DNA of 64,000 bases, taken from Tieghemostelium lacteum (taxonomy: Eukaryota > Evosea > Eumycetozoa > Dictyosteliales > Raperosteliaceae). The DNA lies in the NCBI GenBank assembly GCA_001606155.1, contig LODT01000037.1, forward strand, positions 434,001 to 498,000, in the 5' to 3' direction. The notes below the pieces were generated by a model, which had not been told where the DNA came from, did not search any database, and saw only the letters and a list, made by a program, of their open reading frames with translations. The translations under genes and the position numbers were made by a program. The first letter of the stretch is position 1, and each line of letters starts with the position of its first letter. Positions 1 to 64,000 of this stretch are shown piece by piece.

Positions 1-1
1 T

Positions 2-1930
2 TTGAATTACTATTGTAATTACTTTGAGATTTCATATCCATTGACAAAGTGTGACCAGATTGCAGTTCCAGATTTCAATTTGGGCGCAATGGAGAACTGG
101 GGTTTGATTACCTATAGGGAAGATATGTTGTTGACATCACCTCAGACTAATACCAATCAGAGATCAGAAATTGCAGAGGTAATTGCACATGAATTGGCTC
201 ATCAATGGTTTGGTAATTTAGTAACAATGGATTGGTGGGACAGTTTGTATTTGAATGAAGGTTTTGCTACTTGGGTGGGGTGCATGGCAACTAACCATAT
301 ATTCCCAGAATGGAATTATTGGTTGAAATTCACATCTACCTATTTGAATAGTGCATTGTCTTTGGATGCATTGGACAATTCACATCCTATAGAGGTACCT
401 GTATTCAATTCCAATCAGATTAATGAGATTTTTGATACCATTTCCTATGATAAAGGGTCATGTATTATAAGAATGATGGATGGTAGATTTGGAGAGTCAT
501 TTAGAAAGGGTTTGGTCCAGTATCTTAAGAAACATCAATACAAAAACACAAGATCTGATGATCTTTGGGATTCTATTTCTCAAGTCTCTGGTATTGATGC
601 TAAATCATTTATTGATAATTTCATCAAGAAAACTGGTTATCCAGTTATTAGTTTCAAGGCTACTAGTTCACCTGGAACATTTGAATTGACTCAAAAGAAA
701 TTTACATATCATCAAGCAACAACTCAGACTGAAACACAGAATACTGAACAGAGATCTGGAAGTTCTTCACCTGGATCTACATCATCTAATTCTGATAATC
801 AAGGACTTTGGAATTGCTTTATAAAGATTCAAACTGACCAATCTACACATGAGGTAATGTTAGATAAGAAACAGTGTTTGGTAAAGATTCCAAATTTCAA
901 TCCTATCACTAACCCACAAGCATGGATTAAACCAAACTTTGGACAAACTGGATATTATCGTATTGATTACGATCCTATTATTATTAAAGGCTTAATACCA
1001 AGAATTAGATCACTTGAACTCCCAGCAACTGATAGATTAGGTCTAATTAATGATAGTTATCATTTGTGTAAAGCTGGTCTGTCTTCTATTGGAAGTTATA
1101 TGGAATTAGTTGGTGCCTATGTTAATGAAAAAGAGGCTTCTATATGGTCAGTTATTGTCAAACATTTGTCCTTTATCAAAGAGTTGTCACATGATGAGCC
1201 ATATTACCCACAATTAGCTCAGTTTATAACTAAACTATTGAAGCCAATATCTACAAGATTAAAGTTTGATCCAGTTCTAGGAGAATCTTCAAGCGATAGT
1301 ATGTTGAGAGAAATCATTAATATAGAATTAGGATCTCTAGGTGACACTGAAGTCATTATGGAATCTAAAAAAAGATTCCAAAGTTTTGTTGAAGATACAT
1401 CTTCATTACACTCTGATATCACATCAACTGTATTGAATACTGTATTGCTAAACGGAGGTGAACTAGAACAAAATGAACTCATTTCACAGTACTTGGTATC
1501 TAATAACACCAGTTTAAAACTCAATGTACAGACAGCCATCAGTAAAGTCTCAACACCTAAACTCTTAGAGAAAGCATTGGACTTCTCGTTGAGTAAAAAT
1601 GTTAGAGCACAGGATACATTTGTCAGTTGGTATTCTATTCCATCACAATTGAAACCCTATGCATTGGACTACTTCCAAAAACACTTTAAAGAGATATATG
1701 CAGTTCATCAATCCAGTAGTTTATTCCATCACATTGTCTCCTCAGTCTTACCAATTAAATTAAATCAAATTCAATTGGATCAGATTGAATTATTCTTCTC
1801 TGAAAATCCAATTGCAAATTGTGAACGTACCATTAGACAAGATATTGAAAGAATTAAAATCAATTCTATTTGGTTCCAACAAATTGGTAAAGATCTATTG
1901 AAATGGTTTGATTCACAGAAAAAAGAGTAA
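2..1930 (+). CDS. psaA: Puromycin-sensitive aminopeptidase, M1 family (5' end outside window)
   Basis: Zinc aminopeptidase of the M1 family, which removes N-terminal residues from peptides and acts downstream of the proteasome. The reading frame is already open at the window edge, so the N-terminal domain is missing; 642 residues are visible. The substrate motif GAMEN lies at visible residues 28-32. The zinc site HELAH is at 63-67, with the third ligand Glu86 in NEGFA, the exact HExxH-x18-E spacing. The catalytic Tyr is probably in SYDKGS near residue 150. A Ser/Thr/Gln-rich loop (about residues 230-270) sits before the ERAP1-like helical C-terminal domain. No intron is seen in the visible part. 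The next gene starts about 155 bp downstream on the same strand. The M1 assignment is certain; the PsaA orthology is inferred from the overall resemblance. Confidence 0.93.
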   Translation: MNYYCNYFEISYPLTKCDQIAVPDFNLGAMENWGLITYREDMLLTSPQTNTNQRSEIAEVIAHELAHQWFGNLVTMDWWDSLYLNEGFATWVGCMATNHIFPEWNYWLKFTSTYLNSALSLDALDNSHPIEVPVFNSNQINEIFDTISYDKGSCIIRMMDGRFGESFRKGLVQYLKKHQYKNTRSDDLWDSISQVSGIDAKSFIDNFIKKTGYPVISFKATSSPGTFELTQKKFTYHQATTQTETQNTEQRSGSSSPGSTSSNSDNQGLWNCFIKIQTDQSTHEVMLDKKQCLVKIPNFNPITNPQAWIKPNFGQTGYYRIDYDPIIIKGLIPRIRSLELPATDRLGLINDSYHLCKAGLSSIGSYMELVGAYVNEKEASIWSVIVKHLSFIKELSHDEPYYPQLAQFITKLLKPISTRLKFDPVLGESSSDSMLREIINIELGSLGDTEVIMESKKRFQSFVEDTSSLHSDITSTVLNTVLLNGGELEQNELISQYLVSNNTSLKLNVQTAISKVSTPKLLEKALDFSLSKNVRAQDTFVSWYSIPSQLKPYALDYFQKHFKEIYAVHQSSSLFHHIVSSVLPIKLNQIQLDQIELFFSENPIANCERTIRQDIERIKINSIWFQQIGKDLLKWFDSQKKE

Positions 1931-2086
1931 TAAAACTTTTTTTTCTTTCAAATAATCTATTCAAATAAATGTTCAACAATCAATCTTCAGTCTTTTGCGC
2001 TTTTTTTTTTTCAAATAATAAATAAAATTTAATTTATTTTTATTTTTTTTTCTTTCACAACACTATTTAGATATCGTATTATTAAA

Positions 2087-3464
2087 ATGACCTCTCTTTT
2101 CCAAAAATTAAGACATAGTTTATTTGGAGGAGGAAATACAAAAAGTAATTTAATTGAATGTACAGGTTATTTTTATCATTATGCAAGAGGACAATGGATA
2201 TGTTTGTAAGTATTTTATCATATTGAGTCATATATAGGAATTACAGATGTTCTAATGATTAGAGTTTAAATTATATAGATATAATGATTGTGAATTGGCT
2301 ATTGAAAGAGATGGTGATGTCAATTATAGATATAAGATTTTGATTACAAAATTGGTAGATGATGAAGACCAACAACAACAGGAACAGGATAAAGAACAAT
2401 ATGATTCAGATATTTCAGCAGCTAATGAAGATGAACAGGTTGATGAAGAAGGTGAAAATAGTCATTATGAGTTTTTAATTACACCTGGTTTGGATTTAGT
2501 TAGAGAAAAAGGACTTTTAGGTAATGCTGCTCTGTCATGGAGAGGTACCAACACTAGATTTATGTTTGAGTTTGATAAGGAATCAAATCAAAAGCTTGAT
2601 ATTCAACAGTTACAGTTAGTTATATGTCAATGCGTATATGAATCAAAATATCAACAACCACATACATCAGGTTCTTTGAATGAAATTGAGAACTTTTGCA
2701 GAGAATCTGTTAATGATTTAACTCAACCTCAAACTCTACAGACTAATGTAACAACTATACAACCATCTATGGAACAGTTACAACAGTTACAGCAACAACA
2801 GCAGAATAGAGAGGTTAAAGAGTCACCAATTAAATCAATATATCCATCAATGACACCAGTTAAAGTTGAACCTATTCCATTTGATATTGAAAATATACCA
2901 CCTCAAGGTACCCCACAAGGTACCTCTGTATACAGTTCTATGGTTGCACTCTATTTGGAAACTGAAAACCAGTTTAATATTAAAGATAATAATGTACAGG
3001 TATTGTTGAATATGGTTGAACCTTTACTATACAAGTTCTATATATTGAAAGAGGATAGAGTAATTATTTCTCAAGATATCAACTCTGATATGTATCCACA
3101 GTTTTTCAATGAACAAAATTCATTTATTTGGTATTCAGCATTTGCCAACATTGCACAGAGATGGAGTATTGTATTCCCAAATGTAAAGGAATATGAAGCC
3201 TTTAGAAATAAGTTCACTGTCATCAATTATGAATCCATCAACAAAGAAAAGTTCAAGGGCAAACAAGATGAAATTAAATATATGGCAAAGACTCTAACTG
3301 AAGATGAAAATGATCCAAATATTATATTTGACACTGATGATGGTTTTACCCAAAAGGATTTGGAAGATTTTGAACAAGATTTCCAAAATCTATCTGTTCA
3401 AGATACAATGGATGTTGACAAGAAAGATGAAAGTGAAGAAGAAGATGTAGAGGAGGAGGAAAGT

Positions 3465-3495
<31 letters not shown>

Positions 3496-5060
3496 TAAGT
3501 GAGGAAGAGGAAGAAGAAGAGGAGGAAGAGGAGGAAAGTGAAGAGGAAGAGGAAGAAGAAAGTGAAGAAGATGAATCAGAAGAAGAAATTCAAGTACCAT
3601 TAAGAAGAGGTCGTAAACAACCAGTTATTGAAGAATCTGAAGAGGAGGAAGAAGAAGAAGAGGAGGAAGAAGAAGAGGAAGAAAGCGAAGAGGAAGAAGA
3701 AGTAAGTGAAGAAGAAGAGGAAGAAGAAGAATCAGAGGAAGAGTTGAAAACTGGTGATAAAAAATTACCTCTCAATAAGAAAACTCCTACTAAGAAACCA
3801 ACAGCTATAATTTCAACTATTCAAGATAAACAAAGAGCTAAAACTCCTGTAAAAACCCCTGTAAAAACTCCTATAAAACCACATAAATATGTAGAATCAT
3901 CAGATGAAGAAGAAGAGGAAGAGTCAGAATCTGAAGAATCATCAGAAGATGAAGATTTAGTAGCAGTACATACACCAAACAAAAAAATACTCAGTAAGGA
4001 TTTTTCAAAATCCAAAAACAGTTCTCTATTGGTAGGCTACAAAGATCGTTCCTATGTTGTCAGAGGTTCGACTATTGGTGTTTTTAATACTGGTGATAAT
4101 GAAATGAAATTTAATACTTCAATTTCAAATATCAAAACCAAGGATGGGAAATACTTCTCACCAAAGAAACTAATGCTACAACAACAAGATCAAACCCTGT
4201 TGATGCTAAATCCAGACAATCAACAAGGTGTATATAAGATGGATTTAAACAGACCTGATATTGTAGAGGAATGGGATTTAAGCTACAGAAAACAACCAGC
4301 TAAAATCAATTCAATTCTTCACCAACATAAAAACGATGAAACCACTCTCAATCAGAACTTTATTGGATACAGTGGAAATTCAATGTTACTAGTGGATCCA
4401 CGTCAGAAATCAGATAAAGTTGCAATCAAATTCCAAGGAGGAGCCAAACCCAAGTCACTTAATACCTGTGCTGCAATCTCTGATCTTGGTCAGATGGCAA
4501 TTGGTACTACTAAAGGTGAGATTAAATTATTTAGTAAAACTCAGTTTGATACCAATAAACGTTTGGTATCTGGAAATGATCCAACAGGACCAATTTCTAG
4601 ATCTAGAACTACTATTCCAGGTATTGGTGATCCAATTATTGGTTTGGATGCTACTAAAGATGGTAAATGGTTGGTTGCAACTTGTAAGCAATATCTCAGT
4701 ATTATATCTACACAACTCAAGGACGGTTCCAGTGGTTTTGAAGATCGTCTTGGTGACCGTAAACCAATTCCAAAACGTCTGCTATTGAAATCACACGATC
4801 TTAAGAGAATTGGAACTATCAATTTCACACCTGCCAAATTCAATTTCTCAACAGATGATCAAACTGAAACTAGTATTGTCACTAGTACAGGTAGATTCCT
4901 TATCACTTGGAATTTCAGAAAATGTAAACAAAATATATTGGATTTCTATCAAATCAAAGAATATCCAAATGAAATTGTTGCTGAACAATTTAAATTCAAT
5001 AGAGACAATTCCATTGTTGTCACTTTCCCTGATAACGTTGTATTAACTAAAAAATCATAA
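2087..5060 (+). CDS. vid27: VID27 family protein
   Basis: Homologue of yeast Vid27, named from vacuolar import and degradation of gluconeogenic enzymes; its biochemical role is poorly known. I join two exons, 2087-2205 and 2279-5060, across a 73-nt GTAAGT...AG intron. The second exon alone lacks a proper start, and the join restores an ATG and the N-terminal part, giving about 966 residues. The first half holds the Vid27 N-terminal and PH-like regions with a Gln-rich linker. The middle (about residues 420-600) is an extremely acidic Glu/Ser tract followed by KTPVKTP repeats. From about residue 650 the conserved C-terminal domain looks like a WD40-type beta-propeller (for example [19 protein letters not shown]). 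Family assignment rests on the C-terminal domain and the acidic linker. Confidence 0.85.
3427..3744 (+). repeat. GAA/GAG low-complexity tract coding poly-acidic linker
   Basis: Nearly uninterrupted GAA/GAG/AGT codons encode runs of Glu broken by Ser (EEESEEE pattern). The tract is purine-only on the plus strand, so the opposite strand shows spurious Ser/Leu-rich open frames. It lies in frame inside the VID27 homologue and is a likely site of length polymorphism. Confidence 0.9.
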
Positions 5061-5271
5061 ATAAAAATGCAAGTACCCTAACATTCCACATTCTTTGAAA
5101 AACAAATAATTACTAAAAAAGTAAATTTTTTTTTTCTTTATTCTAAAATCCAAAAAAAAAAAAAATGGTGGGGTAATGGTAAATCTCCAAGATATTTTAA
5201 AATTAAGATTTTATTTTCAATGTTCAAAATAATTAATTAATTTTTTTTTACAAAATTATCTCTAGCTATTC

Positions 5272-7397
5272 ATGAAAAAGACTGTGTATAATTTTTTAAA
5301 AAGTGACCTGGTTGATGGTTTTTCGATTGGATTTTGCGCCCTATTAGGTTCATTAATAGTTTTGGGAATATGTATATGCTTTTTTACATTTATTCATTAT
5401 ACACAAGAAGAAAATGAAAATATCAGGTTTGTACAATATCTCCAGCCTGGTCATATTATTATTTATTAATAATTTCAATCAAATAGACAAGATCTAGATA
5501 GAATAGGAAAACAAGTGATTCATTTATTGGATATGTTTGTTGTAAATATGATATTAAAATCAACAAGTTTAAGAGTGAGTTGGAATATTTAGAGTAGATC
5601 AAACCTTAAACATTATCTAATAATTTTAAAAAACTAGTCACTTCTTATAACTACTGGTGGATTTAATAAGAAATCATTTGATATATTTTTAGCTAATACA
5701 GAAGTGATGGAAAATGAAGAATCATTGTTTTTATTTTCAAAGTATGTAAATCATACCGATAGATCCAATTTTGAAAAGGAATATTTTCCAATTATATGTT
5801 GGGATGTAGATATTAGAGAATTTAGAGTGTGTCCAGAAAAGAATTTCTATACACCTGCAATCTATTATTTTGATAAATATCAAATTGGAAAAACAAATCT
5901 CTATGGATTTGACCCTTCATTTAATTTCTATCAATCGGTTGTTAATGCAATGGAATTGAACGAAATTACAGTTGAGACTACCATATCAACATACACCAAT
6001 GAACAATTTTTGGTATTTTTTGTACCAATATTTAATGAAACCTCAAATACATTTATTGGATTCTCATTGGGTTTACTGGGAATTCAGTCATTGGTAACGA
6101 AAGTAAAAGAAGAGTTAATTACTGATGAGAGTATTAATGTGTTTGTATTGACAAATCAAAGTGATATAATCTATGAAGATCCTAAATTTAATTTTACAAA
6201 AAGACATCATATTTTTGATAATGATGCTTTTCAAGAGTATGTTATTTAATATTCTTATTATCATTCTACTCAAATTCTAATTTATTATATTTTAGGAGAA
6301 TGATGTTTTCATCTGTATTAAAAGTTAGAGATAAAGAGATGGAAATTATTCTGGTTACAACATTTGAATTTGAAAATGAACAAAAATCATTTTTACCAAC
6401 TATCGTTTCTATTGTATGTGCAATAATAGTTTGTTTATCATTATTTTATTTAATTGATCAGAAAAAAAAGAGAAATATGATCAACCAAATAATTACAGAG
6501 AAGAATCATTTGATACACAAGATACTACCTGAAGAGATATCGAATAAATTGGAAAGTGGTGAAGATGTAATTGCTGAAAGATCTAATAATGCATCAGTTT
6601 TCTTTTTGGATATTGCAGGTTTCACTAGATTCTCTTCTATCCACACCCCAGAACAAGTCATTCAAGTACTCATAAAAATATTCAATTCTTTGGATCTCCT
6701 ATGTTCCAAACACAATATAGAGAAAATCAAGACTATTGGTGATGCTTATATGGCAACCTCTGGTTTGTCTCCCAATTCAGGCGACATTAAGGAAAATACT
6801 GAAAAAATGTTGGATTTTGCGTTGGATGTCCTCCAAAATATTCCAAATGAATTTTCATTCCATTTAGGTCTGAGAGTAAGAGTTGGTATCCATTGTGGTC
6901 CTGTTATTTCTGGTGTAATATCTGGATATTCTAAACCACATTTTGATGTTTGGGGTGACTCTGTAAATATAGCTTCGAGAATGGAATCTACAGGACTTCC
7001 AGGTCAAATTCATGTATCAGATAGAGTCTATCGTTTGACTAAAGAAAATTATGATTATTATGAAGAGCCAGACACAATTCAAGTTAAAGGTAAAGGAAAA
7101 ATGAAGACTTGGTATTTGTTAGGAAAACTTGAAAATAATGGTTTTTCACTAAGAGAAAACTATATTCAATTGAGAAAAGAGATATCAGAGCAAAATGATA
7201 AAGTGAATCCACTGAAGAATTCGGCAAGTTCTATTAAAGGCAGTCCACATTACCATGTTGTATCACCTCACTATTTAGATTCAGATACAGAAATGGATAA
7301 ACAAAAACCAAAAAATAATGTACTGAAACCCATTCTAGAACTGAATGCAAAAAGGGCAATTAACGAAAAGATGTCTCTTCTGGATGATGATAGTTGA
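5272..7397 (+). CDS. acgA: Adenylyl cyclase with CHASE sensor domain (AcgA-type)
   Basis: Class III cyclase making cAMP. In Dictyostelium, AcgA is an osmosensor of prespore cells and spores that keeps spores dormant. Four exons fit by frame: 5272-5426, 5487-5574, 5638-6236 and 6296-7397, giving about 647 residues. Order: TM1 (about 15-45), an extracellular CHASE-like domain (about 60-270), TM2 (about 315-337) and one cyclase domain (about 375-570). Metal site FLDIAGFTR is near 382-390. The purine-selecting pair is Lys in IKTIGDAYM (about 424) and Asp in FDVWGD (about 498), the adenylyl and not the guanylyl (Glu/Cys) pattern. Asn and Arg of VNIASRM are present. The protein is shorter than D. 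discoideum AcgA (858). The ATG at 5272 follows a TCTCTAG that could be a splice acceptor, so an upstream exon is possible. Confidence 0.85.
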
Positions 7398-7429
7398 TAT
7401 CTTGGTATAAATAAATGATGATGATTATT

Positions 7430-10073
7430 TTATTTTACCTTTTTCTTTGGATGAGAAACCTCAACAGGATCCTCAAGTTTTCTCTTTTTATCTGGTTTAG
7501 ATCTTTTCTTTTTTGGTTCAACGTCATTAGATTTTTTAGAACTCTTGTTAGATACCACAATAACTTCAATTTCCATCTTATCCTTTGTGGATTTTGATTT
7601 TTTGATAGATTCTTTGCTGGCTTCGTCAACTGGCTCAGAATTGTCTTTTTTAGATTTCTTAGAATTTTTCTTTTCACTAGGTTTATCATCATTTTCACCC
7701 TCCACCTTTTTAGCTTCCTTATCTTCTATTTTGGATTTTTTGGACTTCTTTATTTTACTCTCTTTGTGTTTTCTGTCGTTCTCTACATCCTTATCAGCTT
7801 CTTCTTTGTTAACAGATTGTTTTTTTGGTTTCTTCTCTTTACTATTGTTGGTGTCTTCTTCCTTTTTTTCCAATTTTTCTTTCCCTTTGGACTTAGATTT
7901 CTTCTTAATCTTTTTGGTATCATCGATATCCATTTCGTCATTTTCAGTAGATTTAGATTTCTTGGATTTTTTGGATTTCTTCTTTTTACTCACTTCATCT
8001 AATTTCTCTTTGGACATATTTTTATGATTTATTGGGTATTTTTTGGTAATTGACTCTCTTTCTGGATAGACAATTAACTCTTTGAAATTGTTGAAAAATT
8101 GATTATAGTGTTTATAATCACTCTTTTCATTACCTGAAGGACCATATTTTCTATTATCCAAAAATGTATAGGAAATTGTAGTATCCTTTTCATTTATACC
8201 ATAAATCTCATAAATTGGATTATAAGTCAGTGCTATTGATTGTTGGTATCTTGATAATTTAGATTTATCTATAGATAACAATTGTTTAAACTCTTTTCTA
8301 TATTCTTTAACCATATCCACTGTTACAGGGTCAAATGATTTGTAAACTTTCAAATAGAGTGGTTGAAGTAACAGTGATATATTATCCTATAAATGTATTA
8401 GTAAAATCATATATATCAATGACCAAACAATTTCTATAAAAATACTTTACTTTGTTATTGCACAATAATAAATTTGAAAATAAAGTATTGGGAATTGGGT
8501 TTTTAAGGGATTGGAACTCTGATGGTAAGGTATTGATGCTATTGTGAATCATACCACTATTGGTTCCATTAAATATTAGTCCTTCTTTATAGGGATAAAT
8601 ATAGGAGAAATCAGGTTTATCTGAAGCAACCTGAAGGTATTCCATTTGCCAAACTAAACCTTGGTAATAGGAATTAAATTGTTCAGCAGATTTTTCTTTA
8701 GTTTCAAGAATTATTCTTTTTAGATGATATTTAACCTGATTATTAAAATTGCTCTTTTGTTCTTCGTTTAGTGGGTACTGACTCCACAGTTCAGATGAAA
8801 GTGATAGATGGCTTTTCAAATTTTCAACTTCAGGTTTATTAGTATCCAAATTGACAACCACATCATTAATCATAAGAGACCCTGGAAGAAATTTAAATTT
8901 GTTATGTTCTGTACGACCAGTAGACTTTGAGCAATAATATATCAAATTTTTCATAGCTTTCTTCAATTGGTTTTCTGGGGGTGCAAAATTTACTTTTTGG
9001 GTTGGTATCATTGATATTATAAATCCAATATTAATAGTTCTATCGTTGGGATTATAAAATCCATGTTGAAGAGTATTCTGCTTATAAATTTCAAAATCTC
9101 TCTCCAAAACAAAAGAGTTGCTAATTTTAGGTAGATATTCAGAACCTGCAAGTAAAATCATGAAAACAAAATCCAAAATTACCTGTTCTAGAGAGATATT
9201 AATATATTATTGAATCTGAAATTAAATAATAATACAAACCTGGATGTCTTTGGGGTAATGAATATTGAAGCTTTGATCTTAAACTACAGATATCAATAAA
9301 TATAAAATTATTAAAATATGATCTAAACAAATGTATATTTCTTTGGCATAATAATGAGAATAATATTGCTTTTGAATCTGTTGAGAAAATTGAAATCTCA
9401 TCTGTAGGATGATAATGTTGGTGTAAAATGTGTTGATGAATCTTCCATATACTTTCACCCATAGTCTCTGGGCCTGATACTGTTACTTTTTCTACAATTT
9501 TATCAGTAGTCAGAATTTGAGAAAGTAACATTAATTTCTCTTTTAGAATTCCCATCAGCTTATCACCTGGTAAAAATGATGATCTAGTCAAATTACCATA
9601 ATTTGGTACACTGTCAACTAAACTTTTAATAGCAGGTTTCAGTTCAATTTCCTTATTGAGTAATTTTATGAAATCTCTTTCTTTAGTTTTGGGAGGCTTT
9701 TTAGTGTTATCCTGTCTCTGTATATTTTCTCTTTTTCTACATATATTAGCTAGTGGGCCACTACCTTCCATAGCAAAGAATACACTATTTGGTGACATAT
9801 TTTCAATAATATACATTATTATTATAAAAATATATTCAATATAGTCTATTATCATATATTTAGAGGTATTAATTATAGAGTTGACTATAAAACCTACACC
9901 TGGGTTTATAGATGCTTACCTTCAGTTCTACTGCAATTATCAAAAATGTAGTTTATGATATCCTCAACATCTATATAGAGGTGATGATTTTTACCTCTAA
10001 AATGTACATAATTAAAAGTAATGAACCGATCATTTAAAAAGTTCTCTATAAAGTCCCCTCTTGTACCATTCAT
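7430..10073 (-). CDS. Divergent XRN-family (5'-3' exoribonuclease-like) protein with degenerate active site
   Basis: Four exons fit by frame: 10073-9920, 9845-9240, 9187-8451 and 8386-7430, giving about 817 residues. XRN landmarks appear in the right order. The start GTRGDFIENFLNDRF resembles GVPxFYRWLSERYP. LYIDVEDII resembles LYLDMNGII. FFAMEGSGPLANICRKRE resembles the AVDGVAPRAKMNQQR segment. VSGPETMGE resembles FSGHETPGE, FMILLAGSEYLP resembles LMGFLVGNDFIP, and YYQGLVWQMEYLQ with YIYPYKEG resembles the EGLQWVLxYYY...YPYHYAP block. Several acidic metal ligands are changed: DG to EG, the second Glu of ETPGEGE to Ser, LDADL to TDSKA, and GND to GSE. The last ~200 residues are Lys/Ser/Glu-rich and probably nuclear-targeting. 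Activity is doubtful. Family call by eye; D. discoideum counterpart not known to me. Confidence 0.72.
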
Positions 10074-10154
10074 TTTGGTGTACTCTATAATAGATGTATA
10101 AAAAGTGGTTTCGTTCGTTTTTAAAAAAAGAAAAGCTCTGCAGAAATTAAATTT

Positions 10155-11395
10155 TTAATTAAAAAGACCAACCAAATCTTTGATTTCTTTCAGATTTTTA
10201 TTAGCAATTGCATTTGCGGATGCAGCACCTTGGTATAGAATATCTTGTACTTGTTTTGGATTGGATTGGTAATAATTAATTTGCTCTCTAATTGGGGAGA
10301 TTTTTTTGATTAGAGATTGTGAAAGATAGTCTTTAAAGACTGAATTCGATTTATCATGAAACTCCTTAACTAGATCATCTATATGTCTATCAGTACATGA
10401 TGATAAAATAGAGAGTAGATTAGATATATCAGGTCGGTTTTCAGGGTCATATGAAATACCCATGATGGAATCTGTTTTTGATTTCTTAATTTTAGATTGA
10501 ATTTCTTTGTCGCTATCTGATAGATTTATCCTAGAATTCTCTTGTGGATTGGATTTACTCATTTTTACAGAACCATCATTGAGCGACATTATCTTTTTAT
10601 TAAGTTTACTAATAACAGTTTTTGGTATTGGGAAATAGTCGGTCTTTCCATTTACACAATATTGTTTATGAAATCTATCCACAAGTTCTCTAGTTAATTC
10701 CAAATGTTGAGTTTGATCCTCACCAACCGGAACGTGAGTTGATTTATACAGTAAAATATCAGATGCCATCAAAACAGGGTAAGAAAGTAGACCATTAGTT
10801 ACCACTTGTGATGCCTTACTTTTTTCCTTTTTTGAAACATGATTAATACCAACTTGGCTAAATGATATCAATATCCCATGACTTTACTTACTTTATATTG
10901 AATCATTTGAGTTAGTTTTGAGAAGGGTGTTATACAATTGAGTATCCATAGTAATTCAGAGTGTGCAGGAACCATTGATTGATTAAATAGTATAACTTTA
11001 CTAGGATCAATTCCACATGCTAGATATTGAATTGCAACATTTATAGTATTATTTCTTAATTTTTCAGGTGATATAGTTGAAGTTGCAGTTAAAGAATGAC
11101 TATCTACTATAGAGAATAAAACTGAATTGTTTGTATTTAATGATGCAAGATCTTGAATTTTTAGCCAATTACTCATGGCTCCTAGGTAATTCCCTAAATG
11201 TAATCCATCACCTGTAGGTTGCATTCCACTGAATATTCTAATACCATTCTTTTGTTTAAAATCTATATCCTCCAATGAAATTATTGGTTGTATAAACGTA
11301 TTTATCTGTGGTGATTTCTGAGCTACAGTATTAATTGTATAATATCTATTGTAACACTGTAATCTACCAATGATAGCAGTGGTATTCTTTAACAT
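10155..11395 (-). CDS. wars2: Tryptophanyl-tRNA synthetase, mitochondrial type
   Basis: Class I aminoacyl-tRNA synthetase that charges tRNA-Trp. Exons 11395-10892 and 10826-10155 join in phase 0 and give about 391 residues. The ATP motif of HIGH type is HLGN in GDGLHLGNYLGA, and the second signature is KMSKSNP in exon 2. I chose the acceptor before GAAAAA because it restores MIQYK-EKSKAS, matching the bacterial TQFKDKSAR segment; the longer open frame upstream of it is intronic. The start at 11395 follows an open frame with no earlier ATG. The N-terminal ~50 residues (basic, with Ser/Thr/Tyr and few acids) look like a mitochondrial presequence, and the sequence is closer to bacterial TrpRS than to the cytosolic enzyme. 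Confidence 0.93.
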
Positions 11396-11506
11396 GATTG
11401 CCCAGTTCAATTCTAAATCAAATAAAAATGAAAAAAAAAGTTTTTTCCTTAATATTTATTCTGCAGATATGTTTGTGTTAATAAATAAAATAGAGGTGAT
11501 TGTATA

Positions 11507-11959
11507 TCACCAATTATTGAGAGGATTTTCACAGGATTTATTTGGTGAACATTGACAAGGTGGATGTTTAGGATTGAATTCCAATCCAGTGTGAACAGCA
11601 TCACAAAATGGAGGATTTTTAGTATATCTACAACCACAAAGTAACTGTATAGTTTGTTGTTTACTGAGGGTAAATGGAATCGGTTGGAATGGAGTATCTT
11701 TACATGACTTTTGGTCACATAGTGGTTGTTGACCAGTAGTCATCCCACAAGTGCAATAGTAATATTGTTGATCTTTTATCATTCCTCTGACACTGTAAGG
11801 TGCATACATTGGTATTTTAGCTGGTATTAATTTACTCAATCCACATTGACTGCATAATGAAGATTTACTACCTTCTTCAGAACTATTATTATTGTTATTA
11901 TCTATATCGTTACATTGGCACTTTTCAGAATTCTTATTAATATCATCATCATTATTCAT
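11507..11959 (-). CDS. Two-motif CDGSH iron-sulfur protein (CISD3-like)
   Basis: Small protein of the NEET class, which binds redox-active 2Fe-2S clusters through three Cys and one His per motif; CISD3 has two motifs and is mitochondrial. Single exon, 150 residues. Motif 2, CGCRYTKNPPFCDAVH, keeps all four ligands. Motif 1 is aberrant: CTCGMTTGQQPLCDQKSC has one extra residue before the Pro, and the expected His is replaced, with a Cys one position later. The N-terminal 45 residues are Asn/Asp/Ser-rich and the C-terminus adds four more Cys. A CxxC pair lies before motif 1. It is divergently arranged with the iron transporter gene, 91 bp apart. Start is the first ATG in frame (11959). Confidence 0.82.
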   Translation of the reverse strand: MNNDDDINKNSEKCQCNDIDNNNNNSSEEGSKSSLCSQCGLSKLIPAKIPMYAPYSVRGMIKDQQYYYCTCGMTTGQQPLCDQKSCKDTPFQPIPFTLSKQQTIQLLCGCRYTKNPPFCDAVHTGLEFNPKHPPCQCSPNKSCENPLNNW

Positions 11960-12050
11960 ATTGTAATTCAATAATGAATTGTGGAATAATTTAAAATTTT
12001 TTTTTTTGAGTTTTATTTTGCCAAAATCAAGTGTTAAAAGATAAAGTCAT
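11960..12050. promoter_or_regulatory. Short divergent promoter between CDGSH gene and iron transporter gene
   Basis: Only 91 bp separate the two start codons, which point away from each other. The spacer has T-runs and A/T-rich sequence typical of dictyostelid promoters. Shared regulation of the two iron-related genes is an inference; no defined iron-responsive element was recognised. Confidence 0.5.
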
Positions 12051-13060
12051 ATGATACTTCCAAAATCTACAATAACATTAAGAGGAAGCGGTGGAGGAGT
12101 TTCAGTTGCATCTAGAAATTTAAATACAGCAACTGAGGCATACAAAAATGGTGATACAGTTGGATCTAAAAAAGCACATTCACAAGAAAGAAAGATGGAA
12201 GACGAACCTCACAAGAGTAATTCATTCAGGAAAGGATTGGCAAAATACAGTAAAACATTTATAGCAGTTGGCGGATATGCCATACTATTTTCAATTTCTA
12301 TAATACTGGGATTAGAGTCATTTTATAAAAGGTCACATCATCAACAGCAATATAGTATTAGTGGTAGTACTGCTACAACAACGAACGAATATGATGTAAA
12401 ATTAAATATATATATAATACAGCTCAGTACTTTTATCATTTGTCTGGGTGCCATTGGATTCTCTTTGATTGAGGCATCCAACAAGAATATTGAAATCAAT
12501 TTTTATGAATCTGAAAAAAAGAGGGAAGTTTGGGAATACGATAACTATGTGGAAGGTGAACAGAGAGAAATGGTTGAACTCTACTGTCAGAAGGGTATGA
12601 CAGAGTATGATGCAAAAGTTGTAGTTGGTCTGTTAAGTAAATATAAAGATCTCTTTGTTGATATTATGATGGCAGAGGAACTTAATCTCCTACCAGTCGA
12701 ACTCATACTATCACCAATTGAAACCTTCTTATCAACTCTTATATCATTTTTAACATTTGGTATCGCTCCCATACTACCATTCTTTTTATCTCATTGGGTC
12801 TTAAATAGAGATACCATAGTATTGATATACATTATCATTAGTGAAGTTTTATTATTTCTTTTAGGTGCAATTAAAGTAAGTTAAATCATTATCAAGTAAA
12901 ACAACTCATTTACGCAATCTCAGTATATTAATCTGTCATCTTGTAGAGTAAATTTTTTACAGGTATTTGGTGGAAAGAGGGATTAATCTCTTCAGCTACA
13001 GGTATAATATTAATAATCATTTCAAATAGTATTGGAAATTATATTTCCTCTATCATTTAA
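12051..13060 (+). CDS. VIT1/CCC1-family iron (manganese) transporter
   Basis: Membrane transporter of the vacuolar iron transporter family, moving Fe2+/Mn2+ from cytosol into an acidic store. Exon 1 is 12051-12875 and exon 2 is 12947-13060 (phase 0), about 312 residues. The acceptor before AGTAAA is chosen because it yields GAIKSKFFTGIWWKEGL, matching the family's last helix hairpin. Visible: a hydrophilic N-terminus, TM1 and TM2 (about 70-95 and 120-145), then the Glu-rich cytosolic metal-binding segment (VWEYDNYVEGEQREMVELY and LFVDIMMAEELNLLP), then three C-terminal TMs. The N-terminal half is more divergent than the rest, so the metal preference is uncertain. Convergent with the CDGSH-cytochrome b5 gene downstream. 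Confidence 0.85.
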
Positions 13061-13430
13061 TAAATAAACAAGAATGCAGAGGAGAAGAAAATTTAGAATA
13101 AAGAGTTATTATTACTCTTTTTGTATATTGGTCAAAAAATAAAAGTTTATCTTTTTTTTGGGAAACAAATAATTAATGAAATACTATCATTATAAGATAC
13201 TATTTCTTTGCTATTTATTTTATAGGGGAGCAATTGTAAAACCTATTGGAAAAAATTGTAAAAACAATAGGATACAGGTGTATATTTGGTTAATACTTTG
13301 TTGATTTCGGAGACTCTCTAGAGCCCTTCTTGAGAGTATACAATTATCTAAAAAGTATACTTTTTTTTTGTATTTTGATTTGGTTTGTAATTTAAATAAA
13401 TAGAGTGAATGGTGATGGTTGGACAGTGAT
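13061..13430. other. 370-bp convergent intergenic spacer
   Basis: Holds the 3' ends of the transporter gene (plus) and the CDGSH-b5 gene (minus). It has a slightly G/C-richer stretch near 13308-13340 with a short self-complementary TCTCTAGAG core, and two GTATAC palindromes about 20 nt apart (near 13337 and 13357). These could shape terminators of the two converging transcripts. No gene seen. Confidence 0.4.
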
Positions 13431-14348
13431 TTAACATATTATACAACGAGACTGAGCTACAGTTTGTTGATCTTTTGCAAGATGTCCAATAAAGTAATTA
13501 TTATTTAAAAGTTCTAGCATTCTATTGGAATGGAACTGAACGTTTTCAGTACCATCTTTACCTGCAAATCTCAACAATGCATTTTTACCACCAGGATGTG
13601 AGGGTATATAACTGGTGATATCGTATACCTTGTTGTAAATAATCATCCAACAACTATCAACCGTATTATGTTGCGCTATTTCTTCAAGTCTAAAGTAATT
13701 ATTTTGGTTCTGAATCTCTTTTATACTAGTTGGTTTATATTTAATTTGTAGTTGTTGTTGTTGTTGTTTTGGTTCTATTGTATTATTAGTGTCTTTTGTA
13801 TTCTCAGATTGACTACTCCTTATTGTGTTTGGCTTATTCATTATTTTAGATGCCGGTTTTAGTCTGTTTTGATTGATGTTTGTATTGATTTTTTCGGTAC
13901 TTTTGTTTATAGGGTTGTTGTCTATTTTTATATAAAGTGGTGAAAGGTTTGATTTAGTTTCTAAATTAAACTGTTCATGGGTAGAGTCACAATACGGATA
14001 GTTTTTTGATTGTTGACATGTACACATTCTCTGACAATTAGATCCACCACCTTCTAGAGCTTTATTATCATCAACTGATTTCGATAGTTGATAAAGTGAA
14101 TTTGATATACTATTTAATGATTGTGATAGTGGTTTATTTACTTGTACTGTCTGTTCTATTATTATCTTTCTTTCATTATTACTACTACTATTACTAATTT
14201 CTCTTTTATTTTTATTATTTCCTATTTCTTCAATATCATCCGAATTATTTTTACCACAACAACAATTATTGCATTTTAAATTGTCACTATTATTAATATT
14301 ATTACTATTACTACTGTTATTTTGTATATAACTGTTACTTTCTATCAT
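13431..14348 (-). CDS. CDGSH iron-sulfur and cytochrome b5 fusion protein
   Basis: Single exon, 305 residues. After an Asn/Ser-rich N-terminus, residues about 108-125 hold a CDGSH-type motif, [16 protein letters not shown], with all three Cys and the His. A Gln/Asn/Thr-rich linker follows. Residues about 215-292 form a cytochrome b5 domain: [19 protein letters not shown], then the heme-ligand loop HPGGKNALL and the second heme His in FHSNRM. A protein carrying both a 2Fe-2S NEET-type site and a b5 heme suggests internal electron transfer between the two (inference). No TM segment or clear targeting signal is seen; it ends RCIIC. It is the third iron-related gene in 3 kb. Both domains are recognised from motifs; the fusion is a single uninterrupted reading frame, so it is not a joining artefact. 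Confidence 0.87.
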
Positions 14349-14933
14349 TTTCTTTAACCAATTAAAAAAATATTTTGTTTTTTTTTTTGTTTACAATTTA
14401 TTGTATGTTAATTAATTGGTGTTTTTGTTTTTGTTTGAATTATCACTATTTGGTATATATATATATATATATTTATGTGTGTGTATAAGTCTTTTTTATC
14501 GTCTGTGATAACTAAAAACTAATGGAAAAATTTTTGGTGGGGTTTAAAATTGGATATATTTGGTGTTAAAGGAAAATTCCAATATAAATATTTTTTTTTT
14601 TGAAATTTCCTTGTTGTTTAAAGATAATTATATCTTAATAAGTTTTAAATCTTCTTTTAAATCTTTAAGATTAAAAGTTTTAAGAGTGTGTTTTAGTGTT
14701 TAAAATTAATTATTTGGTATAAGAAATAACACTTTTTAAATTTAGTAATTTCATATGATGACTGGAATATAAAAAAATAAAAAATCAAAAAAAAAAAAGT
14801 TGACAAAAAAAAAAATTGGAGCTCCACAGTTCGGGATCAATTTAAGTTTGGTGGAGTGGTTAAAAAAAATAAATTTAAGACACCTCCGGAGTGATCTAGA
14901 AGTGTGATATTTAGAATTGATTGAGGAAATAAT
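14349..14933. other. 585-bp spacer with TA microsatellite and small hairpins
   Basis: Lies between the start of the CDGSH-b5 gene and the end of the acyltransferase gene (both minus). Near 14455-14472 there is a (TA)n run followed by GTGTGTGT. Around 14640-14690 is an imperfect A/T inverted repeat built on AAATCTTTAAGATT. At 14822-14827 and 14851-14856, CTCCAC and GTGGAG can pair, and 14884-14891 is the palindrome CTCCGGAG; these lie in the likely 3' UTR of the acyltransferase gene. No ORF or tRNA found. Confidence 0.4.
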
Positions 14934-17076
14934 TTATTTTTGGAATATCAATCTTTCAATATTAATGGCAGGTTTCTCTATACACAAGTGAAGACAGAAT
15001 GCTACAAACATTGCAGACACTAAGTTACCAATAAATGTGTATGAGTACTCTGTCCATGAGTAATGGAACATTTGAGTTGCGGATACAATTCTAATATATA
15101 CAACCAATTCGTGACAGAGATAGGTTGCATAAGTTAGTTTACTGAGTACTTTGAAGATTTTCTGTTCGAGGAACCATTTCAATATACCTCCATATCCATA
15201 GAATGAGCCTATCATGTATCCTACAACACCAACTGGGAACATGGTATGTGAGAATGCATTCCATAGTGCATTTTGAGCTTGATTCCATCCCTTTCCTTGC
15301 CATGCAGTATAAGGAATAAATGTGAAGATAAATGTAAGTGAAAAACCAATGAAGAATATAGTGTATCTTCTCATCCAACAACTATATATCTTTTTCAATA
15401 GTGCATTGTGATCATGGTATAGTATACCTACCATCATACCAACGAGGTATGGTCCAATTCTAAACCATGGTTTTTGGTAAATATCAGTTAGATATATGGA
15501 CCCAGTTGGTGGAGTTTCTTGCATATCAAAGAATGGTTCAATACCATATTTCAAAGTGACACCAAAGCTAATTGAAAATGAAAATAATAAAAGGAATCCC
15601 ATAAGTATCCAACCGGCAATCTTATTCTTCTTGTAGAGACAAAATATCAGAATTGAAAACACAAAGAATTGCATATCATTAGCGAGATACCATGATACTG
15701 GGAAGCATTCTATACCCATATTGACAAGATTATTGTAGTAGAGTAAATTAGTGTACCATGCACCTGGACATGTTGGATCGAGTTCTGTAGTCTGATAAAT
15801 ATAGGCTAAAGGTCCATAACTTAAAAGTGGTCCAATATACATGAATGCAAATAATAGGTAGTAGTATAAAGGTGATAGACGGATGAATCTATGGATTAGA
15901 TACATTATCCAGAATTTAATACCACCATTTCCTCCATCAGGTCTGATTTTCTTTAGTTGTTGTAAAACTGTAAAACACACTAGGAAACCAGAGAGCATAA
16001 AGAAGATATCAACTGCGAATACACCTGCTGGAATAATTTGGAATGAGAATCTTTGGAAGACTTCAAAGATGACTTGGTAGTTGTCGTAGCCTACAAGGGT
16101 ATTAAAGAGTAAACTGTGTCCTAATACTACCCATATCATGGATAGTGTACGAATACCATCTAGTGAGTCAAAGTATGGTCTGTCAGATGAGGTTGGATTG
16201 GTTTTTAGTAGACCTGTGGTAGAGGTTACTGGTGGTGATGGGTATACTGTAATAAAGGATTTGTAGTTCTTTATAAGAGAGAAGCATAGAAGGAGTTTGA
16301 TGAGTAGAGGGGGGTTGTCGGGTTCGAAGAACAGTAGACATTCTCTCTCGAGGAATGCAGGTCCAGAGGTAGAGGATGGGGTATCACTGAGTGATAGGTC
16401 ATTGTCATGGTTCAATAATAAGGATAAATGTTCAGAATGTGTATTGTTGGTATCGTGTTTCTTTTGATTGCATAATCTCTGGTAGTATATCCAGTCAATT
16501 AGAGTACCTATAAACAAGAATAAACCAATAACACCAGAGAATACCAACATAATCTTAGCACCTATGGGGTATACTCTATTTTCTTCATCTTGTGAATTGT
16601 AACAATGAACTAGTGCAGTTGTACTGTTGACTCCTGGTGGTGATAATGAATAACTAGGTACCAGGTATCTAATATCATCTTCTGTGCAAACAGTAGGATA
16701 ACAAACACCAACATAATAGTTTCCCCCTACTCCAGAGTATGGTAATTCATTCTGATAGATACAAAATTGAGAAACATTACTAGGTAAACTCAAACATCCA
16801 TCTATATTACCGAGATCATTCATCTTTAATCCACAATACAGAACCACTATTGTGAAAGTTCAAATTTATCATCAATATTCACCAATTCAAATAAATGAAA
16901 AAGGAGAGATTTAAAAGGGAGAAAAGAGCATATAAAAACTTACTTTCAGTGGCATTAGGGTAGGTGAATTGTAGAATTTCACCCATTGCCTCTTGACATG
17001 GTTGTGATATCAGTGGTGGTACTGAGGCAACTAGTGACACTAATAAAGTCAATAAACAAACTATTATAAATTTCAT
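14934..17076 (-). CDS. NRF-6-like multi-pass acyltransferase 3 family protein
   Basis: Membrane O-acyltransferase-like protein of the 'nose resistant to fluoxetine' type, known in animals for lipid and yolk transport phenotypes; the dictyostelid substrate is unknown. Exon 1 (17076-16944) encodes a signal peptide (MKFIIVCLLTLLVSLVASV) and the start of the extracellular NRF domain. Exon 2 (16846-14934) carries the rest; total about 681 residues. The NRF domain has paired Cys (YCGLKM, FCIYQN, CYPTVCTEDD). After TM1 and a cytosolic linker comes the acyltransferase 3 domain starting YFDSLDGIRTLSMIWVVLGH, whose Arg and His are the conserved residues, and about ten TMs. The junction is phase 1 (A plus TG makes Met), which fits both exons. 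Confidence 0.86.
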
Positions 17077-18140
17077 TTCATCAATTATTTAAAGATGATA
17101 AGAATAAATGAAATAAATTTTTTTAAAAACAAGTGGTTATATTCAAACTAAGATATTTTTTCTCACTTTAATCGCATTTTTTGAAATTTACAAATCATTT
17201 GGAATCAAATATATTTTGGTGTTAGATAATCTTAATCTTCTGTACCTGGGAATGAAATTATAAGATGTTAACATGACAAGATAATATTATGTCTTTACTT
17301 GTACAAATTTAGATAATAAAATAAATAAAAAAAATAAAAATTGATAATATTACACTTAGGGGTAATGACTCAAAAAAAATAATATGAAAAACACATTTAG
17401 TTTATTGGATGAAGACACTTTGTACAACACAACTAGTTTTCTTCAAATTCAAGTAACAGATTAGTAAAAACTATTGAGTTTTGATATCATTATTGAAATT
17501 GTTAGCAGTAGATTCATTATCCATTATCAAGATCTGGAGAAGAAGGGATTAGTTGATTAACTATGATTTCAATTTGAGTAATAGTTATAGTCGTGAGTAT
17601 TGTGATTACATGATTGACCAAAATGGTCTGAATAAATAAAAAAACATAAAAAAACTAAATAAACTAGCATAAACAGTATTTTTTCTACAGAATACATAGC
17701 TCCAATTACATTTTTTTTTTCTTATAATATGTTTGTGAAACTGAATATTTTAATCAATTTTATTTGCTTAATATGATAAATTTCAAAAAAAAAATTGTTT
17801 ACCCCAAAAAATAAAAAATCTAAATAAAGAAAAAATTTTTCCACCACATTAATTCATTTTCATTTGAAAATTTCAATAAAATAGGAATAAGGAAATTCAA
17901 TAGATATGGAATTTATCGTAAACAACACATACTTAATCGAGTGGTAAAACAATTAAGTAATTAACAATTCTGCAGAATTTAAAAATGCTATAAATATTCT
18001 AAAGTTTTAACTTTAATTTCATTCAATTCAACAAACAATTATTTATTTATTTATTTATTAGTACACTCTTCTATCTACATTTATTTATTTTTATTAATAG
18101 CTATCGTTATAAATATTACTTACATTTATAGCAATACACA
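17077..18140. other. 1.06-kb A/T-rich spacer, promoter side of two divergent genes
   Basis: No convincing gene. A 26-codon ORF beginning at 17384 (MKNTFSLLDEDTLY...) is too short to call. The right part is the promoter of the GPI-protein gene: TATAAATA at 17989-17996, then long oligo-T and TTTA repeats (18040-18060) before the start codon. Confidence 0.4.
17989..17996 (+). promoter_or_regulatory. TATA-box-like element
   Basis: TATAAATA, 145 bp before the start codon of the GPI-anchored protein gene, followed by T-rich sequence as in many dictyostelid promoters with TATA plus oligo-T start regions. The gene downstream also has comparatively C-rich, 'highly expressed' codon choice (GGT, ACC, TTC, ATC), agreeing with a strong promoter. 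Confidence 0.45.
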
Positions 18141-19789
18141 ATGAGATTTTCACACTTATTTGTATTGTCATTAATGGTAGGAGCAATCTTTGCTCAAGAA
18201 AATCCTACCTGTACTTTCTTTACCACTACAGCTGCTGCATTAGATCCAACTTATGGTCCAGCAACAGGTGGTAATGCATTCTCATTCAATGGAGAAGAAG
18301 TCAAAGGTGCACCAGTCACTTTAGCCAATGAATACAACTTTGTCAATAATGCCGGTTTAACTACTATTAGAGGAAATCTCTTGATTGTCTCTGGTACCAT
18401 GGTTCCAGTTGGTCAATCTGGTTACTTCTTCGACGTTCGTATGACTTTCACTCGTGCCGATCGTGTAGCTGAACCAAAACACGAATTGCAACCAGCTGCC
18501 TACACTACTGGTGGTATTGATGATAGAACTTGGATTTTCTATACCCTCAACAACGGTACCTTTACTGGTGGTGATGCTATGGCTGGATACAACTTCCAAT
18601 TGTCTGAAATGATGGACATGAAATTGCAATTTGGTTTCGGTGCTAATGGTAAAAACTTAAATCAAGGTTTATCTGGTTGGTTCTCATTCACTTTCAATGG
18701 TCCAAATGGTCTCATTTTTACTAGTACCAAATACGTTGATATCAATGTTGATACCTCATGTATTGATTGTCCAACTGATTCATACACTGTTCAAACTGCA
18801 GTTGCTGATGCAAACTTGGGTGGCCAATCTGGTGGTCAAGCTTTGAATATTCAATCATCTGATTTATCTCAATTCGGAGGTAATGCTCGTTGGAACTTTG
18901 TTGATAATGCTGGTTTAATGACAATTAACCAAGATGGTACTGCTGTTATCACTGGTACTTTACTCCCAGTTGACTCAACCAACACCTCAAATACCATGAC
19001 ATGTACCTTCTTCTTGTTACCATCTGCTGCCAATGATCCAAAGAGAGAATTATCTTCATCTGCCTATTACTCAGCTGGTGCCATCCAAACTTCACTCTTT
19101 ACTTTCTATGATGTCTCAACTACTGGTTCATCATTCTGTACCTACAACGGTAACAATATTACCATCAACTCTGCAATGAATAACTTCCAAATGGGTGTTG
19201 GTGCCAATGGTAAAAACGGTAACTTTGGTGCTTCTGCTTGGATGGGTTACACCAATCAAGCTGCTGGTTCTATCTTAGATATCAATGTTGATCTAATTTG
19301 CTTCGTTACACGTAAGAATAATTCACAAACACCTTGTCCTTTTATGAATACAACATCTATAACTTCTATCACAACAACAACACAAAATTATTCTATTCCA
19401 TCTACTTCTACTATTACTTCTATCCCTACAACTACTACTACATTTAACAATACTTCCCCTCCTTCCACTTCTACATCTACTACATCTACATCTTCAACTA
19501 CTTTTAGAAATACTACTAGTACTTCCACTTCAACAGGAGGTTTGATATTAAAGTAGTTTTGAAGATGGGTAATTAAGAATTTGATACTAATATTTTTTTT
19601 TAAATCTATCTAGCAACACCAACAACTGCTCCACCATGTGTTGTTGTCCCAGCTAATTGTAGAGTAGTTTGTGATCAAACTCCAGCTCCAACCACAACTC
19701 CAGTTGCTGGTAACCCTGCTGATATGTTATCAATCTCCACCTTATTGGTTGGTTTAGTTACTTTATTAGCTTTGGTTTTCATTCGTTAA
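18141..19789 (+). CDS. Secreted GPI-anchored protein with two tandem domains and Thr/Ser-rich stalk
   Basis: Cell-surface protein of unknown function. It has a signal peptide (residues 1-18, ending IFA-Q) and two homologous domains of about 190 residues (about 23-213 and 215-390). Each contains FVNNAGL/FVDNAGL, GFGANGKN/GVGANGKN, and ends VDINVDTSC/LDINVDLIC. A Ser/Thr-rich stalk follows. The C-terminal exon (19614-19789) has Pro/Thr-rich and Cys-rich sequence, then a GPI-type tail: GNPADMLS and a hydrophobic end LLVGLVTLLALVFIR. Exon 1 may end at 19539 (GTTTGA donor, 524 residues) or at 19311 (better GTAAGA donor, 448 residues, stalk removed); both keep frame. The exon 2 frame is fixed by the tail. 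I recognise no named family. Confidence 0.8.
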
Positions 19790-20201
19790 TCAACTATTAA
19801 TTAAGAATTTAAATGTTATCAATCAACCTTTAAAAAAAAATAATAAAAAAAAAAAAACTGATTTGATAATATTAGATTTATTATTGATATATTTAATTTT
19901 CTTATAAAAACTAAAACAAAAAAACAAAAATAAAAAAGTGTATGGTTTTATATATTTAATAATTGGATATGTAAACAATTTAATTTTATTTACTATATTT
20001 TAATTTTTTATTGTTGTGTGTATGGGATCTAAATCTGGAGATGTGAAAATTTCTTGTGATTGTGGAGCGGATTTACAATATCTTGTGGTCTTGTTATCAA
20101 TCAAATTATCTGAAATACTCTATATAAGATAGAAATGATATCATTTTTCATTGGATATATATTATATGAGGATACCAAAGTTATCTCAACGAGATAAGTA
20201 A
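19790..20201. other. Intergenic region after the GPI-protein gene
   Basis: A/T-rich 3' flank with several poly-A tracts (19830-19860) and no ORF. A short GC-richer patch near 20020-20090 has no recognisable coding or RNA signature. Confidence 0.4.
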
Positions 20202-20692
20202 TTAAAAATTATATACACCAACAGAACTATCCCGAAGGGTTTTCTGCTTTCATGGGATTTGATTTTGGAACTGCAAAAACTGGATCCAGTTGTTGATGAT
20301 ATAGGAAGATTTAATGATGGTAGAAATAAATGAAATGTTTTATCAATTCGTGTATTTTAATTGGTATTTAACCAAATCAAGTTTAACTTAACTTAAAAAG
20401 TTTTAAATTTTTTTTTGTTTTTACATATAAACACAAATCCTAAAGAAAGGACTATAGACCACACTAAAGCTTGGTTAGATCATTTTCAAAGTGGCTTTGA
20501 AGTTGGCACAGAATTTGACTTTGAAAACAAGTTGAATGTAAAAGGATTCATATTACTAAAAAGTTACTTTTGATAAAGACTCATTCTTAAAGAGATCTCC
20601 TGAATTTGGATCAGAACTGTATTTAATCTTCAGTCATTAATTAAAATGCACTCAGAGGTAACACCTGCTCAACAAACAAATACTAGTACTGG
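20202..20692 (+). other. Cluster of short coding-like segments, possible decayed or unrecognised multi-exon gene
   Basis: Plus-strand open segments with amino-acid composition like real protein: 20202-20333 (43 codons, including FLLSWDLILELQKLD and DDIGRFNDGRN), 20424-20573 (50 codons, including WLDHFQSGFEVGTEFDFENK) and 20563-20640 (VTFDKDSFLKRSPEFG...), which overlaps the previous one in another frame. At 20646-20691 there is an ATG followed by 15 codons and a GTATGT donor (MHSEVTPAQQTNTSTG), like a first exon. None reaches a normal gene length and I could not join them with convincing splice sites. Either a host gene losing function or a gene with short exons. Confidence 0.35.
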
Positions 20693-20738
20693 TATGTAAA
20701 CTACACACCTATTACTAATTACAACACCTTTTGTTCAT

Positions 20739-20966
20739 TTATACTAAGCATCCCATTGGCATAGGGCCTGATTCCATTTGAGATAAGATGTTTTCCATCT
20801 GAAGCTTGAGTTCTCTGCGTTTATCAAGTTGGTGAGTATTTTTATATTGATGTATGAGATTAATTAGTTCATTTTGAATTTTTTCTTCATCTTTTTGTTG
20901 TGGTTCATTGATATATTTTGGGTAACTATAATAACTAAAATAACTATAATAACTAAAATAACTACT
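20739..20966 (-). CDS. Possible terminal exon of a small, unrecognised gene
   Basis: Open minus-strand segment of 75 codons without its own start, ending at TAA (20739). It reads as a plausible charged helical protein: YPKYINEPQQKDEEKIQ, then LINLIHQYKNTHQLDKR, RELKLQMENILSQME and a GPMPMGCLV end. Its upstream edge contains an 18-bp tandem repeat with TTATTTTAG and TTATTATAG, several of which could be splice acceptors or could encode SYFSYY repeats. No upstream exon was found. I do not recognise the family. Confidence 0.35.
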   Translation of the reverse strand, partial: SSYFSYYSYFSYYSYPKYINEPQQKDEEKIQNELINLIHQYKNTHQLDKRRELKLQMENILSQMESGPMPMGCLV

Positions 20967-21093
20967 TTATAAAATGAGCTAATAAATTGAAGAATTATAA
21001 AAGTTATCATTGTTCAATTAATGACTCAAATAAGTTAATAATATGAAAGAATTATAGAAGTTAACATAGAGTATTCAAATTGATTTATCACAG

Positions 21094-21333
21094 TTGTTTA
21101 ATAGTCTAAAAATTTCATCAGTCACTGAAATAATGAAATATTCCAATATCAATAGATTACAATGGAATACCACTACTCCATTACCAACATCCAATTATCA
21201 AAAGTTTTCAGAGAAAAAGGGGATTCCCAATCTTCATTTGTCTATGAAATCTCACCAATGGATATTAGAACTTTCATGGTTACTTTTTATATCGTATGAA
21301 GTTCTATTTTGCAAGATTTTTAAGTTGATATGA
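21094..21333 (+). other. Isolated 79-codon open frame, possible gene fragment
   Basis: Plus-strand frame containing SSVTEIMKYSNINRLQW and SEKKGIPNLHLSMKSHQW, which look coding, then a hydrophobic stretch that may run into an intron. It follows a TTTAATAG acceptor-like site. No start context and no clear partner exon; I do not recognise it. It may belong with the coding-like segments 0.5-0.9 kb upstream. Confidence 0.25.
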
Positions 21334-21473
21334 CTAATCTAAACTTTTTTAGTATTATTAGAAATTAAACAATATTTTTTTGAAAATTTTAAATAATAGA
21401 TATCTTCAAAAGAAGAGCTAATATGAATTTTATTATTATGGTATATTAATATAGGTCAATTTCATCTTTTGAT

Positions 21474-24400
21474 TTAATAAATTGATGATAAAATATCATG
21501 TTGAATTTTTTCAGAAAGATTATCAATAAACAAAGAACGATTTTCTTCATTTAAATCTAAGCAATTGACATAGTCTAAAGTATGATCAGTTTCCAATTTG
21601 TTAATTTGGAATAGATCTTGTAGTGAAATTTTCAATTGCAATAGATACTTTGAAATCTCTTTTAGACTTACTCTAAAGTTTTCAGGATATAATTTTGAAC
21701 TTAGATCCTTTGGAATGACCAAAGATAATTGATCAATTCTCTTTGACATCTCTTTGAGTTGTTGTAGTTTTTGAGATAAGCCGGATACTTGTCTTTGACT
21801 AAATGATCTTATAACAGCTCTAACATTAATACTAATCTCAATAAATTCTAGATATATAGAACCACCACTTTGCCAATTAGAAATCTGGTTATTGTATGGT
21901 TGTAAATCTAAAAGATATTTTTGTAGCTCATCATAGTCAGATTGTATAATTGCAATAGGGCCTAAATTATTGAGTAATAATTCATGTGCTTGTGAAAATT
22001 GATTGGATTTGAAAAAGTATTCAATTCTATTTCTATCCATTTGTGGATTGTTCAATTCAGAAGGTGAGACACTTGATGCTTGATAGGATAAATACCAAGA
22101 ATAGACTTGATCCAACCATAATTGTGGAAGTTTAAGTTGATCAACTAGGAATTTTCTGTCGGATTCAGTCATTTTATGAGCATATCTAGAGAGAAGGGAT
22201 GTAATAGATTGCTCTCTAAATTGAATTGTTTGATATTTACTGTGAAGTAATACATAGATTGCCCACTGCCAGTGTCCCATTGACTCTAGTTGCATAGCAA
22301 ATGAACTGTGTAGAGTAGATTGATTCTTAATCTCTGGAATACTACACAAAGATGGTATACTAGTCAACACTGAATTTAAAGCCCATGGCATAAAGTAATC
22401 TAATTTATCACGCCCAATATTACCAGGGTGAATGAGACTGGATAATGTAGAACTATCAGTTGAAATAAAAAGATTCAGTAATAGATAACATGCATCATAG
22501 TATGGAATGACTTTACTTTGGTATCTCTGTTTAGGATCAACTAAATGTGGCGGGAAAGGTGCAATAGATCTATTAGCACTATATGAATCCTGGTAAGATT
22601 TCAAAACCTCCTGAAGATTAGAATCTCCCAATGAGAATTTATACCAATAATTAATGGCAAAGGATCTAATCCAGTCATTAATATCCTTGTAAACTGGATC
22701 TATTTCACCAGATAACAATTGAAGAATCTGCATTCTTTTTGCATCGATAAACTTATCCAAACCTCTTTGTTTGTATTGGTTTATCTGTTCTAATAGATAC
22801 TTTTTACCCATAGGTACAGACCATACTTGTGACATCATAGTAGCTAATCTATAGTCCTTATTAGCATTTGCCAACTCACTAGCTTTTACAACTTTCTTTC
22901 CAGTCAAATTAATAAATAGTTGATCCAAATATGGATTATTTGATTTCAACTCTTCATTAACCAATGGTTCAATAGCTGCTTTCAACCATTGATTAATTTT
23001 TACTTTTCTAGCTAATAGTTGATCTTGAGATGACTTGTTAGATGCAGACGATTCCATATCACCAAAAAGATTCAATAATAAACTCCAAATTCTAGTGTAA
23101 TAGTCAGAATAATCGTTCTTTTCGCCACTTAGCTGTGATTGAATTTGTTCTTGTACATTAGATAATTGGAATAGACCATAAGCCTCCCTTTGTGCAACTT
23201 TTTCTGATGGAATCAATGAACTATTGGAAATATGGCTACGTAGGAACTCGATGATTTTAAGATCATTCTTGTTACCTGTATTGGTATTCACTGGTATCTT
23301 ACTAATAACTAAACAGTTTAGTTTAGATTTTGAGAGTGAAACTAGTTTACCTGATGTTGTAAAACTGACACGGAATGATCTTCTCATTGTAAAAGATTCG
23401 TCAGCTCTCGAAGTAGATTTAATATATTGACTAACAACTGACTTTTTAGTTGGTATCAATGTATTATCTAATGTGATTGCTGGCATTTTGTTGAGTTCAG
23501 GTACTACTTGATTAGTCAACACTTGGAAATTATTACTATGTTGTTGTGGAATAGGTGCAACTGGTAATACCAATGGTTTGGTAGCTTGTTGAACATTATT
23601 TTTAAATTGAGATTGAGAAGGTACCTTACTCATTACTGGAAAATTGGTTGAAACTTGAAAATTACTTCTAGCCACTTTTAGTAAAGTCAGTGTAAATAGT
23701 TAGTATTTGTAATATTTTATAAAATAAAGTAATAAAGATAAAAAATACCAACTTTTACTTTGGTTCTCTTCACTTCTTGATACTGGAGGTATAGTTGATT
23801 GAGGTTGAGATAATTGGGATACCATACTAGAAGGTTGGTTAAAGAGACCAGTATTGGTTTGAACAGAAGCATTAAAGGACTTAGGAAAAAGTTTTTGATG
23901 TTTTTTTTGTGGAGCATCTACTTCTTCTTCATTCTAAATAGGTTTAGTTAGATTAAAATAAAAAATTGATTTATTGAGGTTAAAAATTTGTATATCTATA
24001 TTAAATTAAATGGTAACTTCTTACACTTGTATCATCAGAATCAGAATCCATATCAATTGGTGCTGAAAATCTTGATTTTGTCTTTGGAGCTGTAGTTGTT
24101 GTTGTTACTTTTGGTTTCTCTGTAACTTGTGGAACTGTAGTAGTGGTGCTAGTTGGTTTGGTGGTTGGGGTATTTTCCATTTCTTCATCATCATCATCCA
24201 ATAAACCATATTTACTGAAATGTTTTACTCTGAATCTCCAAGTTGAATCTTCATAGCTGATAAATTCAGAGCCATCTCTTTTATGAATTTTTAATATTTT
24301 TTCTCTGAATTGTTCTATTGAACCTTTAGCTGGTTTAATATCAAACAATGTAATGTTTGCTTTATGATTTAAACCCTTACCCATTGGTGGTTTATCACCA

Positions 24401-27380
24401 TATTCTTCATCGTACACCGATACGATATTATGTTTAATACTAATAATCTTATCTAAAACCTGTTCTCTAAGATCAACTGGTTCTTCATATTGTAGAATAC
24501 CATACTTGTTAGAAACACGGAAGTTATCTACATTAGCTAATTGTTGATCACTTTTAGTTGATAATTCCTCCAATGTTGGTGTGAATACCAAATCACATGA
24601 TGGATTATCAAGTTTTGGTGCTCTTGGATTCTTTTGTTGAACCTGTTGCTGTTGTTGGGGTTGAACATTATTATTTACATTATTGAATGTGGAACTTGTT
24701 GAATTATTTAAAACTGGTTGGAAAGAGGTTAAATTAGATAGACCACTTCCAGTAGGTGATGTTGAATGTAATCCGTTACTACTTTGTAGATTTTGTTGTT
24801 GTTGTGGTTCTGAAGTTGAAGAAGATTGTTGTACATTATTATTATTATTAAATAGAGAGGAAGAGGTTGCTTGTTGATTCATTGTTTGTTGTGGTTTGGC
24901 TTTTTTCAATTTATCTTCAGTTAAATCTTGAGTATTGATATTGAGATTCTTTTGATATTTACTAATGAATTTCATACCAGTAAATAGACCACTATTGGTA
25001 TCACTATTACTACCAGAGGACAATGATGATTGATCACCATCACTATCCAATCCAAATGATTTCTTTAGTGATAATTTAGTTGTGGATTTTGGAAGATAGC
25101 TGGGTTGTGAGATGTTTGATCTCTGTGATGACAACATACTTGTACTCAAAGAACTGTTATTAAATCCAATAGAACTTCCTAATGTAGTTGGTGCAGATTG
25201 TTGAACCGATTTCACTAAACTCTTAATTGGATTGATATCTGGAATTGGTTGATAAGGTGATCCAAATTGACCAGTTGCACCATAGTTTGGTTGTTGTGCT
25301 TGCGGATTTAAAAATTGTTGTTGTGGTTGAATTTGTTGTTGAGTTTGTGGGTTACCAAAGAGACTTGTATTGGCATTTGGTTGTGCCAATGAACTTGTTT
25401 GTGATGTCAATGATAATTGTGTACCACTGAGTGATGGAGCCAATGAAAGACTAGGAGTTGCATTATTATTCTGTGGAAATCCAGTTAATGTTCCTTGACC
25501 TAACAATGATGTACTTGTCTGTGGTTGTGTACCAAAGAGACTTGTATTGGCAGCATTTTGTTGTGACAATGAACTTGTTTGTGAAGTCAATGAAAATGGT
25601 GTTGTAGTTTGGAATGATCCCAATGACAATGTAGGTTGTGTAGCCGAAGTTTGTGATCCAAAGAGATTTGTTGAAGTTGTTGGTTGACTAGTAGCTGTTG
25701 ATCCAAATATTGAAGTTGCTGCCTGTGCTTGTGTCTGTGTTTGTCCAAATAGACTTGGAGGCTGTGCTGTTGAGGTTGTTTGGCCAAATAAACTAGTAGT
25801 AGGTGCAGAAGTTTGTGGTTGACCAAAAAGATTTGTAGGCTGTGCTGTTGAAGTTGTAGGACCAAATAAACTAGTAGATGCAGAAGTTTGTTGTTGTCCA
25901 AAAAGACCTGAAGGTTGTGCTGTTGTCTGAGATTGACCAAATAAACTTGGTGTAGATGTAGTAGCTGGTGTTTGTCCGAATATACTTGGATTTGCTGTAG
26001 TTTGTGTCTGTGGTTGACCAAAAAGATTTGTAGGTTGAGTTTGTGTAGGTTGTCCAAATAGATTTGTATTAGCAGGTTGTGCTGTTGTCTGAGATTGACC
26101 AAATAAACTTGGTGTAGTTGTAGGTTGCTGTCCAAAAAGATTTGTAGTTTGTGTTTGTGGTTGAGTGGCAGGTGTTGACCCAAATAGACCTGCAGTAGTA
26201 GGTTGACTTGTATTCTGTCCAAATAGTGCTTGTGGTTGAGTAGCAGGTGTTGGCCCAAATAGACTTGAATTAGTAGGTTGGCTTGTATTAGATCCAAATA
26301 GACTAGTAGCTTGAGTAGTAGTCTGACCAAATGGTGATGATGGTGCACCAGTTGACAATGAGGAAAATGGTGAAGTAGGCTGTGTTTGAGCCTGTCCAAA
26401 TAAATTTGGAGGTTGGGTAGTAGTCTGACCAAATAGATTTGTACTACCTCCACCTAATGAAGTGCCTCCAAGTGAGCTCTGACCAGGTGTCATTAAACCA
26501 CTAGGTGGACTATTCTTTCCTAGATATCTATTGTTTTTTATATCCTCAAGACGAAGTTCTTCAAAAGACTTGTTACTATACTGGTCCATTGCGGTAATGG
26601 ATATATAAGTATTACTATCCACTGATGTGGAATTATAAGGATATGGTGTACCTGGCATCTGTTGTTGTTGTTGTTGTGGTTGACCTAATCCACCACCAGG
26701 TGTACCCAATGTAGTACCTCCAAATAATCCTGTAGAAGTTGGTTGTGTCTGACCAAACGATGTAAATGTACTAGTCTGTTGTGGTGCCCCAAAAAATGTA
26801 CTTCCAGTTGAACTTGTCTGTTGTGGTGCTCCTAATAATCCTGTAAATGGTGTTGATGTCTGTGCAGTTGTAGCTCCAAATCCTCCAAAAGGAGTAGATG
26901 TTGGTTGTGATGTTCCAAATGTACCTAGTAAAAAAAAAAAGGGTAAAAAAAATCGAGTTAGTATGCTTGATGGTCTTTCTTATATAATCAATCAACATAA
27001 AATACACACTAGTAGTAGATGGCAATAATGAAGGAGCGAATGAACTTGTGGTTGTTGGATTAGTTGTACCAAAACCACCAAAACTTTGGGTTGTTTGTGC
27101 TGATGTCCCTCCAAATAAAGTACTTTGTGGTGCGCTAAATGTACTAGGTTGTGCTCCACCACTAAATAATCCTCCACCTCCAAAAGTAGCTAATAAATAA
27201 AAAAGATACCATTTATATAAATATATTAGAAAATGCCATTCTACTACTTTGCTATACAAAATTAGGTAAAAAAACTATTAAATTCTACTTACTTGATGGC
27301 TGTGCAGTTGATTGACCAAATAAACCTCCACCAAATCCGGTAGAAGTTGCTGCTGGTTTTGCTCCAAATGCACTAAACAT
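21474..27380 (-). CDS. nup98: Nup98-Nup96 precursor nucleoporin
   Basis: One gene encoding a precursor that self-cleaves into Nup98 (FG nucleoporin, mRNA export) and Nup96 (Y-complex scaffold). Five exons: 27380-27293, 27189-27010, 26924-24025, 23933 to about 23759, and 23674-21474; about 1847 residues. Residues 1 to ~720 are GLFG/FG repeats rich in Thr, Gln and Ser. A GLEBS-type Rae1-binding motif, ITAMDQYSNKSFEELRLED, lies near 185-210. The autoproteolytic domain is about 865-1000, ending in HFSKYGLL with His991-Phe992|Ser993, the conserved cleavage site. After an acidic linker, exons 4-5 encode the helical Nup96 part. The donor of exon 4 could be 6 nt later (23753). Start MFSAFGAKP begins the FG region directly. 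Confidence 0.93.
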
Positions 27381-27657
27381 AATGAATTATAATAGAAAAA
27401 TATGAAGTCGATAATAAGAAAAAACTATTGCAAAATAAAAAAAAAAAAAAAAAAAATATTTAAATCTTTTTTTTAATTTTAGCGCTTTTGTTGAAATTAG
27501 TTCAATCAAATTTAAGAAATTTTTGTAAACTTGAGATTTTTAATTCCAATTCTTAAAAAGGAAATCAAAAAAGAACCATATTCCAAAAATAGAATGCTTT
27601 TTTGAAAATTTTTTTTTTTTTTTTTTTTTTTTTAATTAATTTGCAATAGAGTTTGCA
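27381..27657. promoter_or_regulatory. Divergent promoter between Nup98-96 and MOCS1A genes
   Basis: 277 bp with long A and T homopolymer runs (A-run near 27439-27456, T-run near 27609-27632) separating two outward-facing start codons. No specific motif recognised. Confidence 0.45.
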
Positions 27658-28743
27658 ATGATTAATACATGTAAATTATTGGTGCATAGACAGTTTTTTA
27701 ATAGTAGTTCAATTAGATTCTTTTCTAGTGGTGTTGGGAGTACAAAACAGAGTGTTTTGACAGACACATTCCAACGTACACATACCTATTTGAGAATTAG
27801 TCTTACAGAGAGATGTAATCTTAGATGTCAGTATTGTATGCCTGAAGAAGGTGTACAGTTACAGCATAAAGACAAGATACTCAGTACAGAGGAAATAGTT
27901 AGACTTTCTAAACTTTTTGTGTCAGCAGGTGTCAATAAGATTAGATTTACAGGTGGAGAACCTCTAGTTAGAAACGATATTGAACCTATGATGGAAGAGA
28001 TTGGTAGGATTCCTGGACTTAAGACTATAGCACTGACAACCAATGGTATACTTTTAAGTCGTAAACTTGCAAGATTACAATCAGCAGGTTTAAATCTTTT
28101 AAATATAAGTTTAGATACACTAGATGAACATAAATTCACCATGATTACTAGAAGACTTGGATGGAAACGTGTAATGGATTCAATAGAATTAGCATTACAA
28201 TCTGGGTTCTCACCAGTAAAGATAAATTGTGTAGTTATGAGAGGCGTTAATGACATGGAGATTATAGATTTTGTAAATATGACTAAAGATAAGGATTTAG
28301 AGGTACGGTTCATTGAATACATGCCTTTTGACGGGAACAGATGGAATGATAAGAAATTTGTAAGTTATCAAGAGATGTTGGGTAGAATTCAAGAACATTT
28401 TGGTGGTATTACTAGAGAGTTACAACATGATCAACAATTTAATAACACATCAAAGAGTTATTCTATTCAAGGTCATAAAGGTAGAGTAGGTTTTATAACT
28501 TCAATGAGTGACCATTTCTGTTCGACCTGTAATCGTTTACGTATTACTGCCGATGGAAATCTAAAAGTATGTCTATTTGGTAATGCAGAGGTCTCTCTTA
28601 GAGATCAAATGAGAAATGGTGCTACAGATTCAGATCTCCTAGAGATTATACACCAAGCAGTTCTCAACAAGAAAGAATCACATGCTGGAATGTATGAAAT
28701 TGCTAAAAATAAAAATCGACCTATGATCCTTATAGGTGGTTAA
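27658..28743 (+). CDS. mocs1A: GTP 3',8-cyclase, molybdenum cofactor biosynthesis (MOCS1A/MoaA)
   Basis: Radical SAM enzyme for the first step of molybdenum cofactor synthesis, converting GTP to 3',8-cyclo-GTP in mitochondria. Single exon, 361 residues. The N-terminal ~35 residues (FFNSSSIRFFSS) look like a mitochondrial presequence. The SAM-binding 4Fe-4S motif CNLRCQYC is near residues 55-62, followed by FTGGEPLVR. The C-terminal 4Fe-4S site is CSTCNRLR...VCLFG (CxxC-x13-C). The protein ends in Gly-Gly (LIGG), which is required for activity. The MOCS1B/MoaC frame begins immediately downstream on the same strand. Confidence 0.96.
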   Translation: MINTCKLLVHRQFFNSSSIRFFSSGVGSTKQSVLTDTFQRTHTYLRISLTERCNLRCQYCMPEEGVQLQHKDKILSTEEIVRLSKLFVSAGVNKIRFTGGEPLVRNDIEPMMEEIGRIPGLKTIALTTNGILLSRKLARLQSAGLNLLNISLDTLDEHKFTMITRRLGWKRVMDSIELALQSGFSPVKINCVVMRGVNDMEIIDFVNMTKDKDLEVRFIEYMPFDGNRWNDKKFVSYQEMLGRIQEHFGGITRELQHDQQFNNTSKSYSIQGHKGRVGFITSMSDHFCSTCNRLRITADGNLKVCLFGNAEVSLRDQMRNGATDSDLLEIIHQAVLNKKESHAGMYEIAKNKNRPMILIGG

Positions 28744-28799
28744 CTTAGGTTATGCAATTATTAAAATTTAATTTATTTTTTTTAAACAAACACATTACA

Positions 28800-29390
28800 A
28801 TGAACAGAGTATTTTATAATTTTCCAAAGAATGTGCAATATCTAAAATGTTATTATTATTCGACAAGTAATAGTGGTGGCAGAAATACTTTAAATGATAT
28901 TACACATATAAATAAAGAAACACAAATGCCTACAATGGTAGATGTTTCAGATAAACAGATAACAAAGAGAGAAGCACATGCTAGATCATTTGTTATCTTT
29001 CCTGATAATATATTGAATAAATTAATTGAATCTGATCAGAAAAAGAATAGTGTTGAAATTCAATCAAAAAAGGGACCAGTATTTGCAACTTCTATAGTAG
29101 CAGGTACAATGGCTGCAAAATCAACACATAATCTAATACCTTTTTGTCACCCTGTTTCTATTGAATCTTGTAATTTCAATATTGATATTTTAGATGACAT
29201 GAAAACTATTCGAGTTGACTGCATTGTCAGTACTCATAATAAAACAGGTGTAGAAATGGAAGCTTTGACTGGGTGTTCACTAGCATCTCTTACAATCTAT
29301 GATATGTTAAAAGCTCTCACTAAAGAAATTACCATTAGTGAGACTAAACTAATTTCAAAAACTGGTGGTAAATCTTCATTTTCTCAGTAG
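28800..29390 (+). CDS. mocs1B: Cyclic pyranopterin monophosphate synthase (MOCS1B/MoaC)
   Basis: Converts 3',8-cyclo-GTP to cPMP, the second reaction of molybdenum cofactor synthesis. I take the ATG at 28800 (A-rich context, 196 residues); an in-frame ATG at 28752 would add 16 residues and lie only 8 nt after the MOCS1A stop. Residues 1-25 (MNRVFYNFPKNVQYLKCYYYSTS) look like a mitochondrial presequence. Family motifs: MVDVSDKQITKREAHA, AGTMAAKSTHNLIPFCHP, and GVEMEALTGCSLASLTIYDMLKA with the catalytic region, then the final ISKTGGKS. The gene is probably co-transcribed with MOCS1A, as in the bicistronic MOCS1 locus of animals. Confidence 0.94.
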   Translation: MNRVFYNFPKNVQYLKCYYYSTSNSGGRNTLNDITHINKETQMPTMVDVSDKQITKREAHARSFVIFPDNILNKLIESDQKKNSVEIQSKKGPVFATSIVAGTMAAKSTHNLIPFCHPVSIESCNFNIDILDDMKTIRVDCIVSTHNKTGVEMEALTGCSLASLTIYDMLKALTKEITISETKLISKTGGKSSFSQ

Positions 29391-29870
29391 TTTTCAATAT
29401 ATGTCCATTCAATTGTAATAAATGAAATTTCAAATAAGGTAAGAACATAATTAACACTTTTATAAAAACAAAAAAAAATTATTTATTTGTTTGTGTGTAT
29501 ATAAATAATAGTGTTGTGGATATTGGGGGTGTGTGTGAATTAAAAGAAATTTATTAATTTATAATTAACAATGAGCAAAGAGTCAGAAAAAAATCAAAAA
29601 CACTTTAGTAGAAGAATAATTATATTTTTTTTTAAAGTACTAGTATTTAATAATTCTTAGAGATAGGAAAGAACAGTCATTGTTTTTTTTTTTTTTAGTT
29701 TTGTATTTATTTATATATATAATCTCCAATATCCATATTTAGAATCTAATATTTAATCGTTTTCCAAACGACTATATATATTATTTTATAGTGTTTCACA
29801 CCCCTTCCTTTCTTTCATCCTGATATATTATAATTAATAATCACAAAGGTTCAACTAACCAAAAGACAAA
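29391..29870. other. 480-bp upstream region of the GATA-factor gene
   Basis: A/T-rich, with T-runs, TATATATA near 29710-29716 and 29772-29780, and a C-rich patch CACCCCTTCC near 29798 before a long leader. No ORF. Likely promoter and 5' UTR. Confidence 0.4.
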
Positions 29871-31310
29871 ATGAATGACAACTATTTTCAAAATAATGGA
29901 AATATTCCATTTTTAAAATTAAATTCAAATTCAGGTAATTTCTATTCACACTCTACTGCCAATAATACCTATCAAAACGATGAGGAAAACGGGTTGGTTT
30001 TACAATTGGATTTGTGCAACAACAAAGGGTATACCAATGAGGATAGTTCAATTTATTTTAACGATTCAATCAATAAAATTCTAGAGTATGACAATGATAC
30101 TCAAATACTACCTATTGCATCACCTCCACAGTCAATCGCCTCTCTATCTAATCCACTACCAACTCTTTCATCCGATATTAGTACCAAAAGTATAAATCCC
30201 ACATCACAAGAAGTTCACCTATCCTCCAACAAATTCACTTCCAAATTATTTAACCAAATTATAACAAGTGGAGAAAATTCACCACAACATTCACAAGTTG
30301 TACCAAGTAACTCAATTTCAACTCCAAATATAACCAACCAATTCTTTTCAAAAACCCCTTCACCAAATTCTTCTGGACAGCGATCATCAACCATTTTTCA
30401 ACCAATTTCATCGATATCTAATTCACCGCAAACCACCATTAAAAATGTTCAAGTAGTCCCATTCACAAATATTCAATCTCAACCCACAACACCACCCTCT
30501 TCAAATAATAATAGCATAACGACACAAACAATCAATATCAATCAACCATTTCAAGATATTCAAGAACAAACTCTAAACTATTGTAAAATATACCAATTAA
30601 GTAACCATATTTGTTCATTTGTTAAACATTCCTATCAGAACCCTTCTCTACCGGTAAAAAACGAAGACTTAGATAGTCTAAATACAATTACATGCTATTT
30701 GCAACAAGAATTATCATCATTTAAATCCAATATATTAAAGAGAAAATCACCATACATGGATCAATCATATACACAAAATTATTCAAATTTAGAAGGTTTT
30801 GGATCTGATAATTTAATATACCAACAACCAATTAACCAGATACCTAATGGTGGGTATGTTTCAAATTATCCACAGTATTTAAATCAATGGTCCCAGTTAA
30901 ATGGTAGTACATCAAATACACCACCACATCCACCTACCAAAATTAGAAAACAAAAGAATCATAATACAACCTATATAAATCTTACCGAGACAATGATTAA
31001 AGCACAAACTAAAAAGGCAAAGAAACAACAAATCAATAGGGTATGTGTCAATTGTAAAGCAACTGAGACTCCAGAATGGCGTAGAGGTCCTGCAGGTGCA
31101 AAGACACTATGCAATGCATGTGGTATACGTTATAGATTAAATCAAAACACTACAGCAACACCTACTCCAAAGATCCAAATATCAAATCCAGTACCACTAA
31201 ACACAATACTTGATAACAATACAATAAATCATCCACTACCACCAGTAATCTCACTCAACAATAATATAGAGGAACTATCAACATCTTCCCTTGAAAATTC
31301 ACCAAGATAA
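29871..31310 (+). CDS. GATA-type zinc finger transcription factor
   Basis: Single exon, 479 residues. The N-terminal 380 residues are Asn/Gln/Ser/Thr/Pro-rich, as in many dictyostelid transcription factors. One GATA finger lies near the C-terminus: Cys392-x2-Cys395-x18-Cys414-x2-Cys417, with TPEWRRGPAG in the loop and NACGIRYRL after it. The 18-residue loop is the plant-like class found in dictyostelid Gta proteins. A basic segment (IRKQKNH, KKAKKQQ) precedes the finger and may be a nuclear signal. Binding to (A/T)GATA(A/G) sites is expected. The particular gta/stkA orthologue cannot be told from the sequence alone. Confidence 0.92.
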   Translation: MNDNYFQNNGNIPFLKLNSNSGNFYSHSTANNTYQNDEENGLVLQLDLCNNKGYTNEDSSIYFNDSINKILEYDNDTQILPIASPPQSIASLSNPLPTLSSDISTKSINPTSQEVHLSSNKFTSKLFNQIITSGENSPQHSQVVPSNSISTPNITNQFFSKTPSPNSSGQRSSTIFQPISSISNSPQTTIKNVQVVPFTNIQSQPTTPPSSNNNSITTQTININQPFQDIQEQTLNYCKIYQLSNHICSFVKHSYQNPSLPVKNEDLDSLNTITCYLQQELSSFKSNILKRKSPYMDQSYTQNYSNLEGFGSDNLIYQQPINQIPNGGYVSNYPQYLNQWSQLNGSTSNTPPHPPTKIRKQKNHNTTYINLTETMIKAQTKKAKKQQINRVCVNCKATETPEWRRGPAGAKTLCNACGIRYRLNQNTTATPTPKIQISNPVPLNTILDNNTINHPLPPVISLNNNIEELSTSSLENSPR

Positions 31311-31365
31311 AAAATAAAAAACCCTATAATATATACAAATTGTATAAGTTGTTGACATTCAACTT

Positions 31366-32384
31366 TTATTCCATATTAGTTTGGGATTTTAGTAAACGTT
31401 TTTTAGTTCTTGGATAGGTATTTATATGATATATAATACTTTCTCTAACACTGTGATCAACCCATGCAGTTTGTTGATCAAATATCATTCTTGATAAAAA
31501 TACAGAAAAGAATATTGTAATAGCCATAGCAGCAATACTGAAAATAGATGATACATCAGTAATTGTTCTCTGTGCTAACCCACTATTTGTTTCCTCAACT
31601 GTATAAGGAACAATCATGGAACTGACTCTAATTGCTAATGTTAAAGTTCCACATTTCTTATTTGGATCGTTTGAACATGGATCAGCAGTGGTAATTACAG
31701 ATTGAAAGAATGGTGAGAATGTAACTTCTTGCTCACCAGTTTTATCTTGATAAACACTCTTACTAAAAAACAAGTTATTAACACTGTGTAATAGTAATGG
31801 GAATGAAGTTTCAGCATTGGTAGACTCTTGTAAGATCTTAAAATTAATTTGTGGATATTCTTCATTAAATTGTACAAATATAGACACTAACCAGTATTCT
31901 TGAAAGGTTTGAATATTGAAATTCTCACTACCTATATTAAAACATGTACCATCATTTGTGACAGTTTCAGGACCTTTAAAAATACATTTCTTCAAATCTG
32001 GTTGTGCACAATAAACATTACTATCTTTATAGTTATTAACTATGGTAAATGTTTGAATTTCACAAGAAGCACATGAATTTAAACAAAATGTTACATTTGG
32101 TAACTATAAAGTAAAGAAGAACAACACGTTGAGTATAAGATTCGAATTCAATTAAATGTCAATACACTTACTGGTACAATAGATTCTTTTACATTCAAAT
32201 TAAAAGTTAAACGATTTTCATTATTCTTTGCATAGAAAATTGCAACAATCAATATCAATATGATAAATAAGGTTGCATATCTAATTTTCTCTAATAATGC
32301 TTTTTTAGCACTTATCAAATCTTGATCTGGTAAGCCTTTTAGTTTTGTAATTGTAGTTGTCATACAACTTCTACTTCTCTCCAT
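31366..32384 (-). CDS. Two-TM membrane protein with Cys-rich lumenal domain, unknown function
   Basis: Exons 32384-32172 and 32103-31366 join in phase 0 and give 316 residues. TM1 is about residues 34-54 (IRYATLFIILILIVAIFYA) and TM2 about 268-290 (IFSIAAMAITIFFSVFLS). The ~210 residues between are probably lumenal or extracellular, with several Cys (FCLNSCASC, CAQPDLKKC, CFNIG, DPCSNDPNKKC). Both termini are short, basic and cytosolic. The arrangement recalls beta-sandwich membrane proteins with two flanking TMs, but I do not recognise a family. Convergent with the GATA-factor gene, 55 bp from its stop. Confidence 0.8.
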
Positions 32385-32620
32385 CTTTCTTTATCTGTAC
32401 AAATAAATTGAAGTGATACTCCCTCAACAGTAAAATAATATAATGAATTGCAATGATACAAAACTCAACTCAACTATTTTTAAAAAAATTCGTAGTTGAT
32501 CCCTTACACAGTTTCAAAAAAAAAACAATCTGTGAAGATTTCTGTTTCATCGAAAATTACAATTATCCCACAAATTTTAAATAAATAAAATTTGAATTAT
32601 CCAATAAATATTTATTAATA

Positions 32621-35600
32621 TTATTTTAATTTTTTTGATGGACTTTGGAATTCATCATCATCGTCTTCAATATCGTCAATTAAAATTTTATCATTTGATG
32701 TGTTATTATTTACAGTATTTACATCTTTGGTAAATTTTGAAAAGAAACTACTGATGGTAGTTTGTTTTGGACCTACTTTTGTTGGTATTTTTGAATTGTT
32801 GTTTGTGCTATTGTTTTTACTATTATTATTATTATTATTTGCAACATAGTTATTCTTTGGATTTGATGGATTTCTATAAAGTTTTTTACTGATATTATTA
32901 TCATTATTATTATTATCTGAAATATTTGTTGATTTTTTTCTTTTTTTCTTATTTGAGTCATCATCTTCTTCATCATCTGGTTTATTACATTGATCAATGA
33001 ATCTAGAAATCTCAGGATCATCACCAATGATTGTAAAGATTTTTTCAGAACTGTCATCATCTATATTGATTGCACCATTTCCACCTCTGTTTATATATCT
33101 ATCCATGGAGTTCATTCCCATTGCACCTCTTAGATCTCTGTTTTTTGTGTGAAGGATTTCTTCTTGACCATCTAAAGTCTCACCCAAGACCTCCAGTTTA
33201 TTACAAATAACTGGCCAAATCTTGTCATCTAATGTCTTTTTGGCAACTAAATATTCTATATTTACCTCTCTGGTCTGACCAATACGATGTACTCTATCTT
33301 CAGCTTGTCTAAGTACACCAGGTGTCCAATAAAGCTCAACAAATATAACTAAATTAGATGCTGTTAATGTCAAACCAGTTCCAGCAGCAGTAATACTAAG
33401 TAGAGCAACTTGACATGTTTTTTTAGTTTGGAATATATTTACTAAATCCTGTCTCTGTGAAGCTGGTGTAGATCCATCAATTCTAATATATTGAGTTCCA
33501 TGAGTCTTTATAAAATCCTCTAAACCATTCAAAATATCAGAATGATGTGCAAATACCAAAAACTTTTTTTGATCTTGTATCTGTTGGAGAATATACTTGC
33601 AAGATGCTTTTAGTTTCTGTCTACCAGTTTCTTGATACATTGACATAATTTGTGATTTTTCGTTATCCAAACTCTGACCCTGTTGTTTCTTCTGTTGCCA
33701 TATAGATGAAGGTTTTGTGAATATTGAATTTAGACCAGTTTCAATATCTTGAGAACTCTGATCCGAAGTATCAGTATCAATCACAACTTTATATCTATGT
33801 TTCTTTGGTAGATCTTTTAAAACATCATCTTTATGCCTTCTAATCATTACACCTCGTAAGAGGGTATTAAGTTCAGGTAGATGATTATTTCCAGTATAGT
33901 CCCATCCATATCTACCTTTAAATGCATTACAATATCTCATTGCAAAGTCATGAGGTGACGAATAAACTGGTGCCCCTAAAGCTACTAATTGAGAGTACAA
34001 TTCAATAGGTCTAGAGAGTGCTGGTGTACCAGTCAACAATATTCTTACTGTTGCTTTTTGAATAAGTTTTAAAACTGAACTTGTTCTCTGTGCACTTACA
34101 CTCTTGAGATAATGTGATTCATCACATATTATACTCTTGAAGTTTTGTGGTAACAACTCCTTTTCCAGTAATGACGATACCAAATCATAAGATATTATGT
34201 TAATAACAGCATCAGCCTTGTGTTGACCAGTTAACATTACATTTACATCCAAACTGGACCACATACCAAACCATTTTTTTATCTCTCTTGCCCAGTTATC
34301 TCTCAATGAACTTGGACACACAATTAACAGAGGCCATTGTTCCTTGAAATAGTGAGTAATTGCCAATGCTTGGATAGTCTTTCCCAAACCCATTTCATCA
34401 CCAATTAAACATCTTCCTTTTTTCTCAATACCAAATATCAGACCTTTAATTTGAAATGGTAACAAAGCTTCAAATAAAGTTTTTGGAATTCTTGTAATAT
34501 CCAATTCAATATTCTCATTACTTTCCTTATTTATATTCACTGATGTGGTTGGTTTTGAAGTAGATATTGCGTTTTTGTTATTATTTGATTTCTTTTGAGA
34601 GGGATGGTTGTTAAATTGATTCCATGGATCATTAACATATTCAAATATTAATTTTGGAATTAATCTAACAGAGGCATGAAATGACTGAGAATTCTGTTGT
34701 TGTAGTTCTTTTAATCTCTTACAAAGAGAGTAGTAATCTGATCTAAGAAAAGACCATGTCTCATCCTCTCCATTATGTTTACCATTAAATTTAATAAATT
34801 CTTTAATAAAATGTTCCGTTTCTTTTTCCAGAGGTAATGGATAAGTGGTACCAACAGTATTGACACCAATTAACTGAAAATCAATAACCACTTCACCACC
34901 TTCTGTTTTCTTACATTTGATTTTTGTATTTATATCTCTAGACTCTTGTAATTGTGCCATCATCTTTATCTTTGTTGGTGTGAATGCATTTTTATTCACA
35001 TTCACTCCATTACCATTCTGAATAGGTGTAGTCAAATCTGTAATATCATCTGACAATGGATCAAATGGTAATCTAGTTTTTCTAGGTGATTTATTATTAT
35101 TAGTATTACTAATATTATTATTTACATTTTGAGAATTATTACTATCTGAAATTGGAATACAAGGTTTAATATCTTTTTTCTTTAGTTTTAGTTGAATAGA
35201 ATCACTATTAGTCTTTTTTATGTGACTGGAATTGGGTGTTTGTTGTTTTTGCAGATGTTGTTGTAGATGCAATAACTGTTCTTTCTTTTCTTTTTTAATT
35301 CTATCCTTTTCTTCATTTTCCTTTTTTGCTTGTTCTATTACTTTCTCCATTGGTTCCATTTCTTCATCACTTTCAAAAATGGATTTCTTTTTCTCTTTAT
35401 TATTACTATTACTATTTATAAAATGTTTCAGTTTAGATGTTGGTTTCTTTGGAATATCAGAAACTTGTGAATCCTCAATTTCCTCTAAAATATCAGAATT
35501 AAATATATCTATATCTTCAAAACTATTTACATTCTTTTCTTGGTCTTCTTCTTGACTTTCATTTTTCTTTGGTAATTTTTGTTGTTCTTCTTTTTGCTTT

Positions 35601-36325
35601 TGTTCCTTTTCATTTCTTACTGGAACATCTTGTTTAGTTGGTGTCTGTACTTGTTGAGGTTTATGAGAACTAAAAAGCTTTTGTTTTAGAGATTGTCTCT
35701 GTACAACTTGTGTAGCAGAATTCTCTTTTAACATATTTAAATGAATGTCTAGAATTTTAGAATGACCACTTTTTGTAGGTATTGTATTCGTTGATTTATT
35801 ATTACTATTATCGAAATTGGGAGGTGTTGGTGTGAATATCTGCGATGGTTGTGGTTGTTGGGTGGGTTCTTGATTCTTTTGTGAATCTACAACACCAGAT
35901 GACGATAATGATGATGTTAAAGATGGTATTAACACTTCATCTTCAAAGTGAACAGGAGGAATAATTTGGGATTGTTGTGGTGTTTGTTGATCTTGTGTAT
36001 ATGATGGTGTAGATGATATAGTTGAAGTCCTAATAGGTGTTTTAGTAGAAAGTATCTGTGAACTCTGACTACTTAAACCATTTTGAATTTGTTTTTGGTG
36101 AATTGATATCAATTCTTCTTCACTATACCAATTTTTAAAAGAACAGTTATTTTCTCTACAAATAATAGAGAACTTCCCTTTATTCTTTCCTACAGTCGGT
36201 CCTGTAACTTTTCTGCAATATGTATTATGAATAGGACATTTTATTTTAATTGAAGAAAGTATCGATTGACTACTACTACTATTCTCTGTATTACTAACTG
36301 TTGGATAATTCATATATTCAATCAT
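32621..36325 (-). CDS. smarcal1: SMARCAL1-like annealing helicase with GRF zinc finger and PIP box
   Basis: SNF2-family ATPase that rewinds RPA-coated DNA and remodels stalled forks. Single exon from ATG 36325, about 1234 residues (the open frame extends 6 codons upstream without ATG). Residues ~28-67 form a GRF-type zinc finger (Cys30, Cys37, Cys56, Cys61; GKFSIICRENNCSFKNWY). A long Gln/Ser/Lys-rich linker follows. One HARP domain lies at about 485-560 (KTEGGEVVIDFQLIG...WSFLRSDY). The SNF2 ATPase has Walker A DEMGLGKT (~645) and DESH (~740); the helicase C-lobe ends ...DRVHRIGQ (~1020). Near the C-terminus, QTTISSFF is a canonical PCNA-binding PIP box. The zinc finger and PIP box are not in human SMARCAL1, which has an RPA-binding motif instead. 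Confidence 0.92.
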   Translation of the reverse strand: MIEYMNYPTVSNTENSSSSQSILSSIKIKCPIHNTYCRKVTGPTVGKNKGKFSIICRENNCSFKNWYSEEELISIHQKQIQNGLSSQSSQILSTKTPIRTSTISSTPSYTQDQQTPQQSQIIPPVHFEDEVLIPSLTSSLSSSGVVDSQKNQEPTQQPQPSQIFTPTPPNFDNSNNKSTNTIPTKSGHSKILDIHLNMLKENSATQVVQRQSLKQKLFSSHKPQQVQTPTKQDVPVRNEKEQKQKEEQQKLPKKNESQEEDQEKNVNSFEDIDIFNSDILEEIEDSQVSDIPKKPTSKLKHFINSNSNNKEKKKSIFESDEEMEPMEKVIEQAKKENEEKDRIKKEKKEQLLHLQQHLQKQQTPNSSHIKKTNSDSIQLKLKKKDIKPCIPISDSNNSQNVNNNISNTNNNKSPRKTRLPFDPLSDDITDLTTPIQNGNGVNVNKNAFTPTKIKMMAQLQESRDINTKIKCKKTEGGEVVIDFQLIGVNTVGTTYPLPLEKETEHFIKEFIKFNGKHNGEDETWSFLRSDYYSLCKRLKELQQQNSQSFHASVRLIPKLIFEYVNDPWNQFNNHPSQKKSNNNKNAISTSKPTTSVNINKESNENIELDITRIPKTLFEALLPFQIKGLIFGIEKKGRCLIGDEMGLGKTIQALAITHYFKEQWPLLIVCPSSLRDNWAREIKKWFGMWSSLDVNVMLTGQHKADAVINIISYDLVSSLLEKELLPQNFKSIICDESHYLKSVSAQRTSSVLKLIQKATVRILLTGTPALSRPIELYSQLVALGAPVYSSPHDFAMRYCNAFKGRYGWDYTGNNHLPELNTLLRGVMIRRHKDDVLKDLPKKHRYKVVIDTDTSDQSSQDIETGLNSIFTKPSSIWQQKKQQGQSLDNEKSQIMSMYQETGRQKLKASCKYILQQIQDQKKFLVFAHHSDILNGLEDFIKTHGTQYIRIDGSTPASQRQDLVNIFQTKKTCQVALLSITAAGTGLTLTASNLVIFVELYWTPGVLRQAEDRVHRIGQTREVNIEYLVAKKTLDDKIWPVICNKLEVLGETLDGQEEILHTKNRDLRGAMGMNSMDRYINRGGNGAINIDDDSSEKIFTIIGDDPEISRFIDQCNKPDDEEDDDSNKKKRKKSTNISDNNNNDNNISKKLYRNPSNPKNNYVANNNNNNSKNNSTNNNSKIPTKVGPKQTTISSFFSKFTKDVNTVNNNTSNDKILIDDIEDDDDEFQSPSKKLK

Positions 36326-36446
36326 TGAAGGTCCACCATTCAATAACTATAAAAAGAGAAATTCGTGTAATCTCAAAATATGTTTTAAAGTTTGTCGAAT
36401 GATATTTTTTTTTTAATTTTTTCTTCGAAATTCAATTTAAATTATA
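36326..36446. promoter_or_regulatory. Short divergent promoter (helicase / F-box-like gene)
   Basis: 121 bp between outward-facing start codons, A/T-rich with T-runs near 36404-36423. A TTATAG before the helicase start could be a splice acceptor, but no upstream coding exon fits. Confidence 0.35.
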
Positions 36447-38192
36447 ATGTCACTTCCACAAATCATCATAAAAAAGATACTCACATATTACTTTTATGAT
36501 ATTAATAGAGGATGGAAAAATATAAACTCCTCAGTTACAATATTCTATCAAATGTATCAAATAGCATTGGTATCAAAAAAATGGAATGAAAAGATACTGT
36601 CCACTCTAAAACTTGAAAGGAATTTTGTACTCTATGAAAATGATTACAGACCCAGACTATTGAATATATATCGTAATATAAAATTACAAAGAGTTGGTAA
36701 TTTTGAATATTCTAATGAAATTAGTATATTAGAATTAGTAAACAGGAACGTAATACATAATCAATTCACCAACCTCTCAGAGATAACAGTATCTAAAGAA
36801 TACCCTATATCACCATTCCCAGTGATATCACTAAATCATTTACATTTGAAAAAGCTCATAGTAAACACTAATGATGGTTTTCTTTCTTTAACACCTATAA
36901 TTAAATCATTATCATTTCCTAATTTAACTACACTAAAAATTAGTGCTGCTTTCTTGTATAATGAAGATTTAGAATCTCCTATACAATCTCTAACTAAACT
37001 TTCAATATTCGATATTAAAGATTCCTACCAAGATCGTGTAAAATCATTTATAGGTAGTCACTCGAATATTCAGTATCTTAAACTACATGATCATCAAAAC
37101 TTGACAAGTGATTTTATTAGTACTCTAAAAGAACACGAATCACTCTCACATCTAGTACTAAGTAGTGATCTACCAATTAAAGTAGATATGATTATTCAAC
37201 TTCTTGATAACAATATAAAGTTAAAGAAACTAGTTATCAATCAGTATATAAGTTCTATAACATCACCAATAACAACTATAACTAATGGTACACTCACTAG
37301 TCTATCATATTGTAATCTTAAAAAACAAAACAATCTTCCTGAATATCCTATTTATAATAATGATATATTTTCACTAGAACCAGATTCCCTGACCCACTCT
37401 ACCGAAAAACCAAAATTTATTAATATCATTAAATTATTGGAAGCATGGGATAAAATATCATTAAACGAATTGAATATTTTCGATATCAATGGAAAACAGT
37501 CAATTTTTAAAGTTATATCAAATCAACAGATTTGTAAGATACTTTTAAAATTGTCATTGAATATCGATACTCTGTCATTAGTGTACAAAAACGCTGATAT
37601 TGAACTGATATTAAATCATAGTAGCCTACTACAATCACTAATTCTAACTAATACCAATGAGATGGTAATAGATATTGACTGGTACGATGTATTTCAAGCC
37701 ATTGACAAACATGGATCAATTAGGGAACTAAAACTCATCAATATCTACACTATTTCAATTGGCTTACTATCCCAACTCTTTTCTAAAAAACATGCAACAT
37801 TAACTACCATTGCATATGTACATGAAAACTGTAGATATCTAACTAACATACAACTAGCACAGAATCAAAAATTCTTTCGTGAATTCTATGAAAAGATTGC
37901 ACTGAATACTAGTATACAAAGTATAACATTCTCAACTTCTATTCCATTAGTAGATCTAGCCAATGCCATGGCATTTATTCTTAAATTCAATAGAAATCTT
38001 AGATACCTAGACTTAAATCTAAACCCAAAGATAACCAAAATTACTGATCAATACAATTTCTCTTTTGTAAAATTACTCTCTAATGCACTATTACTCAATC
38101 AAACTATTCAAACACTAGTAATAGAAGATGCACTATTCAAAATAGAACCTTTGCATTCCCTAATGATTCAAAAGGCAATTTCCAATAAATAA
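36447..38192 (+). CDS. Dictyostelid F-box/LRR-like protein
   Basis: Single exon, 581 residues, no known function. The N-terminus (LPQIIIKKIL...IALVSKKWNEKIL) is F-box-like, a motif that recruits Skp1 for ubiquitin ligases. The rest has irregular leucine-rich repeats of about 25-30 residues (LKKLIVNT, LTTLKISA, LQSLILTNT, LRYLDLNLN), typical of large lineage-specific dictyostelid families. A diverged relative is at 55736-57394. Substrate recognition is a guess. Convergent with the phosphodiesterase gene, 71 bp away. Confidence 0.7.
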   Translation: MSLPQIIIKKILTYYFYDINRGWKNINSSVTIFYQMYQIALVSKKWNEKILSTLKLERNFVLYENDYRPRLLNIYRNIKLQRVGNFEYSNEISILELVNRNVIHNQFTNLSEITVSKEYPISPFPVISLNHLHLKKLIVNTNDGFLSLTPIIKSLSFPNLTTLKISAAFLYNEDLESPIQSLTKLSIFDIKDSYQDRVKSFIGSHSNIQYLKLHDHQNLTSDFISTLKEHESLSHLVLSSDLPIKVDMIIQLLDNNIKLKKLVINQYISSITSPITTITNGTLTSLSYCNLKKQNNLPEYPIYNNDIFSLEPDSLTHSTEKPKFINIIKLLEAWDKISLNELNIFDINGKQSIFKVISNQQICKILLKLSLNIDTLSLVYKNADIELILNHSSLLQSLILTNTNEMVIDIDWYDVFQAIDKHGSIRELKLINIYTISIGLLSQLFSKKHATLTTIAYVHENCRYLTNIQLAQNQKFFREFYEKIALNTSIQSITFSTSIPLVDLANAMAFILKFNRNLRYLDLNLNPKITKITDQYNFSFVKLLSNALLLNQTIQTLVIEDALFKIEPLHSLMIQKAISNK

Positions 38193-38263
38193 TCATTATT
38201 GTAATATTATAAATAGCAAAAGAAGGGGTGGGTGGGGTTATGTAGTTTATGATTTTTTTTACC

Positions 38264-41200
38264 TTACTTATCTTGTAGAGTAGTTGTAATATTATTATTG
38301 TTATTATTATTATTCTTATTATTGTTATTATAAGATTTTGAAACATATGCAACATGATCAACAATTAGAGCATCACAACCAAGAGCCTCTTGTAGATCAA
38401 CAAAAGCAGGATCGTTATTTTCACTGCCCCAACTGACCAACATAAGACCTTGAGATTTAACTTGACTTATAATAGGTGGACCTTCACAGAGAATCTTTGA
38501 ATTTGTTACAATGCCCAAACAATGGGCAGATTTTGAGAAACGAATAGCTTCATAGATACTATTACAACGTGGATCAGAATGTTGAGTTATACCAGCATTG
38601 GATAGGAAGAATACTGGATATTTAGGTTGTTTAAGCGAACACAATATACAAATGTCAGGGTCAAAAGATGAGAATATAATAGATCTCTCACCTGCCAATT
38701 CAAATACAGTCTTTAGAATGATATCTACATAATCATTACGAGCTATGGAATTTAGTTTGAGTTCAGCTTCTCTTTCTTGACTGGGATATTTAATTTCAAT
38801 ATTGAAACCAGTTTGAATAGGTACCTTTTTAAATGTCTCTTCTAGAGTTGCTAAGGAATCATGTAAAAGCTCTTGAGGATTACCATGACCAGCTCCATGT
38901 CCACTGTTACCCTTGTCACCTGAAGCTCCTGTTGAAGCTTGTTCACTCTCCATTATAGGTGAGATACTACTAGAACTCATACTCAAACCTTTCTTTGTAC
39001 CACTAGAGTTCTCAAATATATCCAACATGGATTTGGATTTTACTTTCGATAGTGGTATTGTCTTTTTACTCTGACTAGTAGACTTTGAATCTTCCTCTTG
39101 AGATGCCTGTGAATTTGATTTCTGTTTGAAATAATCAGAGTTTAGCTTATTAATGGGAATTTTAAGTTTATCTCTAGTTTGAATTTCAAAATCATGAAAA
39201 ATTACAGGAACTAAATCTCTAGAGATTTGTACATCAAATTCTACATATTGTGCACCTAATGAAGCAGCAGTTACAAATGACAATATAGTATTCTCCTTAA
39301 TATGAGTTCTTTTATACTTTCCAACGGATCTTGAATTTTCAGCACCACCTCCTCTGTGGCCTATCAAGAGTGTGGATTTCCAATAGGTCTTTGAAAGTAC
39401 ATCAGAGACCTTTGGATGAGTAAATGGAAGTATTACCAATGGGAAAAATGTCAATTCGCCAACAGTCACAAATGAAGAGTTGACTATAGGTATAGTCTTT
39501 CTATATGCTGCTTGTGGACCTTGAATATCTTGTAGGAATATAACAGATCTTCCAATCATAACCGATGACATTCCTCTTCTGTAAATCTCAAAATGCACAC
39601 TATAAAGTGGCATCAATTGACTAGTTTGTATGATAACCGATTGATCTTTACTAATTGGTAATGTTATATAATTCTGACCCATCACACCACCAGATTGAAC
39701 GACTTGACCATTTCTATCACGTAGTGTAACTACAACTCTACCAGCTTGTTCTTTTCCATTAAATAGATAAACAGGACTAACAACCTTTCTCTGAGGATCA
39801 GTTGATGTAGTCTCACCAAATCTTATTCTAACTTGAGAATCTTGTACCAACCAACCCTTTTCAACAAAAACAGTAGATTGACTTAACGATTTATCATCAC
39901 TATTTGAAATTTCTTCATTTTGACCAAACAAACCGTCATCTACAAATTCTTCCTCCTCATGTGGTGTAAATGTTCTATTCTCAGGTAATGTCTCCCAAGA
40001 ATCAAGTCTAGTGCCTTCAAATATAACATATTTATATTCCAATTGAACTGCAACTGGTACTGATACCTTACCAATCCAACCAATAGTATCTTCAACTGAT
40101 GTAGTTGTTTGATCTCTACTAAACAACAATGCTGAATTTGGAGACCATGATCCAATAGCTTTTCTATTACCAACCATACCTATAATCTGGCCAGGTTTCA
40201 TAGCAGTACTTGGGAGTGAAATTCTAAATGTCACACTTGACATTAACCCTTTTGGTATCTTCTTTGTCTTACTTCCCCCAGGACTATTAGGAAGTGGAGG
40301 TGGTGACATTGAATTAAAAGATCCATTACTACTATTACTATTAACAGAAGTAGTCGGTGATACCACTGTTATTGTTGATGGTGTCGTTAAATTCTCCTTA
40401 ATTTGTTGTGACTGTTGAATTTGATTGAGTAAATCTAATTTTGGTGGAGGTTGTAAAATACCTTTAGAATCACGTAGAGTTGGTGTTGATTCATTAGCGA
40501 TAATCATTTCAGGATTGGCTTTTAAAAACTCCATTATTATCATCGAGGTTTTAATATTACCTCTGTAGAGTGAATGTACAATAGGTGATCTATCAGCTTT
40601 ATCTAGTAGATATGGATTAGCACCCTTTTCCAAAAGAACTTTTGCACAGTCTGTATAGTTATAAAAAGATGCATCATGAAGAGCTGACCAACCATCATCA
40701 TCTTGAAGATTAATAATTCTACTTAGATTTTCTTTAGTTTGAATAGGATCTTTTTGTAAATGAGAAATGATTAATTCCAAAGCAAGCTTCTTGCCATGGG
40801 CTGTGGCTTCATGCAAAGGACTTCGTTTCTCTTCATCTAGAGTCTCGATTAACACTCCAGCAGGTTCCCTAAGTAACATTTGCACTGACTCCAAATGTCC
40901 ATTTTTTATACACTCAAATAGAGGTGTTCGACCAAAGAGATCTTGGCAATTAATAAGTTGACAAAGTGATGGTTGGTTAGGGATAGATGATCGGAAATGG
41001 TCTAAGAATACTTCTAGATTCTCTATAGAACCCTTAGAGGTAATTTCATGAATTGGGTTACGTCCGTATGGACCTGGTGTTAAAAGACTTCCAAGTTTCA
41101 AAAGTAACTGAATTACAAGATGATTGTTTTTTGGTTGTCTGCATGCTAGAAACAGTGGTGTACAACCTTCACGATCCAGTGAATTGAGTTGAGCTTGTTT

Positions 41201-42628
41201 CTCAACTAACAATTCTACACATTCATAATGGCATCCTTTACAAGAGAGATGTAATGGTTTTCTAGAGAGGAAATCATTACATTCAATATTTGCACCGTGG
41301 TCCAAGAGGAAAGACACTATTGTAGCATGTCCATTCTCAGATGCAATATGAATAAATTGTTTATCCTTTTCATCAGAATAGTTGATATTTACAATCTTAT
41401 CAAATGTTTTGAATAGGTATTCTGTCATTTCTAAGTTACCTAAAAAACATGATTTATGAATACAATCATGAATTGTTTTTACCCACATTACAGTATCTGC
41501 AGATAAATTTAATTCAATCATTAAATTCTTAATTTCTTTTAATATCCTATTATTTGGAAAATTATATTAATCCTAAAAATTCAGTTATTTGGGTGTGTGT
41601 GAGTGTTATCTATGATATATTTACAATTCAACAGATTGAATATTATTATTTACAACACTCTGGCAAAATACAGAGACATGGTTAGATAGTTGTTTTTCTT
41701 TACTATTAAGTAAAGAAAGATAACTGTTATTCAGTATATAGATACTAGATTGACAAATGGATTGATAGTCAATTTCAATCTCTATAGTCAACTTTTTCAA
41801 TTGACTTGTACTATAAAGTTCCAATGGTTTAACAGTATCATTAAAAAAGAGGTCAATAGTCTCTTTGATATTAGAATGATGTGCATGTTGACTCATTGGA
41901 GATGACAATGGTGATGGTGTCTTGTCAAGATTACTAACACCACCAGTAGTCAAACTAGTCTTTCTAGTTCTATTCGATGTAGTTTTCAATTTCTGTTTAC
42001 TGTAGGATGACAATAGTTTCTGAATAGCTTGAACATTAAGTTGTGCAAATTGGTCAAGTTCACCAAGTTGTTTGAGTATATCTTCCATTGCAATCTGAAA
42101 TGAAGTGATAATATCAACTTCCACACTACTCATCTGTTGCTGTTCACTATAGAACCCTAATGATGAACTTGACTGATCCAGTGCCAGTGATTGTACCTGT
42201 TGTAGTGGTATCTGCTGTTGCTGCTGCTGTTGTTGCTGTTGTCTCTCATTCTGAGGTGACATTAAACTAACACCTAAACTTACAGAAAATGGTGATGAAA
42301 AGTCAATGGCCTTATATTTACTCAACACATCACTGAATCTATTCACAATCATTGGTAATCTCTCTTGAACTAGAAAATCATTAACTTTTTTAATTTCAAT
42401 TTCTAATTGATTTAGAAATTCTTTACCATGATCGGTAGGTGTGTTACCATTACTGTTGTTATTAATACTACTACTACTTTTACTAGAGTTACTATGTAAA
42501 TGTACATCTAAATTCACAGGTGAAACTGGTGGAGAAAATAGATTCCTCAGTTTTCTCTTTAACTTTTGGTAAGGTATATAATGGTGACTCCAAAATGTAA
42601 CATTTTTTAAATTCTTTGAGAATTTCAT
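38264..42628 (-). CDS. gde1: SPX-ankyrin-CBM20-GDPD glycerophosphodiesterase (GDE1/GPCPD1-like)
   Basis: Predicted glycerophosphocholine phosphodiesterase releasing choline and glycerol-3-phosphate. Exons 42628-41625 and 41546-38264 join in phase 2, about 1428 residues. Residues 1-334: SPX domain (MKFSKNLKNV...YQKLKRKL) interrupted by a poly-Gln insert and Ser/Asn runs; SPX domains sense inositol pyrophosphates. About 350-690: ankyrin repeats (FIHIASENGHATIVSFLLDHG and others). About 770-875: CBM20 starch-binding fold (GNRKAIGSWSPNSALLF). About 1060-1400: GDPD domain with HRGGG, ENTILSF, EFDVQ and VIFHD catalytic motifs, interrupted by a Ser/Gly-rich insert. Yeast Gde1 is SPX-ANK-GDPD and animal GPCPD1 is CBM20-GDPD; this protein has all four. 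Confidence 0.92.
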
Positions 42629-42829
42629 TTGATACAAAAACTAGATAACTCCAACTAGATCTAAATTAATTTTAATTATATATTAACTTTAAGTTCAAAG
42701 GGTAATTGAAAATTTTAAAAAAAAAAAAAAATTTGTAAACTGATTAGATAAGATGTCACATGCATAAGAAATCAAAAAATGACAAGGTTGAGAGATTTTT
42801 TTTGTCAAAACGTCATCTTGACATAAAAA

Positions 42830-44059
42830 TTAAATTTTATTTGATTTTATATCAAGAATCTTTCCCATTCTTTTTAATAATAAAGAAGGGTTGTATGGGA
42901 AATTGTTGTTGTCACTTGATTTTTGAATTGTTAATTCCAGTTTCTGTAAGCAACTATATAATTGCATATTCACGTCGCCATTATAAATTGGATATTCTTC
43001 TTCAATTATTAAATTTAAATACTGTAATAGGTATTCAAGAAAAGAAGTTTCGTTTGATATTAAAAACTCTAGTAACATTAAATGGTCATAATAACAAACA
43101 TTCTCTATAAAATAGCGAAATAGTGAATGTGGATTAAATAGTATTGTTGATGATACTTGTTGTTGTTGCTTTGGTGATTGTAGTTTATAGATTAGTAATA
43201 GAGTTAACATTGATTCAATGAGAAGATCATCTTGGTCTAGGTATAGATTAAATAGATCTTCAATGTAATCTTGTTGTGATACCTTGATTTGTAGTTCATT
43301 GTATAATGTGTAATCTGAGAATTGAAGAATCTGTAAATAACTACTCTCTAATACCAATTTAAATAAAAGTGATAGAATTATTGAATTACCACTTTTTGAG
43401 TGAAGTAATAGTGATGGTATATGAATACTATCAACTAATGTAAAATAGTCAATTGATGTAACTGTTGATTTAAATGACATTAGATGATCAAGAAACTGTG
43501 TTGACAAATCATCATTATTAACACTAATCAATATATTAACTACCAATATATAGATCTTTAATATCTTTTTTAAGATATTATAAGATATATCCATAGTATC
43601 AGATGATAATACATTATTTCTAAACTGATGGTTAAGATATATATCACTACTAAACTGACATATCCTTTCTATTATCTTTGATAATATGGTATTTTCAATA
43701 GTATTATTCTCTTTTCTACTACTACTATTTAAAAGATCGCTTGTATATTGTAATAACTTATAAATAGTTGATATACAATAGTAATATTCAATATCATTAC
43801 TTTCTATACTATCATAGTTATTAAATAAACATTTACAAACTATATAATCTACAATTACTGATTTCTTTTCAAAATTGATAAATTTAAGTAATTTATAGTA
43901 AAATTCAAAAGAATCTATACTCTTAATTTCTAGTAATAGTTGATAATGTTCAGTTATTTCTAATGATTTGAACATTAAAATTAAATTATTTGTACTTTCA
44001 AATTGTTTTATCTTATCACTAACATTTTTAATATCATAAACTAATTCTCTAACATTCAT
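42830..44059 (-). CDS. Protein Lines homologue (LINS family)
   Basis: Single exon, 409 residues from ATG 44059. Mostly helical, Leu/Ile/Ser-rich, HEAT/ARM-like. The C-terminal part contains the Lines signature: FNPHSLFRYFIENVCYYDH, LLEFLISNETSFLEYLLQYL, and an upstream segment DDLLIESMLTLLLIYKL. In animals Lines acts in segment patterning and human LINS1 in cognition; molecular function is unknown, so the conserved cellular role in an amoeba is open. Family call is from the C-terminal motif only; the N-terminal 200 residues are not distinctive. Confidence 0.7.
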   Translation of the reverse strand: MNVRELVYDIKNVSDKIKQFESTNNLILMFKSLEITEHYQLLLEIKSIDSFEFYYKLLKFINFEKKSVIVDYIVCKCLFNNYDSIESNDIEYYYCISTIYKLLQYTSDLLNSSSRKENNTIENTILSKIIERICQFSSDIYLNHQFRNNVLSSDTMDISYNILKKILKIYILVVNILISVNNDDLSTQFLDHLMSFKSTVTSIDYFTLVDSIHIPSLLLHSKSGNSIILSLLFKLVLESSYLQILQFSDYTLYNELQIKVSQQDYIEDLFNLYLDQDDLLIESMLTLLLIYKLQSPKQQQQVSSTILFNPHSLFRYFIENVCYYDHLMLLEFLISNETSFLEYLLQYLNLIIEEEYPIYNGDVNMQLYSCLQKLELTIQKSSDNNNFPYNPSLLLKRMGKILDIKSNKI

Positions 44060-44160
44060 CAATACACAAAAAACTAAATAATGGAAAAAAGCGAATAAAG
44101 GTGCAAAGAAGGTAAAAAAAAATGTTACAACAATGTTTTAGAAAGTTGTGGTACTAGTAT

Positions 44161-46010
44161 TTATTTGTGAGCTTTTTGAACTGGAATTGGATGAGCCTCA
44201 GTATTGAATACATATTTATCAAGTGGAATTACACTGGAATCAGAGAATAAAAGGTATAGATATTTAAAGGTTTCAGCCATAAAGAAACTCTGTTGAAGAT
44301 CATCTTTTTGTTGACCAGTATTAACATCCTTGACACCTGCATATCCACCTTCAACTCTACAATGTTTTTCAATGGCTTCCCACATTTTCCAACCGTAGTC
44401 TTGGTACAAGGTATCACCAGTCAATCTAAATAAGATAAAGAGAGATTCAGCAGTTTCAGGTCTTAAGATGTACCAAGGAACTGCACCATATCCATTAGCT
44501 GTAATTTCACCTTCACTATCGAATCCAAAGACTTCTGGACCCAAACCAGAGCCTGTTCTAATATATGACTCTGCACAAGACTTGGTAACCTCTTTACCAA
44601 TGTGGAAATGAATTCTATTCAAAGTCTCATTACCAGTGATGTTATGTGCGGCACCTAATGCAAACATACCACCTGCAAAACAGGTGAGATGCTCTTGATT
44701 GGTATTTGATCTTCCATTGGAATAGTTTGGAATGTAACCGTGTCCTTTACCAGATACCTTATACATGTGTTTAATAACAGAGTCTGTAGATTCCATATAC
44801 ATTCTCTGCCATTGGTCTTCTTGTTTATCATAGTAGATCCACATTTTAATGAGATACTCATAGAAAGAGTCACCCATTGCACCTAATGATATCTGATCAT
44901 TACAGAATCTTGAACCGTCTTCAGCGACATAGATTGGGTAGAGACCAGGTGTCTTCTTATGCATGTTATCCAAGTGATCTAACATTGCTCTACTCTTTTC
45001 ATAGAATACCTTGTCACCAGTCAAACGTGCTAAATGTTCAAATTCTAAAAACATGGTTCCAAATTCTGACAAAATCACACAACCTCCGGTCCAAGATGGA
45101 ATAGAACTGTAAGAAGAACCGATATTCAATGAGGTTCTTGGGAATATTTGAACGAAAGCTTTCAAGAGAATGTGACCCATTTCCTTTGCTTTCTCAAGGA
45201 ACATTTCATCACCAGTCATCTCATAAGTAGCCAAATAACCACCTAGGAAACGAATGTTAGTCTCAAAAACTGAAATGGTATGGCCAGAGTTTTTATCCTG
45301 ATGTAATTCATTAGCAATCCAGTCACGTGCCTTTTTGTACTCGTCTTTCAGTCCCATTAAATACAAAGTATCAATAGAATCTACAATAGTCAAACCTAAT
45401 CCAAACCAATCATGACCAACCTTAGACAAAGGTCTAAGTTCATCATGACCCCATGCATATTCAACATACTTATCCCATGCAAACTTCATACCAGATCTAA
45501 TAGCATCTCTTCTCTGTTGATTCTGAATATGTTGTTCATTAAAAATCCTATCAATTTGATTTAAAGATCCAACTTTAAAGTTTTTATCCTCTTCATAATC
45601 TGCAAATTTCTCACTTAAATAATAAACTCCATTTTTTCCATAGGCGGCTGTTTTAGTGTCTTTATGAAGTGTTGGTGTAAATTTATCTTTACCATGACCA
45701 TGTACTGCATTATTATCTCCATTGCCATTATTATTATTATCATTTACAGATGGATTAACCCATTTTTCAACATCTTCTGTATTATCACCTGCATCCTTAA
45801 AATTTTATGATATTATATTAATAATCTAAATTTTGTTTACTTTTGAAAGACAATGTTGTGAATGGTGTTCCTTACTAATTTAATATTTCTCCATCTTTTT
45901 GGGATTGGGTTAGAGTCACTTTTTACACCGCCATCAAAATTCAAAATAGTAATGGAACCTATAATGAAAATTGCCGAAAACATGGCGATTAATACACTTT
46001 TTCTTAACAT
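44161..46010 (-). CDS. Class I alpha-1,2-mannosidase (GH47)
   Basis: Trims alpha-1,2-linked mannose from N-glycans in ER/Golgi. Exon 1 (46010-45876) encodes a short cytosolic tail and a signal anchor (LIAMFSAIFIIGSITIL). Exon 2 (45795-44161) has an Asn/Gly-rich stem and the catalytic domain; total about 589 residues. The GTAAGG donor after RWRNIKL restores phase 0. The catalytic domain starts at GMKFAWDKYVEYAWGHDELRP and contains the family landmarks DSIDTLYLMGL, FETNIRFLGG, HLTCFAGGMFALG, WYILRPETAESLF and a final FNTEAHP, which carries the Ca2+-binding Thr. Divergent from the ataxin-10 gene, 217 bp apart. Confidence 0.93.
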
Positions 46011-46227
46011 TTTTGCTATATATATCTGTACAACAAAGTGTATCTAAAATTTCAAAATTAAAAAAAGAAAAAAAATTTTCTTTCACAATGTTGTTTGAGG
46101 TGGTTAAATTCAAAAAAAAAATCAAATAACAGAATATCTTGTGGAAATCACCAATCATTCTAATTGAAGCATTTTTCTTTAAATCCAAAACACGTAGTTT
46201 TTTAATTTTTTGGTTTTTCAGTGAAAT

Positions 46228-47840
46228 ATGTCATTGACAGAGTTAACGAACAAATTAAATGTACATGTTGAAAATGAACAAGAACTCAAACCTATACTAA
46301 ACGAAATTATTGAATTATTAAAAGATCAAAAGTATAGGAATAGTGTGACTTGTGAATTTATAAATTATATAGTTAATCAAATTGATATTCGAAAGAATAG
46401 TACACCTGCTATTGTGGTATATTATATTAGAATATTGAGGAATTGTTGTGCAAACTCACCAATTAATCAATCACATGCACACAATGAGAAGTTAATGCTA
46501 TTCATTTATAATCTCTTTCAACATAACCATGAATTGCTATTTAGTGTCTCAACAGTACAGACAACAGTTCAACTATTTATAAATATGATTGTTCAAAATG
46601 ATGATGTACAGAGACTGGTATGGTCTGAGTTTTACCCTGACGTCTTAATGTATGTAATAATAAGATTTTATATGGTTCAGAAATGATATATACTTACATT
46701 ATAAACACTAGAAAATCAATTAAAAATAATATAGAAAATAAGGATAAATGTAAAATCATACCAATGTTGTTAATGGCATTATATAATTTTATAATTTCAA
46801 GTAAAGAGAGAAGAGATGATGTGGTTAGTAATGCTTTATTGGTCGATTTGGTAATGTCATTGTTAAGTGAAAATGATGTTGGTGAAGGTGGTGAAGATGA
46901 ACAATATCAAGATCAATTGTTTCATTGGATTCATTTGATTGTTAAATTGTTGATTGATAATGATTACTTTTCTATAATGTATAGTAAGTTAGGATCACAA
47001 GAACAGAATATACTGTTGACTAAAGGAAAATCAACAGTAAATCAATTGAAATTGGTAAAGTTACTAGAGGCATTGGTAACAGATAAAAAGAATATAAGAG
47101 ATTATATAGAGAGTAATTCACTGATAGACATGCAAGCTTGTTTGTTTTTGTTATCAGAGTTATCTCAGTTATATAATTTAGATTTTAGTAGAGAATCTGC
47201 AACCGCAACCAACACAACCACAGCATTGAATAATAATGACTTTAATATACTCTTTCACATTATAAAACTATTTGCCAATGTTACTTCTTACAGTGACGAA
47301 ATGCTCTCACTAATGACTGCAAAGTCACTGAAAAACGATGATAATCAACTAAACACAATTCTCTGTAAAAAAGGTTTATTGGCAATTTGTATAGGATCAC
47401 TACATGGTAATTATTCATCTGCTGATTTGGTTGATGGACAACAACAAAAACAACAACATAAAGAAAGTGATGAAGGATCAGGATTCAAAAAAGAATTAAT
47501 TAGAATAATTGGTAATTTAGCATACAAAAATAAAAACAATCAAGATGAAATCAGAGAGTTGGGAGGCATTGAAATCATACTAAATCACTGTAGATTCGAT
47601 CCATCCAACCCATACATTAGAGAGTGGTCTATTTTTGCCATACGTAATCTCTGTGATGAAAATCTGCAAAATCAACAACTAATTCAAAATCTAAAAATGC
47701 AAGGGGTTGCAAAAAATGAAGAACTACAAGACCTAGGTATACAAATTGAAACCACTGAAAATGGTACACTTAAATTCACACAAACTCCAAAAAACCCGAC
47801 AACAACAATAACAACAATAATCATTAAAATCATTATTTAA
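46228..47840 (+). CDS. atxn10: Ataxin-10 homologue
   Basis: Armadillo-like scaffold protein; human ataxin-10 is linked to cytokinesis and ciliary function. Exons 46228-46649 and 46712-47840 join in phase 2 (GTATGT donor, 62-nt intron), about 516 residues. The conserved ataxin-10 C-terminal domain is near residues 415-475: ELIRIIGNLAYKNKNNQDEI, ELGGIEIILNHC, NPYIREWSIFAIRNLC. The N-terminal half is helical repeat. It ends with a Thr/Ile-rich tail (TTTITTIIIKIII) that may not be conserved. A Gln/His insert (QQQKQQHKESDEG) precedes the conserved domain. Confidence 0.92.
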
Positions 47841-48932
47841 AAATGATATATATCATTAGGATATTTTGTTATAAATTTTAAATACCTTAGAGACACTTTT
47901 TTTTTTGATTAAATGAGGTTTGTAACCTTTAGCAAGTATAGTGACTACACACATGACATAATGACATGGGAGGTAGGGTCAAATTTTATGAAGAGTTTTA
48001 AGATTAAGTTGAAATTGGACTGGTGCAGAATTCTCCAGATATTTACCTGAACAAAATATTTAGATGAAGGAGAAAAAGAAAATTTTGTGAATTTTTTTCC
48101 TATGATTATTCCGCAGAGCCAAAGACTCTTTTCGTTTTATGTTGAATTTTATTCTATTTTATTTAATTTTTATTCTGTTTATCACAACAGTAAATTTCTT
48201 TACACTTTTATTTTGATAGTTAATAACTACAACATACACACATTAATTACTATTTATATATTTTCAATCAACATAAACATTTTTTTTAGATATTGATTCT
48301 AAAATTATTTTTGTTTTTTTTTAAAATAACAAATCTAAGATATTTTTACAATCACCGATCACAACATTTTTAATAGAAAGAAGGGAAAACAACATCACTA
48401 TTAATTTTTTAAAAGTTGTTGATTTTAATTATAGTTATATATTAAGAAAGAGCCCTTATTTTTCAAATAAATAGCAAGTCAACAAATATCTATTGGCTTT
48501 ATTAGATAGATAGAAGCTCTTGTACACTTTAGAGAAGAAAGATTTTGTGGATCAAATAAAAAAATTTTACTCCACTATCCCTTTCCACTTGTACATAGTT
48601 TAGTGATATCTTAAAATATATAATTAGATATTAAAATAATAATATATCAACCACACAGGAGAAAAAAAGGAATAGATAGAGTAAAGTTTAGTATATACAC
48701 CCAACAGGACACAAAGACACAGATTTATAACAACAATATAAAAGGAGATGGTAACAATAAGTAGTAAAAACTAGAAATAGTCCAAAAAAAAAAAAACATA
48801 GTCCAATATATTACATATAATAATAGGTGTAGTGTACTATAATAATAATATTAGTTCAAACTCCTTCCCTCCACTTTATCAATCAAATATATATATATTT
48901 ATTTATTATAATTTTCTAAAAAGGAAAATAAG
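47841..48932. other. 1.09-kb spacer and long leader upstream of the kinase gene
   Basis: First part (47880-48060) is GC-richer than its surroundings and includes a 45-codon ORF (listed separately). The rest is A/T-rich with oligo-A and oligo-T runs, a TATATATATT near 48890, and purine-rich stretches near 48660-48790; probably promoter and 5' UTR of the kinase gene. Confidence 0.4.
47913..48050 (+). CDS. Possible 45-residue small protein
   Basis: ATG to TGA without interruption in a locally GC-richer patch of an otherwise A/T-rich spacer. The product has mixed composition (starts MRFVTFSKYSDYTHD, contains MTWEVGSNFMKSFKIK and ends LQIFT), unlike chance ORFs here, which are Asn/Lys/Ile/Phe-dominated. 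No signal peptide or family recognised. It starts 72 bp after the ataxin-10 stop, so it could be a fragment, a 3' UTR ORF or noise. Confidence 0.25.
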   Translation: MRFVTFSKYSDYTHDIMTWEVGSNFMKSFKIKLKLDWCRILQIFT

Positions 48933-51900
48933 ATGAGAGTTTTAGTGGATTTAGTTGACTCTACAGGTCAACAATCATTAAAAAAGAAATCATTTTTAGA
49001 AATACATCCAAATCAATCATTGTGGATGATAAAGACATTTATATTTCATATATTTGCCTATCCACCCGCTAAACAACAACTATTTTTAAAAGTTGTTGAT
49101 GAAAATAACCCAAAAAAACAATCAAAAGTTTGTATTAAAATTCTAGGTGATTTAAAAATTAAATTGGATAGTTATATTAAAATTTATTTATAAATAGACA
49201 TATTTAAAGGTATTACATAGTTATAGATTTGTTAAAGATTATCCAATTACAGAGAATTCAGAAATACAAGTTCAAGTTTTTGAAAAAGAACTACCATCAG
49301 AATATTTAGTGCCGCCACCAAAACCTAAACCATTGTCATTGAATGAAAGTTATTCGGGAGCTTCTAGTAATAATCTAACTGGTGGCAATGGTGGTGAACA
49401 GTTACGTACAACTACTATAACAACTAGAAATCTTACATTGGGTAGAGATGGAACATTAGGTAGTGGTGGTAAAACTAAAGTTCATGTTTTGACCTCAAAA
49501 AAAGGAACATGTCCAGCACTGTGCTTTGCAGTTGGAAAAGGACTGTATCGTGGTATTTCTGGAAAGAAATATGAGATTAAATTGTACAGAGTCGATGCCA
49601 AAGGTGTAATGGTTAACGGAACAACACCAAATTTCCAAATTGAGATTCACAAATTAAAATCTGATTTGGAAAACAGGAAAATGCCATTTTTATACGACCA
49701 GAGAAAAAATGATTATAGTCTTCTGACATTATGTCCTACAAACCATGGTGACTATTCCATTAACATTACAATTGATGACCTACCTATATGTGGATCACCA
49801 TTCATTTGTACCATCATTGATGAGATGAATCCACGTTTGAAAGAATTGGCATTCTCTAATGAATGGACTGAAGAAATTGTAGAATTGATTGAAATGATGG
49901 CTTCTAAAGACTCAACTATTGATAATCTCTTTAGTATTGGTGTAGAGGGATTACTAAATCTAATGTTTTACCCTGATCCTACAATTCAATTAAACATGAC
50001 CTCTGTTCTAGCTAAACTTTTAACCAAAGATAAAAACAAGGAGAGACTTCTACGTGAAGGTGGTTTTGGTATATTTTTCAAGATTGTTAATTTTGATAAT
50101 TGGTCACAGTTCTTGGAGTTGAAAAGATTCATTTCCAGTTGTCTTTGTATAATCTCAAGTAATAGAGTATTTCTCTCTAGATTCTTTACTGAATGTGGTG
50201 TAGATTTAATCATTCAATTATCAAAATCACATGATTCTCCAGATTGTATAAGATCATCTTCAATATTCTTATCACAAGTTTCTGAAAATTATGGTATGTT
50301 TTATTATTATTTTACACCATTAGATCTAATTCTAACTAAACTTATTTAATATATAGAATATTGTGAATATTTATCATGTGACCCAATTAAAGAAATTCTA
50401 ATTCAAATGTTACTGAGTAAAGATAATATTACAGTACATAGTGCATTAAGATCAGTTGCCAATCTATCCATATCATTTGATTTGAAAAAAGAATCAAATA
50501 AGAAATTATTATCCTGTCTATTGGATTGTTGTAAAAATTTTTTAGATATCTCAAAAAAAGCTTTAATATTTAAATCCTTTTCAAATTTTTGTATCAATGG
50601 TATGTAGTAATAATTACTATAAATGGAAATTTTTAATACTAATTAAAATATTTTGGTATTGATAGAGAACCTAAATAACCATTTAATTAATAGTGGTATT
50701 ATTGATTTAATACTACCTCATAAAAGTATTGATACACAATCACAATTACCAATGTTTTATCAGTGGGAATTGAATACACATCTTACCTATTCTTCTGAAA
50801 ATGCTATAAAGTATAATCAGTCATTTACAGAGATTTTCAAAGATGAAACTGATTATGTATTCTTTTTGTCATTGACCATATCAAATATGCTGGCAAATAC
50901 AAATTCATTTAAAGTTCACGAATACTTTTGTAGTGGTAATGGATTGTTACTGTTGAAACAGTTTGTGCTGTGTCATGATTGTTCAGCAAGAGCCGAATCT
51001 TTTAGATCATTTATGATTATAACAAATAGTCCACATGAAATATGTAAGAGAATACTGATACAGTCGAATATCATTCCATATCTTGTTAGTTGTCTATTTG
51101 ATTGCTCTCAAGTCGAATCGTCATTTATAGTGCAGACTATCAGTCACCTTTGTGAATATGACCCATCATGTGTAGATACTATTGGTATTGATGGTATTGA
51201 TAAGTTCCTTAACATTCTAAAGAGTAATGATAGCTTGGTAACACCAATTTCATTAATCTTATCGAATATAGCTAGAAATGATAAATATAAAAATCGTGTG
51301 GTCAGTGGTGGCGGAAAACTATTTTTACAAAATCTCATTGAATTGGTGAGACAAGGTAAAGTTTCAGTTCTGAGAAGTATAGTTCCACAAGATGTAGAAA
51401 TGCAACAAGAAGTTGGTAGAGGAGTCTCTGGTGTAGTTTGGAAAGGTAAATGGGAAGGTTTAACAGTTGCCATCAAGACATTCAATGAAGATAATTTAGG
51501 TTTCAATGAACGTGAGTTCCTATCAGAAGCCACTATAATGTCTATCCTTAGACACGAGAATGTTGTTCATTGTATAGGAGGATCACGTACCCAAGGTCGA
51601 ATGTTCCTTGTAAGTGACTACTTTGAGAGGGGTAGTCTCTACAAGATCATTCATGCCAATGAAATACCTCTTTCCTATGTAAAGATTATTCACATTGCTT
51701 TACAAGCTGCTAGAGGTATGCAATATCTACATTCCCTAGGTATCATTCACAGGGATCTAAAAAGTGGTAATCTTCTAATTGACAATCATTGGAATGTTAG
51801 AATCTCAGATTTTGGAGTCTCGAGAATCGTCGATAACAAACGTATGACTAAGGCAGTAGGAACACCTTGCTATATGGCTGTTGAGGTACTAGTTGGAAAA

Positions 51901-53352
51901 ACAGAATACACACAACAAGCTGATGTCTACAGTTTTGGATTTGTACTTTGGGAGTGTATAAGTAGACAGATACCCTACCATGAAATGCAACAAATTGATT
52001 GGATAAGATCAGTTTTGGAAACTGAATATCGACCTCCAATACCAGAGAGTTGTCTACCTGAGATTGCTTCACTCATTAAAAGATGTTGGAATTCTGATCC
52101 AGATGTCAGACCAAATTTCACAGAGATTATAAAATATTTAGAAGACTTGAAACAGCAATTAGCCGCCAAAGGTTTCTACGAAGAAATGTCATCGTCATTC
52201 AACAGTTCCACACTTAGTGATGAACCTAATAATGGAGGTACTGAATTTGATTTAGTTAATGAAAACACCATTATGGATAACTTTTCATTACACCAAACTG
52301 AAGAACTCAAAAACATTGTAAATGAAGATGATATAATGGATGACGAAGGTGACACTACTAATGACTGTTCAGATACTGAAGATGAAGTAACCCTCGGGAA
52401 TAACAAGCAACATAAAATTGGAAGTGCAAATTCCACATCTCCTTCCGAATCCTCTTCAGTTGAGAAATCAATGTCACCTCCACCATATAGAAAATGGGAG
52501 ACTGCAACACCCGATAAACCATCTCAACTCAACCCCAAGAGATTATCCGCGTTCCGTTATATACACGATTACAGTAGTAACCCTATAAAAATTGAAAATA
52601 CATCCAACTCCAATAGTACCAGTAGCAGTCCTATGAATGTCTCTTTAGGTGATATGTCAACACCTATAAGTGTTGCACATAGTGATCAAAGTACAAGTTC
52701 ATCATCATTACCATCGTCAATGACCAGTCACTTATTATCGCCAGACAGTTATAACAGTTCACCAATATTCAGTAGAGAAACAATGGGACTTAATCTACCA
52801 CCACCTCCTCTAATGCCTATGGATTACTCTCAATCACCACTTTTTTATTCAAGTAGTTCAACATCAACTTCATCACTTCCATCATCGCCTACCTATCATC
52901 AATCTATATCACCACCTTCCTATCATCCAGTACAACAATCTCATCAACCACCTCCACAACTGTCACATGAAAGTACATCTCCAATTGGTTTTAGTATGTC
53001 ACCTCATTCACCAACAGCAAGTTCAACAAACTCAACACCTAATCAATTTTCATCACCTATATCATCACCATCGTCCTCAATATCTACAACCACATCAGGT
53101 ATTAGTCCCTCTGGAGGAAACTCTCCAAAAATGACAATCAAAAAACAAAATAACAACAATCATTTCCAAGTAGTTGGTAATGCCAAATTACCTGGAAATA
53201 CAACAGTTGGTAGAGCAACTGGACATGTAAATGTTGGTGCACTTGCAAAAAAATTTGAATCCGAATCCATTTCACCCCCCAATAGCAATAGCATTGCAGT
53301 ACCAAAACAAAAATCAAACACTGGTAAAACAAAACAACAAACTAATAATTAG
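48933..53352 (+). CDS. TKL protein kinase with filamin-type and armadillo-like regions
   Basis: Four exons fit by frame: 48933-49127, 49210-50293, 50357-50599 and 50666-53352; about 1402 residues. N-terminus (1-95) resembles a ubiquitin-like/Ras-binding beta-grasp fold (weak). About 155-272: filamin-type immunoglobulin repeat (PALCFAVGKGLYRG ... GDYSINITIDDLPICGSPF). About 285-730: helical armadillo-like repeats. About 750-1010: kinase domain with GRGVSGVVWKG, VAIK (Lys778), HRDLKSGN (Asp871), DFG (Asp889) and GTPCYMAVEVL, so catalytically complete. It is of the tyrosine-kinase-like group abundant in dictyostelids. The last 390 residues are Ser/Pro/Thr-rich and disordered. No TM. No named orthologue assigned. 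Confidence 0.88.
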
Positions 53353-53670
53353 AAAATAAATTATATATTTTATATAAATCATTTTTTTCAATACATAATT
53401 ATAAATTCATTGGAATATTTTATTTGTTGTTTTGTATTATTGTGAGGTCATAAAATATGTAAAAGATAAGCCGTGTGTTATTCCGAAGGCCCCTTTATTT
53501 TGAGTGTTTTTCCCATTATTTTGTAAAAAAAATCATGGAATTCGCTTAAAAATACGATTTGTTAGATAATATTATTAGAAACCGAAGATACATTTGCAAA
53601 GACATATTACTTTTTTTTTTTTCTTCTTATATTAACAATTTAATATTCTTCACTAATATATATCTTAAAA
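53353..53670. other. 318-bp spacer between kinase and SPX genes
   Basis: A/T-rich with a brief G/C-rich island near 53467-53495 (containing CCGAAGGCCCC). No tRNA or class I RNA signature (for example CCTTACAGCAA) recognised. Probably 3' UTR plus promoter. Confidence 0.35.
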
Positions 53671-54445
53671 ATGAAATTTGGAAAATATTTGCGTAATAAT
53701 ACACTTTCAAAATGGGAAGATAAATATTTAGATTATAAAGAGTTGAAAAAACTATTGATGGATATGTGTAATCAACAAGAACTAGAATCTAGAAAATTTC
53801 AACCTGTTCAACAACCACAAATGAATTCTAAAAGTATTTATATTCATTACAATTTTCTAATTTTCACATAAAATATTAATATTTAAAAACAGTTAATTTG
53901 AATTCAAAATTTATATTTCATGTTTGGGATGAGTTTAATAAGGTTGATAAATTTGTTCAAAGTCAAGAAGGTGATATTATATTGAAATCAAAGTACTTGG
54001 AGAGCTCAAAAAGAGATGCACCAATGATAATATCTACAATGAAAGATCTAGAGGATCTAATCACATTTATAAAACTAAATCTAGAAGGTTTCAGAAAGAT
54101 TTTAAAGAAATTTGATAAGAAAACCAAAACAACTCTAGGATCAGAATATTATAATAATATGATTGTTAATCATATTCAGGCAAAAATATCTATTCTCTAT
54201 CATTTTAATGAAAAGTTTTTGGTAAATATCTCAACAGGGACGACCTTCAATCAAATTTCAGTATTTTACTAATTATTCAAAATCTTTAATAGAGAATATA
54301 TTCGAATCAATTTGGAGATCCAAGTTTATTGAAAACCTCTGAAGACCAGGCTGTTTTTTCAGTATGTTTAAATATTTAATCAACTCCTTATATCTTATTT
54401 ATATTAATACCATTTTATAATACTATATAGTTTTCAGAGGAATAG
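53671..54445 (+). CDS. Stand-alone SPX-domain protein
   Basis: Small protein that is essentially one SPX domain, the inositol-pyrophosphate sensor of phosphate homeostasis. Exons 53671-53833, 53893-54221 and 54293-54361, then either a tiny exon 54431-54445 (ends FSEE) or read-through to a stop at 54379; 191-192 residues either way. MKFGKYLRNNTLSKWEDKYLDYKELKKLL is split over residues 1-29. KLNLEGFRKILKKFDKKTK is the Lys-rich helix that forms the phosphate-binding patch. No EXS, VTC or GDPD partner domain follows on this strand. Plant SPX1-like stand-alone proteins regulate phosphate-starvation transcription factors; the partner here is unknown. Later exon boundaries are the least certain. Confidence 0.78.
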
Positions 54446-54881
54446 TATATTAATATATAGAATATATAGAATATCATATATGTAATATAGTAGACCTCAT
54501 TTTTTTTAAACTATTTAGATTTGATTATAATTTTAATCAATTATAAATATAAACACCAATATTTCATACCCTTGACTTTTTTTTTCTTTTTCAAATAACA
54601 TATGATATGAAATAGAGTTACACAACTACTCTCTATCAACACTAATTTTAGTGTTTGAAAGGAGGGGTACCCCAAATGGAAGAATCAAAAAAAAGTTATT
54701 GTGTTAACTGTGTGTTGTTTTTATTTGTTATTTTTTCACTCTATTTCAAAATAGTGTTGGTTGTTTAAATAACTTATAAAAAAAATCCATTCTCATTCTA
54801 TTATTTCTAAAAGTAATAATTTAAAAATATATTATTTTGTATATATCTATATTTTGTACCATTAGTAATAAATTATAAATA
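54446..54881. other. 436-bp A/T-rich spacer
   Basis: Contains a short inverted repeat CACTAATTTTAGTG near 54640, a GGAGGGGTACCCC patch near 54661-54673, and T/A homopolymer runs. No ORF. Probably promoter of the coiled-coil gene. Confidence 0.35.
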
Positions 54882-55652
54882 ATGAATAATAAAACTCAAC
54901 TACCACAACCAACAATAGTAGAAGAAGAGGAGGAAGAGATCCAAAACTTTGATTCATTCAGTAAAGATGATTTAATTGAAGCTATCCAAGATATCAGAGG
55001 TGAATATTATCTTTTGGAAGATAGATTTGAAGGTCTCAGTAAAAGATTAAAAGATAAAACAAAAGAAGTAGAATTCAATAGAAAGTTATTGACAGAAAGA
55101 GAAGATCTACTATTACAATTACAATGGGAACCAAGTCAAGATTTGGCATATATTAGAGGTGGTAATGGTGACCCAAAGAATGAAGTAAAAATGAAAGCGA
55201 TCATTGATCAACTTAGAATCTTAGAAAAAGGTATTTTCGAAAGGGATGAAAAAATCCAACACCTTGAAAAGGTTATTGAGAAGTTTACTTTGGATCAAAT
55301 TAATCAAGGTCAACTGCCAACTCAGGTAAATATCCCAGCATTCTCTACCATCCCACCAAACTCCAGTTCCAAAGTGTTAAACTATGAAATTGTAAATACA
55401 AACTCCCCAACCAACTTCAAATCACTCTCTGAATATACACTTAGTAAATCACCTCTTGATGAAATTAATCAATTGGAACAGGCTTCAGTTCAGGTATCAA
55501 ACAATCAAACATTTACCAGATCACCAAGTTTCTGGAATTCTCCTTCTCAATATTTCAACAGTTGGTATAAAAAAGAACAATATCAAGAAAACAGTTCTTC
55601 AAATAGACCAGAAAAACCAATGGCTGATAATGAAGGTATTAAAATTAATTAA
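54882..55652 (+). CDS. Coiled-coil protein of unknown function
   Basis: Single exon, 256 residues. After an acidic N-terminus (VEEEEEEIQNFDSF), residues about 25-80 and 100-145 are heptad-rich and predicted coiled coil (LLEDRFEGLSKRLKDKTKEV; LEKGIFERDEKIQHLEKVIEKF), separated by a Gly/Asp-rich break. The C-terminal ~100 residues are Ser/Asn/Pro-rich and disordered, with SPS/SPT sites. The architecture is reminiscent of basal-body or Golgi coiled-coil proteins, but nothing specific is recognised. Confidence 0.75.
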   Translation: MNNKTQLPQPTIVEEEEEEIQNFDSFSKDDLIEAIQDIRGEYYLLEDRFEGLSKRLKDKTKEVEFNRKLLTEREDLLLQLQWEPSQDLAYIRGGNGDPKNEVKMKAIIDQLRILEKGIFERDEKIQHLEKVIEKFTLDQINQGQLPTQVNIPAFSTIPPNSSSKVLNYEIVNTNSPTNFKSLSEYTLSKSPLDEINQLEQASVQVSNNQTFTRSPSFWNSPSQYFNSWYKKEQYQENSSSNRPEKPMADNEGIKIN

Positions 55653-55735
55653 TAAATTTAATGTAACAACATAAAGATCAAATTTAGATAAACTAATCCC
55701 TTTAGAATCCCTACAATTTGGTTTACAAAATGAAA

Positions 55736-57394
55736 TTAAATCTTTATATTATTTATTATAATGCAATCAGAGAAATGTATCTTTATAAATGGAATTGTAG
55801 AGGAATTAACAACCTTTCGGAAAGAATTTTCAACTTGTTTTTTGTTGTGCAAAAAACATTTAAATGATTTAAGAGGATTGTAGGAAAGCTTAAGTAAAAC
55901 AGTTATATAAGCCAAAAAAGATTCCTCGACATTACCTCTGGTGTTTATCGTTATATGCTCCAAGTTTGATAGATTTGAAATTAGTGGGACAAATGATAGA
56001 TGACTTGACTGAGTGCCAACTTTAACATCAAGAGCTCTTATTATATCCATATTAATTGCATTTTTCAATGCTACAAGATTACTATCATAGATGCTCAGTT
56101 CCACACTTTCTAATATCCTACCCTGCTTTTTGATTTGTGTAAAGATTTCAGATAGGCTGTGATTGTCAGCTCGTATTCTTAAACAAGTGATATTTATAAA
56201 TTGATTTGGGGTGATATCGACTCTGAAATGATCCATATCAAATGATATTATTATTCTTGATACGTTGGTATGAAAATTCTCACACCATTTTCTATGTTGT
56301 GCTAGATTTTGTATTTCTAGTTGTACCAATGCAGATTGACATGCCCAATTACTAATCAAAGCTGCATATATGAATCGATCACTACACAATAACATAGTGA
56401 GTTTTGTATTAAATATTTGACCTTCATATTGATCATATAGGTTGGTGGTATTGTGTTGTGTTTGCAATCTCAGGAAATCTAAATTATTATTTCCATTTAA
56501 AAGCTTGGTAATATCATCTAGAACAATATTACCAAAAAATGTAATGAACAGATAGGTAATAGTCTGGTTGTTTATCAAAGAATCAGTAATTATCGATCTT
56601 GTTCTATTTCTAATTGAAAGACTTAGTGATTTTAAATTTGGTAGTGATAGAACACAGTTCATTGTGGTGTCATCAATATCGATAAGATTTAATTCTATAG
56701 TCTCCAAAAACCCATGATTCTTTAGGAACTTTATAGGTGGTGTAAAATCAATGGTAGATAGAATTCTTAATGAATTCTCAGTGTACTCTTCTAGTTCCTG
56801 AATATTATTATTTCCTACATTACTATTACCAAGTGTTGAATCATTACACAGTGATAATGAATGTGCTGATTCATTATACTTTTTCATAAAATGTTTAATA
56901 TAGAAGATGGCTTTTTTCATATTTCCTATATTAAAGTTATATATTTTACCATCGCCAAGAGTTCCCATAGTTTTGAAGAGAAATTTCAGTTCTACTTCAT
57001 CTTCAGTTTCAAAAACAGTAGATAAAATGGGTGAAAATAATGGGAAAAACTCTATTCTACTATTTGGGATTAAAAATCTGTGTATCTTGAATCCTTTTTT
57101 AAGTAGAATATTAGATTGCATACAAGCCTTTCTAATATTATTTCCAAATATATATACTGGCCATTTTAATTCTTTAATTATCTCTATCCATTCATTAGAT
57201 AGTGAGAATTTAGTTATAATTCTTTGTATTACATCAAATGTTACATGCTGTTGTGGTGTCTCTACACTAATCAGGTAATCAATTTCACCCAAATACAAAT
57301 TCAATATCTTTTTGATTAAAAACTTTGATAGTGTTGATTTACTATATTCTATATCAATGACCTGATTGTTTACTTTATAGAATTGGTTACCCAT
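55736..57394 (-). CDS. Dictyostelid F-box/LRR-like protein, second family member
   Basis: Single exon, 552 residues. Its N-terminal LSKFLIKKILNLYL...LSNEWIEIIKEL resembles the F-box-like start of the protein at 36447-38192, with the same spacing of a hydrophobic helix and a Ser-x-x-Trp segment. Further on there are irregular leucine-rich repeats (LKSLSLSIRNRTRS, ITCLRIRADNHSLSEIF, LEHITINTRGN). Sequence identity with the other member is low by eye, so they are old paralogues, not a recent duplication. Function unknown; a Skp1-linked role would need a proper F-box. Converges on the coiled-coil gene, 83 bp apart. Confidence 0.65.
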   Translation of the reverse strand: MGNQFYKVNNQVIDIEYSKSTLSKFLIKKILNLYLGEIDYLISVETPQQHVTFDVIQRIITKFSLSNEWIEIIKELKWPVYIFGNNIRKACMQSNILLKKGFKIHRFLIPNSRIEFFPLFSPILSTVFETEDEVELKFLFKTMGTLGDGKIYNFNIGNMKKAIFYIKHFMKKYNESAHSLSLCNDSTLGNSNVGNNNIQELEEYTENSLRILSTIDFTPPIKFLKNHGFLETIELNLIDIDDTTMNCVLSLPNLKSLSLSIRNRTRSIITDSLINNQTITYLFITFFGNIVLDDITKLLNGNNNLDFLRLQTQHNTTNLYDQYEGQIFNTKLTMLLCSDRFIYAALISNWACQSALVQLEIQNLAQHRKWCENFHTNVSRIIISFDMDHFRVDITPNQFINITCLRIRADNHSLSEIFTQIKKQGRILESVELSIYDSNLVALKNAINMDIIRALDVKVGTQSSHLSFVPLISNLSNLEHITINTRGNVEESFLAYITVLLKLSYNPLKSFKCFLHNKKQVENSFRKVVNSSTIPFIKIHFSDCIIINNIKI

Positions 57395-57560
57395 ATCATA
57401 TATTACAAATACATTTCTAATTAAAAAAAAAAAATATAAAAATACTAAAAATCAATTCAATGAAATTAATTAAATAAAAATTAAAGAAATAATATGATTT
57501 TTCAAAGAAGATTTAAACAAAAATTATTATAAGAAATGAAATATTAATATGACCTATATT

Positions 57561-59612
57561 TTATTTATCATTTTTCATTTGGGAGTATCTATTTTTTCCA
57601 AACATTTTATCAATAGATGGGAAACCACCATTGAGATTTGAGTTTCTGGTATTAGATTGAATTGGTGAATTGGCGGCTGGAGTAGTATTAAAATTTGAAT
57701 TATAAGTAATGGCGCTTTCAATATCTTGATCAAAATCATCTCTACTATCATTAATTGAGAATCTATTATTACTACTACTGTTATTGTTGTTCTTTAACAG
57801 TGAGTATTTGTTGGTGATTGTATTTTTAGTGGCAGAGGAAGTAGAAGTTACACTACCAGTACTTGAAGATGAAGCACCTAAATTATTAACGCTGTTACTG
57901 AGGATAGATTTACCATTTACCCATTTTCTACGTTCAGAATCCAAAAGGAATTTACCTTCATCAATCTGCTCGTGAGTGAAATCAGTATCGAAACGGAATC
58001 TAGAAACATTAAAAAAGTTTAGAATTCTTGAAAAGAGATTAAAGAGAGTTGCCAAGAAGACCACAATGATGATGAGTGGGAAATAGATGTAAAAGTAGTT
58101 TCCAAGGAATGGAGCAACATCCATAGTACCCATAACCTTTGAGAAGGTAGTTTGGGTCTGGATAAATGTAATGAAATTAAAACATAATGGAGCAGCCAAT
58201 CTACATAAATAGGCAGCTGAGAATATTATAGAATTGCTATCAGAGTGTTGATGTGGAATCAAACGATAGTAATTAAATATACGAATTTTAAATAATGTTG
58301 AATAGGTTGATAGAGCCTCATACCCAAGTGGGAAGAAAACCACAACTTGTATCAAAACATTTGCCATATTACTGTGTTTGACAATATTAGAGAGAATGGA
58401 AACATCCCTACTAGTTACAGCCACACTAATCTCTGACCAGATGACTAGTAGACTCAAAAGAGCAAAGACCAATGTAAGGAATCTATATATAGGTCCCTGT
58501 AAATAACTGTACCAAACCCATTCCAAACGATCAATGATTTTCCATCGACCTACACGAGGTTCTCTAAATGACCAATGAACAATCTGGTCTTCAGCAATTC
58601 TTGAAGATACCATAATATCCTGTAGTGCAAATGCATCCATTATGCATTGTTCGTAGAGGAACTCTGATCTCTTTGCAAGTTGAGCATCTTTTTTAAGTTT
58701 GGCATTCAAACTTACCAGAGCACTATAAGTAATCTCACCTGTACCCTCACCGTGATGTACATTCTTATACTCTTCAGGACACTGATCCACAATAATCTTT
58801 ACATATTTTTCATAGGGGTCGTAAGGTTTGGTTTTTTCCTGAATTTTTTTGATAGATTTCAAAGTATTATAGAGATCTTCTGCAGCCTTTTTCTTTGCAT
58901 TTAAAAGATCAACAGCCTTGAATTGCAAATGTTTCAGCACCAGCTCTCTATTAGCTAATACCCATATAGTTCTAGGTGTCTCCACTAAACCATATCCCAA
59001 CAAGACTATAACCAATAACAAACCCCATGTATTAGCAGCAGCCATTGCAAAGCCAATAATAGCAGTACGATCAAGGTTCTTAACTGCCAACAACCATATC
59101 AAAATGATAAATCCAATAACTGCAAATATTAAATACAAATAAATATTCTCCTTGATGGCAGTTGAAATTCTCTCTGAAATATGAAAATCACCTGCTAAAA
59201 CATAGGATGACAATATAGGATAGACCAACCATGTCAATAATAAAGTACCAAAATAAAATGTCTGATAGCTATAGTATAATTGTGTCTCTGAAAGATATGA
59301 TAGTGGTTGAATACATAAACTTGTCTCTTGTGAATTGTTTTCTGTACATTCATTGTAACTTGTCTATGGAGTAGTAGTAGCAGATTACATCATTAATAAA
59401 CATGATATCATCGTAGGTACTTTATAAAAAATATTACATACTGCTATAATATCAATAGGTACCAATGCAATGATACCAAAACACATAAACCAACCAATCC
59501 ATGCACTAAAGTACACATATAGTGGAACCTTTTTAATTGATATATATCTATGTATAAAATGTGTTGTAACCAGTCCAACAATAAATAAAATTATAAAAAA
59601 TACTAGTAACAT
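57561..59612 (-). CDS. lmbd2: LMBR1 domain-containing protein 2 homologue
   Basis: Nine-TM membrane protein of the LMBR1 family; LMBRD2 in animals influences beta2-adrenergic receptor signalling. Exons 59612-59442 and 59363-57561 join in phase 0 (GTATGT donor), about 657 residues. Exon 1 encodes the first TMs and the LVPIDI motif. Exon 2 has FGTLLLTWLVYPILSSYVLAGDF, ANTWGLLLVIVLLGYGLVE(T)PRTIW, a long cytosolic coiled-coil loop, then three to four C-terminal TMs and a Ser/Asn-rich tail. The conserved GYGLVxxPR signature fixes the family. Order and length fit LMBD2 rather than LMBR1/LIMR. Confidence 0.92.
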
Positions 59613-59935
59613 TCTCTTTTTTTCTAAATATTCATAATATAAAAATTAAAATGAGAATTGTCTAAAGATATTTTTTCATCAGCTTTTCTATGTAGCGCTC
59701 TATTCCAGTGGTGTAAAAATAAAAAATAAAGAGAAAACAGAAAAATTGAAAAAAAATCAAAAAAATTAATAGTATCAGGTCATCCTGTCATTTCGAGAAA
59801 TATTGAAATTTTAATAAAATACAAAATACTAAATTGTTAGACGCTTTTATTGAGAACTTTTAAATTGTAAAGATTTCTGTTTAAACTAAAAAGTTTTAAA
59901 CAATTGATTGTCTCTCTCTTATGTTGTGTGATACT
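59613..59935. other. 323-bp spacer
   Basis: A/T-rich, holding the upstream region of the LMBD2 gene and the 3' flank of the small Pro/Tyr-rich gene. Nothing else seen. Confidence 0.35.
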
Positions 59936-60247
59936 CTAGAAAAAGTGTCTTTGTTCATGCTTTACTTTAAAATTACGTTTAAATCTGTTTCCTGATATAC
60001 TGGTAGTTGGATATCCCATACCTGGTTGAGCATTATAATGTAATGTTTGTGCCATTGGTGGTCCTGTATATACTGGGTATGCTGATGGATAAACTACTGG
60101 TTGAATAGGTTGTGGTACCATCATTGGTTGTACTGTTGGATATACAATAGGTTGTTGAAATGTAACTGTTGGTTGTGTATACATAATTGGTGTAGTTGTA
60201 TATGGTGGTTGCATTGGTGGATAACCATAAGGATTATATGGATTCAT
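59936..60247 (-). CDS. Small Pro/Tyr/Gln-rich protein
   Basis: 103 residues, single exon. Starts MNPYNPYGYPPMQPPY and continues with Pro, Tyr, Val, Thr and Gln repeats (QPIVYPTVQPMMVPQPIQ), ending in a basic tail NRFKRNFKVKHEQRHFF. The composition resembles the Pro/Tyr-rich N-terminal tails of annexin VII or scramblase-like proteins, but no folded domain follows. No signal peptide. Could be an independent low-complexity protein; unrecognised family. Divergent from the RBMX2 gene. Confidence 0.65.
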   Translation of the reverse strand: MNPYNPYGYPPMQPPYTTTPIMYTQPTVTFQQPIVYPTVQPMMVPQPIQPVVYPSAYPVYTGPPMAQTLHYNAQPGMGYPTTSISGNRFKRNFKVKHEQRHFF

Positions 60248-60506
60248 TTTAGTGTTTGAATATATATTTATATAAATTAGAAAGTGTATGTAAGGGGTAA
60301 AGATAAATAAATAAAAATATCTAAAAAGGTAATTAAAAAAATCCCTAATAGCTGCTTTGTGTAAATTGAAATAAAGGGGAAGAAAAATGAAAAACTTTAA
60401 AAAATAAACTATTTAGTTTTTTTCCAAATTTTTATTGATTTGACACCATTTTGTAACCCAGAAGTTGTCTTGTGTCTTGATAAATAAAGTTTTAAATCTA
60501 TACTGT

Positions 60507-61094
60507 ATGAATACAATTAGAGAGATTCAAAAAATCAATGAAAGAGAATTACAATTAAATTTGGGAAAAGAGTCAGCATCTTGGCATAATGATTATAGCC
60601 ACAGTCCATATATTCATGTCCGAGGACTGGATTATGGTCTTACAGAAGGTGATATCATTTCAATGTTTAGTCAATACGGTGAGATCTTTGAATGTAACTT
60701 AGTCAGAGATAAAGAAACAAAGAAATCACAAGGATTTGCATTCATAGGTTACGAAGATCAACGTTCAACCAACTTGGCAGTCGATAACCTCAATGGTATA
60801 ACAGTTCTCAATAGAATCATTAAAGTAGATCATGTTAAAGAATACAGAAAACCAAAACCTGAAGATGAAAAGAAAAAAGATCAACATAAACCATATCGTC
60901 AAGAGTCTTCTTCATCTTCAAACTACAAAAGGGATAGTTATCGTGAAAGAGATAGAGATAGAGATAGAGAATATAAATATGATAGAGAAAATGATAGAGA
61001 TAGAGAAAGATATAGAGACTATGATAGAGATAGATATAAAAGTAGTAGTAGTGGAGGAAGAGATAGAGAAAGAGATAAACCTTATTATAGATAA
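60507..61094 (+). CDS. rbmx2: RNA-binding protein RBMX2/Ist3 (splicing factor, RES complex)
   Basis: RRM protein homologous to yeast Ist3/Snu17 and human RBMX2, part of the RES complex that acts in spliceosome activation. 195 residues from ATG 60507; this start gives MNTIREIQKINERELQL, matching the family N-terminus, while the frame open further upstream has no earlier ATG. RRM at about 35-112: RNP2 is IHVRGL, RNP1 is KSQGFAFIGY, and YEDQRSTNLAVDNLNG is nearly invariant in this family. The C-terminal 60 residues are Arg/Asp/Glu repeats (RDRDRE, DRERYRDYD), as in the human protein. Confidence 0.94.
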   Translation: MNTIREIQKINERELQLNLGKESASWHNDYSHSPYIHVRGLDYGLTEGDIISMFSQYGEIFECNLVRDKETKKSQGFAFIGYEDQRSTNLAVDNLNGITVLNRIIKVDHVKEYRKPKPEDEKKKDQHKPYRQESSSSSNYKRDSYRERDRDRDREYKYDRENDRDRERYRDYDRDRYKSSSSGGRDRERDKPYYR

Positions 61095-61239
61095 TAAATT
61101 TAGAAGAGTTTTTTGTAATATATATTAGAATGGTTTTATTGAATCGATAATTAAGCTTGTTTTAGTTGCTTGTTTATATTATTAACATGGTTGGCATAGG
61201 CGTTTTTCTAAGGTCACTTTTATTGGGGAGGGCGGTGAT

Positions 61240-61995
61240 TTAAAGTGATTCAGTTGAAGCTAATTTAATTGAAGCATCTAAAGTTACTTCTAACATTCTA
61301 ATGGTACCTTGATGAACTACATCTTTATTTGGTTCGTATCTATCAGTGAGTTCTCTTTCGAATATATAGTTATCAATATTTACACAACAACCTGCACGAA
61401 TACCTCTCAAAGATGCAATAATCAAGAGTATTGAAGCTTCCATTTCAATTGCCAAAACTTTTGATCTTGCCCACAGTTTATTGTGGTTACCTAAAGGACC
61501 ATCGAAAAAGTGACCTACAGTAGTAATGATACCAACACCATAATTGATATTGTCTCTGCTTTTGGCAGACTCAATGAGACTACCTACAACTTGGTGATCA
61601 CAAACTGCTGGATATCCTAATGGAACCAGACCTTCAGAGACACCATCTGAACGCACTGCACCTGTTGCTATAATTAAACTACCCTCTTTATAACGTGGGT
61701 CAAAACTACCAGCTGTACCAGCTCTAATGATTGTAGTGACACCTGCTTGAATCAGTTCTTCAAAACAAACTGATGCACCACCACCACCGATACCATGTGA
61801 CATTACCAATAATTCAACATCTTTCCATAATCCTCTATAACAATGATACTCTCTAACGGCACTTACTGCACTAGAGTTCTGAAATAATCTCTCTGAAACT
61901 AATTTAGCTCTGTTTGGGTCACCTACTACCACACATACTGTTGGTAGTTTTCCAATGGGAAGTAAACAAATTGGTGTAAGTTTAATATCTGACAT
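61240..61995 (-). CDS. Uridine/purine nucleoside phosphorylase (PNP_UDP_1 family)
   Basis: Reversible phosphorolysis of nucleosides to base and ribose-1-phosphate for salvage. Single exon, 251 residues, the normal length. Motifs: VVGDPNRAKLVSE, SHGIGGGGASVCFEEL (phosphate loop), IIRAGTAGSFDP, and LAIEMEASILLIIAS, where Met-Glu contacts the ribose. GHFFDGP and the substrate-specificity loop suggest uridine phosphorylase rather than MTA phosphorylase; bacterial and apicomplexan PNP/UP enzymes look similar, so the base specificity is open. Confidence 0.9.
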   Translation of the reverse strand: MSDIKLTPICLLPIGKLPTVCVVVGDPNRAKLVSERLFQNSSAVSAVREYHCYRGLWKDVELLVMSHGIGGGGASVCFEELIQAGVTTIIRAGTAGSFDPRYKEGSLIIATGAVRSDGVSEGLVPLGYPAVCDHQVVGSLIESAKSRDNINYGVGIITTVGHFFDGPLGNHNKLWARSKVLAIEMEASILLIIASLRGIRAGCCVNIDNYIFERELTDRYEPNKDVVHQGTIRMLEVTLDASIKLASTESL

Positions 61996-62309
61996 TTTGG
62001 TTTTTTAATTTGTATCTCTGTTGGTTTATATAATATACAGGTACTAATATATTATTATTAATAAAATTTGAATTTCGTTTTAAACTCTGCTCTGGTTTGT
62101 TTCTGGTCAAAGTTTTCTACTGATCAAAAAAAAAAAAAAAAAAATTCAATTTGGTGTGATAAATGAAAAAAAATAAATCTTGTTGTTTTAGATTTGGAGA
62201 TATTTACAACTTTAAAAATAATTAAAGAATTTTCATATGACTACAATTTTATTTCTAAAATGTTTTTTAGATTTAAAATAATTTTTGTAGAGTTTCTACA
62301 AAGTAAGTG
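61996..62309. other. 314-bp spacer
   Basis: Upstream of the nucleoside phosphorylase gene and downstream of XPF. A/T-rich with a 19-nt A-run near 62126-62144. Nothing else seen. Confidence 0.35.
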
Positions 62310-63998
62310 TTAACTATTGAGAAAGTCATATAATAACAATCCATTTTTATCGGATTTTAGAATACTTTGTAGTTGTTCTAAAGAGAGGTTGGATAACTGT
62401 TGAAGTGATTCCACTTGATTCATTACAGAGTATATATTCTCTTTAGTTATACCAGGCATTGATCTGAGAACATCTTGTGAAGAGTAATTATATTCCAAAT
62501 CATCGGAAGAATCTGGTACTTGGTTGATACTATCGGGGTCTGGTTCAGCCTGTCCAAGTTTCAATTGAGTGTATAGATTAGCAGTACTATAGGAACTACG
62601 TGACCACAGTATACGCATTCTTGGAAATGCCATAGTTAACATTACAATCTTACTAATAAGACTCTGAGCTGAAACATACTGGTATTGTCTAATCTCATCT
62701 ATAGGTACCAAATAAAATGGCTGTTGAATATCAAATTCAATTAATAAAACTGGATTTGAATAGACCCTATTCATAGCTTCAATTTGGTTATATAAACGAC
62801 CAGACTGAAAACTTCCAATTAAATCTGATAATGATTTTCTTTCTACTGCAATCTGAGGTGTTATTACATAGTCACCAATCTCTAGTCTAAGAGGTACAAT
62901 ATCAAAACCCTTATTATGTAAAACCACAGGTAACGTCGATTTAAATTCAAAACTATCTATAATAACCGTTTTCTTTGAATTGGAATCAAATTGTTTAAGT
63001 CTTAATGGATTGGAGTTACCTCCATATCTCATATTACTGGATTCCTGTGGTCCTAAAAGTTCCAATTTAGAGTTATCAAAATGTGTCAAATCTAAAGATC
63101 CACTTGCCAACTGTGAGTCAAATGTCAGAGTAGACTTTTCATGAATCAGTTTTTCAAAAGCTTGTTTTTCACGTTGAGTTGTAGATATATAGTAACTCTC
63201 TTCAATAGAGTTTTTATAAAACATAACATACAATCGAATTGGGTTTCCAGTATTTTCAGCTTTGTAGCATTCAATCATACGAATCAATGCCAAATCAATG
63301 TCATAGAGAATAATGAATTTTGGTCTAACTTCATCTAGAATATTCAAAGAACCAGGATGAATAATTACATAGGGTGGAGGTAACATTCTATAAAATTCAT
63401 TAAATGAATGATTTGAAATCTCAACCTCCATCGAACCATCATCAATTGAACCTCCTAAACCAGTATCCACTATCCTAGGTCTAGGTATACCACCTTTACC
63501 AATTTCATTATCAATCACAGAAACTCCCAAATCAAATAACGATGTACCATCATTACCATTCAACTTTTTCTTTTTCAATTTGTTTGTTTCTGATATCTGT
63601 TTCTTCCTATTATTCCTAACATTATATCTATTTGAAAATTTCATTGTTGGTATATAATTACTATTTCTATTGTTATTATTATTATTATTACCTTCACTAT
63701 TTTGAAGCATTTCATATTTTTCAATAAATTGATTAAATTTTGAATTTAGGAATTGTTTGTCACCCAATTGTAAATATTGTTGTAGCTGTAAAGCTGTTTT
63801 TTCATCTTTGGTGAATACAATGGTGTTTCCAGGTGACTCATCATTTTTTTCATTTTCAGTTTCAATTTCCTGTAGAATCTGATAGAGTACATTCCATTTA
63901 ATGTTACTATCCAGTACAGGTATAGTTTTAACTTTTTTAGTATCCCCTTTTGTCTCTAAAACTTGTTTATAAACTCTATCTCTTGCAGATTTGAATAG
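62310..63998 (-). CDS. xpf: XPF/ERCC4/Rad1 structure-specific endonuclease (5' end outside window)
   Basis: Catalytic subunit of the XPF-ERCC1 nuclease of nucleotide excision and crosslink repair. The frame is open to the window edge (first codons LFKSARDRVYKQVLE match XPF), so the helicase-like N-terminal part lies beyond it; about 562 residues are visible. An Asn-run interrupts the linker near 63680. Nuclease signature: RLEIGDYVI...VERKSLSDLIGSFQSGRL, the GDx(n)ERKx3D active site. C-terminal residues hold the tandem helix-hairpin-helix domain (DVLRSMPGITKENIYSVMNQV) that binds ERCC1. No intron is seen in this part. Confidence 0.95.
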   Translation of the reverse strand, partial: LFKSARDRVYKQVLETKGDTKKVKTIPVLDSNIKWNVLYQILQEIETENEKNDESPGNTIVFTKDEKTALQLQQYLQLGDKQFLNSKFNQFIEKYEMLQNSEGNNNNNNNRNSNYIPTMKFSNRYNVRNNRKKQISETNKLKKKKLNGNDGTSLFDLGVSVIDNEIGKGGIPRPRIVDTGLGGSIDDGSMEVEISNHSFNEFYRMLPPPYVIIHPGSLNILDEVRPKFIILYDIDLALIRMIECYKAENTGNPIRLYVMFYKNSIEESYYISTTQREKQAFEKLIHEKSTLTFDSQLASGSLDLTHFDNSKLELLGPQESSNMRYGGNSNPLRLKQFDSNSKKTVIIDSFEFKSTLPVVLHNKGFDIVPLRLEIGDYVITPQIAVERKSLSDLIGSFQSGRLYNQIEAMNRVYSNPVLLIEFDIQQPFYLVPIDEIRQYQYVSAQSLISKIVMLTMAFPRMRILWSRSSYSTANLYTQLKLGQAEPDPDSINQVPDSSDDLEYNYSSQDVLRSMPGITKENIYSVMNQVESLQQLSNLSLEQLQSILKSDKNGLLLYDFLNS

Positions 63999-64000
63999 CT

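What the first reader, a model, noticed from the sequence alone, without database searches (positions are those of the whole stretch)
13431..14348. CDGSH iron-sulfur motif fused to a cytochrome b5 domain
One uninterrupted frame carries an intact CDGSH site (Cys3-His1) and an intact b5 heme site (HPGG and FHS). I do not recall this pairing as a standard architecture. It could form a self-contained Fe-S to heme electron path.
Basis: partly seen in the sequence, partly recalled or inferred. Interest (0 to 1): 0.75.

Follow-up and report, generated by a model that had tools for sequence, protein, structure and literature searches.

The report
Amoeba protein joining iron-sulfur and heme
Social amoebae and some of their relatives carry one protein that joins a mitoNEET-type iron-sulfur domain to a heme-binding cytochrome b5 domain and ends in a conserved signal for a lipid tail, a combination that sits in sequence databases but that we did not find described.

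Summary
One uninterrupted 305-codon frame, 13431-14348 on the minus strand, encodes a CDGSH-type [2Fe-2S] domain (3 Cys + 1 His, read CDSTH here) followed by a cytochrome b5 domain with both heme histidines. The same two-domain protein occurs in seven other named dictyostelid records, two Planoprotostelium records and a transcript-derived record, so it is a real, conserved gene. The iron-sulfur half is homologous to mitoNEET (type 1 CISD), not only a motif match.

The protein ends in a CaaX prenylation box (CIIC), as do 39 of 41 hits carrying the CISD or NEET motif. None of 43 family proteins checked has a transmembrane-like stretch, so a predicted lipid tail stands in for a membrane helix.

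Best explanation: a membrane-tethered NEET dimer whose [2Fe-2S] cluster exchanges electrons with heme on the same chain, setting whether the cluster is held or released. Domains and anchor signal are seen in sequence; cofactors, lipidation, electron transfer, location and function are inferred. Deposited and auto-annotated, but not described in the papers found. New variant of a known kind.

The parts
13431..14348 (-). Coding sequence in one uninterrupted frame, 305 aa: N-terminal CISD + C-terminal cytochrome b5 + CaaX box
   Evidence: ends shared with relatives
14226..14273 (-). Residues 26-41: Cys-rich motif CNNCCC followed by DIEE; function unknown
   Evidence: a CxC/CxxC lies upstream of the CISD in 24 of 43 proteins scanned and a DIEE-like segment in 33 of 43
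14073..14171 (-). Residues 60-92: predicted strand (61-65) and helix (74-92) before the cluster-binding motif
   Evidence: AlphaFold2 model, pLDDT about 75 there; conserved in dictyostelids
13920..14024 (-). Residues 109-143: type 1 CISD core, ligands C109 C111 C120 H124, NEET-like tail [12 protein letters not shown]
   Evidence: aligned to CISD1/mitoNEET chains 7yvz and 4f1e; family profile to mitoNEET E 1.9e-15
13704..13919 (-). Residues 144-215: linker between the two domains
   Evidence: pLDDT under 50 at residues 148-199
13479..13688 (-). Residues 221-290: cytochrome b5 domain, heme ligands H251 and H273
13434..13445 (-). Residues 302-305: C-terminal CaaX box CIIC, predicted prenylation site C302
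   Evidence: 39 of 41 hits with CISD or NEET motif end in CaaX

Best explanation
A membrane-tethered redox NEET protein of Amoebozoa. The CISD half forms a dimer holding two [2Fe-2S] clusters, as mitoNEET does; each chain carries a cytochrome b5 heme on a flexible linker; and a prenyl group on the C-terminal CaaX cysteine holds the protein on the cytosolic face of a membrane. A cytochrome b5 reductase reduces the heme, and heme and cluster exchange electrons within the dimer. In human NEET proteins the reduced cluster is held and the oxidized one can be handed to acceptors, so the heme most likely sets whether the protein keeps or donates its cluster, or lets the pair act as an electron relay to a membrane partner. 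Seen in sequence: both domains in one conserved frame, the seven key residues (3 Cys, 1 His, 2 heme His, CaaX Cys), absence of a transmembrane-like stretch. Inferred: cofactor loading, dimerization, prenylation, electron transfer, location and the cluster-gating role.
For: Of 25 aligned relatives (the window's protein included) 25 match Pfam Cyt-b5 and 23 match zf-CDGSH. Of 81 database hits, 41 carry the strict CISD motif or the NEET tail; of these 37 have the strict 3Cys-1His motif, 34 the NEET pattern, 41 both heme histidines and 39 a CaaX end; the 7 that miss the NEET pattern have close forms of it. Of the other 40 hits, 9 end in CaaX (they keep the family's b5 sequence but are short or lack the strict CISD) and 31 do not. 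None of 6 other b5 frames of this genome that I could read to an end has CaaX (the genome scan gave 18 match rows, so most were not read, and introns could change ends). In the window this is the only one of 41 open segments of at least 150 aa ending in CaaX, and one of 3 of 159 of at least 60 aa. None of 43 family proteins reaches a mean hydropathy of 1.6 over 19 residues. Three Prenyltrans-domain matches are present in the genome. The CISD is of mitoNEET type. The tree of 38 members puts nine dictyostelid-type rows together at 100/100. The redox logic rests on PMC8463382 (abstract: oxidized cluster transferable, reduced one kinetically inert) and PMC6006223 (passages: mitoNEET Em about 30 mV); that microsomal b5 lies near 0 mV is recalled.
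Against: No spectra, localization or partner data exist here. The AlphaFold2 models have pTM 0.39 and 0.46 with a disordered linker, so they do not show the two domains packing together. The 50 rows shown by each of three fold searches are b5-domain chains; no CISD structure was listed. Four of the 41 members lack the strict CISD motif: P0024 has Cys for the ligand His, P0030 has one extra residue before the His, and P0031 and P0032 begin inside the motif, probably truncated. P0033 has Gln for the His and P0035 keeps b5 and CaaX with a degraded CISD, so the heme and lipid parts may matter without the cluster. The spacing between heme ligands is 22 residues in 41 of 41 against 24 recalled for microsomal b5. 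P0009 and P0021 lack CaaX in their deposited models.
Confidence: 0.5

Rival explanations
1. The b5 domain is the working part: a lipid-anchored electron donor to membrane enzymes (desaturases, hydroxylases), and the CISD serves mainly as a dimerization or redox-sensing regulator of that donor.
For: The heme ligands are kept in 41 of 41, and P0035 keeps b5 and CaaX where the CISD is degraded. Cytochrome b5 domains donate electrons to lipid enzymes (established knowledge).
Against: The CISD ligands and NEET tail are kept in most members (37 and 34 of 41), more than a bare dimerization role would need.
Confidence: 0.25
2. The CISD is the working part, a cytosolic or membrane Fe-S cluster donor or iron sensor standing in for mitoNEET/NAF-1 in these amoebae, and the b5 domain only binds heme as a signal or ligand sensor rather than relaying electrons.
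For: In this genome it is the only single-motif CDGSH gene among three CDGSH loci found by a six-frame scan. A VIT-family gene and a tandem CDGSH gene lie beside it.
Against: Bis-histidine b5 sites normally carry electrons (established knowledge). The gene neighbourhood does not look conserved in D. dimigraforme or P. violaceum by locus-tag numbers.
Confidence: 0.15
3. Two separate genes or transcripts joined only by a gene-model error.
For: No RNA data for this species were available.
Against: The frame is uninterrupted. Full-length relatives occur in named dictyostelid and Planoprotostelium records. P0051, by its TRINITY name from a transcript assembly, has both domains.
Confidence: 0.02

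Closest known systems
mitoNEET / NAF-1 (CISD1/CISD2, type 1 CISD)
   Same: CISD homologous through the CxC...PxCDxxH core, the N(x)ET...P tail and, in shorter relatives, the D-I/M-E-D/E segment just before it
   Different: Gly of CDGSH is Ser here; no N-terminal membrane helix; extra sequence with a predicted strand and helix before the core; cytochrome b5 domain and CaaX box added
Tail-anchored microsomal / outer-mitochondrial cytochrome b5
   Same: Same fold and both heme histidines
   Different: Sits behind a CISD; ligand spacing 22 residues (24 recalled for microsomal b5); CaaX box instead of a hydrophobic tail
CISD fusions already described (type 5 with glutamate synthase, type 7 with DUF1271; also Fer4_19, Rieske_2, ferritin-like, thioredoxin)
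   Same: CISD joined to another redox or iron domain (PMC3174974 passages; PMC5859297 section 6; PMC5311916 passages)
   Different: In the text read, types 5 and 7 build on type 6 and type 4 CISDs; none is said to join a CISD to cytochrome b5

Membership tests
NEET / type 1 CISD | 3Cys-1His cluster ligands in C-X-C-X2-(S/T)-X3-P-X-C-D-X2-H | tested here: met
   [16 protein letters not shown] at residues 109-124
NEET / type 1 CISD | Gly after CD in the published signature C-X-C-X2-(S/T)-X3-P-X-C-D-G-(S/A/T)-H (PMC5311916) | tested here: not met
   Ser in the window's protein; Gly kept in relatives such as P0018, P0051, P0052. So it is filed as a variant, not as a strict member
NEET / type 1 CISD | Homology to mitoNEET beyond the motif, including the NEET-like tail | tested here: met
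   single sequence to 7yvz E 4.3e-7, aligned through the tail; family profile E 1.9e-15
NEET / type 1 CISD | N-terminal membrane helix of CISD1/CISD2 | tested here: not met
   no MitoNEET_N Pfam match listed; best 19-residue mean hydropathy of the protein 0.49
NEET / type 1 CISD | CISD dimer fold | tested here: inconclusive
   monomer models only; the rows shown by the fold searches are b5-domain chains
NEET / type 1 CISD | Bound redox-active [2Fe-2S] cluster | not testable with these tools
   needs purified protein
Cytochrome b5 | b5 fold and Pfam Cyt-b5 over cut-off | tested here: met
Cytochrome b5 | Two axial heme histidines | tested here: met
   H251, H273; both kept in 41 of 41 members
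CaaX prenylated proteins | C-terminal C-a-a-X | tested here: met
   CIIC; 39 of 41 members
CaaX prenylated proteins | Actual prenylation and membrane association | not testable with these tools
   Prenyltrans-domain genes present; modification itself unseen

The most novel reading that the evidence does not exclude
A heme-gated iron-sulfur cluster donor: NADH-derived electrons reaching the heme of a prenyl-anchored NEET dimer keep its [2Fe-2S] cluster reduced and locked, and heme oxidation releases the cluster to acceptors at a specific membrane. This would be an amoebozoan stand-in for mitoNEET/NAF-1 with the redox switch built into the same chain.
Probability: 0.3. Interest if true: 0.8.

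Novelty: new variant of a known kind. Interest (0 to 1): 0.55.

Why it matters
How mitoNEET-type proteins receive electrons in cells, and whether that controls cluster release, is to my knowledge unsettled. A natural protein that places a heme electron carrier on the same chain lets this be tested in one purified protein and by knockout in D. discoideum (DDB_G0280747). It also bears on the claim that slime-mold CISDs are close to the eukaryotic archetype (PMC5311916 passages; PMC5859297 section 8): in this genome the only single-motif CDGSH gene found is this fusion. A cytochrome b5 domain with a conserved CaaX box instead of a tail helix did not turn up in the two searches made for it (judged from the listings).

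Tried and rejected
Conserved iron-gene cluster: a tandem CDGSH gene, a VIT-family gene and the fusion lie within 2.9 kb, but the relatives' tags are far apart (ACTA71_009470 and ACTA71_006499 on contigs of different length; CYY_009310 and CYY_002902), so the cluster was not used as evidence for the best explanation. Tags are an indirect test; no relative's genomic DNA was available.

Structural match of the CISD half: two AlphaFold2 models and three fold searches. The 50 rows shown by each are b5-domain chains; no CISD structure was among them, which says nothing either way. Pfam Coilin_N and CDC45 matches in 2 of 25 members each were put down to low-complexity sequence, by judgement.

Literature: 10 searches of open-licence PMC papers only. 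Searches found nothing. The others were judged from titles and abstract starts, and (15 of 35; 40 of 126) listed only part. Eight papers were opened, in passages, sections or abstract. No paper seen describes CDGSH joined to cytochrome b5, the gene DDB_G0280747 or a prenylated cytochrome b5. Figure 1 of PMC5311916 shows zf-CDGSH architectures (23 counted in its text); figures are not held, so it could include this one.

Not done: a CISD tree with outgroups; spliced-gene searches (six-frame scans can miss exons split inside a motif); supplementary files.

Full report
What is there. The window lies in an unnamed 23.3 Mb assembly of 43 contigs. The frame 13431-14348 on the minus strand reads as a 305-residue protein without interruption. 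Pfam finds Cyt-b5 at residues 221-290 (E 2.4e-20) and zf-CDGSH at 108-125 (E 8.7e-6, 26.3 bits, under the 29.5 cut-off). The cluster motif reads [16 protein letters not shown], with Ser for the Gly of CDGSH. The heme ligands are H251 and H273. The tree places the window's protein with eight other dictyostelid-type rows (seven named, one unnamed) at 100/100 support, so the organism is most likely a dictyostelid social amoeba (inference).

Relatives. The first search returned 45 proteins and a profile search 80, 81 different ones together. Named ones carrying both Pfam domains are from Dictyostelium discoideum (DDB_G0280747, 130 of 255 aligned residues identical), D. citrinum, D. dimigraforme, D. 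purpureum, Polysphondylium violaceum, Acytostelium subglobosum, Cavenderia fasciculata, and two from Planoprotostelium fungivorum; a Heterostelium album record (P0037) shows only Cyt-b5. Many others are unnamed environmental sequences, and P0051 is from EukProt with a TRINITY transcript name. The tree of 38 members, rooted at its midpoint, has one deep split (100/99) between a group with dictyostelids and a group with Planoprotostelium. Branching among the named dictyostelids looks broadly like species kinship as I recall it, with some weak forks. The gene is therefore old within Amoebozoa and inherited vertically as far as this sample shows.

The iron-sulfur half. The window's CISD piece matches CISD1/mitoNEET chains best (7yvz, E 4.3e-7), ahead of CISD3 (1.8e-5), CISD2 (5.7e-5) and plant NEET (0.0013), and the alignment runs on through the NEET tail. 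A profile of ten short relatives matches mitoNEET at E 1.9e-15 and also aligns their DIED/DIEE segment with the DIED/DMED segment of mitoNEET. In the window's protein a DIEE lies much further upstream, behind a Cys-rich CNNCCC; whether it is the same element is unsettled. A 2011 survey that classified CISDs into types named type 1 in metazoa, land plants, green algae, a choanoflagellate, diatoms, brown algae and oomycetes, and for Dictyostelium and Polysphondylium only type 6 (PMC3174974, section 13). In this genome three CDGSH loci were found, two tandem-motif and this single-motif one.

The C-terminus. The protein ends CIIC. Of 81 hits, 41 have the strict CISD motif or the NEET tail, and 39 of these end in C-x-aliphatic-x; the last residue is S 23, V 6, C 5, M 4, L 1. 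The two exceptions, P0009 and P0021, end unlike the others and have the highest hydropathy of the set; gene-model error is a guess. Of the other 40 hits, 9 end in CaaX; they keep the family's b5 sequence but are short or lack the strict CISD. The remaining 31 do not. Six other b5 frames read in this genome do not end in CaaX, but the genome scan gave 18 match rows, so most were not read and introns could change the ends. None of 43 family proteins has a transmembrane-like stretch at a mean hydropathy of 1.6 over 19 residues. The genome has three Prenyltrans-domain matches. Prenylation itself is predicted, not shown.

Mechanism. NEET clusters are transferable when oxidized and kinetically inert when reduced (PMC8463382, abstract). 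mitoNEET has Em about 30 mV, the His ligand makes the cluster labile, and His to Cys stabilizes it and makes Em far more negative, around -300 mV (PMC6006223, passages). Microsomal cytochrome b5 near 0 mV is recalled. Electron exchange between the two would therefore be nearly isoenergetic. I take as most likely that reductase-fed heme sets the redox state of the cluster on a membrane surface. The main rival is a b5 electron donor with the CISD as its dimerizing regulator, supported by P0035, which keeps b5 and CaaX with a degraded CISD, and by P0024 and P0033, whose ligand His is replaced by Cys and Gln.

Known or new. Two-domain records exist, named hypothetical or cytochrome b5 heme-binding proteins. 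No paper seen in ten searches describes the combination (limits in Tried and rejected). One caveat is Figure 1 of PMC5311916, which could not be viewed. I rate it a new variant of a known kind: NEET by homology, cytochrome b5 by domain, with a membrane anchor signal not typical of either.

Noticed in passing
window 11507-11971 (-): A tandem CDGSH protein (154 aa) 1.5 kb from the fusion. Its first motif reads CTCGMTTGQQPLCDQKSC: Cys stands about where the ligand His is expected, with extra residues, and the four Cys are invariant in 6 of 6 dictyostelid sequences aligned. Possibly a natural counterpart of the laboratory His-to-Cys variants that stabilize NEET clusters.
   Followed up: partly
window 12051-12884 (+): A VIT-family gene (named after vacuolar iron transporters) between the two CDGSH genes, apparently continuing after an intron; Pfam VIT1 E 1.7e-23 over profile positions 60-183 only. 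Two longer VIT matches lie elsewhere in the genome.
   Followed up: partly
window 14226-14273 (-): Cys-rich CNNCCC plus DIEE near the N-terminus of the fusion; a CxC or CxxC lies upstream of the CISD in 24 of 43 family proteins. Could be an acylation site, a metal site or neither.
   Followed up: partly
window 13434-14348 (-), heme site: The two heme-ligand histidines are 22 residues apart in 41 of 41 family members, two fewer than recalled for microsomal cytochrome b5.
   Followed up: partly
L009 1381-1764 (+): Elsewhere in the genome, a second tandem-type CDGSH gene whose first motif has an intact CDGSH and a NEET-like tail.
   Followed up: no
window 14934-16847 (-): Membrane acyltransferase-family frame next to the fusion (Pfam Acyl_transf_3 E 6.9e-26, weak NRF match).
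   Followed up: no
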